Both the position numbers and the translations under genes were made by a program. Positions 1 through 64,000 of a stretch of 64,000 nt of DNA are shown here, piece after piece. The notes under the pieces were generated by a model that was given only the letters and a program-made list of their open reading frames with translations, was not told where the DNA came from and did not search any database. The stretch covers positions 1 through 64,000 of the forward strand of contig CAUJJP010000210.1 in assembly GCA_963205525.1 (NCBI GenBank), written 5' to 3'. How positions within the stretch are numbered: position 1 is the stretch's first letter; every line of letters begins with the position of its first letter. This DNA is from Pseudomonadota bacterium (GTDB lineage Bacteria; Pseudomonadota; Gammaproteobacteria; Burkholderiales; Burkholderiaceae).

Positions 1-260
1 CCTGTGAAGATATGAATCGTGCCCGCGCCGGGGTGGCCAAGGGCGCTGGCGTAGGCGCGACGCGCGGCCCGGGCTCGCCGCCCGGGCAAGCGGCGCAACA
101 CCCGCCAGCGCCCTTGGCCGCCCCGGCCCTGCGGGTAGGCCTCCACAGAGGGCCCACTCGTCGTTGCGAAGCTTCGCCGGGGCCCAACCCCGGCTGTGCT
201 TCACGCCTAGATTGGGCCCTCTGTGGAGGCCTACGCGGGCATGATGCATAACTTCACAGG
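1..260. repeat. Nested palindromic element
   Basis: Three nested or adjacent inverted repeats fill this stretch. The outer arms 1-27 and 234-260 pair in 24 of 27 positions. Arms 27-51 and 103-127 pair in 24 of 25. Arms 135-156 and 213-234 are a perfect 22-bp inverted repeat. Smaller GC-rich hairpins lie between them (around 66-90 and 176-195). The element ends 3 bp before the stop codon of the response regulator gene at 264. A short open frame inside it follows from the palindrome and has no recognisable product. It resembles a non-autonomous mobile element or a large 3' hairpin. No target duplication can be tested because position 1 is the window edge. Confidence 0.7.
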
Positions 261-263
261 CTC

Positions 264-971
264 TCAGTCGCGGTCCTGCTTGCGCGCGAAGACGTAGCCC
301 GCGCCGCGCACCGTCAGCACCCGCTTGGGGTGCTTGGGGTCATCCTCGATCAATGCCCGGATGCGCGAGACGTGGACGTCTATGCTGCGGTCGAAGGCCT
401 CCAGCGGATGACCCTTGAGGGCGTCCATGATCTGGTCGCGCGAGAGCACGCGCCCGGGCGCCCGCGCCAGCACCACCAGGAGGTCGAACTGGTGGCCGGT
501 GAGGTCGCAGGGCTTGCCGTCCAGCCGCGCCTGGCGCGCGCCGAGGTCGATCTCGAGGCGACCGAAGCGCAGCACGTCGTCGGCCAGCGGTTCGGGCGCG
601 GCCCGGCGCAGCAGCGCCTTCACGCGCGCCAGCAGCTCGCGCGGCTCGAAGGGCTTGGGCAGGTAGTCGTCGGCGCCAATCTCCAGACCGACGATGCGGT
701 CGGTCGCCTCGCCGCGCGCGGTCAGCATCAGCAAGGGCAGCCGGCGCGTGCGCGATTGCGCCCGCAGCTCGCGCGTGAGGTCCAGGCCGTCGCCGTCGGG
801 CAGCATCAGGTCCAGCAGCAGAGCGTCGAATGACGCCTGCGCCAGCCGCGCCCGCCCCTGCGCCAGCGAGCCGGCGGTCTCCATCTCGTAGCCGTTGCGC
901 TGCAGGTACTCGCCCAGCATCGCGCTCAGCCGGGCGTCGTCGTCGATCAGCAGCAGGCGTTGGGCGGTCAT
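264..971 (-). CDS. OmpR/PhoB-family response regulator (CpxR-like)
   Basis: A 235-residue two-component response regulator that should bind DNA when phosphorylated. The receiver domain spans about residues 5-115, with the acidic cluster D10-D12, phospho-acceptor D54, T84 and K106 (YLPKPF). A winged-helix DNA-binding domain fills about 135-230 and ends in the typical RGAGYVF strand. The gene lies 78 bp downstream of a Spy/CpxP-like periplasmic protein gene on the same strand. That pairing suggests a Cpx-type envelope-stress system. The sensor kinase is not in view; it would be expected downstream, beyond position 1 and past the palindromic element. The regulated genes are inferred only. Confidence 0.9.
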   Translation of the reverse strand: MTAQRLLLIDDDARLSAMLGEYLQRNGYEMETAGSLAQGRARLAQASFDALLLDLMLPDGDGLDLTRELRAQSRTRRLPLLMLTARGEATDRIVGLEIGADDYLPKPFEPRELLARVKALLRRAAPEPLADDVLRFGRLEIDLGARQARLDGKPCDLTGHQFDLLVVLARAPGRVLSRDQIMDALKGHPLEAFDRSIDVHVSRIRALIEDDPKHPKRVLTVRGAGYVFARKQDRD

Positions 972-1049
972 GGGGCGGCCAGCGGCACGTGCGGCGCATG
1001 CTGCGCCGGATGGCAGGCGCCGAGGATAGCGCCGGGCTGCGGACGCCGA

Positions 1050-1580
1050 TCAGCCACCGTGGCGCTGCGGCCGCCCAGGCCCGCCGTGCTCGCCTTGCGC
1101 GCGGTGGTGGCCACGCTCGCCACGCTGCTTCATGAGCGTGGCGAGCTGCTGGCGCTGCTCGGCGCTCAGCAGCTTGCTCGCGTCCAGCATCGCCTGCGTC
1201 ATGCGCTTGCTGCGCGCGTCGTGCAAGGCCAGCAACTGCTGGCGCAGGCCTTCCACCACGGCGGCATCCACTGTCGGCTGGCTGAACTGCTCGCGCATCT
1301 TGTCGCGCAAGGCCTGCTGCTGCTCGCGCTGGGTGCCCAGGTCATCGCGCGCACGCTTCATGATCTGTTCGATCTGGCTGCGCTGCTCGGCGCTGGCACC
1401 GGCCTTCTCGAGCAGCCGCACCATGCCGGGGCCGCCGTCGCCAGGCATGCCGCGCCCGCCCGGGCCGGCCGCGGCCGGCGCGGCGCTCAGGCCGGCAGAC
1501 AGCGCCAGCGTCGCCAGCGCAAGCCAGCGCCGCAGCGGCGCCTGCGCAGGGCTTGCAAGAGTGGCAGGGGATTGCGTCAT
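1050..1580 (-). CDS. Spy/CpxP-like periplasmic protein
   Basis: A 176-residue predicted periplasmic protein. A signal peptide covers about residues 1-38 (arginines at 17-18, a hydrophobic stretch, then an AAA-G cleavage site). The mature part is helical and carries two copies of the family LTxxQ-type motif, SAEQRSQI near 63-70 and SAEQRQQL near 139-146. The C-terminus is rich in His, Gly and Arg. Family members are ATP-independent chaperones or metal-responsive modulators of the CpxA or CnrX kind. The spacing to the response regulator downstream suggests a shared operon. Exact client or metal cannot be read from the sequence. Confidence 0.8.
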   Translation of the reverse strand: MTQSPATLASPAQAPLRRWLALATLALSAGLSAAPAAAGPGGRGMPGDGGPGMVRLLEKAGASAEQRSQIEQIMKRARDDLGTQREQQQALRDKMREQFSQPTVDAAVVEGLRQQLLALHDARSKRMTQAMLDASKLLSAEQRQQLATLMKQRGERGHHRAQGEHGGPGRPQRHGG

Positions 1581-1700
1581 CGTTCACTCCCGTGGGGTTC
1601 ATCGGATGACGTGATGCTGGGCCGGCGCAGTGTCGCCCGCTTGCGCGGCGGGTAAAGATGCGTGAAGGCGGCCGTGCAGCGCCGCGTGCAGGCGAAGTCC

Positions 1701-2633
1701 TCAGCCAGCCGCCGCGACCGCTTCCACCCGCACCAGCCGGCGCTGGAGCTGGAACAGCGGCTGCGCGCTGCGCAGATCCAGCCGCAGCAGCAGGCCGCTG
1801 CGGCGGTCCACCACGATCGCGCCGTCGACCCGGGTCGAGATCTCGCCCTTGGGCACGTCGCCGTAGAGCTCGATCACCGCGACGTCGAAGGCGCGGCCGG
1901 CGATCGTCTGCGGCCCCACCGCCACCACCTGGCCGCGCATGCGCGCGCGCAGGGGCTCGATGCCGCTGAGCTCGATCTCGCCCGCGAGCACGTCGCCCAG
2001 CGACATGCCCGAACGCAGCAGACGGTGCCAGACCATGACGCCGGACGGCGCCTCCAGCACGTTGCCGGCCAGGTCCTGGCGCCAGCGCGCGGGCTTGCCG
2101 GTGGCGTCGGTGACGAACTCGATCTCGTCACGGCGCAGCGTGGTCATGCTCATGTTCAGCGTGCGCAGCGCGTCGCGCGACGTCGCACGCTCCTCGTAGA
2201 CCATGCGCTCGCCGGGCAGCACCGGCATGGCGGCAGCGCGCTCGGGCGCCATCTCCGACGGTGGCGGCGGGCAGCCGTTGCGCTGGGCTGCGGTGTGCAG
2301 GGCTTCGAAGCGACCCTTCAACGCCGCCAGCGCCTTGGCATCCTCGCCGTCGGGCCGGATCGCCAGCAGCGCGGGCCAGAACACCGCCAGCCCGATGCCC
2401 AAGGCCACCACATGCTGGCCGGCACGCTCGTCGACGATCCACGACAGCTCGACCGCGCGCTGCTGGACACGGTCCATCTCGTCCTGCAGCCGGGCGCAGC
2501 TCCAGGGTTCGAAGCTCGCAGGGTCGACCGCCAGCGCCTGCACGTCGACAGAGCGCGTCGCGCAGCCGACCGCCAACGCAGCGGCGGCGCACAGCAGCAG
2601 GGTCGCCGGCCGGAGAGCAGCAAAGGTCAGCAC
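1701..2633 (-). CDS. Predicted lipoprotein of unknown function
   Basis: A 310-residue protein with a GTG start at 2633. I chose this start because it gives a clean type II signal peptide ending in the lipobox LAVGC (lipidated Cys24). Upstream in-frame codons give no signal sequence. A second hydrophobic stretch lies at about 74-92. A Cys at 46 and a second Cys before a proline run could form a disulfide. The remainder looks beta-rich (repeated alternating hydrophobic strands, final third) and may be an envelope or lipoprotein-carrier fold. I do not recognise the family. It is divergent from the hydrolase at 2733 with a 99-bp gap between them. Confidence 0.75.
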   Translation of the reverse strand: MLTFAALRPATLLLCAAAALAVGCATRSVDVQALAVDPASFEPWSCARLQDEMDRVQQRAVELSWIVDERAGQHVVALGIGLAVFWPALLAIRPDGEDAKALAALKGRFEALHTAAQRNGCPPPPSEMAPERAAAMPVLPGERMVYEERATSRDALRTLNMSMTTLRRDEIEFVTDATGKPARWRQDLAGNVLEAPSGVMVWHRLLRSGMSLGDVLAGEIELSGIEPLRARMRGQVVAVGPQTIAGRAFDVAVIELYGDVPKGEISTRVDGAIVVDRRSGLLLRLDLRSAQPLFQLQRRLVRVEAVAAAG

Positions 2634-2732
2634 GCGGCTATTGTGCCCGCCGCCGTCGCTGCTCCGATGCAGCCGCGCGCCGGATCGGCAGGGCGACGCC
2701 CGCGGCCTGGCCGCAGTTAAGCTCGGCCTGCC

Positions 2733-3812
2733 ATGACAACACAAGCGCCTGCAGCCACCGACGAAGGCACGACCCAGCCCCTGCGCTACCCGCTGGGCCC
2801 GCCACCCGCCGTGGGCCAGGCGCTGGAGGTCCGCCCCGGTGTGCGCTGGCTGCGCATGCCGCTGCCCTTTGCGCTCGCGCACATCAACCTGTGGGCGCTG
2901 GAGGACGGCGCCGGCTGGACCCTCGTGGACACCGGCACCCGCACGCCCGAGGTCACCCAGGCCTGGCAGGCCCTGCTGGCGCCCGACGGCGCGCTTGGCG
3001 GCCGGCCGATCACGCGCGTGATCGCCACCCACATGCACCCGGACCACGTCGGCATGGCCGGCTGGCTCACGCGTAAGCACGGTGCGCGGCTGTGGATGAC
3101 GCGCGCCGAATACCTGATGTGCCGCACCCTGGTGGCCGACAGCGGACGCGAGGCGCCGCAGGACGCGATCCAGTTCTATCAACGCTGCGGCTGGCCGCCC
3201 GAGGCGCTGGACAGCTACCGCGCACGCTTCGGCAGCTTCGGCAAGTTCGTGCACGCGCCCCCGGAAAGCTACCGGCGCATCGTCGACGGCGAGCGCCTGC
3301 GCATCGGCGCACAGGACTGGCGCATCCTCGTCGGCCGCGGCCATTCGCCCGAGCACGCCTGCCTGGTGTGCGACGAACTCGGCCTCATGATCTCCGGCGA
3401 CCAGGTGCTGCCGCGCATCTCGTCCAACGTGTCGGTGTTTCCGACCGAGCCCGACGCGGACCCGCTGGGCGAGTGGCTGGCGTCGATCGCCGAGCTGCGC
3501 GCCACCCTGCCCGACAGCCTGCTCGTGCTGCCGGCGCACGGCGAGCCCTTCCTCGGCCTGCACGCGCGGCTCGATCGGCTGGCCAGCGGCCACGCCAAGG
3601 GCTTGCAGCGGCTGCGCCAGGCGCTGCGCCAGCCGCGGCGCGTGGTCGACCTCTTCGGCGCCCTGTTCGCGCGCGCCATAGACCCGCGCAGCATGGAGAT
3701 CGGCCTGGCCAGCGGCGAGGCCATGGCGCACCTGAACCACCTGCTGGCGCGCGGCGAGCTGGCGGTGGAACTCGACAGCGACGGCGCCTGGCGATTCAGC
3801 CTGCAGCGCTGA
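2733..3812 (+). CDS. MBL-fold metallo-hydrolase
   Basis: A 359-residue metallo-beta-lactamase-fold hydrolase. The zinc motif HMHPDH is at residues 100-105, followed by further ligand candidates in the GRGHSPEHACL and LPAHGEPF segments. The last ~100 residues form a helical C-terminal domain seen in the broad glyoxalase-II-like/MBL family of proteobacteria. Substrate is unknown: members act on thioesters, lactones or phosphodiesters. It stands alone, divergent from the lipoprotein gene and ending 52 bp before the convergent transporter gene. The fold is certain, the reaction is not. Confidence 0.9.
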   Translation: MTTQAPAATDEGTTQPLRYPLGPPPAVGQALEVRPGVRWLRMPLPFALAHINLWALEDGAGWTLVDTGTRTPEVTQAWQALLAPDGALGGRPITRVIATHMHPDHVGMAGWLTRKHGARLWMTRAEYLMCRTLVADSGREAPQDAIQFYQRCGWPPEALDSYRARFGSFGKFVHAPPESYRRIVDGERLRIGAQDWRILVGRGHSPEHACLVCDELGLMISGDQVLPRISSNVSVFPTEPDADPLGEWLASIAELRATLPDSLLVLPAHGEPFLGLHARLDRLASGHAKGLQRLRQALRQPRRVVDLFGALFARAIDPRSMEIGLASGEAMAHLNHLLARGELAVELDSDGAWRFSLQR

Positions 3813-3864
3813 TGGCGGCACGCTGCGCGCGCCAGCCCCTGCATGGCCTGTGCGCACCGCCGCA

Positions 3865-4785
3865 TCAAGCGGCCGGCGCCCACCGCCGCCACGCCAGCGC
3901 AAGCCAGGTCACCAGCACGAAAGGCAGGGTCAGCGCCGGCAGTCCCAGCGCGCCCAGGCCCGAAGCGGCCAGCATCGCCAGCGCCGGTGTGAGCGCCACG
4001 GCCAGCAGCGCGGCCAGCCACTCGCGCCGGCTCGCGGGCGGGAACACCACCGTCAGCGCCAGCGCCACCAAGGCGCTGTTGAAGCCGTGCAGGCCGGCAC
4101 GGATCTCGGACTCCCCGGCTCCCATCGCCCAGGCCAGCAGCGCACCCGACAGCGATCCCGCCAGGGTGACGGCAAACGCCTGGCGCGACGCCAGCAGCAG
4201 ACCGGCCGCAATCCATGCGCCGGTGGCCAGGCCTTGCTGCAGGAAGACCTGCGCCACACCGTTGAGCATCGCGTGGGCCAGGGTCGCGGCCGACACCACC
4301 TGCTCGACAGCCGACACCGACGCCTGCGCCTGCCACGACCCCAGCCGCGCCGCGGCGAACAGCAGCACCAGCGCAACGAGCACGAAGGGCGCCGTCAGCA
4401 CCGGCAGCTGCCAGCGCCCGAGCACCGGCTCCAGGCCACGCCACAGCACGGTCGAGGCCGCGGCGGCCAGCACCAGCGCCACCCAGCACTGGATACCAGG
4501 GGGCAGAAAGTGGACGCAGGCGATGCCGACCAGGGCCGCGTTGAAGCCGGCCAAGCCAGCCTGCACCCGCACGCGAGCGACCGCCAGCGCGGTCGCCACC
4601 AGGCTGGCAACTGCTGCCGCCAGCAGCGCCGCGCCCGCCAGCGCCGGATCGTGGAGTGCCAGCCCGACGGCACACAGCAGACCGGCGCCGCGGCTGTCCT
4701 GAAACAGGACCTGGCCGAGAGCGCGAAGCGCGCCGTCGACGGCGCACCGCACGACCCGCGGCAGGAGCTCGAAGCAAGATCGCAT
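3865..4785 (-). CDS. Urea transporter family protein (SLC14/UT)
   Basis: A hydrophobic inner-membrane protein of about 306 residues with the internal duplication of urea channels. Half one carries GLAGFNAALVGIA and LPVLTAPFVL; half two carries GLHGFNSALVALA and LPALTLPFVL. These GxxGxN and LPxxTxPF pairs line the selectivity filter in UT/Yut channels. I chose the ATG at 4785 because an AGAGGTGG sequence lies 12 bases upstream. An in-frame ATG at 4812 would add nine residues. No urease gene is in view. The gene is divergent from argO; the 195-bp gap should hold both promoters. Confidence 0.85.
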   Translation of the reverse strand: MRSCFELLPRVVRCAVDGALRALGQVLFQDSRGAGLLCAVGLALHDPALAGAALLAAAVASLVATALAVARVRVQAGLAGFNAALVGIACVHFLPPGIQCWVALVLAAAASTVLWRGLEPVLGRWQLPVLTAPFVLVALVLLFAAARLGSWQAQASVSAVEQVVSAATLAHAMLNGVAQVFLQQGLATGAWIAAGLLLASRQAFAVTLAGSLSGALLAWAMGAGESEIRAGLHGFNSALVALALTVVFPPASRREWLAALLAVALTPALAMLAASGLGALGLPALTLPFVLVTWLALAWRRWAPAA

Positions 4786-4980
4786 CACGTCAACCGACCA
4801 CCTCTGTCCCATGCTCCAATCCGCGCTTCCAGCACCACCGCCGACACGTCGACCACGGCCGCACGCGGTCTCGGCGTCCAAGACGGCGACCCGGCTCGCC
4901 GAGCGGGGCATTCTGGGCCCTGCCGCCCATGCCATCGTCCGACCGGCGTTCGCCCGCCGCGCCCGTCCGAGCACCACCCC

Positions 4981-5622
4981 ATGACCCTGACAGCTTCCGC
5001 CTCGCTCGTGCTTGCGGCCGCCTTCCAGGGCCTGGTGCTGAGTCTCGGGCTGATCGTGGCCATCGGTGCCCAGAACGCCTTTGTGCTGCGCCAGGGCCTG
5101 CGCCGCGAGCACGTCGGCAGCGTGGTCCTGTTCTGCGCCGCGGCCGACGCCGTGCTCATCGCGGCAGGCGTGCTGGGCATGGCACAGGCGCTGGGCCGCA
5201 ACCCGCATCTGGCGCGCGCCCTGGCCGCAGCCGGCGCCCTGTTTCTGGCCGCCTATGGCTGGCAGGCGCTGCGCCGCGCGCGGCAGCCGCAGCGCCTGCA
5301 AGCCGCAGCGGGAAGCAGCGCACCGGGACACGGCGCGGCGCTCGCGCAGGCGGCGGCGTTCACGCTGCTCAATCCCCATGTCTACCTGGACACCGTCCTG
5401 CTGGTGGGCAGCATCGGTGCCCAGCAGCCGGCACCGCTGCGCGGCTGGTTCATCGCCGGTGCCAGCGCCGCAAGCCTGGGCTGGTTCACCGCGCTCGGAT
5501 TCGGCGCGCGCTGGCTGGCGCCCTGGTTCGGCCGGCCCAGGGCCTGGCAGGTGCTTGACGGGCTGATCGCCATGACCATGTTCGTGCTCTCGGCCATGCT
5601 GCTGCGGCACGCGCTGCTCTGA
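4981..5622 (+). CDS. argO: LysE/ArgO-family amino acid exporter
   Basis: A 213-residue inner-membrane exporter with six predicted membrane helices. The N-terminal family hallmark is clear (AIGAQNAFVLRQGLRREH, about residues 27-44), as is LNPHVYLDT near the middle, which is typical of ArgO/YggA. Family members export arginine or lysine and protect against excess. The start at 4981 places the first helix at the N-terminus as in homologues. No ArgP/LysG regulator gene is adjacent. The TGA stop at 5620-5622 overlaps the first bases of a tandem repeat. Arginine versus lysine specificity is uncertain. Confidence 0.85.
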   Translation: MTLTASASLVLAAAFQGLVLSLGLIVAIGAQNAFVLRQGLRREHVGSVVLFCAAADAVLIAAGVLGMAQALGRNPHLARALAAAGALFLAAYGWQALRRARQPQRLQAAAGSSAPGHGAALAQAAAFTLLNPHVYLDTVLLVGSIGAQQPAPLRGWFIAGASAASLGWFTALGFGARWLAPWFGRPRAWQVLDGLIAMTMFVLSAMLLRHALL

Positions 5623-5785
5623 GCGCCCCCAGGACCGGGCTGCGCCCAGCCCGCCCCCCGCGGGGGTCAAGGAAACTTGGGACGGCCCGGCGTTTCCTTG
5701 AGAGCGCCCCCAGGACCGGGCTGCGCCCAGCCCGCCCCCCGCGGGGGTCAAGGAAACTTGGGACGGCCCGGCGTTTCCTTGAGAG
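5621..5785 (+). repeat. Dispersed hairpin repeat, two tandem copies (81-bp period)
   Basis: Two identical copies, with period 81, begin at 5621 and 5702. Each has a GC hairpin (CCGGGCTGCGCCCAGCCCG) followed by a second stem whose arms are CAAGGAAAC and GTTTCCTTG around a 15-base loop (5668-5676 and 5692-5700 in the first copy). Related copies occur at 8437, 15779 and 63541-63786. The array starts within the argO stop codon, so it forms the 3' end of that transcript and could act as a terminator or mRNA-stabilising element. Confidence 0.9.
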
Positions 5786-6061
5786 CCTGAGCGCCAGCCG
5801 AGGCCACGATTCGCTCTGGCCCATGGCTGTGCCTTCGAGCGCGCCCGGGCTCCGAGCCGAGCTTGGCGCGGCCAAGCACGGGCCGTGATCGGGGACGGCA
5901 ACACCCAAGGTCCGCTGGACAAAAGGCGCCAATCGATGGAGCGACTCGGGTTCTGGAAGGTCCTGGACGCTGCAAGGCGGCCGCGCAGCGATTCGCTTGA
6001 TGTGAGCCGACCGCAGCAGCCTCAGCCCATCTCAGGTTCGTCTCACGACGATCTGCCAGCA
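5786..6061. other. Intergenic stretch with no recognised feature
   Basis: About 276 bp between the tandem hairpin repeat and the tRNA hairpin. I see no open frame with recognisable protein character, no RNA gene and no clear promoter in it. Confidence 0.5.
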
Positions 6062-6091
6062 ACCACTTACCGGGAAAGCCCCGTAAGTGGT
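6062..6091 (-). terminator. Hairpin at the 3' end of tRNA-Val
   Basis: Perfect 9-base arms at 6062-6070 and 6083-6091, extended by three more pairs after one mismatch, leaving a four-base loop. One arm contains the encoded CCA end and the last base before it. There is no clear T-run after the stem. It may end transcription or guide 3' processing. Confidence 0.55.
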
Positions 6092-6164
6092 AGGCGCGAG
6101 AGGACTCGAACCTCCGACCCCCACCATGTCAAGGTGGTGCTCTAACCAGCTGAGCTACGCGCCT
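6088..6164 (-). tRNA. tRNA-Val (anticodon GAC)
   Basis: A complete 77-nt cloverleaf on the minus strand, from A at 6164 to the encoded CCA at 6090-6088. The acceptor stem pairs AGGCGCG with CGCGCCT. The D arm holds AGCTCAGCTGGTTAGAGC. The anticodon stem CCACC/GGTGG encloses loop TTGACAT, giving anticodon GAC, which reads GUC and GUU valine codons. The T arm holds GGTTCGAGTCC. It stands alone, not in a tRNA cluster. Confidence 0.96.
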
Positions 6165-6175
6165 GGGAACCCAGG

Positions 6176-6181
6176 ACTATA
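6176..6181 (-). promoter_or_regulatory. Likely -10 element of tRNA-Val
   Basis: On the minus strand the hexamer TATAGT matches TATAAT in five of six positions and lies 11 bases before the first tRNA base. No good -35 hexamer is visible at 16-18 bases spacing. Confidence 0.5.
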
Positions 6182-6331
6182 CACGAGCGCGCGCACCGAT
6201 TCGCGCCGGGACCTGTGCGTCAGGCAGGACGCGCCCCCGAGCACATCGCCGGCGCCGCCAGATCGCGATGACGCCGCTTTGCAGGGGGCGGCGCGCTAGC
6301 ATCTCGGCGTGCCGTCTGTCGGAGAGGCAGG

Positions 6332-7615
6332 ATGTCCAAGCAGAGCACGTACGAGGCAGCGCTCAAGGCCGGCGCGACCGCAGGAGTCACGGTCGCGGCA
6401 AGCGCCGGATCGGCAGCTTCCAGGGCAGTGCGTAGGCCTGCCGCCGGTCACCGAGCTGCCGGACGCGGCCCCGTGCGCAAGCCACCGCCGGCAGCGCCCG
6501 TGCTGCTGGTGGCAACGCGCAAGGGGGCCTGGCTGCTGCACGGCGACACGGCGCGCAGGCGCTGGTCCATCGAGGGTCCGCACTTCCACGGCCACGTGGT
6601 GCACCACATGGTGCTGGACCCGCGCGACGGCCGCACCCTGCTGGCGTCCACCCGCACCGGCCATCTGGGCCCGACCGTGATGCGATCGACCGACCTTGGC
6701 CGCAGCTGGACCGAAGCCGCACGGCCGCCCGCCTTCGCGCGCAAGGAGGACGGCAGCGGCCGCAGCGTCGACCACACCTTCTGGCTCGCGCCCGGCCACG
6801 CCAGCGAGCCCGGCCTGTGGTGGGCCGGCACCTCGCCGCAAGGCCTGTTCCGCAGCGAGGACGGCGGCCTGAACTGGCAGCCGGCGTCGCCGATCAACGA
6901 CGACCCGCAGTACCTGGCGTGGATGGGCACGGTGCAGGACGGCACGCCCGACGGCCCCAAGCTGCACTCCATCATCGTCGACCCGCGCGATGCGCGGCAC
7001 CTGTACTTCGGCATGAGCGGCGGCGGCGTGCACGAGTCCCTGGACGGCGGGCAGAGTTTTCGGCCGCTGATCGACGGCCTGGACGTGGTGGAGGGCTTCC
7101 CCGTCGGCGACCCCACGGTGCACGACCCGCACTGCATCCGCATCTGCCCGAGCAACCCCGATCGCCTGTACCAGCAGAACCACTGTGGCATCTACCGGCT
7201 GGACCGGCCGGCGACCACCTGGCGGCGCATCGGCAAGCGCATGCCCAAGGCGGTGGGCGACGTCGGCTTCACGATGACGGTGCACCCGCGCGACGACCGC
7301 ACCGCCTGGGTGCTGCCGATGGACGGCTCGACGGTCTGGCCGCGTACCAGCCCCGGCGGCCGGCCAGCGGTCTATGTCACGCGCGACGCCGGCCGAACCT
7401 GGCAGCGCCAGGATCAAGGCCTGCCGCCCGCGCAGGTCTGGTGGACCGTCAAGCGCCAGGCGATGACGGGCGACACGCGCGACCCGGTGGGCCTGTACTT
7501 CGGCACCACCAGCGGCGAGGTCTGGGCCAGCCGCGACGAGGGCCAGCGCTGGCGCTGCATCGCGCGCCACCTGCCCGAGATCTACGCCCTCGAAGTCGCC
7601 ACGCCTGCGTCCTGA
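6332..7615 (+). CDS. BNR/Asp-box repeat beta-propeller protein
   Basis: A 427-residue protein. Five Asp-box motifs (SxDxGxxW type) start at residues 119 (STDLGRSW), 175 (SEDGGLNW), 236 (SLDGGQSF), 350 (TRDAGRTW) and 400 (SRDEGQRW), spaced as blades of a sialidase-like or sortilin-like propeller. Sialidase catalytic residues are not evident, so enzymatic activity is unproven. The first ~48 residues are low-complexity and lack a signal peptide, suggesting a cytoplasmic protein. A GGAG lies 7 bases before the ATG. The next gene, a MoaD/ThiS-like protein, follows after 12 bp and is very likely co-translated. The pair probably works together, but in what process is unknown. Confidence 0.85.
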   Translation: MSKQSTYEAALKAGATAGVTVAASAGSAASRAVRRPAAGHRAAGRGPVRKPPPAAPVLLVATRKGAWLLHGDTARRRWSIEGPHFHGHVVHHMVLDPRDGRTLLASTRTGHLGPTVMRSTDLGRSWTEAARPPAFARKEDGSGRSVDHTFWLAPGHASEPGLWWAGTSPQGLFRSEDGGLNWQPASPINDDPQYLAWMGTVQDGTPDGPKLHSIIVDPRDARHLYFGMSGGGVHESLDGGQSFRPLIDGLDVVEGFPVGDPTVHDPHCIRICPSNPDRLYQQNHCGIYRLDRPATTWRRIGKRMPKAVGDVGFTMTVHPRDDRTAWVLPMDGSTVWPRTSPGGRPAVYVTRDAGRTWQRQDQGLPPAQVWWTVKRQAMTGDTRDPVGLYFGTTSGEVWASRDEGQRWRCIARHLPEIYALEVATPAS

Positions 7616-7627
7616 TCGTCGGCTTCG

Positions 7628-7885
7628 ATGAAAGTCCTGATCGCGGCGCCGCTGCGCCCCTACACCGGGCAGGCCTGGGTGCAGGCCAGCGGTGCGACGC
7701 TGGGCGCGGTGCTGGACGACCTCGACCGGCGCTATCCCGGCATCCGCTTTCGCATCGTCGACGAGCAGCAGCGTACGCGGCCGAACATGCGCTTTTTCGT
7801 CGGCGGGCGCGCGGTCTTCGACCTCGCCACGCCCTTGCACGACGCCGACGAGCTGTGCCTGGTCCAGGCCTTGAGCGGGGGCTGA
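7628..7885 (+). CDS. MoaD/ThiS-family ubiquitin-fold protein
   Basis: An 85-residue beta-grasp protein ending in the Gly-Gly (SGG) tail that MoaD and ThiS use for adenylation and thiocarboxylate formation. Size and layout match the family: N-terminal strand, GATLGAVLDDL helix start, RFFVGGRAV strand and DADELCLVQALSGG end. No E1-like (MoeB/ThiF), MoaE or ThiG gene is nearby, so a role in molybdopterin or thiazole synthesis is not supported by context. Its only partner in view is the BNR-repeat protein 12 bp upstream. A sulfur-carrier or protein-modifier role is inference from the GG tail. Confidence 0.85.
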   Translation: MKVLIAAPLRPYTGQAWVQASGATLGAVLDDLDRRYPGIRFRIVDEQQRTRPNMRFFVGGRAVFDLATPLHDADELCLVQALSGG

Positions 7886-7903
7886 GGCGCCGCTCAGCGC
7901 AGC

Positions 7904-7948
7904 ACGGCCCGCTGCCGGCGCGTCGGTCATGCACCGGCAGCGGGCCGT
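7904..7948 (+). terminator. Intrinsic terminator-like hairpin
   Basis: Perfect 15-base arms at 7904-7918 and 7934-7948 around a 15-base loop, followed by TT. It lies between the convergent MoaD-like gene and the secreted-protein gene and may serve both strands. Confidence 0.7.
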
Positions 7949-7980
7949 TTGGAATCAGGCTGCGTAGGCCTGCCCAGGCT

Positions 7981-8385
7981 TCAGCGTGCGCTCGCGCGCG
8001 CGGCCATGGTCGGTGCCATCTGCGCCGCGGCACGGCCGGCCCGCTCGATGCGTGCGCTGTCCTCGGCGCTGGCCATGCGCTGCAGTTCGCCGCCCTGCGT
8101 AAGTCCGAGGCGCTGCGCCTCGATGGCCTCGGCGCGCACCTGGGCGCGGCTGAGCATGGGCTGCGCGCGCAAGGCGAAGTCGTGGTCCTGCGCCTCGCCG
8201 CTGGCGATCATGCCGGCGCTGCGCGCCGCAAGCGTCTGCAGGCGCACGGCCTGACGCGAGGCGACGCTGGCCGCGACCCAGTGGTCGGGCGTGGCTTCCT
8301 GGGCCTGGCTGGAGTCGGCGGCGAAAAAGGTGCCGAAGGCGATCACGGTGGCGATGGCGGCGGCGACGGGCTGGCTGGCGTTCAT
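7981..8385 (-). CDS. DUF4148-like small secreted protein
   Basis: A 134-residue protein with an N-terminal signal peptide (about residues 1-29, cleavage after SSQAQ-like residues). The mature part contains LSRAQVRAEAIEAQRLGL, the segment typical of DUF4148-type proteins common in Burkholderiales, which usually read SRAQVRAE followed by an alpha-helical stretch. The start at 8385 was chosen because it begins the signal peptide; longer in-frame starts run into the repeat at 8437. Function of the family is not known to me. Location is predicted periplasmic or extracellular. Confidence 0.7.
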   Translation of the reverse strand: MNASQPVAAAIATVIAFGTFFAADSSQAQEATPDHWVAASVASRQAVRLQTLAARSAGMIASGEAQDHDFALRAQPMLSRAQVRAEAIEAQRLGLTQGGELQRMASAEDSARIERAGRAAAQMAPTMAARASAR

Positions 8386-8436
8386 GGCGGATGTCCTGCG
8401 GTACGTGGGCCCTTGTGGGGTCCCTGGGTTGACGAG

Positions 8437-8515
8437 ATCCCGCAGGGCCGGGCTGCGTTCAGCCCGCCGCTGGGGTCCAAGGAAACCCGGAATGGCCCGG
8501 CGTTTCCTTGGGGTC
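8437..8515 (+). repeat. Dispersed hairpin repeat copy
   Basis: A diverged copy of the repeat at 5621, same orientation. The second stem is 8477-8486 (CCAAGGAAAC) with 8502-8511 (GTTTCCTTGG), one pair longer than in the 5621 copies, again with a 15-base loop. The first hairpin reads GGGCTGCGTTCAGCCC. It sits between the 3' end of relA and the 5' side of the small secreted gene. Confidence 0.85.
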
Positions 8516-8659
8516 CGGTGCCGGGTTGCGGCACGCTGTGGACTCTGAAGGCCGCGCCTGGCGCTGGGCTGTCGCGCGGATGACGTTTGTGTCATGCAGC
8601 ACTTACGCCGCGGCGCCAGCACTGGATGCAGCGCCGCCGGGAATCAGGGCCGCCGACGA

Positions 8660-10936
8660 TCAGCGCCGACGCGCGCTGCGTATGCCCGGCAGTTGGCGCA
8701 GCTGCGCGAGCGCGCCCTGCAGCACGCGGCCATCGCTCACCTCGACCGTGAAGCACATGCGCGCCAGCCGGCCGCGGCCGCCTTGAACGTCGCGCACCGA
8801 CTGGCTTTGCACGCCGGTGACGTTGAGCTTTTCCTTTGCGAACACCTCGGTGATGTCGCGCAACAGGCCGGGACGGTCGCCCGCCTCGACCAGCACATCC
8901 AGTGGGTACAGCGCCTCGCGCCCGCTGCGTGCGGCGCTGCGCGCCGGTGTGTCCCACGCGACCTCGATCACCCGCCCAGGCGTCGCCTGCGCCATGTGGT
9001 GGAAGTTGCTGCAGTCGCGGCGGTGGATCGCCACCCCGCGCCCGCGCGTCACGAAACCCGCGATCTCGTCCGGCGGCACCGGGCGGCAGCAGCGCGCGAG
9101 GGTGGTGAGCAGCGAATCGATGCCCACCACCAGCACGCCGCCGCCATCGCTGCGCGAGCGCTTCAGCGCCGGCACTTCTCCAGCTGGCGCCGCCGGCTCC
9201 GCCGGCCGCAGCAGCAGCTCAACGTGGCGCAGGGAATACTCGTCCTTGCCCACCACCTCGAACAGCGCATCGGCGCTCTTGAAGCCGAGCTGTTCGGCCA
9301 GCGCGTCCAGCTTGACCGCGGTGCGGCCCTCGCGTTGCAGCAGCTTCTCCACCAGTTCGCGCCCGCGCGCGATGGTCTGGCCCTGCTGCTCGGCGTTGAA
9401 CCAGGCGCGCACCTTGGCGCGCGAGCGCGCGCTCTTCAGGTAGCCGAGTTCGGGGTTGAGCCAGTCGCGCGAGGGGCCACCCTCCTTCGCGCTCACGATC
9501 TCCACCGTCTGCCCGCTGGCCAGGGCCGTGTTCAGAGGCACCAGCGCGCCGTCCACGCGCGCGCCGCGACAGCGGTGGCCCAGGTCACTGTGCAGGTGGT
9601 AGGCGAAGTCCAGCGGCGTGCCGCCCTCGGGCAGCTCGATGATGGTGGCCTGCGGCGTGAAGACGTAGATGCGCGCCTCGAGCGGCTGCACACCGGCGGG
9701 TTCGGACGCGGCCGGTTCAGACACGGCGGGTTCGGCCAGGTCGCGCTCCCAGGCCAGCAGCTGGCGCAGCACGGCCTTGCGCGCCTCGGCGACGCTGTCC
9801 TCGAAGGACCCTGCAGCGCTCACGCCGGCATAGCCCTTGCTGCCCGCCTCCTTGTAGGCCCAGTGGGCGGCGACGCCGAACTCGGCGTGCTCGTGCATGG
9901 CACGGGTGCGGATCTGCACCTCCACCGCGCGTGCATCGTCCATCCTCACCACGGTGTGCAAGGACTGGTAACCGTTGGGCTTGGGGCGCGCGATGTAGTC
10001 GTCGAACTCCTCGGGCAGCGGCGTCCAGCGCGCGTGCACGCGCGCCAGCGCCGCATAGCAGGCCGGCACGTCGTCGACGATCACGCGCAGCGCGCTCAGG
10101 TCGTGCACCTGCGACAACGCCAGGTGCTTGCCCTGCATCTTCTTCCAGATGCTGTACAGGTGCTTGGGGCGGCCGTTCACCTCGGCGCGCAGGCCGCCAG
10201 CGGCCAGCAGATCGGCCAGGGCGTCGCGCGCGTGCTGCACCGCCGCCTCACGCTCGGTGCGCTTCTCGTCGATCTCGCGCGCCAAGCGGTGGTAGTCCTG
10301 CGGCTGCAGGAATCGGAACGCCAGGTCCTCCAGCTCCCACTTGACCTGCCAGATCCCGAGCCGGTTCGCCAGCGGGGCGAAGATCAGCTGCGCCTCGCGC
10401 GCGAGATCGGGCGGGCACTCGCGGCGCGTGGCCGCGATCCAGCGCAGGGTCTGCAGCCGCGACGCCAGCCGCAGCAGCACGACACGCAGGTCGCGCGAAA
10501 ACGCGAGCAGCATCTTGCGCACGCGCTCAAGCTGCTGCTGGCGCTGCGCCTGCGGCAGCTGGGCCTCGCGCGCCGTGCGCTGCAACTGCACCAGCTTGCG
10601 CGTGCCTGCCACAAGCACCGCGTAGGACTCGCCGAAGGCCTTGCCGACCACTTCCTCGGGCCGCGTCAGCCAGTCACCCGCATAGACCAGGTAGGCCGCC
10701 GCCTGCACGCTGGGGGCGGCCCCCAGTTCCGCCAGGATCGCGGCCACGCCTTGGGCATGGGTCCAGGCGTCCTCGCCGCTGTCGAGCACGCGGCCGTCGA
10801 GCAGCGGCTCGGCGAACGCGCGCGCGCGCGCCAGCGCGGCGGCACCGTCCTCTCCCGCACAGGCGCTCGCCGTGTCGGCCCCGGACAGCGTGACGATGGG
10901 CGCTGCCTCGCCGGCCGGCGCGTGGCCTGCTCTCAT
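8660..10936 (-). CDS. relA: RelA, GTP/GDP pyrophosphokinase
   Basis: A 758-residue RelA-type enzyme that makes (p)ppGpp on starved ribosomes. The N-terminal hydrolase-like domain (about 40-190) lacks the His-Asp pair of SpoT, reading AYLVYAGDW where the HD should be, so it should be synthetase-only. The synthetase domain starts near 254 (GRPKHLYSIWKKM), with RPKPNGYQSLHTVV and VEVQIRTRAMHEHAE. A TGS domain starts near 420 (RIYVFTPQ). An ACT domain fills about 680-758. The ATG at 10936 overlaps the stop of the upstream hydrolase gene (ATGA), so the two are translationally coupled. Confidence 0.95.
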   Translation of the reverse strand: MRAGHAPAGEAAPIVTLSGADTASACAGEDGAAALARARAFAEPLLDGRVLDSGEDAWTHAQGVAAILAELGAAPSVQAAAYLVYAGDWLTRPEEVVGKAFGESYAVLVAGTRKLVQLQRTAREAQLPQAQRQQQLERVRKMLLAFSRDLRVVLLRLASRLQTLRWIAATRRECPPDLAREAQLIFAPLANRLGIWQVKWELEDLAFRFLQPQDYHRLAREIDEKRTEREAAVQHARDALADLLAAGGLRAEVNGRPKHLYSIWKKMQGKHLALSQVHDLSALRVIVDDVPACYAALARVHARWTPLPEEFDDYIARPKPNGYQSLHTVVRMDDARAVEVQIRTRAMHEHAEFGVAAHWAYKEAGSKGYAGVSAAGSFEDSVAEARKAVLRQLLAWERDLAEPAVSEPAASEPAGVQPLEARIYVFTPQATIIELPEGGTPLDFAYHLHSDLGHRCRGARVDGALVPLNTALASGQTVEIVSAKEGGPSRDWLNPELGYLKSARSRAKVRAWFNAEQQGQTIARGRELVEKLLQREGRTAVKLDALAEQLGFKSADALFEVVGKDEYSLRHVELLLRPAEPAAPAGEVPALKRSRSDGGGVLVVGIDSLLTTLARCCRPVPPDEIAGFVTRGRGVAIHRRDCSNFHHMAQATPGRVIEVAWDTPARSAARSGREALYPLDVLVEAGDRPGLLRDITEVFAKEKLNVTGVQSQSVRDVQGGRGRLARMCFTVEVSDGRVLQGALAQLRQLPGIRSARRR

Positions 10937-11805
10937 GGGCTGCGCAGGAAGCCGACCACCGCCGCAAGCTGATCGGGCGCCACCAGGGTCGGCGCGTGGC
11001 CGACGCCCTCGAAACTCACCAGCTGCGTGCGCGGGCCGCGCTGCAGCATCTGTTGCGCGGTGGCGGCCGAGAGGAGGTCGGACTGCGCGCCGCGCAGCAG
11101 CAGCACCGGCGCCTTGATGCGGTCCCAGGCCTGCCACAGCATGGCTTCGCCGGCACTCGCGATCTGCGGCGTCAGGGCGCGAAACGGCTGCGCGATCGCC
11201 GGGTCGTAGTGCGGCTTGAAGCCGCCCGCGCCGTCGTCCACCAGTTGCGGCGCGCTCAGCGCCAGCCATTGCTCGCGCGTGTGCGGGCCGAAGCCCTGCG
11301 AGATCGCCCACATCGCGTCCGCCGCTTCGCCCACGCTGCGCCAGCGCACCGGCTGGCCGAGATAGGCCCCGATGCGCTCCAGCGCCGCCCACTGGATCGC
11401 CGGGCCGACATCGTTGAGCACGAGGCGGCGCAGCGGGGCGCCGCTAAGGCTGGCCAGCGACAGGCCGATCAGACCACCCATGGAGGTGCCCACCCAGTCG
11501 ACGCGGTCGGCGTCCAGGCGCGCCAGCAAGGTCACCATGTCGGCCACGTAGGCGGGCACGGTGTAGCCGCCGGGGTCGCTCAGCCAGTCGCTGCGGCCGC
11601 GGCCGACGACGTCCGGGCAGACGACGCGGAACTCGCCGCACAGCTCGCGCGCCAGGGTGTCGAAGTCGCGCCCCTGGCGCGCCAGGCCGTGCACGCAGAC
11701 CACCACGCGCGGGTTGGCCGGCTCGCCCCACTCCCAGTAGGCCATGCGGTGCAGACCGCGGCCGTCCAGGCATTGCACATGATTCAGGCGGGGTTCTTGG
11801 CTCAT
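10933..11805 (-). CDS. Alpha/beta-fold hydrolase
   Basis: A 290-residue alpha/beta hydrolase. The oxyanion/HG segment is VCVHGLARQ (about 37-45), the nucleophile elbow GTSMGG gives Ser108, and GVGHAP near the C-terminus supplies the catalytic His. The acid is probably the Asp in LLRGAQSDLLS. Sequence style resembles proteobacterial esterase/haloalkane-dehalogenase-like members; substrate unknown. It is the first gene of a two-gene unit with relA (4-base overlap). Divergent to bdhA with a 53-bp gap. Confidence 0.88.
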   Translation of the reverse strand: MSQEPRLNHVQCLDGRGLHRMAYWEWGEPANPRVVVCVHGLARQGRDFDTLARELCGEFRVVCPDVVGRGRSDWLSDPGGYTVPAYVADMVTLLARLDADRVDWVGTSMGGLIGLSLASLSGAPLRRLVLNDVGPAIQWAALERIGAYLGQPVRWRSVGEAADAMWAISQGFGPHTREQWLALSAPQLVDDGAGGFKPHYDPAIAQPFRALTPQIASAGEAMLWQAWDRIKAPVLLLRGAQSDLLSAATAQQMLQRGPRTQLVSFEGVGHAPTLVAPDQLAAVVGFLRSP

Positions 11806-11858
11806 GGTGGCGTGGGGTCCTCTGCGTATGATGATGCCAGCACGCGACGGAGAAACCC

Positions 11859-12632
11859 ATGCTCAAAGGAAAGACCGCCCTCGTCACCGGATCCACCAGC
11901 GGCATCGGGCTGGGCATCGCCAAGGCCCTGGCCGCGCAGGGCGCCAACGTGATGCTCAACGGCTTCGGTGACGCCCAGGGCCCGCGCGCCGAGGTGGCGG
12001 CGGCCGGCTCACCGCACGTGGGCTACCACGGCGCCGACATGAGCAAGCCGGCCGAGATCGCGGCCATGGTCAAGGCCTGCGAGGCCGAGTTCGGCGCCCT
12101 CGACATCCTGGTCAACAACGCCGGCATCCAGCACGTGGCGAACGTGGAGGATTTCCCGCCCGAGCGCTGGGACGCGATCATCGCGATCAACCTCAGCTCG
12201 GCCTTCCACACCATGCACCACGCGCTCGCCGGCATGCGCGCGCGCGGCTGGGGCCGCGTCGTCAACATCGCCTCCGCGCACGGGCTGGTGGCCTCGGCCG
12301 GCAAGAGCGCCTACGTGGCGGCCAAGCACGGCATCGTCGGCCTGACGAAGGCGGCAGCGCTGGAGACCGCCACCACCGGCATCACCGTGAACGCGATCTG
12401 CCCCGGCTGGGTGCTCACGCCGCTGGTGCAAAAACAGGTCGACGCGCGCGCCGCCAAGGACGGCATCGGCGACGCCGAGGCCAAGGTCCGGCTGCTCGCG
12501 GACAAGCAGCCCTCGCTGCAGTTCGTGACCCCGGAGCAGCTCGGCGCGCTCGCGGTCTTCCTGTGCTCGCCAGCCGCCGACCAGGTGCGCGGCGTGGCCT
12601 GGAACATGGACGGCGGCTGGGTCGCGCAATAG
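11859..12632 (+). CDS. bdhA: D-3-hydroxybutyrate dehydrogenase
   Basis: A 257-residue short-chain dehydrogenase that oxidises 3-hydroxybutyrate to acetoacetate with NAD, used in mobilising polyhydroxybutyrate. It has the cofactor motif TGSTSGIG (residues 10-17), NNAG near 87-90, and the active-site Ser and YVAAK. The QFVTPEQLGALAVFLCS segment and the end WNMDGGWVAQ are typical of PHB dehydrogenases rather than generic SDRs. A GGAG precedes the ATG. The HMG-CoA lyase and acyl-CoA genes elsewhere in the window fit the same acetoacetate/acyl-CoA metabolism. Confidence 0.9.
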   Translation: MLKGKTALVTGSTSGIGLGIAKALAAQGANVMLNGFGDAQGPRAEVAAAGSPHVGYHGADMSKPAEIAAMVKACEAEFGALDILVNNAGIQHVANVEDFPPERWDAIIAINLSSAFHTMHHALAGMRARGWGRVVNIASAHGLVASAGKSAYVAAKHGIVGLTKAAALETATTGITVNAICPGWVLTPLVQKQVDARAAKDGIGDAEAKVRLLADKQPSLQFVTPEQLGALAVFLCSPAADQVRGVAWNMDGGWVAQ

Positions 12633-12670
12633 CGCACCGTGGCGCACCGTGGCGCACCGTGGCGCACCGG
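12631..12670 (+). repeat. Four tandem 10-bp units
   Basis: Starting at the bdhA stop codon, the decamer GGCGCACCGT is repeated nearly exactly four times (12631-12670; first unit has A, last ends CGG). A fifth degenerate unit follows. Likely a slippage-derived tandem repeat. Confidence 0.8.
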
Positions 12671-12761
12671 TTCGCACCGCAGCGCGCCGGCGGCGGCCGG
12701 GCCTCACCGGCCCACGCGCCGCGCCCCGGCCGGCGGGCCGGTCCGCGGGCGCGGGCGCCCC

Positions 12762-13502
12762 TCAGCGCGTGAGCTGCACGCTGCCGTTCACGCTCACCGT
12801 CACGCTGGTCTTGCCGGCTTCCACCGGCAGCGCCTCGTCGGCCATGGGCGCGGCGGCGGCGCGCATCGCCACCGCCGGCACGCGCATGCGCGGCGGCTCG
12901 CCGTTGACGTTGACCTCGCGCAGCAGCCAGCCGCTGAAGCCGAACAGCTTGGCGCTCTGATCGGCCTTGGCGCGAAAACGCGCCACCGCCTGCGCCGTCA
13001 CTTCCCCTTCGACGCGCTGCGCCGCCTCGCGCGAAAGCCCTTGCTGCACGCGCGCGATCGACAGCGTCTGGATGCGCCCGGTGAGGGCCCCGATGGCCGC
13101 CATGTCGCGCCCCTCGACCACCAGCTCCACGCTGCCGGTCCAGCCGCTGGCGCCGCCACGCGGCGTGTAGCGCGGCTGGACCGCAAAGCCACCGGTGCGA
13201 ACCTCCAGCTCGCCGGGCTTGGCGGCCCGCCTGGCCTCCACCAGGGCCGCATCCAGCGCCTGCTTGAGCTGCGACTGCACGGCCGCCGCCTCGGGCCCTT
13301 CGCGGCTGCTGGAGAAGGTCACCGTCAGCCAGTCGCTGGGCAGCTCGATGGTCGCGCTGGCGTCCAGGTGGACCACGTTCTGCGGCGGCGGCATGGTCTG
13401 CGCCACGGCGGGCAGCGCCGCGCCGGCGAGCCATGCGACGGCAGCGATGGCAGCGCGCCCGGGGATGCGCGACGGCTTGAAAGAACGGATGGTGTCGGGC
13501 AT
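12762..13502 (-). CDS. SIMPL-domain (DUF541) periplasmic protein
   Basis: A 246-residue protein with a signal peptide (about 1-35, ending ALPAVAQ) and a SIMPL/DUF541 domain. Typical features are the N-terminal strand VVHLDASATIELPSDWLTVTF and a C-terminal VTVSVNGSVQL strand. An AGGAG lies 5 bases before the ATG. Members such as BP26/OMP28 and YggE are envelope proteins linked to oxidative-stress defence; the molecular activity is unsettled. It is divergent from ompR with a 165-bp gap holding an inverted repeat. Confidence 0.85.
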   Translation of the reverse strand: MPDTIRSFKPSRIPGRAAIAAVAWLAGAALPAVAQTMPPPQNVVHLDASATIELPSDWLTVTFSSSREGPEAAAVQSQLKQALDAALVEARRAAKPGELEVRTGGFAVQPRYTPRGGASGWTGSVELVVEGRDMAAIGALTGRIQTLSIARVQQGLSREAAQRVEGEVTAQAVARFRAKADQSAKLFGFSGWLLREVNVNGEPPRMRVPAVAMRAAAAPMADEALPVEAGKTSVTVSVNGSVQLTR

Positions 13503-13587
13503 GAGACTCCTCGTTTCGATGCGATCCGCAGCGTGCCGGATGGCGTTTTGGTTGACACGGACGGTCGCGCTGCCTGGCTGGCAATAG

Positions 13588-13653
13588 ATGTAACAGGGGG
13601 TCAGGGCGGGCCGATTTGACGATCCAAGCCCCCGCACAATGCCGCTGTTACAT
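13588..13653. promoter_or_regulatory. Inverted repeat upstream of ompR
   Basis: Perfect 9-base arms ATGTAACAG (13588-13596) and CTGTTACAT (13645-13653), centres about 57 bp apart, in the divergent region between the SIMPL gene and ompR. The second arm is 15 bases before the ompR start. TGTAACA-like cores resemble OmpR boxes of enterobacterial porin promoters, so autoregulation is possible. Confidence 0.45.
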
Positions 13654-13667
13654 TTTCGGGAGTCACC

Positions 13668-14402
13668 ATGAGCACGCAGCCGCACAGCCGCCCAGACCGC
13701 ATTGTCGTCGTCGACGACGACGCGCGCATCCGCGACCTGCTGCGGCGCTACCTGACGCAAGAGGGTTTCGACGTCCTGCTGGCCGAGGACGCGAAGGCGC
13801 TCAACCGCGTGCTCACGCGCGACACCGTGGACCTGATCGTGCTGGACCTCATGCTGCCGGGCGAGGACGGCTTGTCGATCTGCCGGCGTCTGCGCGCCGC
13901 CAACGATGCCACCCCCATCATCATGCTGACCGCCAAGGTGGAGGACGTGGACCGCATCGTCGGCCTGGAGGTAGGCGCCGACGACTACCTGCCCAAGCCC
14001 TTCAACCCGCGCGAGCTGCTGGCGCGCATCCACGCCGTGCTGCGCAGGCGCCCGCCGCCGGAGGCGCCCGGCGCGCCGTCCAAGGAGGCGCAGATCGTGA
14101 ACTTCGGGCCCTTCGAGTTCGACCTCTCGCTGCGCCGGCTCACCAAGGACGGCGAGCAGATCGCGCTCACCACCGGGGAGTTCAGCATGCTCAAGGCGCT
14201 GGTGCGTCATCCGCGCCAGCCGCTGAGCCGCGACAAGCTGGCGCAGCTCGCGCGCGGGCGCGAGTTCGAGCCCTTCGACCGCAGCCTGGACGTGCAGGTC
14301 TCGCGGCTGCGCAAGATGCTCGAACCCGATCCGGCGCAGCCGCGCTACATCCAGACCGTCTGGGGCGTGGGCTACGTCTTCGTGCCCGATGGCGCGGGCT
14401 GA
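13668..14402 (+). CDS. ompR: Response regulator OmpR
   Basis: A 244-residue OmpR-family regulator. Receiver: acidic D16-D18, phospho-acceptor D60, T88, K110 (YLPKPFNP). The C-terminal winged helix carries LTTGEFSMLKALV, RSLDVQVSRLRKMLE and VWGVGYVFVP, which match OmpR more closely than PhoB or CpxR. A GGGAG lies 6 bases before the ATG. It overlaps the kinase gene by 14 bp, so the two form one operon. Expected role: osmotic/envelope response and porin control. Confidence 0.93.
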   Translation: MSTQPHSRPDRIVVVDDDARIRDLLRRYLTQEGFDVLLAEDAKALNRVLTRDTVDLIVLDLMLPGEDGLSICRRLRAANDATPIIMLTAKVEDVDRIVGLEVGADDYLPKPFNPRELLARIHAVLRRRPPPEAPGAPSKEAQIVNFGPFEFDLSLRRLTKDGEQIALTTGEFSMLKALVRHPRQPLSRDKLAQLARGREFEPFDRSLDVQVSRLRKMLEPDPAQPRYIQTVWGVGYVFVPDGAG

Positions 14403-15777
14403 GAAGTCCCGCCAGGGCGGGCGCACCCTGTCGCGTGCGCGCCGATCGCGCACGCCGCGCCGGCCGCTCGCCCTGAGCCTGTTCTGGCGCACCTTCTTCT
14501 ACCTCGCGGTGCTGCTGACGGGCGGCATCGTGGCCTGGGTGCAGACGCTGCGTGCGCTCGAGTTCGAGCCGCGCGCGCTGCAGACCGCACAGCAGATTGC
14601 CGGCCTCGTGAACCTGTCGCGCCACGCGCTACAGCAGGCCGACAACATCCAGCGCGTGGCGCTGCTCAAGTCGCTCGGCGACGATGCGGTCTACGTGGTG
14701 CCGCAGGAGCCCGGCGACCGCGAGCTGCCTTTCGAGGTCGACCGCTTCTCGCAGCGCGTGAGCACGGCGCTGCGTGAGCACCTGGGACCAGGCACCACGG
14801 TCGCGCGCAGCGTGAACGGCCGGCCCGGGCTGTGGGTGGGCTTCACGATCGAGAACGACGCCTACTGGCTGCGCGCCGAGGACGAGCAGGTCAGCCCCAT
14901 GTCCAGCGACACCTGGTTCGTCTGGATAGGCATCGCGCTCCTGGCCACCGCGCTCGGCTCGGTGGGCATCGCGCGCCTCATCAACCGGCCGCTGCGCCAG
15001 CTCTCGTTCGCCGCCAGCCGCATCCGCGAGGGCGACCTCGACTCGCGCCTGGACGAGAACACCCTGACGAGCGAGATACGCGAGGTCAACATGGGCTTCA
15101 ACCGCATGGCGCGCGAGCTGGCCAAGGTGGAGGAGGACCGCGCCGTCATGCTGGCCGGCATCAGCCACGACCTGCGCACCCCGCTCGCCCGGCTGCGGCT
15201 GGAGACCGAGATGAGCGTCGCCGACGACGAGGCACGCGCCAACATGGTGCTCGACATTGACCAGCTCGACGCCATCATCGACAAATTCATGGACTACGCG
15301 CGCCCGGGTGAGGCACAGCTGCTGCCGCTGCTGCTGTCGCCGCTGGTGGACCGCGAAATCGCCGCCCTGCGCGACCCGGCGCAGATCCGCATCGACTCGC
15401 GGCTGGCGGTGGACCTGCAGGTGCTGGCCGACGAGACCGAACTCGCGCGCGTGTTCGCCAACCTGTTCGAGAACGCGCGCCGCTATGGCCGCAGCGCCGC
15501 CAGCGGCATCGCCGAGGTCACCATCGGCTACGCGCGCAGCGGGCCCTGGGTGCTGGTGACGGTGCGCGACCACGGCGCCGGCGTGCCGCCGGCCAAGCTG
15601 CCGCAGCTCACCACGCCCTTCTTCCGCGGCGACGCCGCGCGCACCGCCGCCACCGGTGCCGGCCTCGGGCTGACCATCATCGACAAGGCGATGCAGCGCA
15701 TGGGTGGCCGCCTGGACCTGGCCAACGCCCCCGACGGCGGGCTGGTGGTGCAGCTGCAGCTGCGCCGCGCACCTTGA
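14389..15777 (+). CDS. envZ: Sensor histidine kinase EnvZ-like
   Basis: A 462-residue inner-membrane kinase. Two membrane helices (about 30-52 and 178-200) flank a periplasmic region; a HAMP domain follows (RLINRPLRQLSFAA). The phospho-acceptor is His260 in GISHDLRTPLARLR. The ATP-binding domain has NLFENARRYG (N box), DHGAGVPP (G1) and GAGLGLTIIDKA (G2). Overlap with ompR and the H-box sequence identify it as the EnvZ-type partner. The N-terminus has a basic 25-residue lead before the first helix. Its stop codon is followed after one base by a hairpin repeat. Confidence 0.93.
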   Translation: MARAEKSRQGGRTLSRARRSRTPRRPLALSLFWRTFFYLAVLLTGGIVAWVQTLRALEFEPRALQTAQQIAGLVNLSRHALQQADNIQRVALLKSLGDDAVYVVPQEPGDRELPFEVDRFSQRVSTALREHLGPGTTVARSVNGRPGLWVGFTIENDAYWLRAEDEQVSPMSSDTWFVWIGIALLATALGSVGIARLINRPLRQLSFAASRIREGDLDSRLDENTLTSEIREVNMGFNRMARELAKVEEDRAVMLAGISHDLRTPLARLRLETEMSVADDEARANMVLDIDQLDAIIDKFMDYARPGEAQLLPLLLSPLVDREIAALRDPAQIRIDSRLAVDLQVLADETELARVFANLFENARRYGRSAASGIAEVTIGYARSGPWVLVTVRDHGAGVPPAKLPQLTTPFFRGDAARTAATGAGLGLTIIDKAMQRMGGRLDLANAPDGGLVVQLQLRRAP

Positions 15778-15778
15778 C

Positions 15779-15900
15779 AGCGCCCCCAGGGCCGGGCTGC
15801 GCCCAGCCCGCCCCCCAAGGGGGTCAAGAAGACTTGGGGCGGCCCGGCGTCTTCTTGTGATCGCCCCCAGGGCCGGGCTGCGCCCAGCCCGCCCCAGGGA
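15779..15900 (+). repeat. Dispersed hairpin repeat, one full and one partial copy
   Basis: The full copy (15779-15860) has second-stem arms CAAGAAGAC (15825-15833) and GTCTTCTTG (15849-15857). Compared with CAAGGAAAC/GTTTCCTTG at 5668-5700, the two arms differ in matching positions, so pairing is kept. A partial second copy with only the first hairpin follows at 15861-15899. The array lies between the convergent ends of envZ and cbpM. Confidence 0.9.
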
Positions 15901-16200
15901 TCAGCGTGCGCCGAGCAGCGCGCGCAGCCGGTCTATCTCCGATTCCAGGTCGGCCACCAGCGCCGCCAGTTCGGGCGCAGCGTCGAAGTCGCGTTCGATG
16001 CGCCACATGCAGCGCAGATGCTGCAGCACGCCGGCATCCAGCCGCAGCGCGTGCAGGCTCCCGGCCGACGCGACACCCGGCGGCAGCAGGCCGGCATCGG
16101 CGCGCTGACGCAGCCACTCGCTGCTGACGCCCGCCGCACGGCAGATGCCGTCCAGGTCCAGCAGCTCCAGAGCCTGACCCTGGACCACGATGCGTGTCAT
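15901..16200 (-). CDS. cbpM: Chaperone modulator CbpM
   Basis: A 99-residue MerR-like helical protein of the CbpM family, which binds the J-domain of CbpA and inhibits its DnaK co-chaperone and DNA-binding activities. The segment LDLDGICRAAGVSSEWLRQRADAG resembles the family helix-turn-helix-like start. The C-terminal helix LVADLESEIDRLRALLG is a short coiled coil. Its ATG at 16200 overlaps the cbpA stop (ATGA), so it is made from the same mRNA as its target. Confidence 0.85.
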   Translation of the reverse strand: MTRIVVQGQALELLDLDGICRAAGVSSEWLRQRADAGLLPPGVASAGSLHALRLDAGVLQHLRCMWRIERDFDAAPELAALVADLESEIDRLRALLGAR

Positions 16201-17186
16201 TCGCCGCTCTCCTGTGCAGTGGCCGCGCGCTCGGCCTCGGCTGCGGCCACGCGCCGGGCGTCGAAGTCGCCCAGTGTGGCCGCCATCTCCTCGTACAAGC
16301 GCTTGGCGCGCGGGTCCCAGGCGCTGGGCAGGACCACGCGCACCATCAGCTCCAGGTCGCCCGGCGTGCGTCCCGGCAGCCCGCGCCCAGCCACCCGCAG
16401 CACGCGCCCGGACTGGGCATCCGGCGGCACGCGCAGCTTCAGCGTCTGGCCGTCGGGCAGGCGCACCGGCACCACCGCGCCCAGCGCCGCCTCCCAGGGC
16501 GCGACCGCCACTTCGCCCACCAGGTCGGCACCGACGACGCGCCAGTGCGGGTGCGGCTGCAGCGCCACCTGCAGGTACAGGTCGCCGGACGGCGCGCCGC
16601 CCAGCCCCGGACCTCCCTGCCCGGCCAGGCGGATCATCTGCCCCGGCCGCACGCCGGCGGGAATCCGGACTTCCAGGTTGCGCTCGACAAGCTGGATGCG
16701 GCCGTCGGCGCCGAGCTGCGGTGCACGCAGCGTGATCTGGCGCGTCGCGCCGCGCAGCGCATCCTCCAGCGCGAGCACGACCTTGGCGTGGTGGTCCTCG
16801 CCCGTCGCGCTGGCGGCGCGCGCGCGACCCGCGCGCTGGCTGCCGCGGCGGCCGAACAGCTCGGCGAAGAAGTCGCTGAAGTCGCCCTGCGCCGGATCCC
16901 CGGTCGGGGCGCCGCTGAACTCGTAGCCGGCATCCCAGTCGGGCGGCGGGGTGAAGGACTCGCCGGCATGTCGACCGCGGCCCAGCGCGTCATAGGCGGC
17001 GCGCCGCTCGGGGTCGGACAGCACGGTGTGGGCCTCGTTCACCTCGGCCATGCGCGCGGCCGCATCCGGCTCCTTGCTGACATCCGGGTGGTAGCGGCGC
17101 GCCAGCCGGCGGAAGGCCTTCTTGATGTCTTCGGCGCTGGCGTCGCGCGCCACGCCGAGGGCAGCGTAGTAGTCCTTGTATTGCAC
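16197..17186 (-). CDS. cbpA: DnaJ-like co-chaperone CbpA
   Basis: A 329-residue curved-DNA-binding protein/co-chaperone. The J-domain occupies residues 1-70 with the HPD motif (RYHPDVSK). A Gly/Phe-type linker follows, then the two C-terminal substrate-binding domains; there is no zinc-finger region, as expected for CbpA rather than DnaJ. I chose the GTG at 17186: it is preceded by GGAG at good spacing and gives the usual N-terminus (VQYKDYYAALGV). An ATG at 17234 is in frame but falls within the predicted promoter -10. Operon with cbpM. Confidence 0.9.
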   Translation of the reverse strand: MQYKDYYAALGVARDASAEDIKKAFRRLARRYHPDVSKEPDAAARMAEVNEAHTVLSDPERRAAYDALGRGRHAGESFTPPPDWDAGYEFSGAPTGDPAQGDFSDFFAELFGRRGSQRAGRARAASATGEDHHAKVVLALEDALRGATRQITLRAPQLGADGRIQLVERNLEVRIPAGVRPGQMIRLAGQGGPGLGGAPSGDLYLQVALQPHPHWRVVGADLVGEVAVAPWEAALGAVVPVRLPDGQTLKLRVPPDAQSGRVLRVAGRGLPGRTPGDLELMVRVVLPSAWDPRAKRLYEEMAATLGDFDARRVAAAEAERAATAQESGE

Positions 17187-17232
17187 CTCGGGCTCCGCAG
17201 GTCTCGCCGCCCGGCAGGCGGCACGGATCGAC

Positions 17233-17260
17233 ATCTGGGGCCATGCACGGCGATGTCAAG
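17233..17260 (-). promoter_or_regulatory. Sigma-32-type promoter of cbpA-cbpM
   Basis: On the minus strand, -35 CTTGACA (17260-17254) and -10 CCCCAGAT (17240-17233) are separated by 13 bases. These match the heat-shock consensus CTTGAAA / CCCCATNT in 6 of 7 and 7 of 8 clear positions. Confidence 0.7.
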
Positions 17261-17285
17261 CATTGCCCGGGAATCGGGAAACCCC

Positions 17286-17313
17286 CTTGAAAAGCGGCAC
17301 GGGCGACGCATCT
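17286..17313 (+). promoter_or_regulatory. Sigma-32-type promoter of the Hsp20 genes
   Basis: A perfect -35 CTTGAAA (17286-17292), a 13-base spacer, and -10 ACGCATCT (17306-17313), which matches CCCCATNT at six of eight positions. It lies 57 bp before the first Hsp20 start codon. Confidence 0.7.
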
Positions 17314-17369
17314 GTGCGGCATCGGGGCGTCATGGAAGTCGCTCCGGCCACCGAAGCGAAGGAGGTTCC

Positions 17370-17810
17370 ATGTACCGCACACTGTTTCCGCGCGACCTGT
17401 TCGCCGAACTGGGCCGTTTGCAGCGCGACCTGTCAGGCGCCCTCGAGGCCACACCTTCGATCCGCGGCCTGGGCCGTGGCGGCTACCCGGCGTTGAACGT
17501 CGGCGGCACGCCGAACTCGGTCGAGGTCTTTGCCTTCGCTCCCGGCCTGGACCCGGCCGCCATCGAAGTCGACCTCGACCGCGGCGTGCTCACCATCTCC
17601 GGCGAGCGCAGCACCGGCGTCCCTGCCGCGAGCGACGCCAAGACCACGCTGCACTTGAACGAGCGATTCAGCGGCCGCTACCGCCGGGTCGTCAACCTGC
17701 CCGACGACATCGACCCCGAGACCGTCGCCGCCGACTACCGCGACGGCGTGCTGCACATCAGCGTGCAGCGCCGCGCCGCCGCCCAGCCGCGTCGCATCGA
17801 GATCCACTGA
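17370..17810 (+). CDS. Hsp20 small heat-shock protein 1
   Basis: A 146-residue alpha-crystallin-family holdase. The crystallin domain covers about 45-140 (YPALNVGGTPNSVEVFAFAPG, then LNERFSGRYRRVVNLPDDID and YRDGVLHISV). The C-terminal tail is short and lacks a clear IxI motif, ending RRIEIH where IEI can serve. A GGAGG lies 4 bases before the ATG. The second Hsp20 gene follows after 16 bp. Controlled by the sigma-32-type promoter upstream. Confidence 0.93.
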   Translation: MYRTLFPRDLFAELGRLQRDLSGALEATPSIRGLGRGGYPALNVGGTPNSVEVFAFAPGLDPAAIEVDLDRGVLTISGERSTGVPAASDAKTTLHLNERFSGRYRRVVNLPDDIDPETVAADYRDGVLHISVQRRAAAQPRRIEIH

Positions 17811-17826
17811 GCACAAGGAGCACACC

Positions 17827-18195
17827 ATGTCCGACCTGACCCAGACCCGCAACGAGCGCCAGGAAGCCAGCCTGCTGCCGCCGGTGGACGTGATCGAGGA
17901 CGCGACCGGCATCACGCTGTACGCCGACCTGCCCGGGGTGTCCAAGGACCGCCTGCATCTGCGGGTGGAGGACGACCAGCTCACCATCGAGGCCGAGGCC
18001 AAGCTCACGGTGCCGCAAGCCATGTCGCCCAGCCACGTCGAGGTGGGCCTGTCGCACTACCGGCGCGGCTTCACCCTGAGCAAGGAGCTCGACGCCGACA
18101 AGGTGAGCGCCGAGATGAGCCACGGCGTGCTGCGCGTGCGCATCCCGAAGGCGGCGCACGCCCAGCCGCGGCGCATCAGCGTCCAGGTGGCCTGA
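17827..18195 (+). CDS. Hsp20 small heat-shock protein 2
   Basis: A 122-residue second alpha-crystallin protein. The crystallin fold runs from PPVDVIEDATGITLYADLPG through SHYRRGFTLSKELD and MSHGVLRVRIPK. The C-terminus RRISVQV supplies an I/V-x-V end motif. It is shorter at the N-terminus than the first copy, so the two may form mixed oligomers, as class A/B pairs do in rhizobia and pseudomonads. AAGGAG precedes the ATG. Same operon as the first Hsp20. Confidence 0.93.
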   Translation: MSDLTQTRNERQEASLLPPVDVIEDATGITLYADLPGVSKDRLHLRVEDDQLTIEAEAKLTVPQAMSPSHVEVGLSHYRRGFTLSKELDADKVSAEMSHGVLRVRIPKAAHAQPRRISVQVA

Positions 18196-18275
18196 GCGCC
18201 GCGCGTGAGGCCAGGGGCTCGGTCAGCGGGCCCCGGGCGGCGCCCGCCTGATCACGCGCCCGACTGCGCGCCCCA

Positions 18276-19496
18276 TCACGCGGCCGGGCCGCTGCCGGCG
18301 GCCCCAGGCAGGGCCGTGAGCAGGCACACGGCGCGCGCCTCGATCGCGCGCCCCTCGCCCACCGGGCCCATCTTCTCGGCGGTCTTGGCCTTCACGTTGA
18401 CCGCCGCGAGCGGCAGCTCGAGCAGGCCGGCGATGCGCTCGCGCATGGCGTCGATGTGCGGCGCCATGCGCGGCGCCTGGGCGACGATGGTGCTGTCCAC
18501 GTTCAGCGGCAGCCAGCCCGCGGCGTGCACCCGGCGCCGCGCCTCCTGCAGCAGCCGGGCCGAATCGGCGCCGGCGAAGGCGGCGTCGGTGTCCGGGAAG
18601 TGGCGCCCGATGTCGCCCAGGCCGGCACCGCCGAGCAAGGCGTCGGTGATCGCGTGCAGCAGCGCGTCGGCGTCCGAATGGCCGAGCAGGCCGTGGCTGT
18701 GCGGGATGCGCACGCCGCCCAGCACCAGAGGCCGGCCGGCGACCAGGGCGTGGGTGTCCCAGCCCTCGCCCAGGCGCAGCGGCGGCAAGTTGGCTGCGGT
18801 GGCGTTCATGCGCATCTCCAGCAGGGCCTGGGCGCGCGCGAAGTCGGCCGCCCAGGTGATCTTCAGGTTGTCGGCGTCGCCCTGCACCAGGCGCGGATGC
18901 AGGCCCAGCGCCTCGACCGCGCTCGCCTCGTCGGTGACGCTGGCGCCGGCCGCTTCGGCCTCGTCCAGCGCGCGCTCCAGCAGCGCGAGGCGGAACATCT
19001 GCGGCGTCTGCGCCGCCCACTTGCCGTCGCGCCCGACGGTGGCGGCGGCGCGCCCGTCGGCGCCGGCCTGCTTCAAGGTGTCGGTCAGCGGCAGCGCGAG
19101 CAGGCCGCCGACGGCGTCGTCGGCGCAGGCGTCCAGCAGGCGCTCCACCCAGGCCGGCTGCAGCAGGCAGCGTGCGGCGTCGTGCACCAGCACCCAGTCG
19201 GCGTCGGCCGCACCGCGCGCGCGCAGCGCATGCAGCCCGGCGCGCACGGTGGCGGCACGTGTGGCGCCGCCGCAGCGCACCGGCCACAGATCCGCGCGCG
19301 CTTCGATCCGGGACTCGAACCAGCTGTCGTCGGGCGCCAGCACGACCAGGGTGGCCTGGATGCGCGGCACCGCCGCCAGCGCCGCCAGCGTGTGCGCCAC
19401 CAGCGGCCGCCCGGCCAGCGGGACGTACTGCTTGGGGCCGTCGGCGCCGGCACGCTGGCCGCTGCCGGCGCAGGGAACCAGCGCGTAGCACTTCAT
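18276..19496 (-). CDS. ispDF: Bifunctional IspDF (MEP pathway)
   Basis: A single 406-residue frame holding two enzymes of isoprenoid synthesis. IspD (about 1-227; [25 protein letters not shown]) makes CDP-methylerythritol. IspF (about 230-406; [38 protein letters not shown]) makes the cyclodiphosphate and keeps its DxH and His metal ligands. The IspF part starts at a Met (residue 230) with no stop before it. Fused IspDF is well known in alpha- and epsilonproteobacteria; in this group the two genes are usually separate neighbours. Start at 19496 begins [11 protein letters not shown] as in IspD. Only 28 bp separate it from mfd. Confidence 0.92.
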
Positions 19497-19524
19497 GGGC
19501 CGGATTCTAGAATTCGCGCCTTCC

Positions 19525-22500
19525 ATGCAGCTTCCCACCATCGCGCCCGGCAAGCGCTACACCTTGCCGCGCCCCACCGGCAGCGCCGACGCGCTGCTGC
19601 TGGCCCGTCTGGCCCGCCAGCACGCCGACGCCAAGCGCCTGCTGGCGCTGATCTGCGCCGAGCCGGCGGACGCCCAGCGTCTGGCCGACGAGATTCCCTT
19701 CTTCGAGCAAGGCCTGCGGATCGCGGTCTTCCCGGACTGGGAGACCCTGCCCTACGACAGCTTCAGCCCGCACCAGGACCTGATCTCCGAGCGCCTGGCC
19801 ACGCTGTGGGCGCTGCTGCAAGGCGAGGTGGACCTGGTGCTGCTGCCCGCCAGCACCGCGCTGACCCGGCTCGCACCGACCCGCTTCCTGGCCGCCACCA
19901 CCTTCCACTTCAGGCAGAAGAGCCGGCTCGACGAGGCGCGGCTGAAGGCGCAGCTGGTGCTCGCCGGCTACCAGCACGTGAGCCAGGTGGTCTCGCCGGG
20001 CGAGTACGCGGTGCGCGGCGGCCTGATCGACCTCTATCCCATGGGCTCGCCGGTGCCCTACCGGGTCGACCTGTTCGGCGACGAGGTCGATTCGATCCGT
20101 ACCTTCGACCCCGACACCCAGCGCAGCCTGTACCCGGTGCCCGAGGTGCGGCTGCTGCCCGGGCGCGAGTTCCCGCTCGACGAGACGGCGCGCAACGCCT
20201 TCCGCGGCCGCTGGCGCGAGCAGCTCGAGGGCGACCCCACGCGCGCCCGGCTGTACAAGGACATGGCGCAGGGGGTGGCCGGCGGCGGCATCGAGTACTA
20301 CCTGCCGCTGTTCTTCGAGCAGACGGCGAGCATCTTCGACTACCTGGGCGCGCAGGCGGCGCTGGTCCTGCACGGCGAGGTGGACCAGGCGCTGGAGCGC
20401 TTCTGGGCCGACACGCGCGAGCGGCACCGCTTCCTGCGCCACGACCCCGAGCGGCCGATCCTGGCGCCGGAGGCCATCTTTCTCAAGACCGACGAGTTCT
20501 TCGGCCTCACCCAGCCGCACGCCACCCTGGCGCTGCGCGGCAGCGAGACGCTGGACTGGGCGCGCCCGCTGCCGGACGTGGCGGTGGACCGCAGCGCCGC
20601 CGAGCCGCTGACTTCGCTGCAGCAGCACCTGAGGAGCACGCCGCACCGCGTGCTGCTGGTGGCCGAGAGCGAGGGCCGCCGCGAGAGCATCCTCGACCTG
20701 CTGCGCGACCACGGCAGCGCGATCCCGGCCGCCGCCAGCCTGGCCGAGTTCCTGGCCGGCAGCGAGCCGGTGGCGATCACCGCGGCGCCGATCGCCGCCG
20801 GCTTCCACTGGCACGAGCCGGCGGCCGGCATCTCGGTGCAGCTCGTCACCGAGACCGAACTCTTCGCCGCCACCCCGCAGGCCAGGCGGCGGCGCAAGCA
20901 GGAGCAGGTCTCCAGCGTCGACGCGCTGATCAAGGACTTGTCGGAGCTGAAGGTCGGCGACCCGGTGGTGCACCTGAACCACGGCATCGGCCGCTACCAG
21001 GGCCTCAAGCACATCGACCTCGGCGAAGGGGTGAGCGAGTTCCTGCACCTGGAGTACGCCGACCGCGCGACCCTGTACGTGCCGGTGTCGCAGCTGCACC
21101 TGATCGGGCGCTACACCGGGGTCGGCGCGGAGGAAGCGCCGCTGCACCGGCTGGGGTCCAACCAGTGGGAGAAGGCGCGCCGCAAGGCCGCCGAGCAGGT
21201 GCGCGACAGCGCCGCCGAGCTGCTCGAGCTGTACGCCCGGCGCGCCGCCCGCGAGGGCTTTGCGCACCGCTTCACGCCGCACGACTACGAGGCCTTCGCC
21301 GCCAGCTTCGGCTTCGAGGAGACGCCCGACCAGCAGGCCGCGATCCACGCCGTGGTGCAGGACCTGATCAGCCCGCGCCCGATGGACCGCCTGGTGTGCG
21401 GCGACGTCGGCTTCGGCAAGACCGAGGTCGCGCTGCGCGCGGCCTTCGTCGCCGTGCACGGCGGGCGCCAGGTGGCGCTGCTGGCGCCCACCACGCTGCT
21501 GGCCGAGCAGCACTACCAGACGATCTGCGACCGCTTCGCGCCCTGGCCGCTGAAGGTGGCCGAGCTGTCGCGCTTTCGCAGCGCCAAGGAGGTGAAGGCA
21601 GCGCTGCAGGGGCTGGCCGACGGCAGCGTGGACATCGTCGTCGGCACCCACAAGCTGCTCTCGCCCGAGGTGCGGTTCAAGCGCCTGGGGCTGCTCATCA
21701 TCGACGAGGAACACCGCTTCGGCGTGCGCCACAAGGAGGCGATCAAGGCCATGCGCGCCGAGGTCGACGTCCTCACCCTGACCGCCACCCCCATCCCGCG
21801 CACCCTGGGCATGGCGCTCGAGGGACTGCGCGATCTCTCTGTGATCGCCACCGCGCCGCAGCGCCGGCTCGCGATCAAGACCTTCGTGCGCAGCGAATCC
21901 AGCGGCACCATCCGCGAAGCGGTGCTGCGCGAGCTCAAGCGCGGCGGCCAGGTCTACTTCCTGCACAACGAGGTCGAGACCATCGAGCACCGCGGCGCCA
22001 AGCTCGCCGAACTGCTGCCCGAGGCGCGGATCGCGATCGCCCACGGCCAGATGCCGGAGCGCCAGCTCGAGGCGGTGATGCGCGACTTCGTCGCCCAGCG
22101 CCACAACCTGCTGCTGTGCTCGACCATCATCGAGACCGGCATCGACGTCCCGAGCGCGAACACCATCGTCATCAGCCGCGCCGACAAGTTCGGCCTCGCC
22201 CAGCTGCACCAGCTGCGCGGGCGCGTCGGCCGCAGCCACCACCAGGCCTACGCCTACCTGCTGGTGCCCGACGTGGAAGGCCTGAGCAAGCCGGCCGCGC
22301 AGCGCCTGCAGGCGATCCAGGACATGGAGGAGCTGGGCAGCGGCTTCTACCTCGCGATGCACGACCTGGAGATCCGCGGCGCCGGCGAGGTGCTGGGCGA
22401 GCATCAGAGCGGCAACATGATGGAAGTGGGCTTCCAGCTCTACAACGACATGCTGGGCGAAGCGGTGCGCAGCCTGAAGGCGGGCCAGGAGCCCGACCTG

Positions 22501-22980
22501 CTCAACCCCCTGTCCAGCTTCAACGCCAGCACCGAGATCAACCTGCACGCGCCGGCCCTGCTGACCGACGCCTACTGCGGCGACGTGCAGGTGCGGCTGA
22601 ACCTGTACAAGCGCCTGGCCTCGGCCGACAAGCCCGAGCAGATCGACCGCCTGCTGGAGGAGATCACGGACCGCTTCGGCAAGCTGCCGGCGCAGGGCCA
22701 GGTGCTGTTTGACAGCCACCGCCTGCGCGTGCTGGCGCGCCCCTACGGCGTGCTGAAGGTGGACGCGGGGCCGAAGGCGATGCAGATCGTGTTCCGCCCC
22801 AACCCGCCGATCGACGCCCTCAAGATCATCCAGCTCGTGCAGAGCAACCGCGCCGTCAAGCTCGCCGGCAACGACAAGCTGCGCATCGAGCGCGCGGTGG
22901 AGAAGGCGGCAGACCGGGCGCAGATCGTGCGCGATCTGCTGCGCGCGCTGGGGCCACCGCTGGCGCAGGCGACGGCCTGA
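19525..22980 (+). CDS. mfd: Transcription-repair coupling factor Mfd
   Basis: A 1151-residue Mfd, close to the usual ~1150. The N-terminal UvrB-like modules (1-~340, [29 protein letters not shown]) bind UvrA. The RNA-polymerase-interacting domain sits near 480-550 ([13 protein letters not shown]). The RecG-like motor has Walker A GDVGFGKT (K632) and DEEH at 727-730, then GRVGRS. The TRCF domain ends the protein. It removes stalled RNA polymerase from lesions and recruits UvrA. Start ATG 19525 gives [12 protein letters not shown], matching homologues. Confidence 0.96.
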
Positions 22981-22996
22981 GCGGCTGCGCCGGCGA

Positions 22997-23893
22997 TCAG
23001 GTGCCGGTGAGCATGCGCGCCGCGCTCGCGTAGCGCTCGGCGGTGGCGGCGATCACCTGCGCCGGCAGGGTCGGCGCGGGTGCGCGCTTGGGCCAGGGCT
23101 GGCCGTCCACCTGCGCCTGCTCCAGCCAGTCGCGCAGGTATTGCTTGTCGAAGCTGGGCGGGTTGTCGCCCTCGCGCCAGCCCTGCGCCGGCCAGAAACG
23201 CGAGGAATCCGGCGTCAGCACCTCGTCCATCAGGGTCAGCTGGCCTTGCGCGTCGAGGCCGAACTCGAACTTGGTGTCGGCGATCACGATGCCGCGCGTG
23301 AGCGCGTAGGCCGCGGCCTCGGTGTACAGGCGGATCGCCAGCTCGCGCACCTGGGCCGCACGCTCGGCGCCGATCAGCGCCACCGTCTGCTCGAAGCTGA
23401 TGTTCTCGTCGTGCGCACCCATCTCGGCCTTGGTGGCGGGGGTGAAGATGGGCTGCGGCAGCCGGCTCGCCAGCTGCAGGCCGGGCGGCAGCGCGATCCC
23501 GCACACGCGGCCGCTGGCCTGGTATTCCTTCCAGCCGCTGCCGGCGAGGTAGCCGCGCACCACCGCCTCGATGGGCAGCGGCTGCAGCCGCTTGACCAGC
23601 ATCGCGCGGCCACGCACCTGCTCGCGCTCGTCGGCTGCCACCACCGTCAGCGGGTCCTCCCCGCTGAGGTGGTTCGGCACCACGTGCGCCAGGCGCTCGA
23701 ACCAGAACAGCGCCATGCGGGTGAGCAGCGCGCCCTTGCCGGGGATGGGCTCGCCCATCACGACATCGAAGGCCGAGATGCGGTCGCTGGCGACCATGAG
23801 CAGGCGGTCGCTGCCGACCGCGTAGTTCTCGCGGACCTTGCCGCGGCCGACCAGGGGCAGGGAATGAAGCGACGAAGCGTACAAGGCGTCCAT
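22997..23893 (-). CDS. purC: SAICAR synthetase PurC
   Basis: A 298-residue phosphoribosylaminoimidazole-succinocarboxamide synthase for step eight of purine synthesis (the longer, yeast-like form common in betaproteobacteria). Signatures are [13 protein letters not shown] at the N-terminus, [19 protein letters not shown], the ATP-binding [14 protein letters not shown], and IADTKFEFG. It sits convergent to mfd (16 bp between stops) and divergent to a hydrolase gene. Confidence 0.95.
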
Positions 23894-23967
23894 GGCCGCG
23901 ATTGTCGCGCGATCGCCCCGGACACCTGCGGACCACGCCGACGCCGCTGGTGCACACTTCGGACCCC

Positions 23968-24780
23968 ATGCCCCGCACCCTCGTCTTCTGCCACGCCAAC
24001 GGCTTTCCGGCCGGCACCTACCGACAACTCCTGGACCACTGGCGCGGCGCCGGCTGGCATGTGCTGGCGCCCGAGAAGTTCGGCCACGACCCGCGCTATC
24101 CGGTCAGCAGCAACTGGCCGCACCTGCGCGACGAATTGCTGGACTACATCCGCAGCCACGCCGCCGACCGGCCGGTGTGGCTGGCGGGCCATTCGCTGGG
24201 CGGCTACCTGGCGCTGCTGGCGGCCTGCAAACGCCCCGATCTGGCGCGCGGCGTGGTTCTGCTGGATTCACCCCTGGTCGGCGGCTGGCGCGCGCACAGC
24301 ATCCGTGTCGTCAAGGCCACCGGGCTGATGGGGCGCGTGTCCCCGGGCAAGGTGGCGCAGCGACGGCGCGACCACTGGCCTTCGATCGACGCCGCACGCG
24401 CGCACTTCGGCAGCCGCAACGCCTTTGCCCGCTGGGCGCCGCAGGTGCTGGAGGACTACCTCGCCGCCGGCACCGAGCCGGCGCCCGACGGCGGGGTGCA
24501 GCTGGCGTTCCGGCGCGAGGTCGAGACCCGGATCTACAACACCTTGCCGCATGTGTTCGACCGCGTGCTGCAGCGCCACCCGCCACGCTGCCCGGTCGCC
24601 TTCATCGGCGGCACCCGCTCGACCGAGGTGCGCCAGGTCGGGCTGGCGCTCACGCGCGCGGTCACGCGCGGCGAGCTGCGCTGGATCGAAGGCGCGCACC
24701 TGTTCCCCATGGAGCAGCCGCAGGCCACCGCCGAGGCGGTGCACCAGGAGCTTCAGCAGATGCTGCAGGCACAGTCATGA
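23968..24780 (+). CDS. Alpha/beta-fold hydrolase
   Basis: A 270-residue alpha/beta hydrolase with [12 protein letters not shown] as the oxyanion segment, nucleophile Ser76 in AGHSLGG, and His in [11 protein letters not shown]. The start at 23968 begins [12 protein letters not shown] directly at the first core strand; an in-frame ATG at 23902 would add 22 residues overlapping the purC promoter region. The stop overlaps the next start (ATGA), so it is coupled to HMG-CoA lyase. A thioesterase or esterase role in acyl-CoA turnover is inference from that neighbour. Confidence 0.85.
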
Positions 24781-25694
24781 ACTCGAGCGCAGCCGTTCGC
24801 ATCATCGAGGTCGGCCCGCGCGACGGGCTGCAGAACGAGGCCCAGCCGGTGCGCACCGAGACCAAGCTGGAGCTGATACGCCGCCTAGGCGAGGCCGGAC
24901 TGCGTGTCATCGAGGCCACCGCCTTCGTGAGCCCGAAGTGGGTGCCGCAGATGGCCGACCACGCGCAGGTGCTGGCCTCGCTCGCCGCCCAGCCCCAGCC
25001 GGCGCCGATCAGCTACCCGGTACTCGCGCCCAACCTCAAGGGCTTCGAGGCGGCACTCGCCGCCGGCGCCCAGGAGGTGGCGATCTTCGCCGCCGCCAGC
25101 GAGAGCTTCTCGCAGCGCAACATCAACTGCAGCATCGCCGAGTCCATGGCGCGCTTCGAGCCGGTGCTGGCCGCCGCCGCGGCAGCCGGGGTGCGCGTGC
25201 GCGGCTACGTGTCCTGCGTCGTCGGCTGCCCCTACGAGGGCGCGGTGGCACCGGCGCAGGCCGCCGCGGTGGCGACGCAGCTGCACGCCATGGGCTGCTA
25301 CGAGGTATCGCTGGGCGACACCATAGGCGTGGGCACCCCGGCCAGCGTGCTGGCGATGCTGGAAGCCTGCGCGGCACGCGTGCCGCTGGCGCAGCTCGCC
25401 GGCCACTACCACGACAGCTACGGCATGGCGGTGGCCAACGTCTACGCCTCCTGGGACTTCGGGTTGCGCGCCTTCGACAGCTCGGTCGCCGGCCTGGGCG
25501 GCTGCCCCTACGCCAAGGGCGCGACCGGCAACCTCGCCACCGAGGACCTGGTCTACCTGCTGCACGGCATGGGCGTGGCCACCGGCATCGACCTCGACGC
25601 CCTGGTCGACACCGGCGCCTGGATCAGCGCCCAGCTCGGCCGCAGCAGCCACTCGCGCGTGGCGCGCGCGCTGCTGGCACGACGGGCGCGCTGA
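24777..25694 (+). CDS. mvaB: Hydroxymethylglutaryl-CoA lyase
   Basis: A 305-residue lyase that splits HMG-CoA into acetyl-CoA and acetoacetate, the last step of leucine degradation. It has the HMGL N-terminal [10 protein letters not shown], the metal-binding [12 protein letters not shown], and the catalytic signature [15 protein letters not shown] with its active Cys. No other leucine-degradation gene is adjacent. Coupled by a 4-base overlap to the hydrolase. A duplicated hairpin element follows its stop. Confidence 0.93.
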
Positions 25695-25738
25695 CACCAC
25701 GGCCTGGAAGGTCGACGCCAGCGCATCCGCGCGCCGCC

Positions 25739-25900
25739 CACGCCCGGGCAGGCATGCCCGGGCTCGCAGGCCCGGGCGCTTCGGCAGGCGCGCAGTCGTC
25801 CGCAGGGACGACTGCACGTTCAGCCTTGCCCCACGCCCGGGCAAGCATGCCCGGGCGCTTCGGCAGGCGCAGAGATCCGCGCAGGCGGATCTCTGCGTCC
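25739..25900. repeat. Duplicated hairpin element with swapped stems
   Basis: Two direct copies between the convergent ends of mvaB and the patatin gene. Each begins CACGCCCGGGCA, has GCATGCCCGGGC, then GCTTCGGCAGGCG, and ends in a hairpin with the same GCAG loop. Hairpin one has arms 25792-25801 and 25806-25815 (GCAGTCGTCC); hairpin two has arms 25869-25880 and 25885-25896 (GCAGAGATCCGC). The loops and flanks are alike but the stem sequences differ while pairing perfectly. Probably a bidirectional terminator pair. Confidence 0.8.
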
Positions 25901-25904
25901 GGCC

Positions 25905-27829
25905 TCAGCCCAGATCCGTGGATTGGCGGCCTTGCTGGGCGAGCACCTGCAGCGCGTGCTCGTAGCCGATCTGCACGATGCGGTCGAAGCGCTTCCACTG
26001 CAGCAGGCCGACACGTTCCAGCGGCGGGTGGAAGTACAGGTCCACCATGGACCGCGCCTGGCGGCCGCGCGCCATGCTGTTGAGCACCATCACCGTCATC
26101 AGATAGGCGGGCAGCGAGGGCAGCCGGTAGCGGCGCCGACGCAGCGGGCGCAGCCAGTCGAGGAACAGGTCCCAGCCGCTGGGCATCTCGGCGAGGTTCA
26201 CGCGCAGCGGCTGGCGCACGTCGAGGTCGACCGCGATCACGCGGCCGACGCCGCGCTGGCGCCGCATCACGTCGACCGGGAAGTTGTTGAAGCTGCCGCC
26301 GTCGCAGTGCAGGTCGCCGTCGATCAGCACCGGCGGGAGGGCACCAGGGATGGCGGTGCTGGCGCGCAGCAGGCGCGCCAGCGGACCGCGCCGCAGCACC
26401 TGCTCGCGCGCCTGGCTGTAGTTGGTGGCGACGCCGAAGAAGCCCTTCCACAAGTCCTCGGCGTCGGCGTCGAAGCCGCACATCTCGCGCACCCCAGAAT
26501 CGATCACGCGCTGCAGGCGTCGGCCGCGCAGCACCGACAGCCAGGGCCAGGGGCTGTAGTCGCCGGTCGGGCCGGACTCGAAGGCGCGCCGCATCAGCGC
26601 CAGCACCTGTTCGCCGTCGCGGTCGGCGGCGACGCCGGTAGCCATCACCGCGCCTATGCTGGTGCCACCGGCGAAGTCGACTTCGATGCCCTGCTCGTGC
26701 AGCGCGCGCAACACCCCCAGGTGGGCCAGCCCGCGTGCGCCGCCGCCCGCCAGCACGAGCGCAACCGCGCTGCGGTTGAGAAAGCGCGCCAGCCGGGCGA
26801 GGTCGCCGGCATGACCGCGGCGTAGGTGCAGGTGGCCGACGAGCGGCCGGCGGTCCAGCCAGGCGCGGGTACCGCGCGGCATGTCGGTGCCGGCCGGGTG
26901 CAGCAGCAGCAGGATCTCGGCCGCGTCGCTGCCGGCCTGGCGCGCCGCCAGGTGCTGCAACTCGGTCTCGTGCAGGGCCGGCGGCTGGCTGGCGTCGGCC
27001 AGCAGCAGCAGTTCGTCGGCGTCGCGGCAGCAGCAGGCGGTCCAGACCGTGGGCTCCTCGTCGGCCACCAGGAGCACGAACTCGGCGCGCGACTCGATGC
27101 GGTCCAGCAGCAGGGTCAATCGCCGCTCCTCCGCGTTCGCCGACAGCGGGCCCAGGTCGGCATCGGCGTCGGCATCGGAGCCGTTGCCGTTGCCGTAGGC
27201 GCGTGCCGCATCCATGACCTCGACGCGGCCGAACGCCGCCAGCGCCTGTGCCAGGTCCTGCGCCAGGGCGTGCACCGGCAGGCCGTTCGAGATCGGGATC
27301 AAGGCCACCGTGCCCGGTCGCGGCACGGCATCGATCGTGCCGCCGCGCCCGGTGGGCAGGGCCTGGCGGCGCCCGCCGCGCCAGATCTGCGCCAGCTGGC
27401 GGGTGAGCGCCATCGCCAGCCCGGCGTGGCTGGCGAGCAGCTCGCTGAAGTCGCGCCGGTCCAGCCGCGCGAGCAGCGAATCGCGCACCGCGCAGACGCT
27501 GGCGTTGCGCAACTCACCGGTGATCAGGGCCAGCTCGCCCACGATCTGGCCGCGGCTGATCTCGCCCACCGTGCGCTGGCCGCCGGGCGCGGTCTCGTCG
27601 CGCACGGTGGCGCGCATGCGTCCGCTGACCAGCAGGTACAGCGCGTCGCCCGGTTCGCCCTGGCGCATCAGCAGACGGCCGCCTGCGATCTCTATCCACG
27701 TCATCGCCTGCTGCAGCCGCTCCAGCACCGCCGCTTCGACGCTGCCGAAGTTCTCCTGCAGCAGGCGCGACAGCAGCTCGTCGTGGTAAGGCTGCTGTCC
27801 GACCGGCACCCCGGGCTGCTGCGCGCTGC

Positions 27830-27833
<4 letters not shown>
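25905..27833 (-). CDS. Cyclic-nucleotide-domain patatin-like phospholipase
   Basis: A 642-residue NTE-like protein. An N-terminal cNMP-binding domain (about 30-145) contains GEPGDALYLLVSGRM and GEISRGQIVGELALITGE. A linker has an Asp/Gly-rich simple repeat (GNGNGSDADADAD). The patatin domain (about 360-520) has the oxyanion GGGARGLAHLG, nucleophile Ser in GGTSIGA (about 388), and DGG dyad Asp (about 509). The enzyme should deacylate phospholipids or lysophospholipids at a membrane. The start is TTG at 27833, overlapping the enoyl-CoA hydratase stop (TTGA); no ATG gives a better N-terminus. Confidence 0.88.
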
Positions 27834-28606
<773 letters not shown>

Positions 28607-28631
28607 CGCTGCCTCGCTCGCTGCTGCAGAC

Positions 28632-30278
28632 TCATTCGATCGCCGACGCGCTGGCGGCGCGCTGGCGCAACTGGAACTTCTGGATCTTGCCGGTGCTGGT
28701 CTTGGGGATGGGTTCGAAGCGGATCTCCCTGGGCACCTTGTAGGAGGCCAGCAGGCTGCGGCAGTGGGCGATCAGCTCGGCGGCGGTGACGCTGCGCTCG
28801 GGCTTGGTCTCGACGTAGGCGAGCGGCGTCTCGCCCCACTTGGGGTCCGGCCTGGCGACCACCGCACAGGCCAGCACCGCGGGGTGGCGGTACAGCGCAT
28901 CCTCGACCTCGATCGAGCTGATGTTCTCGCCGCCGCTGATGATGACGTCCTTGCTGCGGTCCTTGATCTTCAGGTAGCGGTCGGGCTCGATCACCGCCAG
29001 GTCGCCGGTGTGGAACCAGCCGCCGGCAAAGGCCTGCTCGGTGGCCGCGGGGTTCTTCAGGTAGCCCTTCATGACGATGTTGCCGCGGAACATGATCTCG
29101 CCCATGGTCTGGCCGTCGGCGGGCACCTCCTGCAGGGTCTGCGGGTCGAGCACCGTCATGCCTTCTTGCAGCGCGTAGCGCACGCCCTGGCGGCCGTTGA
29201 GCCGGGTCTGCTCGGACAGGTCGGCGCTGCCCCAGCCCGGGCGCTTGACTGCCACCGACGCCGGCCCGTAGACCTCGGTCAGGCCGTAGACGTGGGTGAT
29301 GTCGAAGCCGAGCTGCGCCATGCCCTCGATCATGGACGCCGGCGGCGCCGCACCGGCCACCATGCCGCGCACCGGGTGGTCTATGCCCGCGCGCCACTCG
29401 GCGGGGGCGTTGATCAGCAGGTTGTGCACGATGGGCGCGGCGCAGTAGTGGTCGGCGCCGTGCTCGCGCATCGCGTCCAGCATGGCCTTGGCCTCCACCC
29501 GGCGCAGGCAGATGTGGGTGCCGCCGAGCAAGGCGATCGTCCACGGGAAGCACCAGCCGTTGCAGTGGAACATCGGCAGCGTCCACAGGTACTTGGGGAA
29601 GTGCGGCATGGTCCAGGTCGCCGCGTTGCACACCGCGTTCAGGTAGGCGCCGCGGTGGTGGGTGACCACGCCCTTGGGGTCGCCGGTGGTGCCGCTGGTG
29701 TAGCTGACGGCGATCGCGTCCCACTCGTCGGCCGGACCGGGCAGCTGCGCCAGCGGCGCGTGCGCGGCGAGCAAGTCCTCGTACTCGTGCTCGCCGATGC
29801 GATCGCCGGCACCCGAGTACTCGCTGTCGCAGACGTCGATCACGGTGATCGCCGCGCCGTGCTGCTCGCGCAGCCGCGCCACCGCGTCGGCCATCAGGGG
29901 CGAGAACTCGCGGTCGGTGATCAGCACCCTGGCCTCGCAGTGCTTCATCTGCCAGGCCAGCAGGGGCGCGTCCAGCCGCGTGTTCAGGGTGTTGAGCACC
30001 GCACCCAGCGCCGGCACCGCGTAGTGCGCCTCCACCATCTCCGGCGTGTTGCCCAGCATGGTGCTGACGGCGTCTCCTCGGCCCACGCCCAAGGCCTGCA
30101 GCGCCGCCGCCAGCCGCGCCGAGCGCTCGCGCAGGCGCGCCCAGTCGTAGCGGCGTGCGCCATGGATCAGCGCCGGCAGATCGGCGTAGACCTCGGCGGC
30201 GCGTTCGACGAAACTGACCGGCGACAAGGCCACGTGGTTCGCCGGCCGGCGCGGCAGGTCCTGGTCAAAGATGCTCAT
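28632..30278 (-). CDS. Acyl-CoA synthetase (AMP-forming)
   Basis: A 548-residue ANL-superfamily ligase. Motifs: YTSGTTGDPKGV (ATP loop), GLTEVYGPA (A5), GWFHTGDLAVI (A7), KDRSKDVIISGGENISS (A8, hinge) and the catalytic Lys in PKTSTGKIQKF. Sequence style matches the medium-chain/dicarboxylate-type acyl-CoA ligases of betaproteobacteria such as those acting on fatty acids or methylmercaptopropionate. Exact substrate cannot be read. First gene of a three-gene unit with the ECHDC3-like and patatin genes. Confidence 0.9.
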   Translation of the reverse strand: MSIFDQDLPRRPANHVALSPVSFVERAAEVYADLPALIHGARRYDWARLRERSARLAAALQALGVGRGDAVSTMLGNTPEMVEAHYAVPALGAVLNTLNTRLDAPLLAWQMKHCEARVLITDREFSPLMADAVARLREQHGAAITVIDVCDSEYSGAGDRIGEHEYEDLLAAHAPLAQLPGPADEWDAIAVSYTSGTTGDPKGVVTHHRGAYLNAVCNAATWTMPHFPKYLWTLPMFHCNGWCFPWTIALLGGTHICLRRVEAKAMLDAMREHGADHYCAAPIVHNLLINAPAEWRAGIDHPVRGMVAGAAPPASMIEGMAQLGFDITHVYGLTEVYGPASVAVKRPGWGSADLSEQTRLNGRQGVRYALQEGMTVLDPQTLQEVPADGQTMGEIMFRGNIVMKGYLKNPAATEQAFAGGWFHTGDLAVIEPDRYLKIKDRSKDVIISGGENISSIEVEDALYRHPAVLACAVVARPDPKWGETPLAYVETKPERSVTAAELIAHCRSLLASYKVPREIRFEPIPKTSTGKIQKFQLRQRAASASAIE

Positions 30279-30362
30279 ACCGGCATGGTAGCCACTCCGC
30301 CAGGCGGGAGCCAGGTGCCGCGCCAGCGCAGCGCGGCACGGCGCGTGCGGCGCCGGTGGTGT

Positions 30363-31910
30363 TCAGGCGGTCTTGAAGCTGGCCATCGCGGCGCTGAGCT
30401 GGTGCGCCTGCTTGCTCAGGCTCTCGGCGGCGGCGGCGCTCTGCTCCACCAGGGCGGCGTTCTGCTGCGTGCTGCGATCCAGCCCGCTCACCGCCTCGCC
30501 GATCTGGCCCAGGCCCTTGCTCTGCTCGGCGCTGGCGGCGCTGATCTCGTTGATCAGGTCGGCCACCCGGCGCACCTGCTGCACCACCTCGCCCATGCTC
30601 TGCCCGGCCTCGCCGGCCAGGGCGTTGCCGGCCTCGACCTGCTCGATGCTGCCCGAGATCAGCGTCTTGATCTCGCGCGCGGCCTCGGCGCTGCGCTGCG
30701 CCAGGCTTCGCACCTCGCCGGCCACGACCGCGAAGCCGCGCCCCTGCTCGCCGGCACGCGCCGCCTCCACCGCCGCGTTGAGCGCCAGGATGTTGGTCTG
30801 GAAGGCGATCCCGTCGATGGTGCCGATGATGTCGCCGATGCGCCGCGCGCTGCCCGTGATCTGGCCCATGGTGGCGACCATGCGCTCCATGACCTGGCCG
30901 CCGCTCTCCGCCGCGCGCGCCGCGCCGTCGGAGATCTGCACCGCCTGGCGCGCGGTGTCGGCGTTGTGGCGCACGGTGGCGCCGAGCTCCTCGGTCGCGG
31001 CCGAGGTCTGCTCCAGGTTGCTCGCCTGCTCCTCGGTGCGCCGGCTCAGGTCGGCGTTGCCCTGCGCAATCTGGCTGCTGGCGATGGCCACGCTCTGCGC
31101 GTTCTCGCGCGCCGCCGTCACCACGCTGCCCAGCTCCGTGGCCATGCGCTGCAGCGCCGCCAGCAGCTGGCCGGTCTCGTCGCGCCGGCTGGTGTCGAGC
31201 TGCAGGCGCAGGTCACCGGCGGCCACGCTCTCGGTGGCGCTCATCGCCGTGCGCAGCGGCTGCACCACCGAGCGCGTGATGGCCCAGGCCAGCAAGGCAC
31301 CGGCGGCCAGCGCCAGGACGGCAGCGATCAACATCGCCGCGCCGGCAAAGGCGAGATCGGCCTCGAGCTGCTTGACCTCATCCTGGGTCAGCCGGTCCTG
31401 GAACTCGAAGAAGGGGTCGAGCGCGGCCTGGAAGGCCTCCAGCCTGGGCTTGGCCTCCTCCAGCAGGAGCTTGGCGGCCCCCGCCGCATCGCCTTTGGCG
31501 GCGAGCTCCGCGACCTGGTCTATGGTCTGCGCATAGGGCGCGCGCGCGGCCTGCACGGCGGCCAGCAGCTGGCGGCCCTGGGGGTGCTGGACCGTGGCCT
31601 GCAGCTTCTCGAACAGCTCGCCATTGGCCGTCCGGGCGCTGCGGAAGGCCGCGATCTGGGCGCTGCGCGAGCCCTCGTCGGGCGCCAGGATGGCGTTGCG
31701 CGCGCTCAGCGCGATGCGGTCGATGTTGCTGCGCGTCTGGGTCAGGATCTGGTTCTTCGCCATCCGGTCGCCGACCAGCAGCTTGAGCTCCTGGCCGATG
31801 CTGTCCAGCTGCACGCGCGCGAAGACGGCGATCGCGATGCTGAAGGCGATCGTGCTCAGGAAGCCCAGCGCCAGGCGCGGGCCGATGCGAAGACGGGTCA
31901 GGATGTTCAT
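30363..31910 (-). CDS. Methyl-accepting chemotaxis protein
   Basis: A 515-residue transmembrane chemoreceptor. A first membrane helix (about 10-31), a four-helix-bundle periplasmic sensor (about 35-185) and a second helix (about 190-212) precede a HAMP domain. The cytoplasmic signalling hairpin contains [20 protein letters not shown]. There is no C-terminal CheR-docking pentapeptide, as the end is FKTA. Start ATG 31910 begins [13 protein letters not shown], typical for the MCP class with a Tar-like bundle. A sigma-28-type promoter lies upstream. Ligand unknown. Confidence 0.93.
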
Positions 31911-32231
31911 GCGGGGATCCCTGGGAGTTACTGCAGATTCCGGGTCGCCGCGCCAGCCATCGGACGCGCGCCACGCCGGTTCCCTGCCTAGGCTATCGGC
32001 GGCCGCGGCCCGAAGTTGAACGCCAACTGCGGTGCAGCAGGTCGGCGGGGGAATCGGGTTGCGCGCCCATGCGCCGGCACCAGGCGCGCACCGTGTCCGG
32101 TCTGCAGGCCGCAATTCGTCCGTTCCTGCACCGGTCTGCACGAGTCATCAGCCGCGCCCTCCTCTATGCAAACCACACCTGCGGCGCCAGACTGAGGCAC
32201 GCCCGACCAGAAGGCCCGACCGGGAGGCCCG
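31911..32231. other. Divergent intergenic region, chemoreceptor / Ser-Thr kinase
   Basis: 321 bp between the divergent start codons. Besides the sigma-28-type promoter at 31993-32019 I see no convincing sigma-70 promoter for the kinase. The stretch TGCACGAGTCATC near 32133 resembles TGCACGACGATCG near 35878, upstream of a secreted-protein gene; the likeness is weak. Confidence 0.4.
31993..32019 (-). promoter_or_regulatory. Sigma-28 (FliA)-type promoter of the chemoreceptor gene
   Basis: On the minus strand, TCAACTTC (32019-32012), an 11-base spacer, and GCCGATAG (32000-31993). The flagellar consensus is TAAAGTTT-N11-GCCGATAA; the -10 matches in seven of eight bases. It lies about 82 bases before the start codon. 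Confidence 0.65.
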
Positions 32232-34817
32232 ATGCCCTTGTCCGCAAGCGAGATCGCCGCCCTCAGCCGCCTGCTCGACGAAGCGCAGGAGCTTCCCGTC
32301 GGCGGCCTGCAAGCCTGGCTGGACGCGCTGCCTTCGGCGCAGCAGCCGCTGGTGGCGCATCTGCGGCGCGCGCTCGGGTTGACGACGGCGGGACGGATGC
32401 CCAGCCGCCTGCCCCATCTGGTCGAGGCGCAGCTCCCCGACGCACAGGCCGGCGAGCGCATCGGCCCCTACCGGCTGCAGCGCGAGATCGGTCGCGGCGG
32501 CATGGGCGCAGTCTGGCTGGCGCAGCGCGCCGACGGCCTGTACGAGCGCGAGGTGGCGATCAAGCTGCCGCGCCTGACCCACGGGCCCGAGCTGGCCGAG
32601 CGCATGGCGCAGGAGCGACGCATCGGCGCCCAGCTCGAGCACCCGCACATCGCGCGCCTGTACGACGCCGGCATCGCCGCCGACGGCCGGCCCTACCTGG
32701 TGCTGGAGCTGGTGCGCGGCCAGCCGCTGCTGGAGCACGCGCGCACGCTGGACCGGCCCGCCCGGCTGCAGCTCATGCTGCAGGCCTGCAGCGCGGTGGC
32801 ACACGCACACCGGCAGGCGGTGGTGCACCGCGACATCAAGCCCTCCAACCTGATGGTCGACCGCCAGGGCCAGCTCAAGCTGTTGGACTTCGGCATCGCA
32901 CGCCTGCTCGATCAGGACGGACAGGCGGGTGCGAGCGGCGACGGGCGACCGACCCATACCCCGGGCTACGCGGCGCCGGAGCAGCTGCGCCAGCTGCCCG
33001 CCACCACCGCCTGCGACATCTACGCGCTCGGCGTGGTATGTCACGAACTTCTGAGCGGCCAGCGCACGCCGGACGAGGCCAGCCTGGCGGCGCTGGGCCG
33101 CGACGCCGCCGCCATCGTGCGCCGTGCCACCCAGCCGCGCCCGCAGGACCGCTACCCGACCGTCGAGCACCTGGCCGAGGACCTGCGCTGCCTGCTCGCG
33201 CAGCGTCCGCCGGTCAGCGACCCCGGACCCTGGACGCACCGGCTCGCGCTGACGCTGCGGCGCAGGCGCTGGAGCGCGGGCGTTGGCGCCCTGGCGACCC
33301 TGGCGCTGGTGGCCGGCGGCGTCCTGTGGTGGCAGCAGCAGCTCGCCCTGCGCCGGGAGACGCAGCGCAGCCTGCAGGCGCGCGAGTACGTGTCGGACGT
33401 GCTGGAGGCGATCGAGCCCATGGAGGGGCAGGAGCCCGGCACCGTCACCGGCCGCCAGATCCTGGACTCGGCACGGCAGTCGGCGCGCAACGCGTTCGCG
33501 CAGCAGCCGGTGCTGCACGGCCAGATCCTGGTCAGCCTGGGCATCATGTTCCGCCGCTTCGCCGCCCACGAGCAGACCCTGGCCGTGCTGCGCGAAGGCG
33601 AGGCCCTGCTTGCCGCCCACACCGCGGCCGACGACCCCGAGCTGGCGCGCGCGCGCGGCCAGCTCGCGCACGAGCGCATGCAGCAGGGTGACCCCGACCA
33701 CGCCGGCATCGCGCGCCAGGCGCAGGCCGCGATCGACGCCTGCCGCGGCGACGCGCGCCGCTGTGCGCGTGCCGAGCTGTATGCGCGCCAGGCCTTGCGC
33801 AGCCTGGCGCAGCAGGGTGGCGACATCGGTGCGGCGATCGCCCAGTCCGAGGCCGCGGTCGGCGCCGCCGAGCGCGCTTTCGGTACGCGCCATTTCGAGG
33901 TCTTGATCGAGAAGCTGCAGCTCGCGATCACCTACCGCAACGGCGGCCGCCTGGCACCGGCGATGCAGGTCCTGGACGCGATCCGCGAGCCTGCCGCTGC
34001 CGCCAGCCTGCACAGCGGCGACCGCGTCCAGTTCCAGCTCTGGGACGCCGTGCTGCTGGCCGATTCCGGCCGCCACCTGCAAGCCATCGCCGCCCTGGAC
34101 CGAATGCTGCAGAACCTGGCCACGCCGCCGATGAAGCCGACCCTGCTGCGCATGCGCGCGCGCTCGCGCCACCAGCTCGGACAGTGGGCGGCGGCGCTGG
34201 AGGACGCCCGCCAGGCGTTGCTGGCCGGCCCAGGCCGCCCCGCGGAGCTCGCCTTCTCGCGCCAGGCCCAGGCACACGCGCTCGCGCGCAGCGGCAGCGC
34301 GCACGCCGCCCTGGCCGAGCTGCAGGCGGTGGACGCGGACCTGCAGGCCATGGGCATGGCGCAGACCAGTGTCGAGAGGCTGCGCGCCGGCCGGCTGCTT
34401 GCCGAAGCCATGCTGCTGGCCGGCGACGATGGCGCTGCGGCAGCGCAGCTCGAGCGCATGCGCGCACTGCACCAGGCGCCCGCCGCCGCGCCGCGATCGG
34501 GGTCGGCGGCGCCGGTCGCGGCGCTGGACTACGCCCAGTTGCTGCAGCTGCAGGCCACGCTGGCGCGGCGCCGCGGCGACCTTGCAGCCGCCACCGCCTT
34601 GCTCAAGCAGGCGAGCCCCTGGCTGGCGGAACTGCCGTCGACCCACCCCTGGCGGCGCCGGCAGGCGGTGGAGCTGGCCCTGGCCAACGACGACCCACAG
34701 GCCCTGCGGCAAGCCGTCCAGGCCTGGATCGCGGAGCTGCCGGCCGACTCCGGCCTGCGCAGCACGCTGCAAACCCTGCCGGACGACCCGCAAGGCAGGC
34801 GATTCACCGTGCTCTGA
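32232..34817 (+). CDS. Transmembrane Ser/Thr protein kinase with TPR-like sensor
   Basis: An 861-residue PknB-type kinase. An N-terminal helical lead (1-~75) precedes the kinase domain (about 78-340): GRGGMGAVW loop at 87, Lys111, HRDIKPSN with Asp201, DFG at 219, and APEQL. A membrane helix spans about 349-367. The remaining ~490 residues form alpha-helical TPR-like repeats, likely periplasmic. It heads a unit with a small secreted protein 20 bp downstream. A convergent ECF sigma gene follows. Kinase-ECF pairs of the TIGR02999/ECF43 type, where the kinase phosphorylates and activates the sigma factor, are known from Xanthomonas and Vibrio. Confidence 0.9.
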   Translation: MPLSASEIAALSRLLDEAQELPVGGLQAWLDALPSAQQPLVAHLRRALGLTTAGRMPSRLPHLVEAQLPDAQAGERIGPYRLQREIGRGGMGAVWLAQRADGLYEREVAIKLPRLTHGPELAERMAQERRIGAQLEHPHIARLYDAGIAADGRPYLVLELVRGQPLLEHARTLDRPARLQLMLQACSAVAHAHRQAVVHRDIKPSNLMVDRQGQLKLLDFGIARLLDQDGQAGASGDGRPTHTPGYAAPEQLRQLPATTACDIYALGVVCHELLSGQRTPDEASLAALGRDAAAIVRRATQPRPQDRYPTVEHLAEDLRCLLAQRPPVSDPGPWTHRLALTLRRRRWSAGVGALATLALVAGGVLWWQQQLALRRETQRSLQAREYVSDVLEAIEPMEGQEPGTVTGRQILDSARQSARNAFAQQPVLHGQILVSLGIMFRRFAAHEQTLAVLREGEALLAAHTAADDPELARARGQLAHERMQQGDPDHAGIARQAQAAIDACRGDARRCARAELYARQALRSLAQQGGDIGAAIAQSEAAVGAAERAFGTRHFEVLIEKLQLAITYRNGGRLAPAMQVLDAIREPAAAASLHSGDRVQFQLWDAVLLADSGRHLQAIAALDRMLQNLATPPMKPTLLRMRARSRHQLGQWAAALEDARQALLAGPGRPAELAFSRQAQAHALARSGSAHAALAELQAVDADLQAMGMAQTSVERLRAGRLLAEAMLLAGDDGAAAAQLERMRALHQAPAAAPRSGSAAPVAALDYAQLLQLQATLARRRGDLAAATALLKQASPWLAELPSTHPWRRRQAVELALANDDPQALRQAVQAWIAELPADSGLRSTLQTLPDDPQGRRFTVL

Positions 34818-34837
34818 CCGTGCAAAGGACATCGCTC

Positions 34838-35242
34838 ATGAACGTCTTCTCATCGCACCCTGCGCGCCTGTGGCTCGCCAGCGCCGGCCTGCTGCTGGCC
34901 ATGTCCGCTGCGGCACAACCGAACCTGGCCGCGCCCGGCATGCCGCGCGTGCCCGCCACACCCGCACTGCCTCAGCCGCCGCAGTTCGACCTGCGGCAGC
35001 TCATCGATCTGCTGCAAAACCTGGAAGGCAAGCCGCTGCCGTTCGAGATCGAGATCAGGCTGCGGCTGCGCTGCGCCGGCGCGCTGTGCCGGGAGGTCCA
35101 GATCCCGAATACCCTGGGCGTCGACCCGAACCGCTGGGAAGACCCGGTCTGCGCGCGCAGGCGCCAGGCTTGCGCGAGGCTGGGGGACGGCAACGATGCC
35201 GCCCAGCGCTGCTTGGAGGCGCTGCCGCCACCCTGCCGTTGA
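34838..35242 (+). CDS. Small secreted cysteine-patterned protein, copy 1
   Basis: A 134-residue protein with a signal peptide (about 1-24, ending MSAAAQ). The mature part is proline-rich, then carries six cysteines: C-x4-C followed by VQIP, then C-x6-C and two more. The same layout (PF.I/L..L..C-x4-C..VQIP...DPN...C-x6-C) appears in the protein at 35964, so they are paralogues. No known domain recognised. It lies 20 bp after the kinase gene with AAAGGA upstream, so it should be co-expressed with it. A periplasmic ligand or partner of the kinase sensor region is possible. Confidence 0.8.
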   Translation: MNVFSSHPARLWLASAGLLLAMSAAAQPNLAAPGMPRVPATPALPQPPQFDLRQLIDLLQNLEGKPLPFEIEIRLRLRCAGALCREVQIPNTLGVDPNRWEDPVCARRRQACARLGDGNDAAQRCLEALPPPCR

Positions 35243-35258
35243 CACCGCAGGTCCGTGC

Positions 35259-35825
35259 TCAACCCGGCAGCAAGGCGGCCAGCAGCCTGGCGGCCTTGGC
35301 CAGGTCGCGGCGCACGGTGCGCTCGTCGACACCCAGGGTCTCGGCGATCAAGGCCTCGGCGTAGCCGCCGAAAAAGCGCATCTGGACGGCAGCGGCGAGC
35401 CGCGGCTCGGCCTCGGCCAGGCGCTGCAGCGCGTCGTGCAGCTCGAGCACGTCCTGCCCCTCGTCGGCGGCCAGCCGATCGCCCAGCTCGGTGTCCAGGG
35501 GCAGATGGGGCGCGTCGCCACCGCGGCGCTGGGCCCGGCGCTCGCGCAGCAGGTCGACGATCACCGAGCGCATGACGCGCGACGCGTAGTCGAAGAAGGC
35601 GCGCCGGTGCTCGGCGCGCAGGCTGGCGCTGCGCTGGATGCGCTCGAAGGTCTCGTGCACCAGCGAGGTGGTCTCCAGCAGGGTGGCGCGCCCGCCCTCG
35701 TGCAGCCGGGCGTGCGCCAGCCGCTTGAGCTCCGGGTAGGCGGTGGCGAACAACTCCTCGCGCGCCGATGCGTCGCCAGCGTTCAGCCGCGCGAACAGCG
35801 CGTCCAGGGCATCGGGAGCAGACAT
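35259..35825 (-). CDS. ECF sigma factor (TIGR02999/ECF43-like)
   Basis: A 188-residue sigma factor. Region 2 includes LLETTSLVHETFERI and FFDYASRVMRSVIVDLLRERRAQRRGG, and region 4 YAEALIAETLGVDERTVRRDLAKAARLL. The layout matches the sigma group that accompanies Ser/Thr kinases rather than an anti-sigma factor, and none is encoded nearby. In Vibrio and Xanthomonas members a Thr near the equivalent of TTSLVHE is phosphorylated to let the sigma bind RNA polymerase. I chose ATG 35825, as a longer start adds 20 unlike residues. It is convergent with the kinase unit (16 bp) and divergent from the second cysteine protein. Confidence 0.88.
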   Translation of the reverse strand: MSAPDALDALFARLNAGDASAREELFATAYPELKRLAHARLHEGGRATLLETTSLVHETFERIQRSASLRAEHRRAFFDYASRVMRSVIVDLLRERRAQRRGGDAPHLPLDTELGDRLAADEGQDVLELHDALQRLAEAEPRLAAAVQMRFFGGYAEALIAETLGVDERTVRRDLAKAARLLAALLPG

Positions 35826-35963
35826 CGCGCCGGGATCGTAGCGGCGTGGCGGCCGGCTGACCAGGCGTTGGCCGCTGCAGTGCACGACGATCGCCCGTGT
35901 GCTGTACTCGCCCGGCGTCGTGCGCGCGAGATGCCCGGCGCCTGCAAACGGAGGAAACCCAGC

Positions 35964-36377
35964 ATGCGCATGCGTTCACTGCAACACGCCACCGTCGCGC
36001 TGGCGCTGACGGCCGGCACGCTGGCCGGCGCCCAGACGCCAGCCGCGCCAGCCGCGCCACCGGCCCCGCCGGCGACGCAGACCGCGATCGGGGCACGGAC
36101 CCAGGATGCCGCACTCGAGCAGTTCTTCCAGCAGGTCGAAGTGCTCAGGCGCATGGGCATGCCGTTCAAGCTCAGCCTGCAGGCCGAGCTGATGTGCGGC
36201 CGCGGTCCCTGCGTGACGGTGCAGATTCCGAGCGAGGGCCGGCTGCCGATCGACCCCAACGCCCAGATCGACTTTCCGCGCCTGGGTTGCGAACGCAGGC
36301 TCGCACAGTGCAAGGCGCAGCGCTGCGCCGACCTGGGGGCTGAAGCCTGCGCCAAGGTCTGCCCGTCCTGCGACTGA
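35964..36377 (+). CDS. Small secreted cysteine-patterned protein, copy 2
   Basis: A 137-residue protein with a signal peptide (about 1-23, ALTAGTLAGAQ) and an Ala/Pro-rich lead, then eight cysteines: C-x4-C with VQIP, C-x6-C, and four more near the end. It is a paralogue of the protein at 34838 (see that entry for the shared pattern). GGAGG lies 9 bases before the ATG. It is divergent from the ECF sigma gene, so the 138-bp gap may hold a sigma-controlled promoter for both. Function unknown. Confidence 0.8.
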   Translation: MRMRSLQHATVALALTAGTLAGAQTPAAPAAPPAPPATQTAIGARTQDAALEQFFQQVEVLRRMGMPFKLSLQAELMCGRGPCVTVQIPSEGRLPIDPNAQIDFPRLGCERRLAQCKAQRCADLGAEACAKVCPSCD

Positions 36378-36495
36378 GGGCGCGCAGATCGCGCAGCCGG
36401 CCTGCAGCGCGCCCACCACGTTGCTGCGGATTGACGCGCGGCGGCCGAGGCCCGAGGCTTGTGGCCCCTGAACCCCTGTCGGCAAGGAGATCGCC

Positions 36496-37215
36496 ATGGC
36501 CCATTTCGTTCTCGTGCACGGCGCCTGGCACGGCGCCTGGTGCTGGCGCGACGTGGCAACTGCGCTGCGCGCGGCCGGCCACCGCGTCGTCACGCCCACC
36601 CACACCGGGGTCGGCGAACGCGTCCACCAGGGCGGCGCCGACGTGACCTTGCAGACCCACGTGCGCGACGTGATCGCCGCCATCGAGGCCGAGGAGATGG
36701 ACGACATCGTGCTGTGCGGCCACAGCTACGGCGGCATGGTCATCAGCTGCGTCGCAGACCGGCTGGGTGCGCGCGTGCGCTCGCTGGTCTATCTGGACGC
36801 CTTCGTCCCCGAGGACGGGCAGAGCCTGAACGACCTGGTCAAGCTGGCCCTGCCGCCCGAGATCGCCACCGGCTTCATCACCGCCTTCCACGACAGCGCC
36901 AGGCAAGGCGGGCTGATGGCACCGATCCCGGCAGAGGCCTTCGGCATCAAGCCGGAGAACCGGGCCTGGGTGGACCGCCGCTGCGTGCCGCAGTCGCTGG
37001 CCACCTTCACCTCGCCGGCCCTGCTGGGCGGTGGCACGACGGTACGGCAGCGCACCTACATCCTGGCCGACGGCTGGGACCCGAGCCCATTCCGGCACTT
37101 CGCGGCCAAGGTGGACGGACAGCCCGGCTGGCGCCTGCTGAAGCTGCCGAGCAGCCACGACGTGATGGTCGACATGCCGCAGGAGCTGGCGGCCGAGCTG
37201 CTGAAGCTGGCTTGA
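36496..37215 (+). CDS. Alpha/beta hydrolase, salicylate-esterase-like
   Basis: A 239-residue hydrolase with the family start HFVLVHGAWHGAWCW, nucleophile elbow CGHSYGG (Ser about 76), and His in LPSSHDVMVD near the C-terminus. This architecture resembles plant methyl-esterase/hydroxynitrile-lyase relatives found in many proteobacteria. Substrate unknown. AAGGAG lies 7 bases before the ATG. A strong hairpin follows its stop. Confidence 0.87.
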   Translation: MAHFVLVHGAWHGAWCWRDVATALRAAGHRVVTPTHTGVGERVHQGGADVTLQTHVRDVIAAIEAEEMDDIVLCGHSYGGMVISCVADRLGARVRSLVYLDAFVPEDGQSLNDLVKLALPPEIATGFITAFHDSARQGGLMAPIPAEAFGIKPENRAWVDRRCVPQSLATFTSPALLGGGTTVRQRTYILADGWDPSPFRHFAAKVDGQPGWRLLKLPSSHDVMVDMPQELAAELLKLA

Positions 37216-37223
37216 ACAACCCC

Positions 37224-37250
37224 GGTGTGCCGGGCCGTGCCCGGCACACC
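37224..37250. terminator. Bidirectional terminator hairpin
   Basis: Perfect 11-base arms at 37224-37234 and 37240-37250 around a 5-base loop, between the convergent ends of the hydrolase gene and fccB. No T-run on either side. Confidence 0.65.
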
Positions 37251-37266
37251 GTCAGCCCTGGCGGTG

Positions 37267-38556
37267 TCAGCCCAGCGTGTCGGCCCAGATGTTGCGCGCC
37301 CAGCCTTCGGCGAAGCGGCCTTCCATCTGGCTCGGCGCCTCCGACACGCCGCCCGAGCCCTTCACGGTGACGAAGGTCTTCTGCTGCGCGTCGTAGGCGT
37401 GCACGCTGGCGACGTGGATCGCCTGTCTGGCGTCGACGAAGCTCATGCACACGTTGGTCAGCATGGGGTGCGGGTCGGCCGGCAGCCCCTGCAGCTCGGC
37501 CACCAGCGCCGCCGCGGTGGACTTGCCGTGCGAGTTGGCCATGTGGCCGGACTTGGGCATGCCCGGCGCGATCTGGATCGCGTCGCCGATCACGTGCACG
37601 TCCTTCATCGCGGTGGACTCGAAGTTCAGGTAGTCCACCAGACACCAGCGGCCGTTGGCGTTGGTGATGCCCATCTGCGTGACCAGGCTGCCGGCGCGCA
37701 TCACGGGCAGCACGTTGAGCACGTCGGCCTTCACGTCTTCCTGGACTTCGAACTTGAGCGTGCGCGTGCGCGCGTCCACCGCCACCGCCTTGTGCTGGGG
37801 CCGGTACTCGAGCATGGGGCCGTACAAGTCCTTCCACGCCGCCTTGAACAGCTTGCCCTTGGAGGTGACGTCGGGGTTGGCGTCCAGGATCAGGACCTTG
37901 GAGCGCGGCTTGTGCTGCTTCAGGTAGGCAGCGATCACGCTCGCGCGCTCGTAGGGCCCGGGCGGGCAGCGGTAGGGCTGCTCGGGAATCGAGATCGCCA
38001 CCGTGCCGCCGTCGGGCATGGCCTCGATCTGGCGGCGCAGTGCCATCGTCTGCTCGCCGGCCTTCCAGGCGTGCACGATCTGGCCGCTGTCGCTGGCCGC
38101 CTTCAGGCCCTCGATGCGGTCCCACATGAAGTCGATGCCGGGCGCGACCACCAGCTTGTCGAAGGACAGCTGGCTGCCACCGCCCAGGGTGACGGTCTTC
38201 TTCACCGGGTCGACCGCGGTCACCATGTCGTGCACCAGGCGCACCTGGTGCTTGTCCACGAGGCCGTTGTAGGGCGTGGTGATGTCGGCCATGGTCTTCA
38301 TGCCGGCAATCACGAGGTTGGAGATCGGGCAGGAGATGAAGCTGCGGTTGGGCTCGACCAGGGTGACGTCGATCTGGCCGTCCGACAGCAGCCGCAGGTA
38401 CTTGGCCGCGGTGGCGCCGCCGTAGCCGCCGCCCACCACCACCACCTTGGCCTTGGCCGCCGAGGTCCCGGTGCTGGCGCAGCCGGCCAGGCCGAGTGCA
38501 CCCCCGGCCACCATGCCGGCCAGCAGGCGGCGGCGTTGCATCGTGTGCTTGTCCAT
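37267..38556 (-). CDS. fccB: Flavocytochrome c sulfide dehydrogenase, flavoprotein FccB
   Basis: A 429-residue FAD protein that oxidises sulfide and passes electrons to the FccA heme. A Tat signal (RRRLLAGMVAGGALGLAGC) starts the protein. FAD-binding VVVGGGYGGATAAKYL follows. Two conserved cysteines, in FISCPISN and YRCPPGPYERA, should form the redox disulfide next to FAD. The ATG at 38556 has AGGGAGA upstream; a start at 38571 adds five residues. The fccA gene is 11 bp upstream. No sox genes in view. Confidence 0.92.
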   Translation of the reverse strand: MDKHTMQRRRLLAGMVAGGALGLAGCASTGTSAAKAKVVVVGGGYGGATAAKYLRLLSDGQIDVTLVEPNRSFISCPISNLVIAGMKTMADITTPYNGLVDKHQVRLVHDMVTAVDPVKKTVTLGGGSQLSFDKLVVAPGIDFMWDRIEGLKAASDSGQIVHAWKAGEQTMALRRQIEAMPDGGTVAISIPEQPYRCPPGPYERASVIAAYLKQHKPRSKVLILDANPDVTSKGKLFKAAWKDLYGPMLEYRPQHKAVAVDARTRTLKFEVQEDVKADVLNVLPVMRAGSLVTQMGITNANGRWCLVDYLNFESTAMKDVHVIGDAIQIAPGMPKSGHMANSHGKSTAAALVAELQGLPADPHPMLTNVCMSFVDARQAIHVASVHAYDAQQKTFVTVKGSGGVSEAPSQMEGRFAEGWARNIWADTLG

Positions 38557-38567
38557 CGTCGTCTCCC

Positions 38568-38900
38568 TCACTTCTGCGCCGCAAAAAAGCGCGCCAGGGC
38601 ATCGATCTGCTGCGGCGAGTAGCCGAGCGCGATCTGGTGCATGACGGTGGACGGCCGCTGGCCGCTGCGAAACGCCTCCAGCTGTTCGCGCAGGGTCTGC
38701 GCCGACTGGCCGGCGAGCCGGCTCATGGACTGACCGCCCAGGGCCCGACCCTCGGTGCCGTGGCAGTGCGCGCAGTTGGCGGCCAACGCGCGCGTGCGCA
38801 GCCGCTCGGCATCGGCGGCGGCATCCGCGGCAGCTGGCAAGGCGTGCAGGCCCAGCAGCGTGGCGGCGAGCAGCGTGCCGGCCTGGATTCGTACAGTCAT
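38568..38900 (-). CDS. fccA: Monoheme cytochrome c subunit FccA
   Basis: A 110-residue c-type cytochrome with a signal peptide (about 1-26) and one CAHCH heme site; Met ligand probably in QSMSRL or STVMHQ. It is the electron-accepting partner of FccB, with which it shares an operon. ATG 38900 has AAGGAG six bases upstream. It is shorter than the diheme FccA of purple sulfur bacteria, as in many betaproteobacteria. Confidence 0.88.
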   Translation of the reverse strand: MTVRIQAGTLLAATLLGLHALPAAADAAADAERLRTRALAANCAHCHGTEGRALGGQSMSRLAGQSAQTLREQLEAFRSGQRPSTVMHQIALGYSPQQIDALARFFAAQK

Positions 38901-39005
38901 CGTGTCTCCTTCCATCGATGGTTTCGCGCAGACCGGGGTCCGCCGAGGTCGATTCTGAAACCCACCCCCTCGATGCCGACGGGGTGATATCCCTAGGGGG
39001 TATGC

Positions 39006-39770
39006 CTAGGCGAATTGCGCCTGCGCCGCGATCACCTCGGCCCGGACCGCCTCCGTGAGTTCGGCCTTCAAGGCCGCGAACGTGGGCGTGGTCTTCACCC
39101 CGTAGTGGCGCGGATGCGGCAGCGCCACCGCGCGGTCGAGCTTGATGCGCCCGGGGCGCGCGCTCATCACCACCACCCGGCTGCCCATGAACACCGCCTC
39201 GTCGATGTCGTGGGTGACGAAGAGCACGGTCGTCCGTTCGGCCTCCCAGATCCCGAGCAGCAGTTCCTGCATGAGCTCGCGGGTCTGGTGGTCCAGGGCG
39301 CCGAAAGGCTCGTCCATCAGCAGCATGCGCGGCCGGTTGGCGAGCGCGCGCGCCAGCGCAGTGCGCTGCTGCATGCCTCCGGAGAGCTGCTTGGGATAGT
39401 GCTGCTCAAAGCCCTTCAGGCCGACCTGGGCGATGTAGCGGCCGGCCACCTGCAGTTGCTCGGCACGCGCCATGCCGCGTTCGCGCAGGCCGAAGCAGAC
39501 GTTGTCCAGCACGTTCAGCCAGGGGAACAGGGTGTAGCTCTGGAACACCATGCCGCGGTCCGCGCCCGGACCCTCGATGCGCCGGCCTTCCAGCGTCACG
39601 CTGCCGGCGGTGGGATGGTCGAGCCCGGCCACGATGCGCAGCAAGGTGCTCTTGCCGCAGCCGCTGGGGCCGAGGATGGTGATGAACTCGTTCTCGGCCA
39701 CGTCCAGGTCGGTGGCCTGCAGGGCGAGCGTGGTGTCGAAGCGGCGCTCGACGCCGCGGATGGTCAGCAT
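39006..39770 (-). CDS. ABC transporter ATP-binding protein (SsuB/TauB/NrtD-like)
   Basis: A 254-residue ATPase of the nitrate/sulfonate/taurine importer family. Walker A GPSGCGKST, Q-loop VFQSYTLFPWL, signature LSGGMQQRTALARALA, and Walker B RMLLMDEPFGALD are all present. It is the last gene of a three-gene unit with permease and binding protein, 13 bp after the permease. Downstream 105 bp lies fccA on the same strand. Confidence 0.92.
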   Translation of the reverse strand: MLTIRGVERRFDTTLALQATDLDVAENEFITILGPSGCGKSTLLRIVAGLDHPTAGSVTLEGRRIEGPGADRGMVFQSYTLFPWLNVLDNVCFGLRERGMARAEQLQVAGRYIAQVGLKGFEQHYPKQLSGGMQQRTALARALANRPRMLLMDEPFGALDHQTRELMQELLLGIWEAERTTVLFVTHDIDEAVFMGSRVVVMSARPGRIKLDRAVALPHPRHYGVKTTPTFAALKAELTEAVRAEVIAAQAQFA

Positions 39771-39783
39771 GTGCGGTCTCTCT

Positions 39784-40563
39784 TCAGCGGCCGAGCCTGG
39801 CCCAGGGGAACAGGCGCCGGTTCGCCCACTTGAACGCGAGGTCGCTGACCAGCCCGATGAGGCCGATGACGATGATGCCGAAGATGATCTGGTCGGTCGC
39901 CAGCAGCGCCTGGCTGTCGGTGATCATGTGGCCGATGCCCGAGCTGGCGCCGATCAGCTCGGCCACGATGACGTAGGTCCAGGCCCAGCCCAGCACCATG
40001 CGCAGGGTCTCCGCGATCTCCGGCGCCGCGCCGGGGATCAGCACCCGGCGTATCAGCCCGCGGTCGTTCACGCCCAGGGTGTAGGCCGCCTCCACCAGGT
40101 CGCGCCGGGTGTTGCCCACCGTCACCGCGATCATCAGCACGAGCTGGAAGAAGCTGCCGATGAAGATGACGGCGAGCTTTTGCACCTCGCCGATGCCGGC
40201 CCACAGGATGAGCAGCGGGATGAAGGCGCTCGCCGGCAGGTAGCGCGAGAAGCTGACGAAGGGCTCGAAGAAGGCCTCCACCGGCTTGTAGGTGCCCATC
40301 GCCACCCCCAGCGGCAACGCGATCAGGGCCGCGATCGCGAAGCCGCCGAGCACGCGCCACACCGTCATGCCGATGTCGTGCGCGAAGTTCATCTCCGCCA
40401 GCAGGGTCCAGCCCGAGCGCAGCATCTTCAGCGGGTCGGCGAGGAACAGCGGATCGACGAAGCCGCCGAAGGTCGCCGCCGCCCAGACGGCGACGAAGAG
40501 CACGAAGAACCCCGTCCCGAGCGCCACCCGCGCGCCCGGGCCCACCGGCTGCAGCGGCCGCAT
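39784..40563 (-). CDS. ABC transporter permease (SsuC/TauC-like)
   Basis: A 259-residue inner-membrane permease with six predicted helices and the coupling motif in EAAYTLGVNDRGLIRRVLIPGAAP. It belongs to the sulfonate/nitrate/taurine permease family. Its start overlaps the binding-protein stop by one base (TGATG), so the two are translationally coupled. Confidence 0.92.
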   Translation of the reverse strand: MRPLQPVGPGARVALGTGFFVLFVAVWAAATFGGFVDPLFLADPLKMLRSGWTLLAEMNFAHDIGMTVWRVLGGFAIAALIALPLGVAMGTYKPVEAFFEPFVSFSRYLPASAFIPLLILWAGIGEVQKLAVIFIGSFFQLVLMIAVTVGNTRRDLVEAAYTLGVNDRGLIRRVLIPGAAPEIAETLRMVLGWAWTYVIVAELIGASSGIGHMITDSQALLATDQIIFGIIVIGLIGLVSDLAFKWANRRLFPWARLGR

Positions 40564-41513
40564 CAGCGGATGAACTGGGTGTCGGCGAGCTTGCCCAGGT
40601 CGGGCACGGCCTTGATGACGCCCGCCTCCAGCAGCACCTGCGCCGCTTCCTTGCTGAACGCCAGATGCTCGGCGGCGAAGAAGGCCTGGTTGGCGCTGCG
40701 GTCCTGCCAGCGCAGGTACTTCTGGCTCGCCTCGAACTGCTCGGCGCTTTGCTTGACGTCGGCGCCCATGATGGCGAAGGCCTTCTGCGGCTCGGCCTTG
40801 ATCATGGCCACGGCGTCGAAGTAGCCGTCGGCCAGCGCCTTGGCGGCCTTCGGGTTCTCGGCCAGGAACTTGGGCGTGCAGCCGAAGGTGTCCATGATCA
40901 TCGGGTAGTCCAGCGTGGTGGCGATGATCTTGCCGGCCTCGGGCTTGGCGCGCACCGCGCTCAGGTAGGGCTCATAGGTCATCGCCGCGTCCAGGTTGGC
41001 GGTGCCGGCGATCATGGCGTTGGCCGCGGCCTGCGGCTCCAGGTTGACGACCTTGACGTCCTTCACCGACACGCCGTTCTTGCGCAGCATCCAGGCCAGT
41101 GTGAAGTAAGGCGCGGTGCCCGGGGCGCTGGCCGCCACCGTCTTGCCCTTGAGGTCAGCGATCCTTTCGATCCCGGCCTTCACCACCATGCCGTCGGCGC
41201 CATAGCTCTTGTCGAGCTGGAAGATCTGCGTCGTGGGGATGCCGTTGGCGGTCCAGACGATCCAGGTCTCCACCGTGGTGGCGGCGCACTGCACGTCGCC
41301 GCTGGCCAGCGCCAGGTGGCGGTCCTTCTGCGGGATCTTCTTGATCGTCACGTCCAGCCCGTGCTTCTTGAACAGCCCCGCATCCCTGGCCAGGGTCAGC
41401 GGCGCAAAACCGGTCCAGCCCGAGATGCCGATCGCGACCGCGGTCTGGGCACCGGCCAGCGTGCTGCCGGCAGCGAGCGCGGCAGCGATCAGGGTGGACT
41501 TCATCGAGGTCAT
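40563..41513 (-). CDS. ABC transporter substrate-binding protein (SsuA/TauA/NMT1-like)
   Basis: A 316-residue periplasmic binding protein with a signal peptide (1-~22) and the NMT1/THI5-like fold: ISGWTGFAPLTLARDAGLFKKHGLDV, DLKGKTVAASAPGTAPYF. Ligand not readable; candidates are aliphatic sulfonates, taurine, nitrate or pyrimidine precursors. GGAG is 6 bases before the ATG at 41513. The neighbouring fccAB hints at sulfur compounds, but no desulfonation gene is present. Confidence 0.9.
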   Translation of the reverse strand: MTSMKSTLIAAALAAGSTLAGAQTAVAIGISGWTGFAPLTLARDAGLFKKHGLDVTIKKIPQKDRHLALASGDVQCAATTVETWIVWTANGIPTTQIFQLDKSYGADGMVVKAGIERIADLKGKTVAASAPGTAPYFTLAWMLRKNGVSVKDVKVVNLEPQAAANAMIAGTANLDAAMTYEPYLSAVRAKPEAGKIIATTLDYPMIMDTFGCTPKFLAENPKAAKALADGYFDAVAMIKAEPQKAFAIMGADVKQSAEQFEASQKYLRWQDRSANQAFFAAEHLAFSKEAAQVLLEAGVIKAVPDLGKLADTQFIR

Positions 41514-41644
41514 GGGTGGCTCCGTGTTGGTTTGGAATCAGGGCCGCGAGTATGGCGCAAGCACCCAAGCCAGCCGCAGCCCGCTCAAACCCAGTGCTCC
41601 CGCACGCCCACGGACGCCCGCTGGCGCCAGGGCCGGACACGAAA

Positions 41645-41668
41645 ACGGCCGGCGTGCAGGCCGGCCGT
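41645..41668 (-). terminator. Intrinsic terminator of the CHRD gene
   Basis: Perfect 9-base GC arms (41645-41653, 41660-41668) with a 6-base loop; on the minus strand the stem is followed by TTTC. It lies 28 bp after the CHRD stop. Confidence 0.75.
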
Positions 41669-41695
41669 CGAAGGAGGAAACGCTGCACCGCGCGA

Positions 41696-42238
41696 TCAGC
41701 GGTTCCTGCGGCGCAAGCCGGTGGCGATCAGCCCCAGTCCGCCGAGCAGCATGAAGGCAGTCGCCGGTTCGGGCACCGGCGCCAGCTGGCCGCGGATCTC
41801 GCCGCCGGGATAACTGGCTGTGTGCACATTGACGTAGTAGCCCCAGGGCATGGCATTGATCGCATCGGCAAAGCTGGACGGCTTGCCGACCCCGGCGACG
41901 GAGAAGCTGCCAGGCACGGCAATGGGGCCGATCATCACCGGGCCCATGGCGTCCGCATTGGCCAGCAGGTCGAACACGGGCGCACCGCTGCTGCCGGCGG
42001 GGGCCGCATGAATGTGCGCCGCCGTGATGCCCGAAGAGAAGTTGAAGGCGGCCAACGCGAAAGTGATGGTGTCCATCACATCGTCGACCACCACCTGTGC
42101 CGAGCCCGCAGCGAGCGAGGCATTGGCCGGCACCTCCTGGGACCCGTTGAGGTTGAAGGAATACACCTTCGTGGTCGCGCCCGCAGGCAGGCAGGCAGCG
42201 GCAACCAGGGCGGCAACTGCAGCGGACATCATGCGCAT
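41696..42238 (-). CDS. CHRD-domain protein with PEP-CTERM anchor
   Basis: A 180-residue exported protein. Signal peptide (1-~22), then a CHRD domain with NGSQEVPANASLAAGSAQV, GITAAHIHAAPAG and WGYYVNVHTASYPGGEIRGQL. The C-terminus is a full PEP-CTERM signal: VPEPATAF, a hydrophobic helix, and RRRNR. Such proteins are processed by exosortase and usually belong to the exopolysaccharide or biofilm surface. No exosortase gene is in view, so it must be elsewhere. GGAGGG precedes the start. Confidence 0.9.
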   Translation of the reverse strand: MRMMSAAVAALVAAACLPAGATTKVYSFNLNGSQEVPANASLAAGSAQVVVDDVMDTITFALAAFNFSSGITAAHIHAAPAGSSGAPVFDLLANADAMGPVMIGPIAVPGSFSVAGVGKPSSFADAINAMPWGYYVNVHTASYPGGEIRGQLAPVPEPATAFMLLGGLGLIATGLRRRNR

Positions 42239-42294
42239 GGCGAACCCTCCACAGCAAGCAGGGCGGCACGCCCCACGCTGCGCAGGGTATGCCT

Positions 42295-42329
42295 GCCGTG
42301 CCGGCTTCGCAAGGTTGCGCCGGCACGGC
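42295..42329. terminator. Terminator hairpin after hutH
   Basis: Perfect 11-base arms 42295-42305 and 42319-42329 between the hutH stop (42350) and the CHRD gene start, with a 13-base loop. No T-run. Confidence 0.65.
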
Positions 42330-42349
42330 GTGGCCGGTGGTCTAGGGGG

Positions 42350-43888
42350 TCAGGCCGGAATCCACAGCGCCGGCAGCCCCGGCAAGGCCCGGAACACGCC
42401 CGAGAGCGCGCCGGCGGCGACCTGTGCACTGGCGCGCTCGATGTCCGGCCCGAGGTAGCGGTCCTGTGCCATCGGCGGGCAGTGCTGGCGCAGCAAGGCC
42501 AGCGCCGCCTGCAGCGGCTGCGAACTCTGCAGCGGGCGCAGGAACTCGATGCCCTGCGCGGCGGCCAGCCACTCGATGCCCAGGATGTGGGCGACGTTGG
42601 CGATCATGGGCTGCAGCCGGCGCGCCGCGAAGGTCGCCATGCTGACGTGGTCCTCCTGGTTCGCGCTCGTGGGCAGGCTGTCGACGCTGGCCGGATGCGC
42701 CAGGCTCTTGTTCTCGCTCGCCAGGCTGGCGGCGGTGACGTGGGCGATCATGAAGCCACTGTTCAGCCCGGGGTCGGCGCTGAGGAAGGGCGGCAGCCGC
42801 GAGACGTTGGCGTCGATCAGCATCGCGATCCGGCGCTCGGCGATCGCACCCACTTCGGCGATCGCGCAAGCCATGGCATCGGCGGCCAGCGCCACCGGCT
42901 CGGCATGGAAGTTTCCTCCACTGAGCAACACCTCGTCGTCGGCGAACACGAGCGGGTTGTCGGTCACCGCGTTGGCCTCGCGCACCAGCACCAGGGCGGC
43001 GTGGCGCAGCTGGTCCAGCGCCGCCCCCACCACCTGCGGCTGGCAGCGCAGGCAGTAGGGGTCCTGCACGCGGTCGTCGTTCTCGGAGTGCGAGGCACGG
43101 ATGGCGCTGCCGGCCAGCAGCGCACGGTAGTACTGGGCGACGTCGATCTGCCCCGGCTGGCCGCGCAGGGCGTGGATGCGCGGGTCGAAGGGCGCGTCGC
43201 TGCCGCGCGCCGCGTCCACCGTCAGGGCGCCGATGACGAGCGCGCTCTCCAGCACCGGCTCGAAAGCGAGCAGCGCGTGCAGCGCGAGCGCGGTGCTGGT
43301 CTGGGTGCCGTTGATGAGCGCCAGCCCTTCCTTGGCCTGCAGCGCCAGTGGCGCGATGCCGTGTGCGCGCAGCACCTCGGCGGCCGGCACGCGCGCGCCG
43401 TCGACCGCGAACTCGCCCTCGCCCATCAGCGCCAGCGTCATGTGAGACAGCGGCGCCAGGTCGCCCGAGGCGCCGACCGATCCCTGCGCCGGCACCCAGG
43501 GCACGAGGCCGGCGTTGTGCACCGCCAGCAGCGCGTCTATGACCTCGGGCCGCACGCCGGAGTGGCCGCGCCCCAGGCTCGCCGCCTTGAGCGCCAGCAT
43601 CAGCCGCACCACGGGAGCCGACAGCGCAGCACCGACGCCCACGCTGTGGCTGCGGATCAGGTTGCGCTGCAGGGTCGCGAGATCGGCGCTGCCGATGCGC
43701 GTGCTGGCGAGCTTTCCGAAGCCGGTGTTCACGCCGTACACCGGCGCGTCCCCGGCAGCCGCGCGCTGCACCAGCGCGGCGCTGGCCTGCACCGCAGGCA
43801 GGGCCTGGGGGTCGAGCAGCAGACGGTGGCCACCGGCGTGGATGGCCTGCAGTTCTTCCAGCGTCAGCTGGCCGGGGCGCAGCAGCAT
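42350..43888 (-). CDS. hutH: Histidine ammonia-lyase HutH
   Basis: A 512-residue lyase that turns histidine into urocanate. The Ala140-Ser141-Gly142 triad in GSVGASGDLAPLSHM cyclises to the MIO cofactor. GVNTGFGK and QNSGF-region residues of the active site are present, and the length is typical. The start overlaps the hutU stop (TGATG). Together the two genes form the left arm of the hut locus. Confidence 0.95.
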   Translation of the reverse strand: MLLRPGQLTLEELQAIHAGGHRLLLDPQALPAVQASAALVQRAAAGDAPVYGVNTGFGKLASTRIGSADLATLQRNLIRSHSVGVGAALSAPVVRLMLALKAASLGRGHSGVRPEVIDALLAVHNAGLVPWVPAQGSVGASGDLAPLSHMTLALMGEGEFAVDGARVPAAEVLRAHGIAPLALQAKEGLALINGTQTSTALALHALLAFEPVLESALVIGALTVDAARGSDAPFDPRIHALRGQPGQIDVAQYYRALLAGSAIRASHSENDDRVQDPYCLRCQPQVVGAALDQLRHAALVLVREANAVTDNPLVFADDEVLLSGGNFHAEPVALAADAMACAIAEVGAIAERRIAMLIDANVSRLPPFLSADPGLNSGFMIAHVTAASLASENKSLAHPASVDSLPTSANQEDHVSMATFAARRLQPMIANVAHILGIEWLAAAQGIEFLRPLQSSQPLQAALALLRQHCPPMAQDRYLGPDIERASAQVAAGALSGVFRALPGLPALWIPA

Positions 43889-45600
43889 CAGCGTGCTCCC
43901 GCAGCGATCATCGGGAGCTTGAGCCCCTGCTCGCGCGCGCAGGCCACGGCGTCGTCGTAGCCGGCGTCGGCGTGGCGCATGACGCCGGTGGCGGGGTCGT
44001 TCCAGAGCACGCGCTCGATGCGGCGCGCCGCGGCGTCGGTCCCGTCGCAGACGATCACCACCCCGGCGTGCTGGCTGTAGCCCATGCCGACCCCGCCGCC
44101 GTGGTGCAGGCTGACCCAGGTGGCGCCGCCCGCGGTGTTGAGCAAGGCGTTGAGCAGCGGCCAGTCGCTCACCGCGTCCGAGCCGTCGCGCATGGACTCG
44201 GTCTCGCGGTTCGGGCTGGCGACGCTGCCGCTGTCCAGGTGGTCACGGCCGATCACGATGGGCGCCTTCAGCTCGCCGCGCTTCACCATCTCGTTGAAGG
44301 CCAGGCCGGCGCGATGGCGCTCACCCAGGCCGATCCAGCAGATGCGCGCCGGCAGACCCTGGAAGGCGATGCGCTCACCGGCCATGTCCAGCCAGCGGTG
44401 CAGGTGGGCGTCGGCGGGAAAGAGCTCCTTCATCTTGGCGTCGGTCCTGCGGATGTCCTCGGGGTCACCCGACAGCGCGACCCAGCGGAACGGCCCCTTG
44501 CCGCGACAGAACAGCGGCCGGATGTAGGCTGGCACGAAGCCGGGGAAGTCGAACGCGTTCTTCACCCCGGCGTCGAAGGCGACCTGGCGGATGTTGTTGC
44601 CGTAGTCCACCGTCGGCACGCCCATGGCCTGGAAGTCCAGCATCGCCTGCACGTGGCGCGCGCAGCTCGCCGCCGCCTCGCTGCGCAGGGCGGCGTGCTG
44701 CGCCTCGTCGGCCTGCGCGGCACGCCACTGCGCCACGCTCCAGCCCGCCGGCAGGTAGCCGTTGACGAGGTCGTGCGCGCTGGTCTGGTCGGTCACCAGG
44801 TCGGGACGGATGCCGCCGCCGCGCGCGCGCCGCACCAGCTCGGGCAGGATCTCGGCCGCATTGCCCAGCAGCGCGACGCTGACCGCCCGGCCCTCGGCGC
44901 TGTAGCGCGCCATGCGCGCCAGGGCGTCGTCCAGGTCGGCGGCCTGCTCATCGACATAGCGGCTGCGCAGGCGGAAGTCGATGCGCGACTGCTGGCACTC
45001 GATGTTCAGCGAGGCGAAGCCGGCGAACGAGGCCGCCAGCGGCTGCGCCCCGCCCATGCCGCCCAGCCCCGCGGTGAGGATCCAGCGGCCCTTGGCGTCG
45101 CCCGCGAAGTGCTGGCGCGCCGCCTCGGCAAAGGTCTCGTAGGTGCCTTGCACGATGCCCTGGCTGCCGATGTAGATCCAGCTGCCGGCGGTCATCTGGC
45201 CGTACATCATCAAGCCCTTGCGGTCGAGCTCGTGGAAGTGCTCCCAGCTCGCCCAGCGCGGCACCAGGTTGGAGTTGGCGATCAGCACCCGCGGCGCGTC
45301 CTCGTGGGTGCGGAACACGCCGACCGGCTTGCCCGACTGCACCAGCAGCGACTCGTCCGGCCGCAGCGCCTGCAGGCTGGCGAGGATGGCCTCCAGGCAT
45401 TCCCAGTTACGCGCCGCGCGGCCGATGCCGCCGTACACCACCAGCGCGTCCGGGTTCTCCGCCACCTCGGGGTCGAGGTTGTTCTGCAGCATGCGCCAGG
45501 CGGCCTCGATCAGCCAGTTGGCGCAGTGCAGCTCGGCGCCATGCGGGGACTTCAGCGGCCGCGCCTGGGCGCTGCGCGGCAGGGTGGACAGATCGGTCAC
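43888..45600 (-). CDS. hutU: Urocanase HutU
   Basis: A 570-residue NAD-dependent urocanate hydratase. [34 protein letters not shown] and the NAD-binding GGMGGAQP are diagnostic. The active-site region [17 protein letters not shown] is intact. GTG at 45600 was chosen as start because GGAGG lies 7 bases upstream and the N-terminus then matches the usual length. Divergent from hutC, with the HutC-type operator between. Confidence 0.95.
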
Positions 45601-45637
45601 GGGGACACCTCCTGACAAGCAGATCCGCGCAATGTAC

Positions 45638-45649
45638 TTGTCTAGACAA
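45638..45649. promoter_or_regulatory. HutC operator-like palindrome
   Basis: TTGTCTAGACAA is a perfect 12-base palindrome in the 72-bp gap between hutU and hutC. It fits the CTTGTNTNNACAAG-type site bound by HutC repressors in pseudomonads and enterobacteria, so it may control both arms and hutC itself; urocanate would be the inducer. Confidence 0.75.
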
Positions 45650-45672
45650 CTGGGCGCAAGTAGGATCGCGCC

Positions 45673-46398
45673 ATGGGATCTCCTGCAGGGCCTGCATCCA
45701 CACCGGCGCCGTACCAGCGCGTCATGCGCTGGCTCAGGCGGGGGCTGGAACGCGGGCGCTGGCCGCCCGGCGCGCTCATGCCCTCCGAGGCCGACCTGGT
45801 GGCGCGCTTCGGCGTCAGCCGCATGACGGTGGGGCGCGCGCTCAAGGAGCTGCAGGCCGCCGGCCTGGTGGAGCGCCGCCAGGGCCAGGGCAGCTTCGCT
45901 GCCGAGCGTCACCGCGTGGCCTCGCAGCTGCGCATCCGCGACCTGCACGAGGAGATCGAGTCCGGCGGCCACGCGCACGACGCCCAGCTGGTGCTGGCGA
46001 CGCAGGCGCCGACCCCGGCGGCGGTGGCCGAGAAGCTGGGGCTGAGCGCGGGTGCGGTCGCCTTCCACACCCTGATCGTGCACCGGCGCGACGGCCTGCC
46101 GCTGCAGTGCGAGGACCGCTGGGTGAATCCGGCCGCTGCCCCCGACTACCTGGGCGTGGACTTCAGCCGCACCACGCCGACCCGCTACCTGCTGCAGGTG
46201 GCACCCTTCTGGTCGGCCGACTACCGCATCGAGGCCGCGCACCCCACGCCGCAGGAGGCCAGGCTGCTGGGCGTGGGGCGGCGCGAACCCTGCATCGTCA
46301 TCGAACGCCGCACGCGCGACCGCCGGCGCGCGATCACCGTCGCACGCCTCGTCCATCCAGGCAGCCGCTACACGCTGGAAGGAAGTTTCAGCCCATGA
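45673..46398 (+). CDS. hutC: GntR/HutC-family repressor HutC
   Basis: A 241-residue regulator. The GntR winged helix (about 12-75) reads [41 protein letters not shown]. The UTRA effector domain (about 90-235) should bind urocanate. It overlaps hutD by 4 bases and lies beside the palindromic operator. Autoregulation is likely. Confidence 0.93.
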
Positions 46399-46883
46399 TC
46401 CTAGACGCCGACTCGGTCCCGCCGCAGCACTGGAAGAACGGCGGCGGCCTCACGCGCGAGCTGCTGCGCTGGCCCGCCGCGGCGCCGGACAGCGACTGGC
46501 GGCTGCGCCTGAGCGTGGCCGAGATCGCGCGCGACGGCCCGTTCTCGCCCTTCCCGGGCGTGCGCCGCTGGTTTGTCGTGCTGGCCGGCGCGGGTGTGGT
46601 GCTGAGCCTGCCGGGTGGCGAGCGCGTGCTGCGCCCGGGCGATTCGCCGCTGTGCTTCGACGGCGCCGCAGCCCCCGGCTGCAGGCTGCTGGCCGGCCCG
46701 ACCTCGGATCTCAACCTCATGCTGAAGGGCCTGGAAGGCGAGCTGCGCGCCGCGGCAGCGGGCGAGGCCGCACCCGCCGGCTGGCCGCAGACCGGCTTCT
46801 TCGAGACCGCGGCGCGGCGGCTGCACTGGCCACTGGCCGGGGCGGCGCCGGCGGACGGCTACTGGATCGGGGCCGCGGCATGA
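46395..46883 (+). CDS. hutD: HutD-family protein
   Basis: A 162-residue cupin-like HutD protein. [12 protein letters not shown] and [22 protein letters not shown] are the family signature. HutD has no proven enzyme activity; in Pseudomonas it is thought to limit excess hut induction. ATG at 46395 overlaps the hutC stop, and its stop overlaps hutI (ATGA). Confidence 0.9.
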
Positions 46884-48097
46884 CGACCACCCTGTGGCGC
46901 GGCGCACGCATCGCCAGCTTCGCCGACGGGGCCGGCGCCGACGGCTGGGGTCTCATCGAGCGCGGCGCCTTGCTCGCCGAGGACGGGCGCATCGCCTGGG
47001 TGGGTGCCGAGCAGGACCTGCCGGCCGGGCTGGCGGTGCAGGACGAGCACGAGCTGGGCGGCGCACTCCTGACCCCGGGCCTGATCGACGCCCACACCCA
47101 CCTCGTCTATGCCGGCGACCGCAGCGCCGAGTTCGACCTGCGGCTGCAGGGCGCGAGCTACGAGCAGATTGCGCGCGCCGGCGGCGGCATCCGCCACACC
47201 GTGGCCTGCACCCGTGCCACCGACGAAGCCACGCTGCTGAGCCTTGCGCTGGCGCGCGCGCGCGCGCTGCGCGACGGCGGCGTGAGCACCCTCGAGGTCA
47301 AGAGCGGCTACGGCCTGACGCTGGCCGACGAGGCGCGCTGCCTGCGCGTGGCGCGCGCGCTCGCCCCGGCCACCGGCATGACGGTGCGCGCCACCGCCTT
47401 GCCCGCACATGCCGTGCCGCCCGAGTACGAAGGCCGGGCCGACGCCTACATCGACGCCGTCACCTCCTGGCTGCCGGCCCTGCACGCGCAGGGGCTGGTG
47501 GACGCGGTGGACGCGTTTTGCGAGCACATCGGCTTCAGCCCGGCGCAGACGCGGCGCGTGTTCGACGCCGCGCGCGCGCTCGGACTCCCGGTCAAGCTGC
47601 ACGCCGAGCAGCTCAGCGACCAGGGGGGTGCGGCACTCGCCGCCGCCTACGGCGCGCTCAGCGCGGACCACCTGGAGTGGCTGTCTGACGCCGGCATCCA
47701 GGCCATGCGCAGCGCCGGCACGGTGGCGGTGCTGTTGCCCGGCGCCTACTATCACCTGCGCGAGACCCGGCTGCCGCCGGTGGCCGCGCTGATCGCCGCC
47801 GGGGTGCCGGTGGCGCTGGCGACCGACCACAACCCGGGCAGCTCGCCCACCCTGTCGCTGCCGCTGATGATGAATATGGGCTGCACCCTGTTTCGCCTCA
47901 CGCCGCTGCAAGCCTGGCTGGGCGTGACCGTGCACGCCGCGCGCGCCCTCGGCCTGGCCGACCGCGGCCGGCTGCAGCCCGGCCAGCGAGCCGACCTCGC
48001 GGTCTGGGCGCTCGAACATCCGCGCGAGCTCGCCGCCCGCTTCGGCCACCAACCCTGCACCGCCGTCTTCTGCGGCGGTCGAGCCTGCCCGCCATGA
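46880..48097 (+). CDS. hutI: Imidazolonepropionase HutI
   Basis: A 405-residue amidohydrolase that opens imidazolonepropionate to N-formimino-glutamate. Metal ligands are in LIDAHTHLVYAG, followed by LHAEQLSDQGG and ATDHNPGSSP. Length and motifs are typical. It is linked by 4-base overlaps to hutD upstream and hutG downstream. Confidence 0.95.
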   Translation: MTTTLWRGARIASFADGAGADGWGLIERGALLAEDGRIAWVGAEQDLPAGLAVQDEHELGGALLTPGLIDAHTHLVYAGDRSAEFDLRLQGASYEQIARAGGGIRHTVACTRATDEATLLSLALARARALRDGGVSTLEVKSGYGLTLADEARCLRVARALAPATGMTVRATALPAHAVPPEYEGRADAYIDAVTSWLPALHAQGLVDAVDAFCEHIGFSPAQTRRVFDAARALGLPVKLHAEQLSDQGGAALAAAYGALSADHLEWLSDAGIQAMRSAGTVAVLLPGAYYHLRETRLPPVAALIAAGVPVALATDHNPGSSPTLSLPLMMNMGCTLFRLTPLQAWLGVTVHAARALGLADRGRLQPGQRADLAVWALEHPRELAARFGHQPCTAVFCGGRACPP

Positions 48098-48879
48098 GCT
48101 ACACCCTCACCCCCGCCAGCACGCCGCTGCTCATCAGCGTGCCGCACGTCGGCACCCAGATCCCCGATGACCAGCACGCGCGCTATACCGAGCGCGCCCT
48201 CCAGGTGGAGGACACCGACTGGTTCGTCGATCGCCTGTACGGCTTCGCCAGCGCGCTCGGCGCCGGGCTGATCGTGCCGCGCTACAGCCGCTACCTGATC
48301 GACCTCAACCGGCCGCCGCACGACCAGCCCATGTACCCGGGGGCCAACAACACCGAGCTCTGCCCGACCCGCCACTTCAGCGGCGAGCCCATCTACCGCC
48401 CCGGCCAAGCGCCCGACGAGGCCGAGATCCTGCGTCGGGTGGACACCTACTGGCGCCCTTACCACCAGGCGATCGGCGCCGAGCTGGCACGGCTGCAGGC
48501 GCGCCACGGCCACGCCGTGCTGCTCGACGCCCACAGCATCAAGGGCGAGCTGCCCTGGCTGTTCGAGGGTCGGCTGCCGGATCTGAACCTGGGCAGCGCC
48601 AGCGGCAGCGCCTGCGCCCCTGCCCTGCGCGACGCGCTGGCGGCGCTGCTGGCGGGGCAGGACCGCTACAGCCAGGTCGTCGACGGCCGTTTCAAGGGCG
48701 GCCACATCACGCGTCACTTCGGGCGCCCGCACGAGGGCGTGCACGCGGTGCAGCTCGAGATGGCCTGGAGCGCCTACATGGACGAGGATCCGCCGCGCTG
48801 GAACGACGCCCGCGCCGCCGCCATCACGCCGCTGCTGACCGGGCTGGTGCAGACCTTGCGCGACTGGACCCCGGCATGA
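48094..48879 (+). CDS. hutG: N-formylglutamate amidohydrolase HutG
   Basis: A 261-residue enzyme that hydrolyses N-formylglutamate to glutamate and formate. PLLISVPHVGTQIP, GLIVPRYSRYLIDLNRPP, LDAHSIKGELPWLF and GRFKGGHITRHFGRP mark the family. It is the last step of the five-step route and is only needed if HutF is present, which it is, next door. Confidence 0.93.
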   Translation: MSYTLTPASTPLLISVPHVGTQIPDDQHARYTERALQVEDTDWFVDRLYGFASALGAGLIVPRYSRYLIDLNRPPHDQPMYPGANNTELCPTRHFSGEPIYRPGQAPDEAEILRRVDTYWRPYHQAIGAELARLQARHGHAVLLDAHSIKGELPWLFEGRLPDLNLGSASGSACAPALRDALAALLAGQDRYSQVVDGRFKGGHITRHFGRPHEGVHAVQLEMAWSAYMDEDPPRWNDARAAAITPLLTGLVQTLRDWTPA

Positions 48880-50264
48880 CGGGCGCCCTGCTGTGGGCGC
48901 CGCGCGCCTGGCTGGGCGGCACGGACGGCGGCACGGATGGCGGCTGGGCGCAGGACGTGCTGCTGCGCGTGGGCAGCGACGGCTGCTGGGCCGAGGTGAG
49001 CCCGGGCGTCGCCCCGGCCGCGCTGCCGCCGCAGGCACAGCGCCTGCCGGGCGCCGTCCTGCCGGGCCTCGTGAACGCGCACAGCCACGCCTTCCAGCGC
49101 GCCTTCGCTGGCCTGGCCGAGCGCCGCGAGCACGCGCACGACGACTTCTGGAGCTGGCGCGACCGCATGTACCGCATCGCGCTCGCCATCTCGCCGGCCC
49201 AGCTGCGCGCGGTGGCGGCCATGCTTTACCGCGAGCTGCTGCGCGGCGGCTACACCCAGGTCTGCGAGTTCCACTACCTGCAGCACCGGCCGGACGGCCA
49301 GCCCTATGCCGACCCGGCCGAGCTGGGCTGGGCGCTGGCCGACGCCGCCGCCGAGGCCGGCATCGGCCTCACCCTGTTGCCGGTGCTCTACGAAAGGGCC
49401 GGCTTCGGCCAGCCGGCGCTGCGCGATGACCAGCGCCGCTTTCGCACCGACGCCGCCGCGGTGCAGGCGCTGGCGCAGCGCTTTGCGGCGGCCCACCGGC
49501 CCTTGCTGAATGCCGGCGTGGCGCTGCACTCGCTGCGCGCCGCGACGCCGCACTCCATCCGCCACCTGCTCGCGCTGCGGCAGGACGCGGCCGGGCCCAT
49601 CCACATCCATGTGGCCGAGCAGAGCGCCGAGGTCGAAGACTGTCTGGCCGCCACCGGCCAGCGGCCGATCGAATGGCTGGCCGCACAAGGCCTGCTCGAC
49701 GCGCGCTGGCAGCTCGTGCACGCCACCCACGCCAGCGCGCAAGAGATCGACGCCGTGGCCGCCAGCGGCGCCGGGGTGGTGATCTGCCCGAGCACCGAGG
49801 CGAACCTGGGCGACGGCCTGCCCGACCTGCGGCGCTGGCTGGACGCCGGGGTCGCGCTGGCGGTGGGATCGGACAGCCAGGTCGGGCGCGACTGGCGCGA
49901 GGAACTGCGCTGGCTGGACTATGCGCAGCGCCTGGCGCTGCGCGAGCGCAACGTGGCGGCCAGCCGCGCACAGCCGGCGACGGCGGCACGCCTGTTCGAT
50001 GCCGCGCTCGCTGGCGGCGCCGCGGCGGCAGGTTTCAGACGCTGGGGACTCGTGTCCGGCGCTCGCGCCGACCTTCTGCTGCCCGACCCCGCCGACCCCG
50101 TGATCGCCGGCCTGCCGGCGGCGCAGACCCTGGACGCGCTGGTCTTCAGCGCCCCGGCGCGGCCTTTTCAGCGCGTCATGGTCGCCGGGCGCTGGACGGC
50201 CGACGACGATGCAGCACTGAACGCCCGCGGCGCGCAGGCACTGGCGTCGCTGCACGGGGCTTGA
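48876..50264 (+). CDS. hutF: Formimidoylglutamate deiminase HutF
   Basis: A 462-residue amidohydrolase that converts formimino-glutamate to formylglutamate and ammonia. Metal-binding GLVNAHSHAFQRAFAG, HVAEQS, ATHAS and VGSDSQVG are present. Its presence together with hutG makes the locus a complete five-step path with no formiminoglutamase. Its last 89 bp are overlapped antisense by the M16 peptidase gene. Confidence 0.94.
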   Translation: MTGALLWAPRAWLGGTDGGTDGGWAQDVLLRVGSDGCWAEVSPGVAPAALPPQAQRLPGAVLPGLVNAHSHAFQRAFAGLAERREHAHDDFWSWRDRMYRIALAISPAQLRAVAAMLYRELLRGGYTQVCEFHYLQHRPDGQPYADPAELGWALADAAAEAGIGLTLLPVLYERAGFGQPALRDDQRRFRTDAAAVQALAQRFAAAHRPLLNAGVALHSLRAATPHSIRHLLALRQDAAGPIHIHVAEQSAEVEDCLAATGQRPIEWLAAQGLLDARWQLVHATHASAQEIDAVAASGAGVVICPSTEANLGDGLPDLRRWLDAGVALAVGSDSQVGRDWREELRWLDYAQRLALRERNVAASRAQPATAARLFDAALAGGAAAAGFRRWGLVSGARADLLLPDPADPVIAGLPAAQTLDALVFSAPARPFQRVMVAGRWTADDDAALNARGAQALASLHGA

Positions 50265-51582
50265 CGGGCGTTCCATCCGGCGCCACATGCGGCGCCCCGT
50301 TCGGCGTCGCGCCCGTCGTCAGCCAGGGCGCGAAGGCCTGGCGCGCGTGCGTGCCGGCGCCGCGCGGCAGGCTGCCGGCGAGTGCGGCCGCCGCCCCGGC
50401 GCCAAGCGCGCGCTGCAGGCGGTCGGTGAGCTGGCGGGCGTCGACCGCCATCGCCGCCTGCAGCCGCTGGCTGGCATCACGCACCCGGCCCAGTGCCAGC
50501 AGGTCCAGCACCGCCGCCTCCAGCAGCCGTCCCGGGCGCTCCTGGCCGCGCGCCAGACGCAGCGCGAACTGCTGCTGTGCGCGCTCGAGGTCGACCGCGG
50601 CCACCCCCTCGGCCTGGCGTTGCAGCAGCTCGGTCAGCGCGCCGAGCACGGCGTCCAGCCGCTTGTCGCCGAACGAAGCCTCGATGACGAGCTCGCCTGC
50701 GATCGCCAGCAGGTCGGCGGCACAGGCGGCGTAGTACACGAGGCCGCGCTTCTCGCGCAGCTCGTGCATCAGCGGCGAGCTCATGCCCTCGCCGATCGCC
50801 AGTGCCAGCAGTTCGCCGGCGGGGTCGTCGGCGGCCAGAGACGGCAGCGGGAATCCGAGCACCAGGTGCGATTGCTGGCCGGCGTCGATCTGCCTGGTCT
50901 TGACGCCGCCCTGCCATTGCGGCGCCGCCACCGTCTGCAGGGCGCCTGCCGGCATGTCGCCAAAGGCCGCCTCGACGGCGCCGAAGAAGGCGTCGGCCGC
51001 GATCGGCCCGGCCGCCGCCACCACCGTGTGGGCAGCGGTGAACTGGCGCGCCGTCCACGCCGCGAGGTCGGCGCGCGTGAAGCGCTCGATGTGCGAGCGC
51101 CGCCCGATCGCCGGCTGTGCCAGCGGATGCAGCCCGTAGCAGGCACTGTCGAACAGCCGGTAGGCGGTGGCCAGGGGGTCGTCCTCGTCCTCGGCGAACT
51201 CCTGCAACAGCACCTGGCGCTCGCGTTCCAGCTCGTCGGCCGGGAAGCTGGGTTCGCGCAGCAGCTCGGCCAGCATGGGCACGAAGGACAGCGCGTGCGG
51301 CGGCAGGCCGCGCATGTGGAAGGCGCTGTGGTCCTTGTCGGTGTGCGCATTGACCTCGGCACCGCGGCGCTCGGCATCGAGGTTGATGCGGTGCGCGTCG
51401 CGCCGGCGCGTGCCCTTGAAGACCATGTGTTCGACGACGTGGCCGATGCCGGCGAGCGCGCGCGGCTCGTGCACGCTGCCGCTGCGCACGAACACGCTCA
51501 CGCTGGCGGTCAGCGCCTGCGGCAGCGGCAGCAGCAAGGCCTGCAGGCCGGACGGGAAGCGATGGATCAGCGGCGCCTTCAT
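50176..51582 (-). CDS. M16-family zinc peptidase
   Basis: A 468-residue M16 peptidase (pitrilysin/processing-peptidase type). The inverted zinc motif HVVEH sits in IGHVVEHMVFKGT, and a downstream Glu lies in the RRGAEVNAHTDKDHSAF region. The C-terminal M16 domain has REKRGLVYYA. The last ~60 residues are low-complexity and Arg-rich and read across the 3' end of hutF on the other strand. Substrate unknown. It has no partner M16 gene nearby. Confidence 0.9.
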   Translation of the reverse strand: MKAPLIHRFPSGLQALLLPLPQALTASVSVFVRSGSVHEPRALAGIGHVVEHMVFKGTRRRDAHRINLDAERRGAEVNAHTDKDHSAFHMRGLPPHALSFVPMLAELLREPSFPADELERERQVLLQEFAEDEDDPLATAYRLFDSACYGLHPLAQPAIGRRSHIERFTRADLAAWTARQFTAAHTVVAAAGPIAADAFFGAVEAAFGDMPAGALQTVAAPQWQGGVKTRQIDAGQQSHLVLGFPLPSLAADDPAGELLALAIGEGMSSPLMHELREKRGLVYYAACAADLLAIAGELVIEASFGDKRLDAVLGALTELLQRQAEGVAAVDLERAQQQFALRLARGQERPGRLLEAAVLDLLALGRVRDASQRLQAAMAVDARQLTDRLQRALGAGAAAALAGSLPRGAGTHARQAFAPWLTTGATPNGAPHVAPDGTPVKPRAATPVPARRGRSVLHRRRPSSARRP

Positions 51583-51714
51583 CGGGCCCGAGTATCCGCC
51601 CGCCGCGCGTCGCACACCCGACGGCACGGGAAGGCAAGGGGACGACCGGCAGCGGCGGGCACGCGCGGGCCGGCACGGCATACCATGCGACAGCGATTGC
51701 CAGCCCACCCTCCG

Positions 51715-52152
51715 ATGCCGCGCTTCAGCCTGATCCCCGAAGTCCACCTGCTGCTCGTCGACGCCGGCCGCGTCCTCCTGCTGCGGCGCCGCAACACCGG
51801 TTTCGGCGACGGCCAGTACAGCCTGGTCGCGGGCCATGCCGACGGCGGCGAGACCCTGCGCGAGGCGATGTGCCGCGAGGCGGCGGAGGAAGCCGGGCTG
51901 CAGATCGCGCCCGCCGAGCTCGAGCTCGTGCACCTGATGCACCGGCGCAGCGACGGCGAGCGGGTGTCGGTGTTCTTCCGGCCCCGTCGCTGGGCGGGCG
52001 AGGCGCGCAACCTCGAGCCGCACAAGTGCAGCGAGCTCGGCTGGTTCCCCTTGACGGCGCGCCCCGAGCCCATGGTGCCCTTCGTGCGCCAGGGTATGGA
52101 CCTGGCGCTGGCCGGGGTGGGCTATTCCGAGTTCGGCTGGAGCGCCGGATGA
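51715..52152 (+). CDS. Nudix hydrolase
   Basis: A 145-residue Nudix protein. The box GX5EX7REUXEEXGU is met by GHADGG-E-TLREAMC-REAAEEAG. It hydrolyses a nucleoside diphosphate linked to another group; exact substrate unknown. I chose ATG 51715, which starts just before the first strand; ATG 51685 would add ten residues. The metallophosphatase gene starts 7 bp after the stop. Confidence 0.87.
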   Translation: MPRFSLIPEVHLLLVDAGRVLLLRRRNTGFGDGQYSLVAGHADGGETLREAMCREAAEEAGLQIAPAELELVHLMHRRSDGERVSVFFRPRRWAGEARNLEPHKCSELGWFPLTARPEPMVPFVRQGMDLALAGVGYSEFGWSAG

Positions 52153-52159
52153 GGCGGCC

Positions 52160-52930
52160 GTGAAGCTGCAGATCCTGTCCGACCTGCACCTGAGCGTGCA
52201 GCCCCTGGCGCCGCCGCGCAGCGATGCCGACCTCGTGATCCTGGCCGGCGACATCGACCGCCCGGCCGCCGCCATGGCCTGGGCTCTGGCGCTGGACAAG
52301 CCGGTCGTCTACGTGCCCGGCAACCACGAGTTCTACGGTTCCAGCCTGGGCGCCACCGTGGCTGAGCTGAAGCGGCTGGCCGCCGGCACGCGGGTGCGGG
52401 TGCTGGACAACGAGGTCGCCTGCTGGCCCGGCCTGCGCATCGTCGGCAGCACGCTGTGGACCGACTACCTGGCCTGCGGCCACGGCGCCGAACAGGACCG
52501 CGCCATCGCCCAGGCGCTGGCCTTCAACCGCGACTTCAGCCGCATCCGCTGCGGCGAGCCGGGCGCCGAGCGCCTGTTCACGCCGCAGGACGCGGCCGCC
52601 CTGTTCGTGCGCAACGCCGCCTGGCTGGCGCAGACGCTGGCAACGCCCTTCGCCGGCAGCACGCTGGTGGTGACACACCACGCGCCCTCGCTGCGCAGCA
52701 TCCACCCGCGCTTCGCCGGCTCGCCGCTGAACGCCGGCTTCGTCTCCGACGCCGAGCAGCTGCTGGACGGCACGCGCGTGCAGCTGTGGGTGCATGGGCA
52801 CACGCACGACGGCTTCGACTACCGCGTCAAGGGCTGCCGCGTGCTGTGCAATCCGCGCGGCTACGCGCCGGCGGGCGCGAACGAGAATGCGGACTTCGAC
52901 CCGCTGCTGACGGTTCAGCTCGGCGCCTGA
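52160..52930 (+). CDS. Metallophosphoesterase
   Basis: A 256-residue calcineurin-like phosphoesterase with DLHLS, GDIDRP, GNHEFYG, HHAPS and HGHTHDG, i.e. the full dimetal set. The start is GTG at 52160 with GAGG upstream. Substrate unknown; many members act on cyclic nucleotides or nucleotides. Likely co-transcribed with the Nudix gene. Confidence 0.9.
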   Translation: MKLQILSDLHLSVQPLAPPRSDADLVILAGDIDRPAAAMAWALALDKPVVYVPGNHEFYGSSLGATVAELKRLAAGTRVRVLDNEVACWPGLRIVGSTLWTDYLACGHGAEQDRAIAQALAFNRDFSRIRCGEPGAERLFTPQDAAALFVRNAAWLAQTLATPFAGSTLVVTHHAPSLRSIHPRFAGSPLNAGFVSDAEQLLDGTRVQLWVHGHTHDGFDYRVKGCRVLCNPRGYAPAGANENADFDPLLTVQLGA

Positions 52931-52960
52931 AACAAGCGGCTTCCCTGCCGCGCTGCGCCC

Positions 52961-53371
52961 TCACCCGGCCTCGTCCGTCGGCGCCACCACCGTCACCGGC
53001 AGCGTGCTGTCGGCCAGCACCTGATCGACCAGATCGTCGGCAGCCCCGATCACGATCAAGGCACAGCCGTAGTTCTCTGCCAGCTCGGTGATCAGCGAGG
53101 CGGGCTGGCCGCCCGCAACCTCGAGCTCGTAGTCGACCCCCGCGGCCTGCAGCAGTGCTTCCGCGGGTGCCAGCAGGTCGGCCCCGGCTGCGCCCTTGAC
53201 CTCGCGGATGATGTCCGGGTCGTGCGCGGTGACGACCTCGTACAAGGTGGCCGGGGGCTGCACATTCACCAGCACCACGCTCAGGCGCAAGCCCTCGTCG
53301 CGCAAGGCCAGCACATGGCGCAGCGCAGCCATGGACGCCGCCGACCCGTCAACCGACACCAGGACCTTCAT
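52961..53371 (-). CDS. Universal stress protein (UspA family)
   Basis: A 136-residue UspA-fold protein beginning MKVLVSVDGSAASMAAL. The ATP-binding GxxGx9GS motif is not visible (VIGAADDLVDQVLADSTLPV), so it is probably of the non-ATP-binding type. It is divergent from the Pat acetyltransferase gene across a 90-bp gap. Confidence 0.9.
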   Translation of the reverse strand: MKVLVSVDGSAASMAALRHVLALRDEGLRLSVVLVNVQPPATLYEVVTAHDPDIIREVKGAAGADLLAPAEALLQAAGVDYELEVAGGQPASLITELAENYGCALIVIGAADDLVDQVLADSTLPVTVVAPTDEAG

Positions 53372-53461
53372 CGCAACCTCCCGCAGCGCACGCCGATCGA
53401 ACCGAGTTTGACATGTCCGGCCCGCGTAACGGCCCCGGCGCGGCGAAGGCATCATCGGCGC

Positions 53462-56128
53462 ATGAGCATCCGCCACCTCGACTCGCTGTTCGATCCCTCC
53501 TCGGTCGCCGTCTTCGGTGCCAGCCTGCGCCCGGCCAGCGTGGGCGGGACGGTCTGGCGCAACATCTCGGCAGGCGGCTTTGCCGGACCGCTGTGGCCGG
53601 TCAACCCCAAGCACGGCGCGCTGGACGGCGTGCCTTGCTACGCCGACGTCGCCGCCCTGCCGCAGGCGCCGGAGCTGGCGGTGATCTGCACCCCGCCGGC
53701 CAGCGTGCCGGGGCTGATCGCAGCGCTGGCGGAGCGCGGCACCAAGGCGGCAGTGGTGCTGACGGCCGGCTTCGACGCGGCACAGAAGCAGGCCATGCTG
53801 GACGCCTCGCGGGCCCGGCTGCTGCGCATCCTGGGTCCCAATGGTCTGGGCCTGCTGGCACCGCACATCGGCCTGAACGCGAGCTTCGCCCACGTCGACG
53901 CCGCACCCGGGCAACTCGCCTTCGTCTCGCAGTCGGGCGCACTCGTCACCGCACTGCTGGACTGGGCACGCGGGCGAGGTGTGGGCTTCTCGCACTTCGT
54001 CTCGCTGGGCGAAGGCGCGGATGTGGACTTCGGCGACATGCTGGACTGGCTGGCCGCCGACGTGCGCACGCGCGCCATCCTGCTGTACGTCGAGAGCATC
54101 CGCGACGCGCGCAAGTTCATGTCGGCCGCGCGCGCGGCGGCGCGCAACAAGCCTGTCATCCTGGTCAAGGCCGGGCGCTCCAGCCAGGGCCAGGCGGCGG
54201 CGGCCTCGCACACCGGCGCCCTGGCCGGCTCGGACGCGGTGTTCGACGCCGCGGTGCAGCGCGCCGGCCTGCTGCGTGTCGAGCGCCTGCAGGATTTGTT
54301 CGACGCCGCCCTCACCCTGGACCGGCTGGCCGGCGGTGTGCCCGGCGTGGACCCGGACAGCCTGACCATCGTCACCAACGGCGGCGGTGCCGGCGTGCTG
54401 GCGGCCGACGCCGTCGCCGCAGCCGGTCTGACGCTGGCGCCGCTGTCGGCCACGGTACGCACCCAGCTCGACGCCGCCCTGCCGCCCAACTGGTCGCGCG
54501 CCAACCCGGTGGACCTGATCGGCGACGCCCCCGAGGCGCGCTACCTGGCGGCGTTCCAGGCCCTGCTCGCCGACCGCGAGGCCGGCATGCTGCTGTTCAC
54601 CCATGCGCCGACGGCGATCGTCGACAGCGCACGCATCGCCCAGGCGCTGGCGCCGCAGCTGCAGCCGCAGGCGCCGCGCGTGGTCAGCGCCTGGCTCGGC
54701 GGCGAGGCGGTGGCGGCGGCGCGCGCGCAGTTCCAGCGCGCCGGGTTGGCCTGCTACGACACCCCCGAGCAGGCGGTGCAGGCGGTGGCGACGCTGGCCA
54801 CCTACCGCCGCCACCAGGCTCAGCTGATGGAGGCACCGCCGGCCGACGCCGCCGATGCGCCGTTCGATCTCGCCGCTGCGCAGGCGGTGATCGCCGCCGT
54901 GCTCGACCAGGGCCGCGAGATGCTGACCGAGCCGGAGTCGAAGGCGGTGCTCGCCGCCGCCGGGGTGCCGGTGGCGACGACGCGCCGGGTCGGCCTGGAC
55001 CTCGATGAGGCGGTGGCAGCGGCCCACGCGATCGGCTGGCCGGTGGCGGCCAAGATCCTGTCCACCGACATCACGCACAAGAGCGACGTCGGCGGCGTGG
55101 CGCTGGACCTCGACGACGAGGCCGCGCTGCGCAGTGCACTCGCCGCCATGCTCGCCCGCGTGCGCGAGCGCCGGCCCGACGCCGCCCTGCAAGGCTTCAC
55201 CGTGCAGTCCATGGTGCGCCGCGCACAGGCGCTGGAGCTCATCGTCGGCGCCAGCCTGGACCCCTTGTTCGGCCCCGTGATCCTGTTCGGCCAGGGCGGC
55301 ACCGCGGTCGAGGTGGTGGCCGACCGCGCCCTGGCCCTGCCGCCGCTGAACCGCACGCTGGCGCACGCCCTGGTCGAGCGCACCCGCATCTCGCGCCTGA
55401 TGCACGGCTGGCGCGACGTGCCGCCGGTGGCGATGGACGCCGTGCTCGACACCCTGGTCCAGGTCTCGCGCCTGCTCGCCGCCCTGCCGGCGCTGGTGGA
55501 GCTGGACATCAACCCGCTGCTGGCCGACGCGCGCGGCGTGGTGGCGCTGGACGCGCGCATCCGTGTCCAGCCAGGCGCGCCGGCCGGCGAGGCGCGCTTT
55601 GCCATCCGCCCCTACCCTGCGGCGCTGGAGGAGCGCTGGGACTGGCAGGGGCAGCCGGTGTGGGTGCGTCCGATCCGGCCCGAGGACGAGGCCCGCCACC
55701 GCGCCTTCCTGGAGACCGTGGCACCCGAGGACATGCGGCTGCGCGTGTTCTACAGCCGGCGCAGCATGGCGCGCAGCGAGCTGGCGCGGCTGACCCAGAT
55801 CGACTACGAGCGCGAGATGGCTTTCATCGCGGTCGACGCGTCCGGACAGACCCTGGGCGTGGTGCGCGGAATCACCGACCCCGACAACCACGGCGCCGAG
55901 TTCGGCATCCTGGTGCGCAGCGAGCTCAAGGGCGGCGGTCTGGGCGCCCGGCTGCTGGACAAGCTGATCGGCTACCACCGCAGCCGTGGCACGCGGGTGC
56001 TCGGCGCCGAGGTGCTGGCCGAGAACGAGCGCATGCTGGCACTGGCGCGCCGCTTCGGCTTCGAGGTCGGGCCCGGCGCCGAGCCCGGCGTCAAGCGGGT
56101 CTGGCTGGCGCTGGGCGCCCTGCCCTGA
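53462..56128 (+). CDS. Protein lysine acetyltransferase, Pat/PatZ type
   Basis: An 888-residue fusion. The N-terminal CoA-binding and ligase domains resemble NDP-forming acyl-CoA synthetase (SSVAVFGASLRPASVG, VSQSGAL, SHTGALAGSD with His250). An ATP-grasp domain follows (about 480-700; PVAAKILSTDITHKSDVGGVAL). The C-terminal GNAT domain (about 730-888) carries LKGGGLGARLLDKLIGY. E. coli PatZ is 886 residues and acetylates acetyl-CoA synthetase and other proteins. Whether the ligase-type half retains activity cannot be judged. Confidence 0.9.
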   Translation: MSIRHLDSLFDPSSVAVFGASLRPASVGGTVWRNISAGGFAGPLWPVNPKHGALDGVPCYADVAALPQAPELAVICTPPASVPGLIAALAERGTKAAVVLTAGFDAAQKQAMLDASRARLLRILGPNGLGLLAPHIGLNASFAHVDAAPGQLAFVSQSGALVTALLDWARGRGVGFSHFVSLGEGADVDFGDMLDWLAADVRTRAILLYVESIRDARKFMSAARAAARNKPVILVKAGRSSQGQAAAASHTGALAGSDAVFDAAVQRAGLLRVERLQDLFDAALTLDRLAGGVPGVDPDSLTIVTNGGGAGVLAADAVAAAGLTLAPLSATVRTQLDAALPPNWSRANPVDLIGDAPEARYLAAFQALLADREAGMLLFTHAPTAIVDSARIAQALAPQLQPQAPRVVSAWLGGEAVAAARAQFQRAGLACYDTPEQAVQAVATLATYRRHQAQLMEAPPADAADAPFDLAAAQAVIAAVLDQGREMLTEPESKAVLAAAGVPVATTRRVGLDLDEAVAAAHAIGWPVAAKILSTDITHKSDVGGVALDLDDEAALRSALAAMLARVRERRPDAALQGFTVQSMVRRAQALELIVGASLDPLFGPVILFGQGGTAVEVVADRALALPPLNRTLAHALVERTRISRLMHGWRDVPPVAMDAVLDTLVQVSRLLAALPALVELDINPLLADARGVVALDARIRVQPGAPAGEARFAIRPYPAALEERWDWQGQPVWVRPIRPEDEARHRAFLETVAPEDMRLRVFYSRRSMARSELARLTQIDYEREMAFIAVDASGQTLGVVRGITDPDNHGAEFGILVRSELKGGGLGARLLDKLIGYHRSRGTRVLGAEVLAENERMLALARRFGFEVGPGAEPGVKRVWLALGALP

Positions 56129-56158
56129 GCGCGGTGCTCGGCCGGCGTCGCCGGGCGC

Positions 56159-56776
56159 TCAGCCGGCGTCGCGCATGCGCTGCGCGAGCGCGGCATGGCC
56201 CTGGGTGGCCAGTGCATCGGCGGCGCCCAGGCGGTCGCGCGCCTCCTTGTTCTGGCCGAGCTTGAACTTGCCTTCCAGCGCACTGAGCTCGATCTCGATG
56301 CCGACGATGCGGCCCAGCAGGTCGGCCAGGTAGTCGGACGGCGCGTCGCCGATCTTCCAGGGACGGGTCTGGCCGTCCTCGTGCCGGCGCGTCATGCGCC
56401 CGAGGTGACCGCGCAGCCAGCGCTCGTCGTCGTGCACCGCGAGCAGGCCGCGGGCGTGGACCACCTCGTAGTTCCAGGTCGGCACCTGGCGGCCGGTCTC
56501 GTGCTTGCTCGGGTACCAGCCGGGGGAGACATAGCCTTGCGCCCCGCGGAAGACCACCAGCACCTGGGCGCCGGCGCGCTGCCACAGCGGGTTGGCGCGT
56601 GCGACGTGGGCACGCAGGGTGCCGAGCGCACCGCTGGCAGGGTCGTACTCGAACGGCAGGTGGTCGGCGTCCGGACCGTCGGGCCCCGGGTGCACCAGCA
56701 TGCCCAGCGGGTGCTGTGCCATCAGGCGCTGCAAGGCGGCGGCATCGACGGCGCCGAAGGGCTGCGGGTTGTACAT
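56159..56776 (-). CDS. PaiB-like FMN-binding protein
   Basis: A 205-residue PaiB-family protein (FMN-binding split-barrel). MYNPQPFGAVD, HLPFEYDP, ARANPLWQ, YVSPGWYPSKHETGRQVPTW and FKLGQNK are family hallmarks. In Bacillus PaiB acts as a transcriptional regulator of sporulation and protease genes; in proteobacteria its role is less clear. No paiA neighbour. Convergent with the Pat gene. Confidence 0.92.
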   Translation of the reverse strand: MYNPQPFGAVDAAALQRLMAQHPLGMLVHPGPDGPDADHLPFEYDPASGALGTLRAHVARANPLWQRAGAQVLVVFRGAQGYVSPGWYPSKHETGRQVPTWNYEVVHARGLLAVHDDERWLRGHLGRMTRRHEDGQTRPWKIGDAPSDYLADLLGRIVGIEIELSALEGKFKLGQNKEARDRLGAADALATQGHAALAQRMRDAG

Positions 56777-56848
56777 GGCGGGCGGGCGGATGCCGGGCTT
56801 GGGACACCCGAGGCTAACGCAGCGGCCCGCCGCGGACCGCGGACCGCG

Positions 56849-57220
56849 TCAGGCCACGATGTCCAGCCGGGAACCGGCCAGGCCGCCGGTGCTGGAGGGT
56901 GCAGGCATGGGCTGCACGACCGGGCTGCTCAGGCGGCGCGCCAGCTCAGGCCTGGCATCGGCCGTGGTCTTGTGCGCCTTCTCCGACGCGGGGTCCGGCT
57001 GCAGGGGGACAGCACCCCCGGCCACCCGTGCGCCATCCACTCCCGGGTTCGGCCCCGCAGGCGCGCGGGCCACCGGCGTGTAGCGTTGTGCGCGGCCGCC
57101 GAGATCGCCGTTGTGAAACGCCACCGTCGAGTTCCTGTCTCCCTGGCCCGCAGGCGCACGCGCCGTGGGAAGAAAACGCTCGGAAGCTGGCGGCTGTCCG
57201 AATCGGGCAATCGCGCTCAT
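56849..57220 (-). CDS. Hypothetical protein with internal repeat
   Basis: A 123-residue protein I do not recognise. It has two similar short blocks, TARAPAGQGD and VARAPAGPNP, a Pro/Ala-rich middle and no signal peptide. AGGAGG lies 5 bases before the ATG, which supports a real gene. Location and role unknown. Confidence 0.55.
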   Translation of the reverse strand: MSAIARFGQPPASERFLPTARAPAGQGDRNSTVAFHNGDLGGRAQRYTPVARAPAGPNPGVDGARVAGGAVPLQPDPASEKAHKTTADARPELARRLSSPVVQPMPAPSSTGGLAGSRLDIVA

Positions 57221-57381
57221 GGCGGCCTCCTGGCCTGGGTTTCGATGCGCCAAGTGTGATTCCGCCGGCCTGCCGCCATCGCCGGATCAGGCAGGACTTG
57301 GCAGCGCAATCCCGTCATGCGGCCCCCGGTGCGCGCCACAGCCGTGCGCTGGGCCACAATGACCGCTCCAAGGAGTGTTCG

Positions 57382-57852
57382 ATGCGCATCCCCCGCCCGT
57401 CCCGCGTCCGCTGGCTGCAGGCCGCCGTGCTGATGCTGCCGCTGGCCTGCGTGTGGGCGGCGCCCGGCGACCAGCCCGTCAAGCCGCTGCCGGCCAGCGC
57501 CGCAACGGCCACATCCGAGGTCCAGGAACGCAAGACCTCGCTGCCGGCGAGCGGCCTGTTCGTCGGCGATCAGCTCAGCGCCGCCGCCAAGGACAGGCTC
57601 AATGCGCTCATCCTGGAGGCGGTGGACATCGAGGTCCAGGTGGCGCTGGTGGTGCCCACCGGACGCTGGAAGATCGACGGCAGCGGACGCGATGAGCACA
57701 GCCTGACGCCGGCACGGCTGAACGCGGTCAAGCAGTTCCTGCGCGAGCGCGGCGTCGACCCGAGCAAGATCTACGTCGAAAGCCGCATCGACGGCTCGCT
57801 GAGCGCGCCCCGGCTGGACCTGCAGATGCTGGGCAAGCCGGCCAACGACTGA
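57382..57852 (+). CDS. Exported OmpA-C-like protein
   Basis: A 156-residue protein with a signal peptide (about 1-26, ending WAAP). The C-terminal ~90 residues resemble a shortened OmpA/MotB peptidoglycan-binding fold (LTPARLNAVKQFLRERGVDPSKIYVESR), though the usual catalytic-site-like NxxLSxxRA segment is altered. AGGAG lies 6 bases upstream. Function unknown, possibly cell-wall associated. Confidence 0.7.
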   Translation: MRIPRPSRVRWLQAAVLMLPLACVWAAPGDQPVKPLPASAATATSEVQERKTSLPASGLFVGDQLSAAAKDRLNALILEAVDIEVQVALVVPTGRWKIDGSGRDEHSLTPARLNAVKQFLRERGVDPSKIYVESRIDGSLSAPRLDLQMLGKPAND

Positions 57853-57901
57853 GCAGGAATCCGCCGCACCCGCGCGGCCGGTACCCGGCCGTTCGGCGCT
57901 C

Positions 57902-58198
57902 TCAGGCGACGGCGTCGAGCAGCGCGCCGGCCATCGCGTCGTGGGTCTTGAACACCGCCAGGTTGGCGCCGAAGGCGTGGCGCGCGCTCATCTGGCCGAC
58001 CAGGTCTTCGACCATCGCCGGCCCGGCGCTGGCCGCCTGCGTCCAGGCGCCGCTCGTCCCGCCGCCGGCCTGCGCCGTCTGCACGACCGCGCTGCGCCGC
58101 AAACCCTCGGTCCCCAGGTTGGCCAGGTTGTGGCCGTGCGCCTGCAGCCGCTGCTGGGCTGCAGCCATGCCGGACAAGGCGATCGCTGAGGTGCTCAT
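57902..58198 (-). CDS. Miniature flagellar rod (FlgC-like) protein
   Basis: A 98-residue protein. Its N-terminus (SGMAAAQQRLQAHGHNLANLGT) matches the FlgB/FlgC rod N-domain, and its C-terminus (VEDLVGQMSARHAFGANLAVFKTHDAM) the FlgC C-domain, but the central domain of ordinary rod proteins is missing. No flagellar genes adjoin it. Start ATG 58198 gives the family N-terminus. A structural or regulatory role is unknown. Confidence 0.65.
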   Translation of the reverse strand: MSTSAIALSGMAAAQQRLQAHGHNLANLGTEGLRRSAVVQTAQAGGGTSGAWTQAASAGPAMVEDLVGQMSARHAFGANLAVFKTHDAMAGALLDAVA

Positions 58199-58271
58199 GG
58201 CGGCGACGATAGCGATATGCGGCACAGTTCGGGCGTGACCATGTCACGCCGCGGTCGGGCTTGCGCGCTTG

Positions 58272-60290
58272 TCATCCGCTGCGCGCCTGGGCGGCCGGGG
58301 AGGCGCGGCGCAGCCACTGGGTGAGCAGGCCCATGCCCAGCAGCGACAGGCCGATGGTGTCGGCCCAGCCGTGCGGGTAGACCAGCAGCAGGCCGGCGGC
58401 GAGGAAGGCCAGGCGTTCCCACCAGCGGCAGCGCACCAGGACCCAGTTCTGCGCGCCGCAGGCCAGTGCGGCGATGCCGGCGCTGGCGGTGAGTGCAATC
58501 CAGGCCACCTCGCCCCAGCCCACGCCTGCCGGCGGCTTGAACAGCAGCCCGGCGCCGGCGGGGTCGAGGACGAAGACGAAGGGCAGCAGGAAGGCCGGCA
58601 AGGTGTACTTCCAGGACTGCAGCGTGGTCTTGTAGGGGTTGCCGCCGGTGATCGCGGCGGCGGCGAACGGCGACAGCGCGGTCGGCGGCGAGACCTCGGA
58701 GAGCACCGCGTAGTAGAAGATGAACATGTGGGCGGCGAAATCGGGCACCCCCAGCTTGGTCAGCGCGGGGGCGGCGATGACGGCACAGATGATGTAGCTC
58801 GCGGTCACCGGCACCGCCAGGCCGATGATCCAGACGATGAGCGCGGTGTAGATCGCTGTCAGCAGCAGGCTGCCGCCGGCGTAGTCGATCACGATGGCGC
58901 TGAACTTCAGCCCGAGCCCGGTCTTGCCCACCACGCCGACGATCACGCCCGCCGCGGCGCAGGTGGCTGCCACGTTGAGCGCCTGCCGGGAACCGTCGGA
59001 CAGCGCCGCGACCAGCCTGGGCGGCCACATCGCCGACTCGCGGTCGAGGAAGCTGGCGACGAAGGCGACCACCGTGGCCCAGAACACCGACATCAGCGGC
59101 GAGAAACCCCAGACCATGAAGCCGACGATGGCGACCAGGGACAGAAAGTGGAACCAGAAGCGGGCCGCGAGTTGAAGCGCGCTCGGCCCGCTGCGCACCG
59201 CCACCGGCTCGCCGCTGCCGAAGCGGCGCGCGTCGAGCTCGACCATCAGGAACAGCGACAGGTAGTACAGGCAGGTCGGGATGGCCGCCATCAAGAGCAC
59301 GTCGAGGTACGAGATCTTGAGGAACTCGGCGATCAGGAAGGCCGCCGCGCCGAGCACCGGCGGTGAGATGATGGCACCCAGGCCGGCGGCGGCGAGCAGG
59401 CCACCCGCCGAGTCGGCGTCGTAGTGCGCTCGGCGCAGCATGGGCCAGGCCACGGTGCCGATGGTGACCGTGGTCGCCACCCCGGAGCCCGAGGGGCCGC
59501 CGAGCAGGAAGGACGACAGCACCACGGTGCGCCCGGCACCCGAGCGCTTGCCGCCGAGCAGCGCGAAGCTGAAGTCGAGGAAGAACCTGCCCGCGCCCGA
59601 GTGCTGCAGGAAGGCGCCGAAGATGGTGAACATGATGATCAGCGTCGCCGAGACGTCGATCGCGGTGCCGAAGATGCCTTCGAGCGACATGTACATCACG
59701 CCGACCATGCTGGAGAGGTCGTAGCCGCGGTGCGTCCACTGCCCCGGCAGCCAGGGGCCGAGGAAGGCGTAGGCGCCGAAGACGAGCACCACCGCCGGCA
59801 TGATCCAGCCGGTGGCGCGCCGACAGGCCTCGAGCACGAGGACGACGAAGGCGACGCCGAACACCAGGTCCCAGTCGTTGGGCCAGGTGCTGCGGTCCCA
59901 GAAGTCGTCGCCGCCGGCCAGCAGGTAGACGATGGTCGACACCCCGGCCAGCGCAAGCACGAGGTCGAACCACATCAGCCGGTTGCGATAGCGCCTGGCG
60001 GCCGGAAAGATCAGATAGATCAGCAGCAGCACGAAGCCCACGTGCACCGCGCGCAGGATTTGGGTGCGCACGATGGACGCGGCGGCGTAGAGGTGGAACA
60101 GCGACATCGCCACCAGCAAGGCGGTAACCAGGGTCTGCTGCCAGCCGGCGAAGCGGCTGGTCGCGCCCTCCTCTTCCTCGATGAAGTGCTCGGCGGCCTG
60201 CAGACGATCCGAGGAGACCCGATCGTCCTTGTCGCCGTCGGGGCCGTCGGGGCCGGCGTCGCCTTGCGGGCCGCTGTCAGGAAGATTCAT
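58272..60290 (-). CDS. TRAP transporter, fused DctQM permease (TAXI family)
   Basis: A 672-residue fused 4TM/12TM TRAP permease. The small (DctQ) part is at about 60-210 and the large (DctM) part follows to ~600, with GGPSGSGVATTVTIGT and APALTKLGVPDFAAHMFIFYYAVLSEVSPPT. A polar, acidic tail lead (1-~50) faces the cytoplasm. With the TAXI binding protein upstream it forms a sodium-driven importer; substrates of this subfamily include glutamate-like acids and are often unknown. Confidence 0.92.
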   Translation of the reverse strand: MNLPDSGPQGDAGPDGPDGDKDDRVSSDRLQAAEHFIEEEEGATSRFAGWQQTLVTALLVAMSLFHLYAAASIVRTQILRAVHVGFVLLLIYLIFPAARRYRNRLMWFDLVLALAGVSTIVYLLAGGDDFWDRSTWPNDWDLVFGVAFVVLVLEACRRATGWIMPAVVLVFGAYAFLGPWLPGQWTHRGYDLSSMVGVMYMSLEGIFGTAIDVSATLIIMFTIFGAFLQHSGAGRFFLDFSFALLGGKRSGAGRTVVLSSFLLGGPSGSGVATTVTIGTVAWPMLRRAHYDADSAGGLLAAAGLGAIISPPVLGAAAFLIAEFLKISYLDVLLMAAIPTCLYYLSLFLMVELDARRFGSGEPVAVRSGPSALQLAARFWFHFLSLVAIVGFMVWGFSPLMSVFWATVVAFVASFLDRESAMWPPRLVAALSDGSRQALNVAATCAAAGVIVGVVGKTGLGLKFSAIVIDYAGGSLLLTAIYTALIVWIIGLAVPVTASYIICAVIAAPALTKLGVPDFAAHMFIFYYAVLSEVSPPTALSPFAAAAITGGNPYKTTLQSWKYTLPAFLLPFVFVLDPAGAGLLFKPPAGVGWGEVAWIALTASAGIAALACGAQNWVLVRCRWWERLAFLAAGLLLVYPHGWADTIGLSLLGMGLLTQWLRRASPAAQARSG

Positions 60291-60353
60291 GCGCAGCTTT
60301 CGTCGGCGGCGGCGGGCGCCGGCCGCCGGACGCCCGGCACCGCCGGTCCAGCA

Positions 60354-61310
60354 TCACTTGAACTTGACGCCGTGCTCTTCCCAGTACTTGCGGGCGCCGG
60401 GGTGCATGGGGATGGGCGAGCCTGCAGCCTGCGCCTGGGCGCTGATGTTCTTCGCCTCGCGGTGCACCGCCACCAGTTCGTCCTGGTGTTCCATCAGCGT
60501 CTTGACGATGGTGTAGGCCATCTCGTCGCTCATCTTCTTGTCGGCGACGAGCAGGTTCCAGACGTCGATGTTGGCCGATGCCTTGTCCTGCCCCTTGTAG
60601 GAGCCGGCCGGGATGTCGCCCTTCACATACAGCGGGCCCCACTTCTGGTTCATGGCGTCGGCGTACTGGGCGTGGTCGAGCAGCTTGATGGTGATGCCCG
60701 GGGTGGCGGCGAGGTCGGTGATCGCCGCCGTGGGCACGCCGCCGACCCAGATCAGGCCGTCGATCTTGCGGTCCTTGATCGCGTTCACGCCCTCGGCGAC
60801 CGACAGCCGCTCGCGCTCGACGTCCTTGGCGATGCCGGCGGCCTCGAGCAGGCGCAGCGACATCACCTCGGTGCCGCTGTTGGGCTCGCCGGTGGAGATG
60901 CGCTTGCCCTTGAGGTCGGTCAGCGAGTTGATGCCCTTGCCGTCCACGGTGACGACGTGCATCTTGTTCGGGTACAGCACCATCAGCGTGCGTGCATCGA
61001 CCGTCCGGCCCTGGAACTTGCCCTGGCCCTTGGTCGCGTCCCAGGCCGAGTCGGCCATCGTGAAGCCGACGTCCTGCTTGCCCTGGCCGATGAGCTGCAG
61101 GTTCGCCACCGAGGCACCGGTGACCTCGGCGGTGGCCTCCCAGCCCTTCACGTACTTGGACAGGATGGCGGCCATGCCGCCGCCCATCGGGTAGTAGACA
61201 CCGCCGGTGCCGCCGGTGCCGATCGCCAGCCGGGTGGTGGTCTGGGCCGCCACCGGCAGCACGAGTGCGGCCACGCTTGCGGCCAGCCATCCGATGAGTG
61301 CACGCTTCAT
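60354..61310 (-). CDS. TAXI-family TRAP substrate-binding protein
   Basis: A 318-residue periplasmic protein with a signal peptide (1-~21) and the TAXI signature LAIGTGGTGGVYYPMGGGMA. It supplies the permease downstream (63-bp gap). GGAG is nine bases before ATG 61310, which gives the signal peptide; a longer in-frame start at 61364 adds 18 unlike residues. Confidence 0.9.
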   Translation of the reverse strand: MKRALIGWLAASVAALVLPVAAQTTTRLAIGTGGTGGVYYPMGGGMAAILSKYVKGWEATAEVTGASVANLQLIGQGKQDVGFTMADSAWDATKGQGKFQGRTVDARTLMVLYPNKMHVVTVDGKGINSLTDLKGKRISTGEPNSGTEVMSLRLLEAAGIAKDVERERLSVAEGVNAIKDRKIDGLIWVGGVPTAAITDLAATPGITIKLLDHAQYADAMNQKWGPLYVKGDIPAGSYKGQDKASANIDVWNLLVADKKMSDEMAYTIVKTLMEHQDELVAVHREAKNISAQAQAAGSPIPMHPGARKYWEEHGVKFK

Positions 61311-61446
61311 GCCTGGATCTCCCATTTCGACTCGAATGCGCGCGCATCGCGCGCCTGGCGGCACGCTGCGCGAGGATCGGCAAAGGTAGCAGGCTGGAGC
61401 GCGGTCGCGGAAGCGGGAATGCCCCGAGCGCGGCCCCGGTGGGCAG

Positions 61447-62715
61447 TCAGTAGCGCCCCGTCACCCCGGCCAGCCGCATGTAGGCATGCGCCAGCCAGGC
61501 CACCAGGCCGCGGCGCAGCCACAGCCGCCAGCGCGCCATGGGCAGCGGCCGGGTCACCTCCTGCGACACCGCGAAGGCGCGCTCCATGCGCTCGCCCAGG
61601 GTGGCGCTGAAGCCGCGGTCGCGCACGATGACGTTGGCCTCCAGGTTGAGCAGAAGCGACAGCGGGTCGATGTTGGAGCTGCCCACGGTGGCCCAGGCGC
61701 CGTCGATCACCGCCACCTTGGCGTGCAGGAAGGCCGGCGTGTACTCGAAGATGCGCACCCCGTGGCTGCGCAGCTCGTCGTACAGCACGCGTGCGGCGAG
61801 CGAGGCGATCCGGTAGTCCACCTTGCCCTGCAGCAGCAGCCGCACCTGCACGCCGCGTTGCGCCGCCTCGCGCAGGGCGCGCCGGAAGCGCCGCCCGGGG
61901 TAGAAATAGGGCACCGCGATGTCGATGCGCGACTTGGCACGCCGCATCGCCTCGACGTAGCGACGCTCGATGGCGTGGCGCTGGCTGAGGTTGTCGCGCA
62001 CCACGAAGGCGGCGCGCACCGGCCGCGTGTCGCGCGGCGGCAGGCGCTCGCGCGGCGCCGCACCCAGGGTGCGCAGCAGCGTGCGCGTGCGGTCCAGCGG
62101 CGTCGGGCTGTGCAGCATCTTCTGCGCCTCGCGCCGCCAGCCGCGCCCCAGGTGGGCGCGCGCCCACATGGCGCGCGCGGCGTGCCGCACCGGCTGCGCC
62201 AGCGGTCCGGCCAACTCGACCGCGAAGTCCAGCCGCGCGCTCTCGCTCCAGCCGTGCTTGAGGTCGTGGCGGTCGTCGATGACGTTGATGCCGCCGACGA
62301 AGGCCACTGCGTCGTCGACCACGCACAGCTTCTGGTGCATGCGCCGCATCTGCTGCGGCTGCAGCAGCTTCCACCAGCGGTCGACGGCACGAAAGACCTC
62401 GAACCTGACCCCGCTGCCGGCCAGCCAGGCGTGCAGGGCGGCGATGGTGGCGCGGCTGCCGAAACCGTCCACCACCAGGTGCACCGCGACGCCGCGGCGC
62501 GCGGCCGCGATCAGCGCGTCGACGACGACACGCCCGGCGCGGTCGTCGTGGAAGATGTAGGTCGCGAACCAGACCTCGCGCTGCGCCTGCGCAAGCGCAC
62601 GCGCCATGGCCGGGAACAGCTGGTCGCCACCTTCGAGCAGATCGATCCGGTTGCCGCCTTCCCAGCGCACGCGCGGCGCGCGTGTCCACCAGAACTCGCC
62701 GGCGGGCGCGGCCAC
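61447..62715 (-). CDS. clsB: Cardiolipin synthase ClsB
   Basis: A 422-residue phospholipase-D-family enzyme with two HKD motifs: HQKLCVVDDAVAFVGGIN and HAKVAVIDGAWATVGSSN. ClsB makes cardiolipin and phosphatidylglycerol. The start is GTG 62715, overlapping the TAG stop of the upstream EEP gene by one base (TAGTG). Membrane-associated by family. Confidence 0.92.
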   Translation of the reverse strand: MAAPAGEFWWTRAPRVRWEGGNRIDLLEGGDQLFPAMARALAQAQREVWFATYIFHDDRAGRVVVDALIAAARRGVAVHLVVDGFGSRATIAALHAWLAGSGVRFEVFRAVDRWWKLLQPQQMRRMHQKLCVVDDAVAFVGGINVIDDRHDLKHGWSESARLDFAVELAGPLAQPVRHAARAMWARAHLGRGWRREAQKMLHSPTPLDRTRTLLRTLGAAPRERLPPRDTRPVRAAFVVRDNLSQRHAIERRYVEAMRRAKSRIDIAVPYFYPGRRFRRALREAAQRGVQVRLLLQGKVDYRIASLAARVLYDELRSHGVRIFEYTPAFLHAKVAVIDGAWATVGSSNIDPLSLLLNLEANVIVRDRGFSATLGERMERAFAVSQEVTRPLPMARWRLWLRRGLVAWLAHAYMRLAGVTGRY

Positions 62716-63533
62716 TAGGCCGGCTCCAGCTCCGCCACCAGCGGCAGGTGGTCCGACATCCGGGCCCAGCCACTGCCGCGCGGCACCAGGGTTGTCCGGC
62801 AGGCCAGGCCACGCAGGTAGAAGCGGTCGAGCGCGAACACCGGCACCCGCGATGGAAAGGTCGGCCGCGGCGGCGCCAGCCCGACGCCGGCACGCACGAG
62901 GCCGATGTCGCGCATCGGGCCGTCGAGCTTCTCGCCCCAGTCGTTGAAGTCGCCGGCGACGACGAGCAGTTCGTCGGGCCGGACCCTGGATTCGATGAAG
63001 GCCGCCAGCCGCTGCACCTGGCGCATCCGGCTGGCGTGGATGAGGCCGAAGTGCGCCACCACCGCGTGCACCACGCTGCCGTTCCAGCGCACCGGCACGT
63101 GCAGCAGCCCGCGCTGCTCGAACACGTGGTCGCTGACGTCGTGGTGACCGACGTCGCCCATCGGCCAGCGCGACAGCAGCGCATTGCCGTGTTCCCCCTG
63201 GCGCGTCACGGCGTTCGTGCGGTAGGCCACCTCGTAGCCCTCGGGGGCGAGGAAGGCGGCCTGGCCCTGGTTGGGCCAGCCCAGGTGGGTGTGGTCGAAC
63301 TGGCGCGCCTGGCGCTCGTGGAACAGCCGCACCTCCTGCAGGAACACGAGGTCGGCGTCCAGCGCCTCCACCGCCAGCCCGAGGTTGTGGATCTCCAGCC
63401 GCTTGCGCGGGCCGAAGCCGCGCACGCCCTTGTGGATGTTGTAGGTGGCCACGCGCAGGGTGTCCAGCGCCATCAGGCTGGAGGCCGGTGCCGGCGGCAG
63501 CAGCGTACTGTGAAAGGGGTTGAACAGACTCAC
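62715..63533 (-). CDS. Endonuclease/exonuclease/phosphatase-family protein
   Basis: A 272-residue EEP-fold protein with LRVATYNIHKG, LQEVRLF, AHFGLIHASRMRQ, VVAGDFNDWGE and SDHLPLVAELE. Its neighbour clsB and the nudB end form an order seen in many Burkholderiales. I chose the GTG at 63533: CGAGG precedes it and it overlaps the nudB stop as GTGA. An ATG at 63473 would shorten it by 20 residues. Likely a phosphodiesterase or phosphatase; substrate unknown. Confidence 0.88.
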   Translation of the reverse strand: MSLFNPFHSTLLPPAPASSLMALDTLRVATYNIHKGVRGFGPRKRLEIHNLGLAVEALDADLVFLQEVRLFHERQARQFDHTHLGWPNQGQAAFLAPEGYEVAYRTNAVTRQGEHGNALLSRWPMGDVGHHDVSDHVFEQRGLLHVPVRWNGSVVHAVVAHFGLIHASRMRQVQRLAAFIESRVRPDELLVVAGDFNDWGEKLDGPMRDIGLVRAGVGLAPPRPTFPSRVPVFALDRFYLRGLACRTTLVPRGSGWARMSDHLPLVAELEPA

Positions 63534-64000
63534 GCGGCCTCGCAAGAAGACGCCGGGCCGCCCCAGGAACTCTTGACCCCCGCGGGGCCGAGCCCGGACG
63601 CATCGCCGTCCACTGCGGACGGTGATTCGCCTGGCGAGGGCCATGGGGCTTGCAAGCCCGATGGCGGGCTGGGCGCAGCCCGGCCCTGGGGGAGCTCAGA
63701 ACTCTCAAGGAAACGCCGGGCCGTCCCAAGTTTCCTTGACCCCCGCGGGGGGCGGGCTGGGCGCAGCCCGGTCCTGGGGGCGCTCAGAAAGTGCGGCAGT
63801 TGCAGGATGGCCTCGGCGTTGCTGGGCGAGAAACAGCGATCGGCCGCCTCGCGCCAGGGCCACCATCCATGTGCGGTGTGTTCGCGCGGATTCAAGCGTA
63901 CCGCCGTGGCCGCCGGCACCTCCAGGCTGAAGACGTGTTCGGTGTTGTGCGTCACCCCGGGCGCGTAGCGATGGCGCCAGACCGGGTAGATCTCGTAGAC
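63530..64000 (-). CDS. nudB: NudB (dihydroneopterin triphosphate pyrophosphatase), 3' end
   Basis: Partial: the 5' part lies beyond position 64000. The 72 native residues in view include YPVWRHRYAPGVTHNTEHVFSL and AEAILQLPHFL, which match NudB C-terminal halves. The normal end would be near codon 72 of this part. Instead the frame continues 84 codons through a hairpin repeat (63784-63530) before TGA, which overlaps the EEP GTG start. The repeat's own TGA at that point is in another frame. The tail is Arg/Pro/Gly-rich and may be inert. Confidence 0.75.
   Translation of the reverse strand, partial: VYEIYPVWRHRYAPGVTHNTEHVFSLEVPAATAVRLNPREHTAHGWWPWREAADRCFSPSNAEAILQLPHFLSAPRTGLRPARPPRGSRKLGTARRFLESSELPQGRAAPSPPSGLQAPWPSPGESPSAVDGDASGLGPAGVKSSWGGPASSCEAA
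63541..63786 (-). repeat. Dispersed hairpin repeat, one full and one chimeric copy
   Basis: The full copy (63662-63786, minus orientation) has second-stem arms CAAGGAAAC (63706-63714) and GTTTCCTTG (63730-63738). The second copy (63541-63600) is partial: its left arm CAAGAAGAC is of the envZ-copy type, but its right arm reads GAACTCTTG, which matches neither type. The array lies inside the 3' end of the nudB frame. Confidence 0.85.

What the first reader, a model, noticed from the sequence alone, without database searches (positions are those of the whole stretch)
32232..36377. Kinase / ECF sigma / secreted cysteine protein cluster
Seen: a transmembrane PknB-like kinase with a TPR-like sensor, a TIGR02999-like sigma with a TTSLVHE segment and no anti-sigma gene, and two secreted proteins. 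Known: in Vibrio and Xanthomonas such kinases activate ECF43-type sigma factors by Thr phosphorylation. Inference: the two secreted proteins are ligands, targets or regulon members of a new version of this system.
Basis: partly seen in the sequence, partly recalled or inferred. Interest (0 to 1): 0.75.

Follow-up and report, generated by a model that had tools for sequence, protein, structure and literature searches.

The report
Kinase-sigma switch with hypervariable secreted partner
This is a bacterial membrane switch in which a sensor enzyme most likely turns on a gene-control protein by phosphorylating it, with an unusual extra gene for a small, fast-changing secreted protein that may be what the sensor feels.

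Summary
The four genes are real and at the stated coordinates. The kinase is PknS-like (best solved-structure match 9EED, X. citri PknS), with a predicted TPR-like periplasmic sensor. The sigma passes TIGR02999 and has the ECF43-type Thr53 (motif ETTS). Kinase-to-sigma phosphorylation is the published ECF43 mechanism, inferred here. New: the two secreted proteins are paralogs of an orphan Cys-rich family. SecA homologs lie in the same convergent slot (kinase>sec><sigma) in two other genomes; small exported genes without detectable similarity fill that slot, 15-34 nt behind kinases with the same sensor, in three more. The slot is filled in 6 of 7 sensor-family loci with a sigma nearby and 0 of 4 without. 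SecB was found in none of the other loci. Between two sister genomes (91% identical DNA) the first 70% of the sec gene is only 61% identical, with sharp edges. Best reading: a periplasmic ligand or inhibitor of the sensor; main rival: a co-transcribed output protein. Verdict: new variant of the ECF43 kinase-sigma system; action of SecA on the kinase is unproven.

The parts
32232..34817 (+). Transmembrane Hanks-type Ser/Thr kinase, PknS-like (861 aa)
   Evidence: PF00069 E 1.1e-39; best PDB sequence match 9EED = PknS 1-364; 49% identical to the L001 kinase over 870 columns
32469..33074 (+). Kinase domain (residues 80-281)
   Evidence: Pfam; residues K111, D201 and D219 lie in columns invariant in 26 kinases; their catalytic role is recalled
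33273..33332 (+). Transmembrane segment (about residues 348-367)
   Evidence: by eye on the sequence printed; within helix 346-392 of the model
33429..34775 (+). Periplasmic TPR-like helical sensor (about residues 400-848)
   Evidence: AlphaFold2 model
33741..33764 (+). Cys504 to Cys511 pair, the only two Cys beyond the membrane segment
   Evidence: present in 10 of 10 sensor-family rows that cover it; C-x(3-8)-C also in 9 other kinases of 71
34838..35242 (+). SecA, small exported Cys-rich protein (134 aa), starting 21 nt after the kinase stop codon
   Evidence: signal-peptide rule; homologs in the same slot in L001 and L098/G126
35259..35825 (-). ECF43-type sigma factor (188 aa), convergent with SecA
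   Evidence: TIGR02999 143.3 bits, PF07638; length equal to P0003
35664..35675 (-). Region 2.2 motif E51-T52-T53-S54 in place of DAED; Thr53 is the expected phosphosite
   Evidence: alignment of 85 sigmas, Thr at this position in 78; motif position from PMC8999054 and PMC8103513
35490..35492 (-). Linker Thr112, candidate second phosphosite
   Evidence: Thr in 68 of 85 sigmas; linker sites reported for EcfK, but EcfK itself was not aligned here
35964..36377 (+). SecB, paralog of SecA (137 aa), divergent from the sigma
   Evidence: BLASTP E 5e-6 to SecA; a 134-aa near relative P0002 in the protein collection; no counterpart seen in other loci

Best explanation
A membrane switch of the ECF43 kind with an added periplasmic component. 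The sigma is inactive until the transmembrane kinase phosphorylates Thr53 (perhaps also Thr112), which gives it the charge it needs to bind RNA polymerase [published for EcfP/PknT and EcfK/PknS; inferred here]. SecA is made from the same transcript as the kinase [inferred from the 21-nt spacing], exported and held together by disulfides in the periplasm [inferred]. There it binds the TPR-like sensor as an inhibitor or ligand [inferred], much as CpxP serves CpxA (recalled analogy). SecB is a duplicate, perhaps an output under sigma control. The block-wise change of the secreted protein suggests that it faces something variable outside the cell. Shown: the genes, the fold class of the sensor, the homology of SecA and SecB, the recurring slot, the hypervariable block in one genome pair. 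Not shown: phosphorylation, export, binding, regulon.
For: Kinase. Sigma. Slot filled in 6 of 7 sensor-family loci that have a sigma within the fetched region and in 0 of 4 without. Small exported ORF within -20..+40 of the stop after 5 of 58 kinases, all five of the window's sensor family, against 2 of 329 other genes. SecA-family matches in 399 family genomes: the two convincing ones, G001 and G126, both sit at the kinase. Fast change of the sec gene: dN/dS 0.64 against 0.09 (sigma) and 0.28 (kinase end); local hypervariability.
Against: No binding or expression data. G337 has kinase and sigma but no slot gene, and the G138 sigma lacks the Thr motif (SAIT), so the third gene is not essential to all such switches and one slot locus may work otherwise. 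The slot proteins of G214, G004 and G138 are not detectably homologous to SecA. SecB has no counterpart elsewhere. The 5-of-58 control used limits set after the first cases were seen. The hypervariable block includes the signal peptide and shows raised synonymous change, so it speaks for recombination more than for selection at an interface. The SecA model is too poor to support a fold.
Confidence: 0.45

Rival explanations
1. SecA and SecB are outputs: exported effector or defence proteins co-transcribed with the kinase or made under sigma control, without any action on the kinase. The kinase-sigma pair is an ordinary ECF43 switch and the secreted genes are its local regulon.
For: SecB has its own start beside the sigma and is not next to the kinase. 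Other ECF43 loci also have exported proteins further downstream of the kinase, e.g. L013 and L017 at +136 and +132. X. citri EcfK drives an output locus (T6SS) lying next to it (PMC8999054). Fast change also fits secreted effectors.
Against: The slot is tight (15-34 nt) and was found behind one sensor family only; outputs of a common switch would be expected behind other ECF43 kinases in the same way.
Confidence: 0.35
2. The secreted genes are incidental: fast-turnover orphan genes that happen to sit behind the kinase, without a role in the switch.
For: Tiny family (4 protein clusters found); SecB not seen elsewhere; slot proteins of three genomes not detectably alike.
Against: Same slot in six loci; in L001 and G126 reading frame and four cysteines are kept although the DNA is 61% identical there; background rate 2 of 329.
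Confidence: 0.15

Closest known systems
PknS-EcfK of Xanthomonas citri (ECF43)
   Same: Membrane Hanks-type kinase with N-terminal extension, kinase domain, one membrane segment and a TPR-rich periplasmic region, paired with an ECF43 sigma and no anti-sigma; 9EED is the best PDB sequence match
   Different: The passages and sections read of PMC13147305 describe no small exported partner; EcfK motif is QATE, here ETTS; PknS lies in a T6SS cluster, and none of the genes I scanned beside the window pair is a T6SS gene (the window as a whole was not annotated)
EcfP-PknT of Vibrio parahaemolyticus (ECF43)
   Same: Thr in region 2.2 at the position phosphorylated in EcfP (STTA; reviews)
   Different: The window keeps an acidic residue at the first motif position; no exported third gene is mentioned in the review passages read; the primary paper was not seen
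CpxA-CpxP (recalled; analogy only)
   Same: Small exported protein encoded beside a membrane kinase with a periplasmic sensor
   Different: CpxA is a histidine kinase; no sequence relation was tested or is claimed. A guess at how it may work, not a membership claim

Membership tests
ECF43 sigma factors | TIGR02999 / PF07638 type sigma | tested here: met
   TIGR02999 143.3 bits, cut-off 126.15; PF07638 118.2 bits, cut-off 21.1. The ECF43 model of the ECF classification itself was not available.
ECF43 sigma factors | Hanks-type kinase gene as neighbour, no anti-sigma | tested here: met
   Kinase 32232-34817; the two flanking genes scanned are not anti-sigma
ECF43 sigma factors | DAED of region 2.2 replaced, Thr at the EcfK T51 / EcfP position | tested here: met
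   ETTS; Thr53. One acid (E51) is kept
ECF43 sigma factors | Activation by phosphorylation of that Thr | not testable with these tools
   needs biochemistry
PknS-like receptor kinase | N-terminal extension, kinase domain, one membrane segment, TPR periplasmic region | tested here: met
   9EED match from residue 4 on; model with solenoid; no Pfam TPR hit
SecA family (new, orphan) | Four conserved Cys, Pro-Phe before the first pair, signal peptide | tested here: met
   SecA, SecB, L001 gene, P0001, P0002, P0123 (identical to the G126 gene), P0124
SecA family (new, orphan) | Slot genes of G214, G004 and G138 as sequence members | tested here: not met

The most novel reading that the evidence does not exclude
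A receptor kinase with a co-encoded, recombining, hypervariable secreted ligand: the kinase reads the allele or the fate of its own secreted protein (self or kin recognition, or decoy sensing of predators, phages or competitors) and answers through an ECF43 sigma.
Probability: 0.13. Interest if true: 0.85.

Novelty: new variant of a known kind. Interest (0 to 1): 0.55.

Why it matters
What ECF43-linked kinases sense is open: the Discussion of PMC13147305 leaves the activation of PknS through its periplasmic region to future studies. A small exported protein placed right behind one class of TPR sensor is a concrete candidate for the signal or its gatekeeper and makes the question testable with three genes. 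Its localized hypervariability, if it holds in more genomes, points to recognition of something variable outside the cell.

Tried and rejected
(1) Finding SecA/SecB by protein search: 2 proteins with the two window sequences, 4 with the enlarged alignment (only the 7991 candidates sharing most words were scored). Useful mainly to show how small the family is. (2) L006 as a SecB relative (E 0.0014): dropped; it recruited nothing and looks to me like a chance frame. (3) SecA profile in genomes: 5 of 300 order genomes matched, G001 convincing, four others E 0.0015-0.0067; 14 of 399 family genomes, G001 and G126 convincing, 12 partial ones at E 6.6e-5 to 0.008 set aside without further study; 10-14 candidates per genome were scored. 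(4) Promoter and terminator scan: none found; upstream regions were printed and read by eye only, no shared ECF motif is claimed. (5) SecA structure: pLDDT 62, pTM 0.29, not searched further. (6) The sensor Cys pair as a mark of the secreted partner: rejected, it is also in sensor-family kinases without a slot gene and C-x(3-8)-C is in 9 other kinases; the strict pattern was mis-written and its zero means nothing. (7) L012 7707-8045 as a SecB counterpart: not above chance in the profile test (against SecA alone 6 of 1000 shuffles scored as high). (8) The loose scan gave a candidate after 29 of 74 kinases, many of them spurious or more than 100 nt away; one search uses tighter limits set after seeing the first cases, takes ATG starts only, and leaves out G126, whose kinase is cut by the contig end. 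L090 (G404) had a GTG candidate at +69, not counted as a slot gene. (9) The careful kinase tree did not finish; the quick one was used. (10) A class-wide genome search did not complete.

Full report
What is there. The window holds, on the + strand, a transmembrane Ser/Thr kinase (32232-34817, 861 aa) and, starting 21 nt after it, a small exported protein SecA (34838-35242). On the opposite strand, convergent with them, lies an ECF sigma (35259-35825); beyond it a second small exported protein, SecB (35964-36377, +). SecA and SecB are paralogs. Neither matches a Pfam or NCBIfam family. The two flanking genes scanned are a chemotaxis receptor and an alpha/beta hydrolase; neither is an anti-sigma. 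No whole genome is held for the window.

Kinase. PF00069 covers residues 80-281. The best sequence match in the PDB is 9EED (E 4.2e-41, residues 4-277), which PMC13147305 names as its PknS structure. AlphaFold2 on 26 kinases gives mean pLDDT 85.7 and a C-terminal run of about 22 helices. PMC13147305 reports TPRs in the periplasmic region of PknS as well, so a TPR sensor is not new. Against the L001 kinase the kinase domain is 71% identical and the sensor 42%.

Sigma. TIGR02999 143.3 bits, cut-off 126.15. The DAED motif of region 2.2 reads E-T-T-S. The reviews PMC8999054 and PMC8103513 (passages read) give STTA for EcfP with the second Thr phosphorylated; that position is Thr53 here. In 85 aligned sigmas (window, one from each of the 80 loci, and L096, L097, L098, L124) Thr stands there in 78, and the motif ETTS occurs in 4. 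PMC13147305 adds linker phosphosites in EcfK; Thr112 here is a candidate (Thr in 68 of 85), but EcfK itself was not aligned.

Is the secreted gene part of the system? A genome scan with the sigma alone gave no relative; one with an alignment of 31 sigmas gave 80 loci. In L001 (a Burkholderiaceae MAG) a SecA homolog (E 1.9e-10) lies in the same convergent slot. A search with the kinase sensor matched 10 of 399 genomes of the family of G004 (3 candidates per genome scored). With wider stretches: G001 and G126 have kinase>SecA-homolog><sigma; G214 has kinase>122-aa exported protein><sigma; G004 has kinase>135-aa exported protein, then a DUF418 gene, then the sigma; G138 has sigma>kinase>136-140-aa exported protein; G337 has sigma>kinase and no such gene; G013, G162, G284 and G404 have neither in the 14-17 kb read (sigma sought by tblastn at E 1e-5). 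So the slot is filled in 6 of 7 loci with a sigma (window included) and 0 of 4 without; by hand and post hoc the hypergeometric chance is 7/462, about 0.015. The kinase of G126 is known only by its last 185 residues, and G284 and G404 are short kinases. Genus searches with the sensor profile matched 1 of 5, 3 of 21 and 2 of 5 genomes, all known before; an order-wide draw matched 1 of 399, G138 itself (3 candidates per genome scored).

Control. A small exported ORF (90-160 aa, ATG within -20..+40 of the stop, signal peptide by a home-made rule, no second membrane segment) follows 5 of 58 kinases and 2 of 329 other long genes in the same loci; the five are window, L001, L012 (G004), L096 (G138) and L097 (G214). 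The limits were set after the first cases were known. The quick kinase-domain tree of 76 rows puts window, L001, L012 and L084 (G214) in one supported set with L088 (G337) and L089 (G284), but L085 (G138) with G013 and G162 (careful search unfinished). The slot gene thus follows the sensor type rather than one kinase-domain lineage, and not perfectly.

Homology of the slot genes. SecA, SecB and the genes of G001 and G126 form one family with four cysteines invariant in the seven sequences of A7. Those of G214, G004 and G138 cannot be told from shuffled sequence against SecA or from decoys with the family profile: extreme divergence or replacement. SecA-family proteins are otherwise rare: 4 clusters in a search of 5.8 billion proteins (limited to relatives sharing short words), and among 399 family genomes only G001 and G126 are convincing.

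Hypervariability. Over about 3.5 kb, G001 and G126 DNA is 91.4% identical outside a 252-bp stretch that is 61% identical (L001 2700-2951). That stretch codes for the signal peptide and the first part of the mature secreted protein. Its edges lie within about 60 bp: the kinase end and the last third of the sec gene are as alike as the surroundings. Of 69 windows of 100 columns 7 are under 75%: five in this stretch and two at L001 601-739, an intergenic piece and the end of the next gene. Synonymous divergence is 0.84 (signal peptide) and 0.66 (first mature part) against 0.05 in the C-terminal part (only 22 synonymous sites), 0.29 in the sigma and 0.26 in the kinase end; dN/dS is 0.64 for the gene, 0.09 for the sigma, 0.28 for the kinase end. 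Raised synonymous change points to import of a diverged block by recombination, not only to selection on amino acids. The G126 protein equals P0123, a cluster of 5 sequences on 7 contigs, which speaks against an assembly fault on that side; the L001 version rests on one MAG. This is one genome pair.

Mechanism. Kinase phosphorylates sigma on Thr53: inferred from family, motif and pairing; I hold it likely (about 0.85). SecA as periplasmic ligand or inhibitor of the sensor: inferred from operon-like position, link to one sensor type and rapid change (about 0.45). SecB as duplicate, possibly sigma-controlled: weak. The main rival is that both are outputs.

Novelty. The kinase-sigma pair is known (ECF43). 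No exported third gene is mentioned in what I read of PMC13147305 (abstract, passages, Discussion in full), PMC8999054 (passages) and PMC8103513 (passages). Searches of the held library for ECF43 (6 papers), for TIGR02999 or kinase (5 of 342 listed, none with TIGR02999), and for kinase, TPR, periplasmic and small secreted protein (3 papers) showed no such report in their listings. The primary EcfP paper was not found in the library and the 2021 ECF classification is not held, so a mention there is not excluded.

Noticed in passing
L012:7707-8045 (+): A second small exported protein (112 aa, two Cys in the mature part) lies just behind the sigma in Ideonella sp. A 288; not detectably homologous to SecB or the SecA profile.
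   Followed up: partly
L013 (+136 nt behind the kinase) and L043 (behind the ORF ending at 10149): Two exported proteins of 157-166 aa that look alike by eye (AAHALD..C......AAEKSA.QPARH) lie near ECF43 kinases of other lineages: a possible second class of exported partner or output.
   Followed up: no
L127 (G284) and L128 (G404): Short kinases (about 520-540 aa) whose sensor ends shortly after the conserved Cys pair; no sigma found nearby.
   Followed up: partly
L125 (G013) and L126 (G162): Sensor-family kinases without a sigma in 17 kb, followed by the same two conserved small genes in both genomes: the sensor may work without a sigma.
   Followed up: partly
L096:7604-8083 (+): The sigma before the G138 kinase is only 33% identical and has SAIT at the motif, so a kinase-linked sigma without the known phosphosite Thr.
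   Followed up: partly
window 30363-32141 (-): A methyl-accepting chemotaxis protein (4HB_MCP_1, HAMP, MCPsignal) is divergent from the kinase gene.
   Followed up: no
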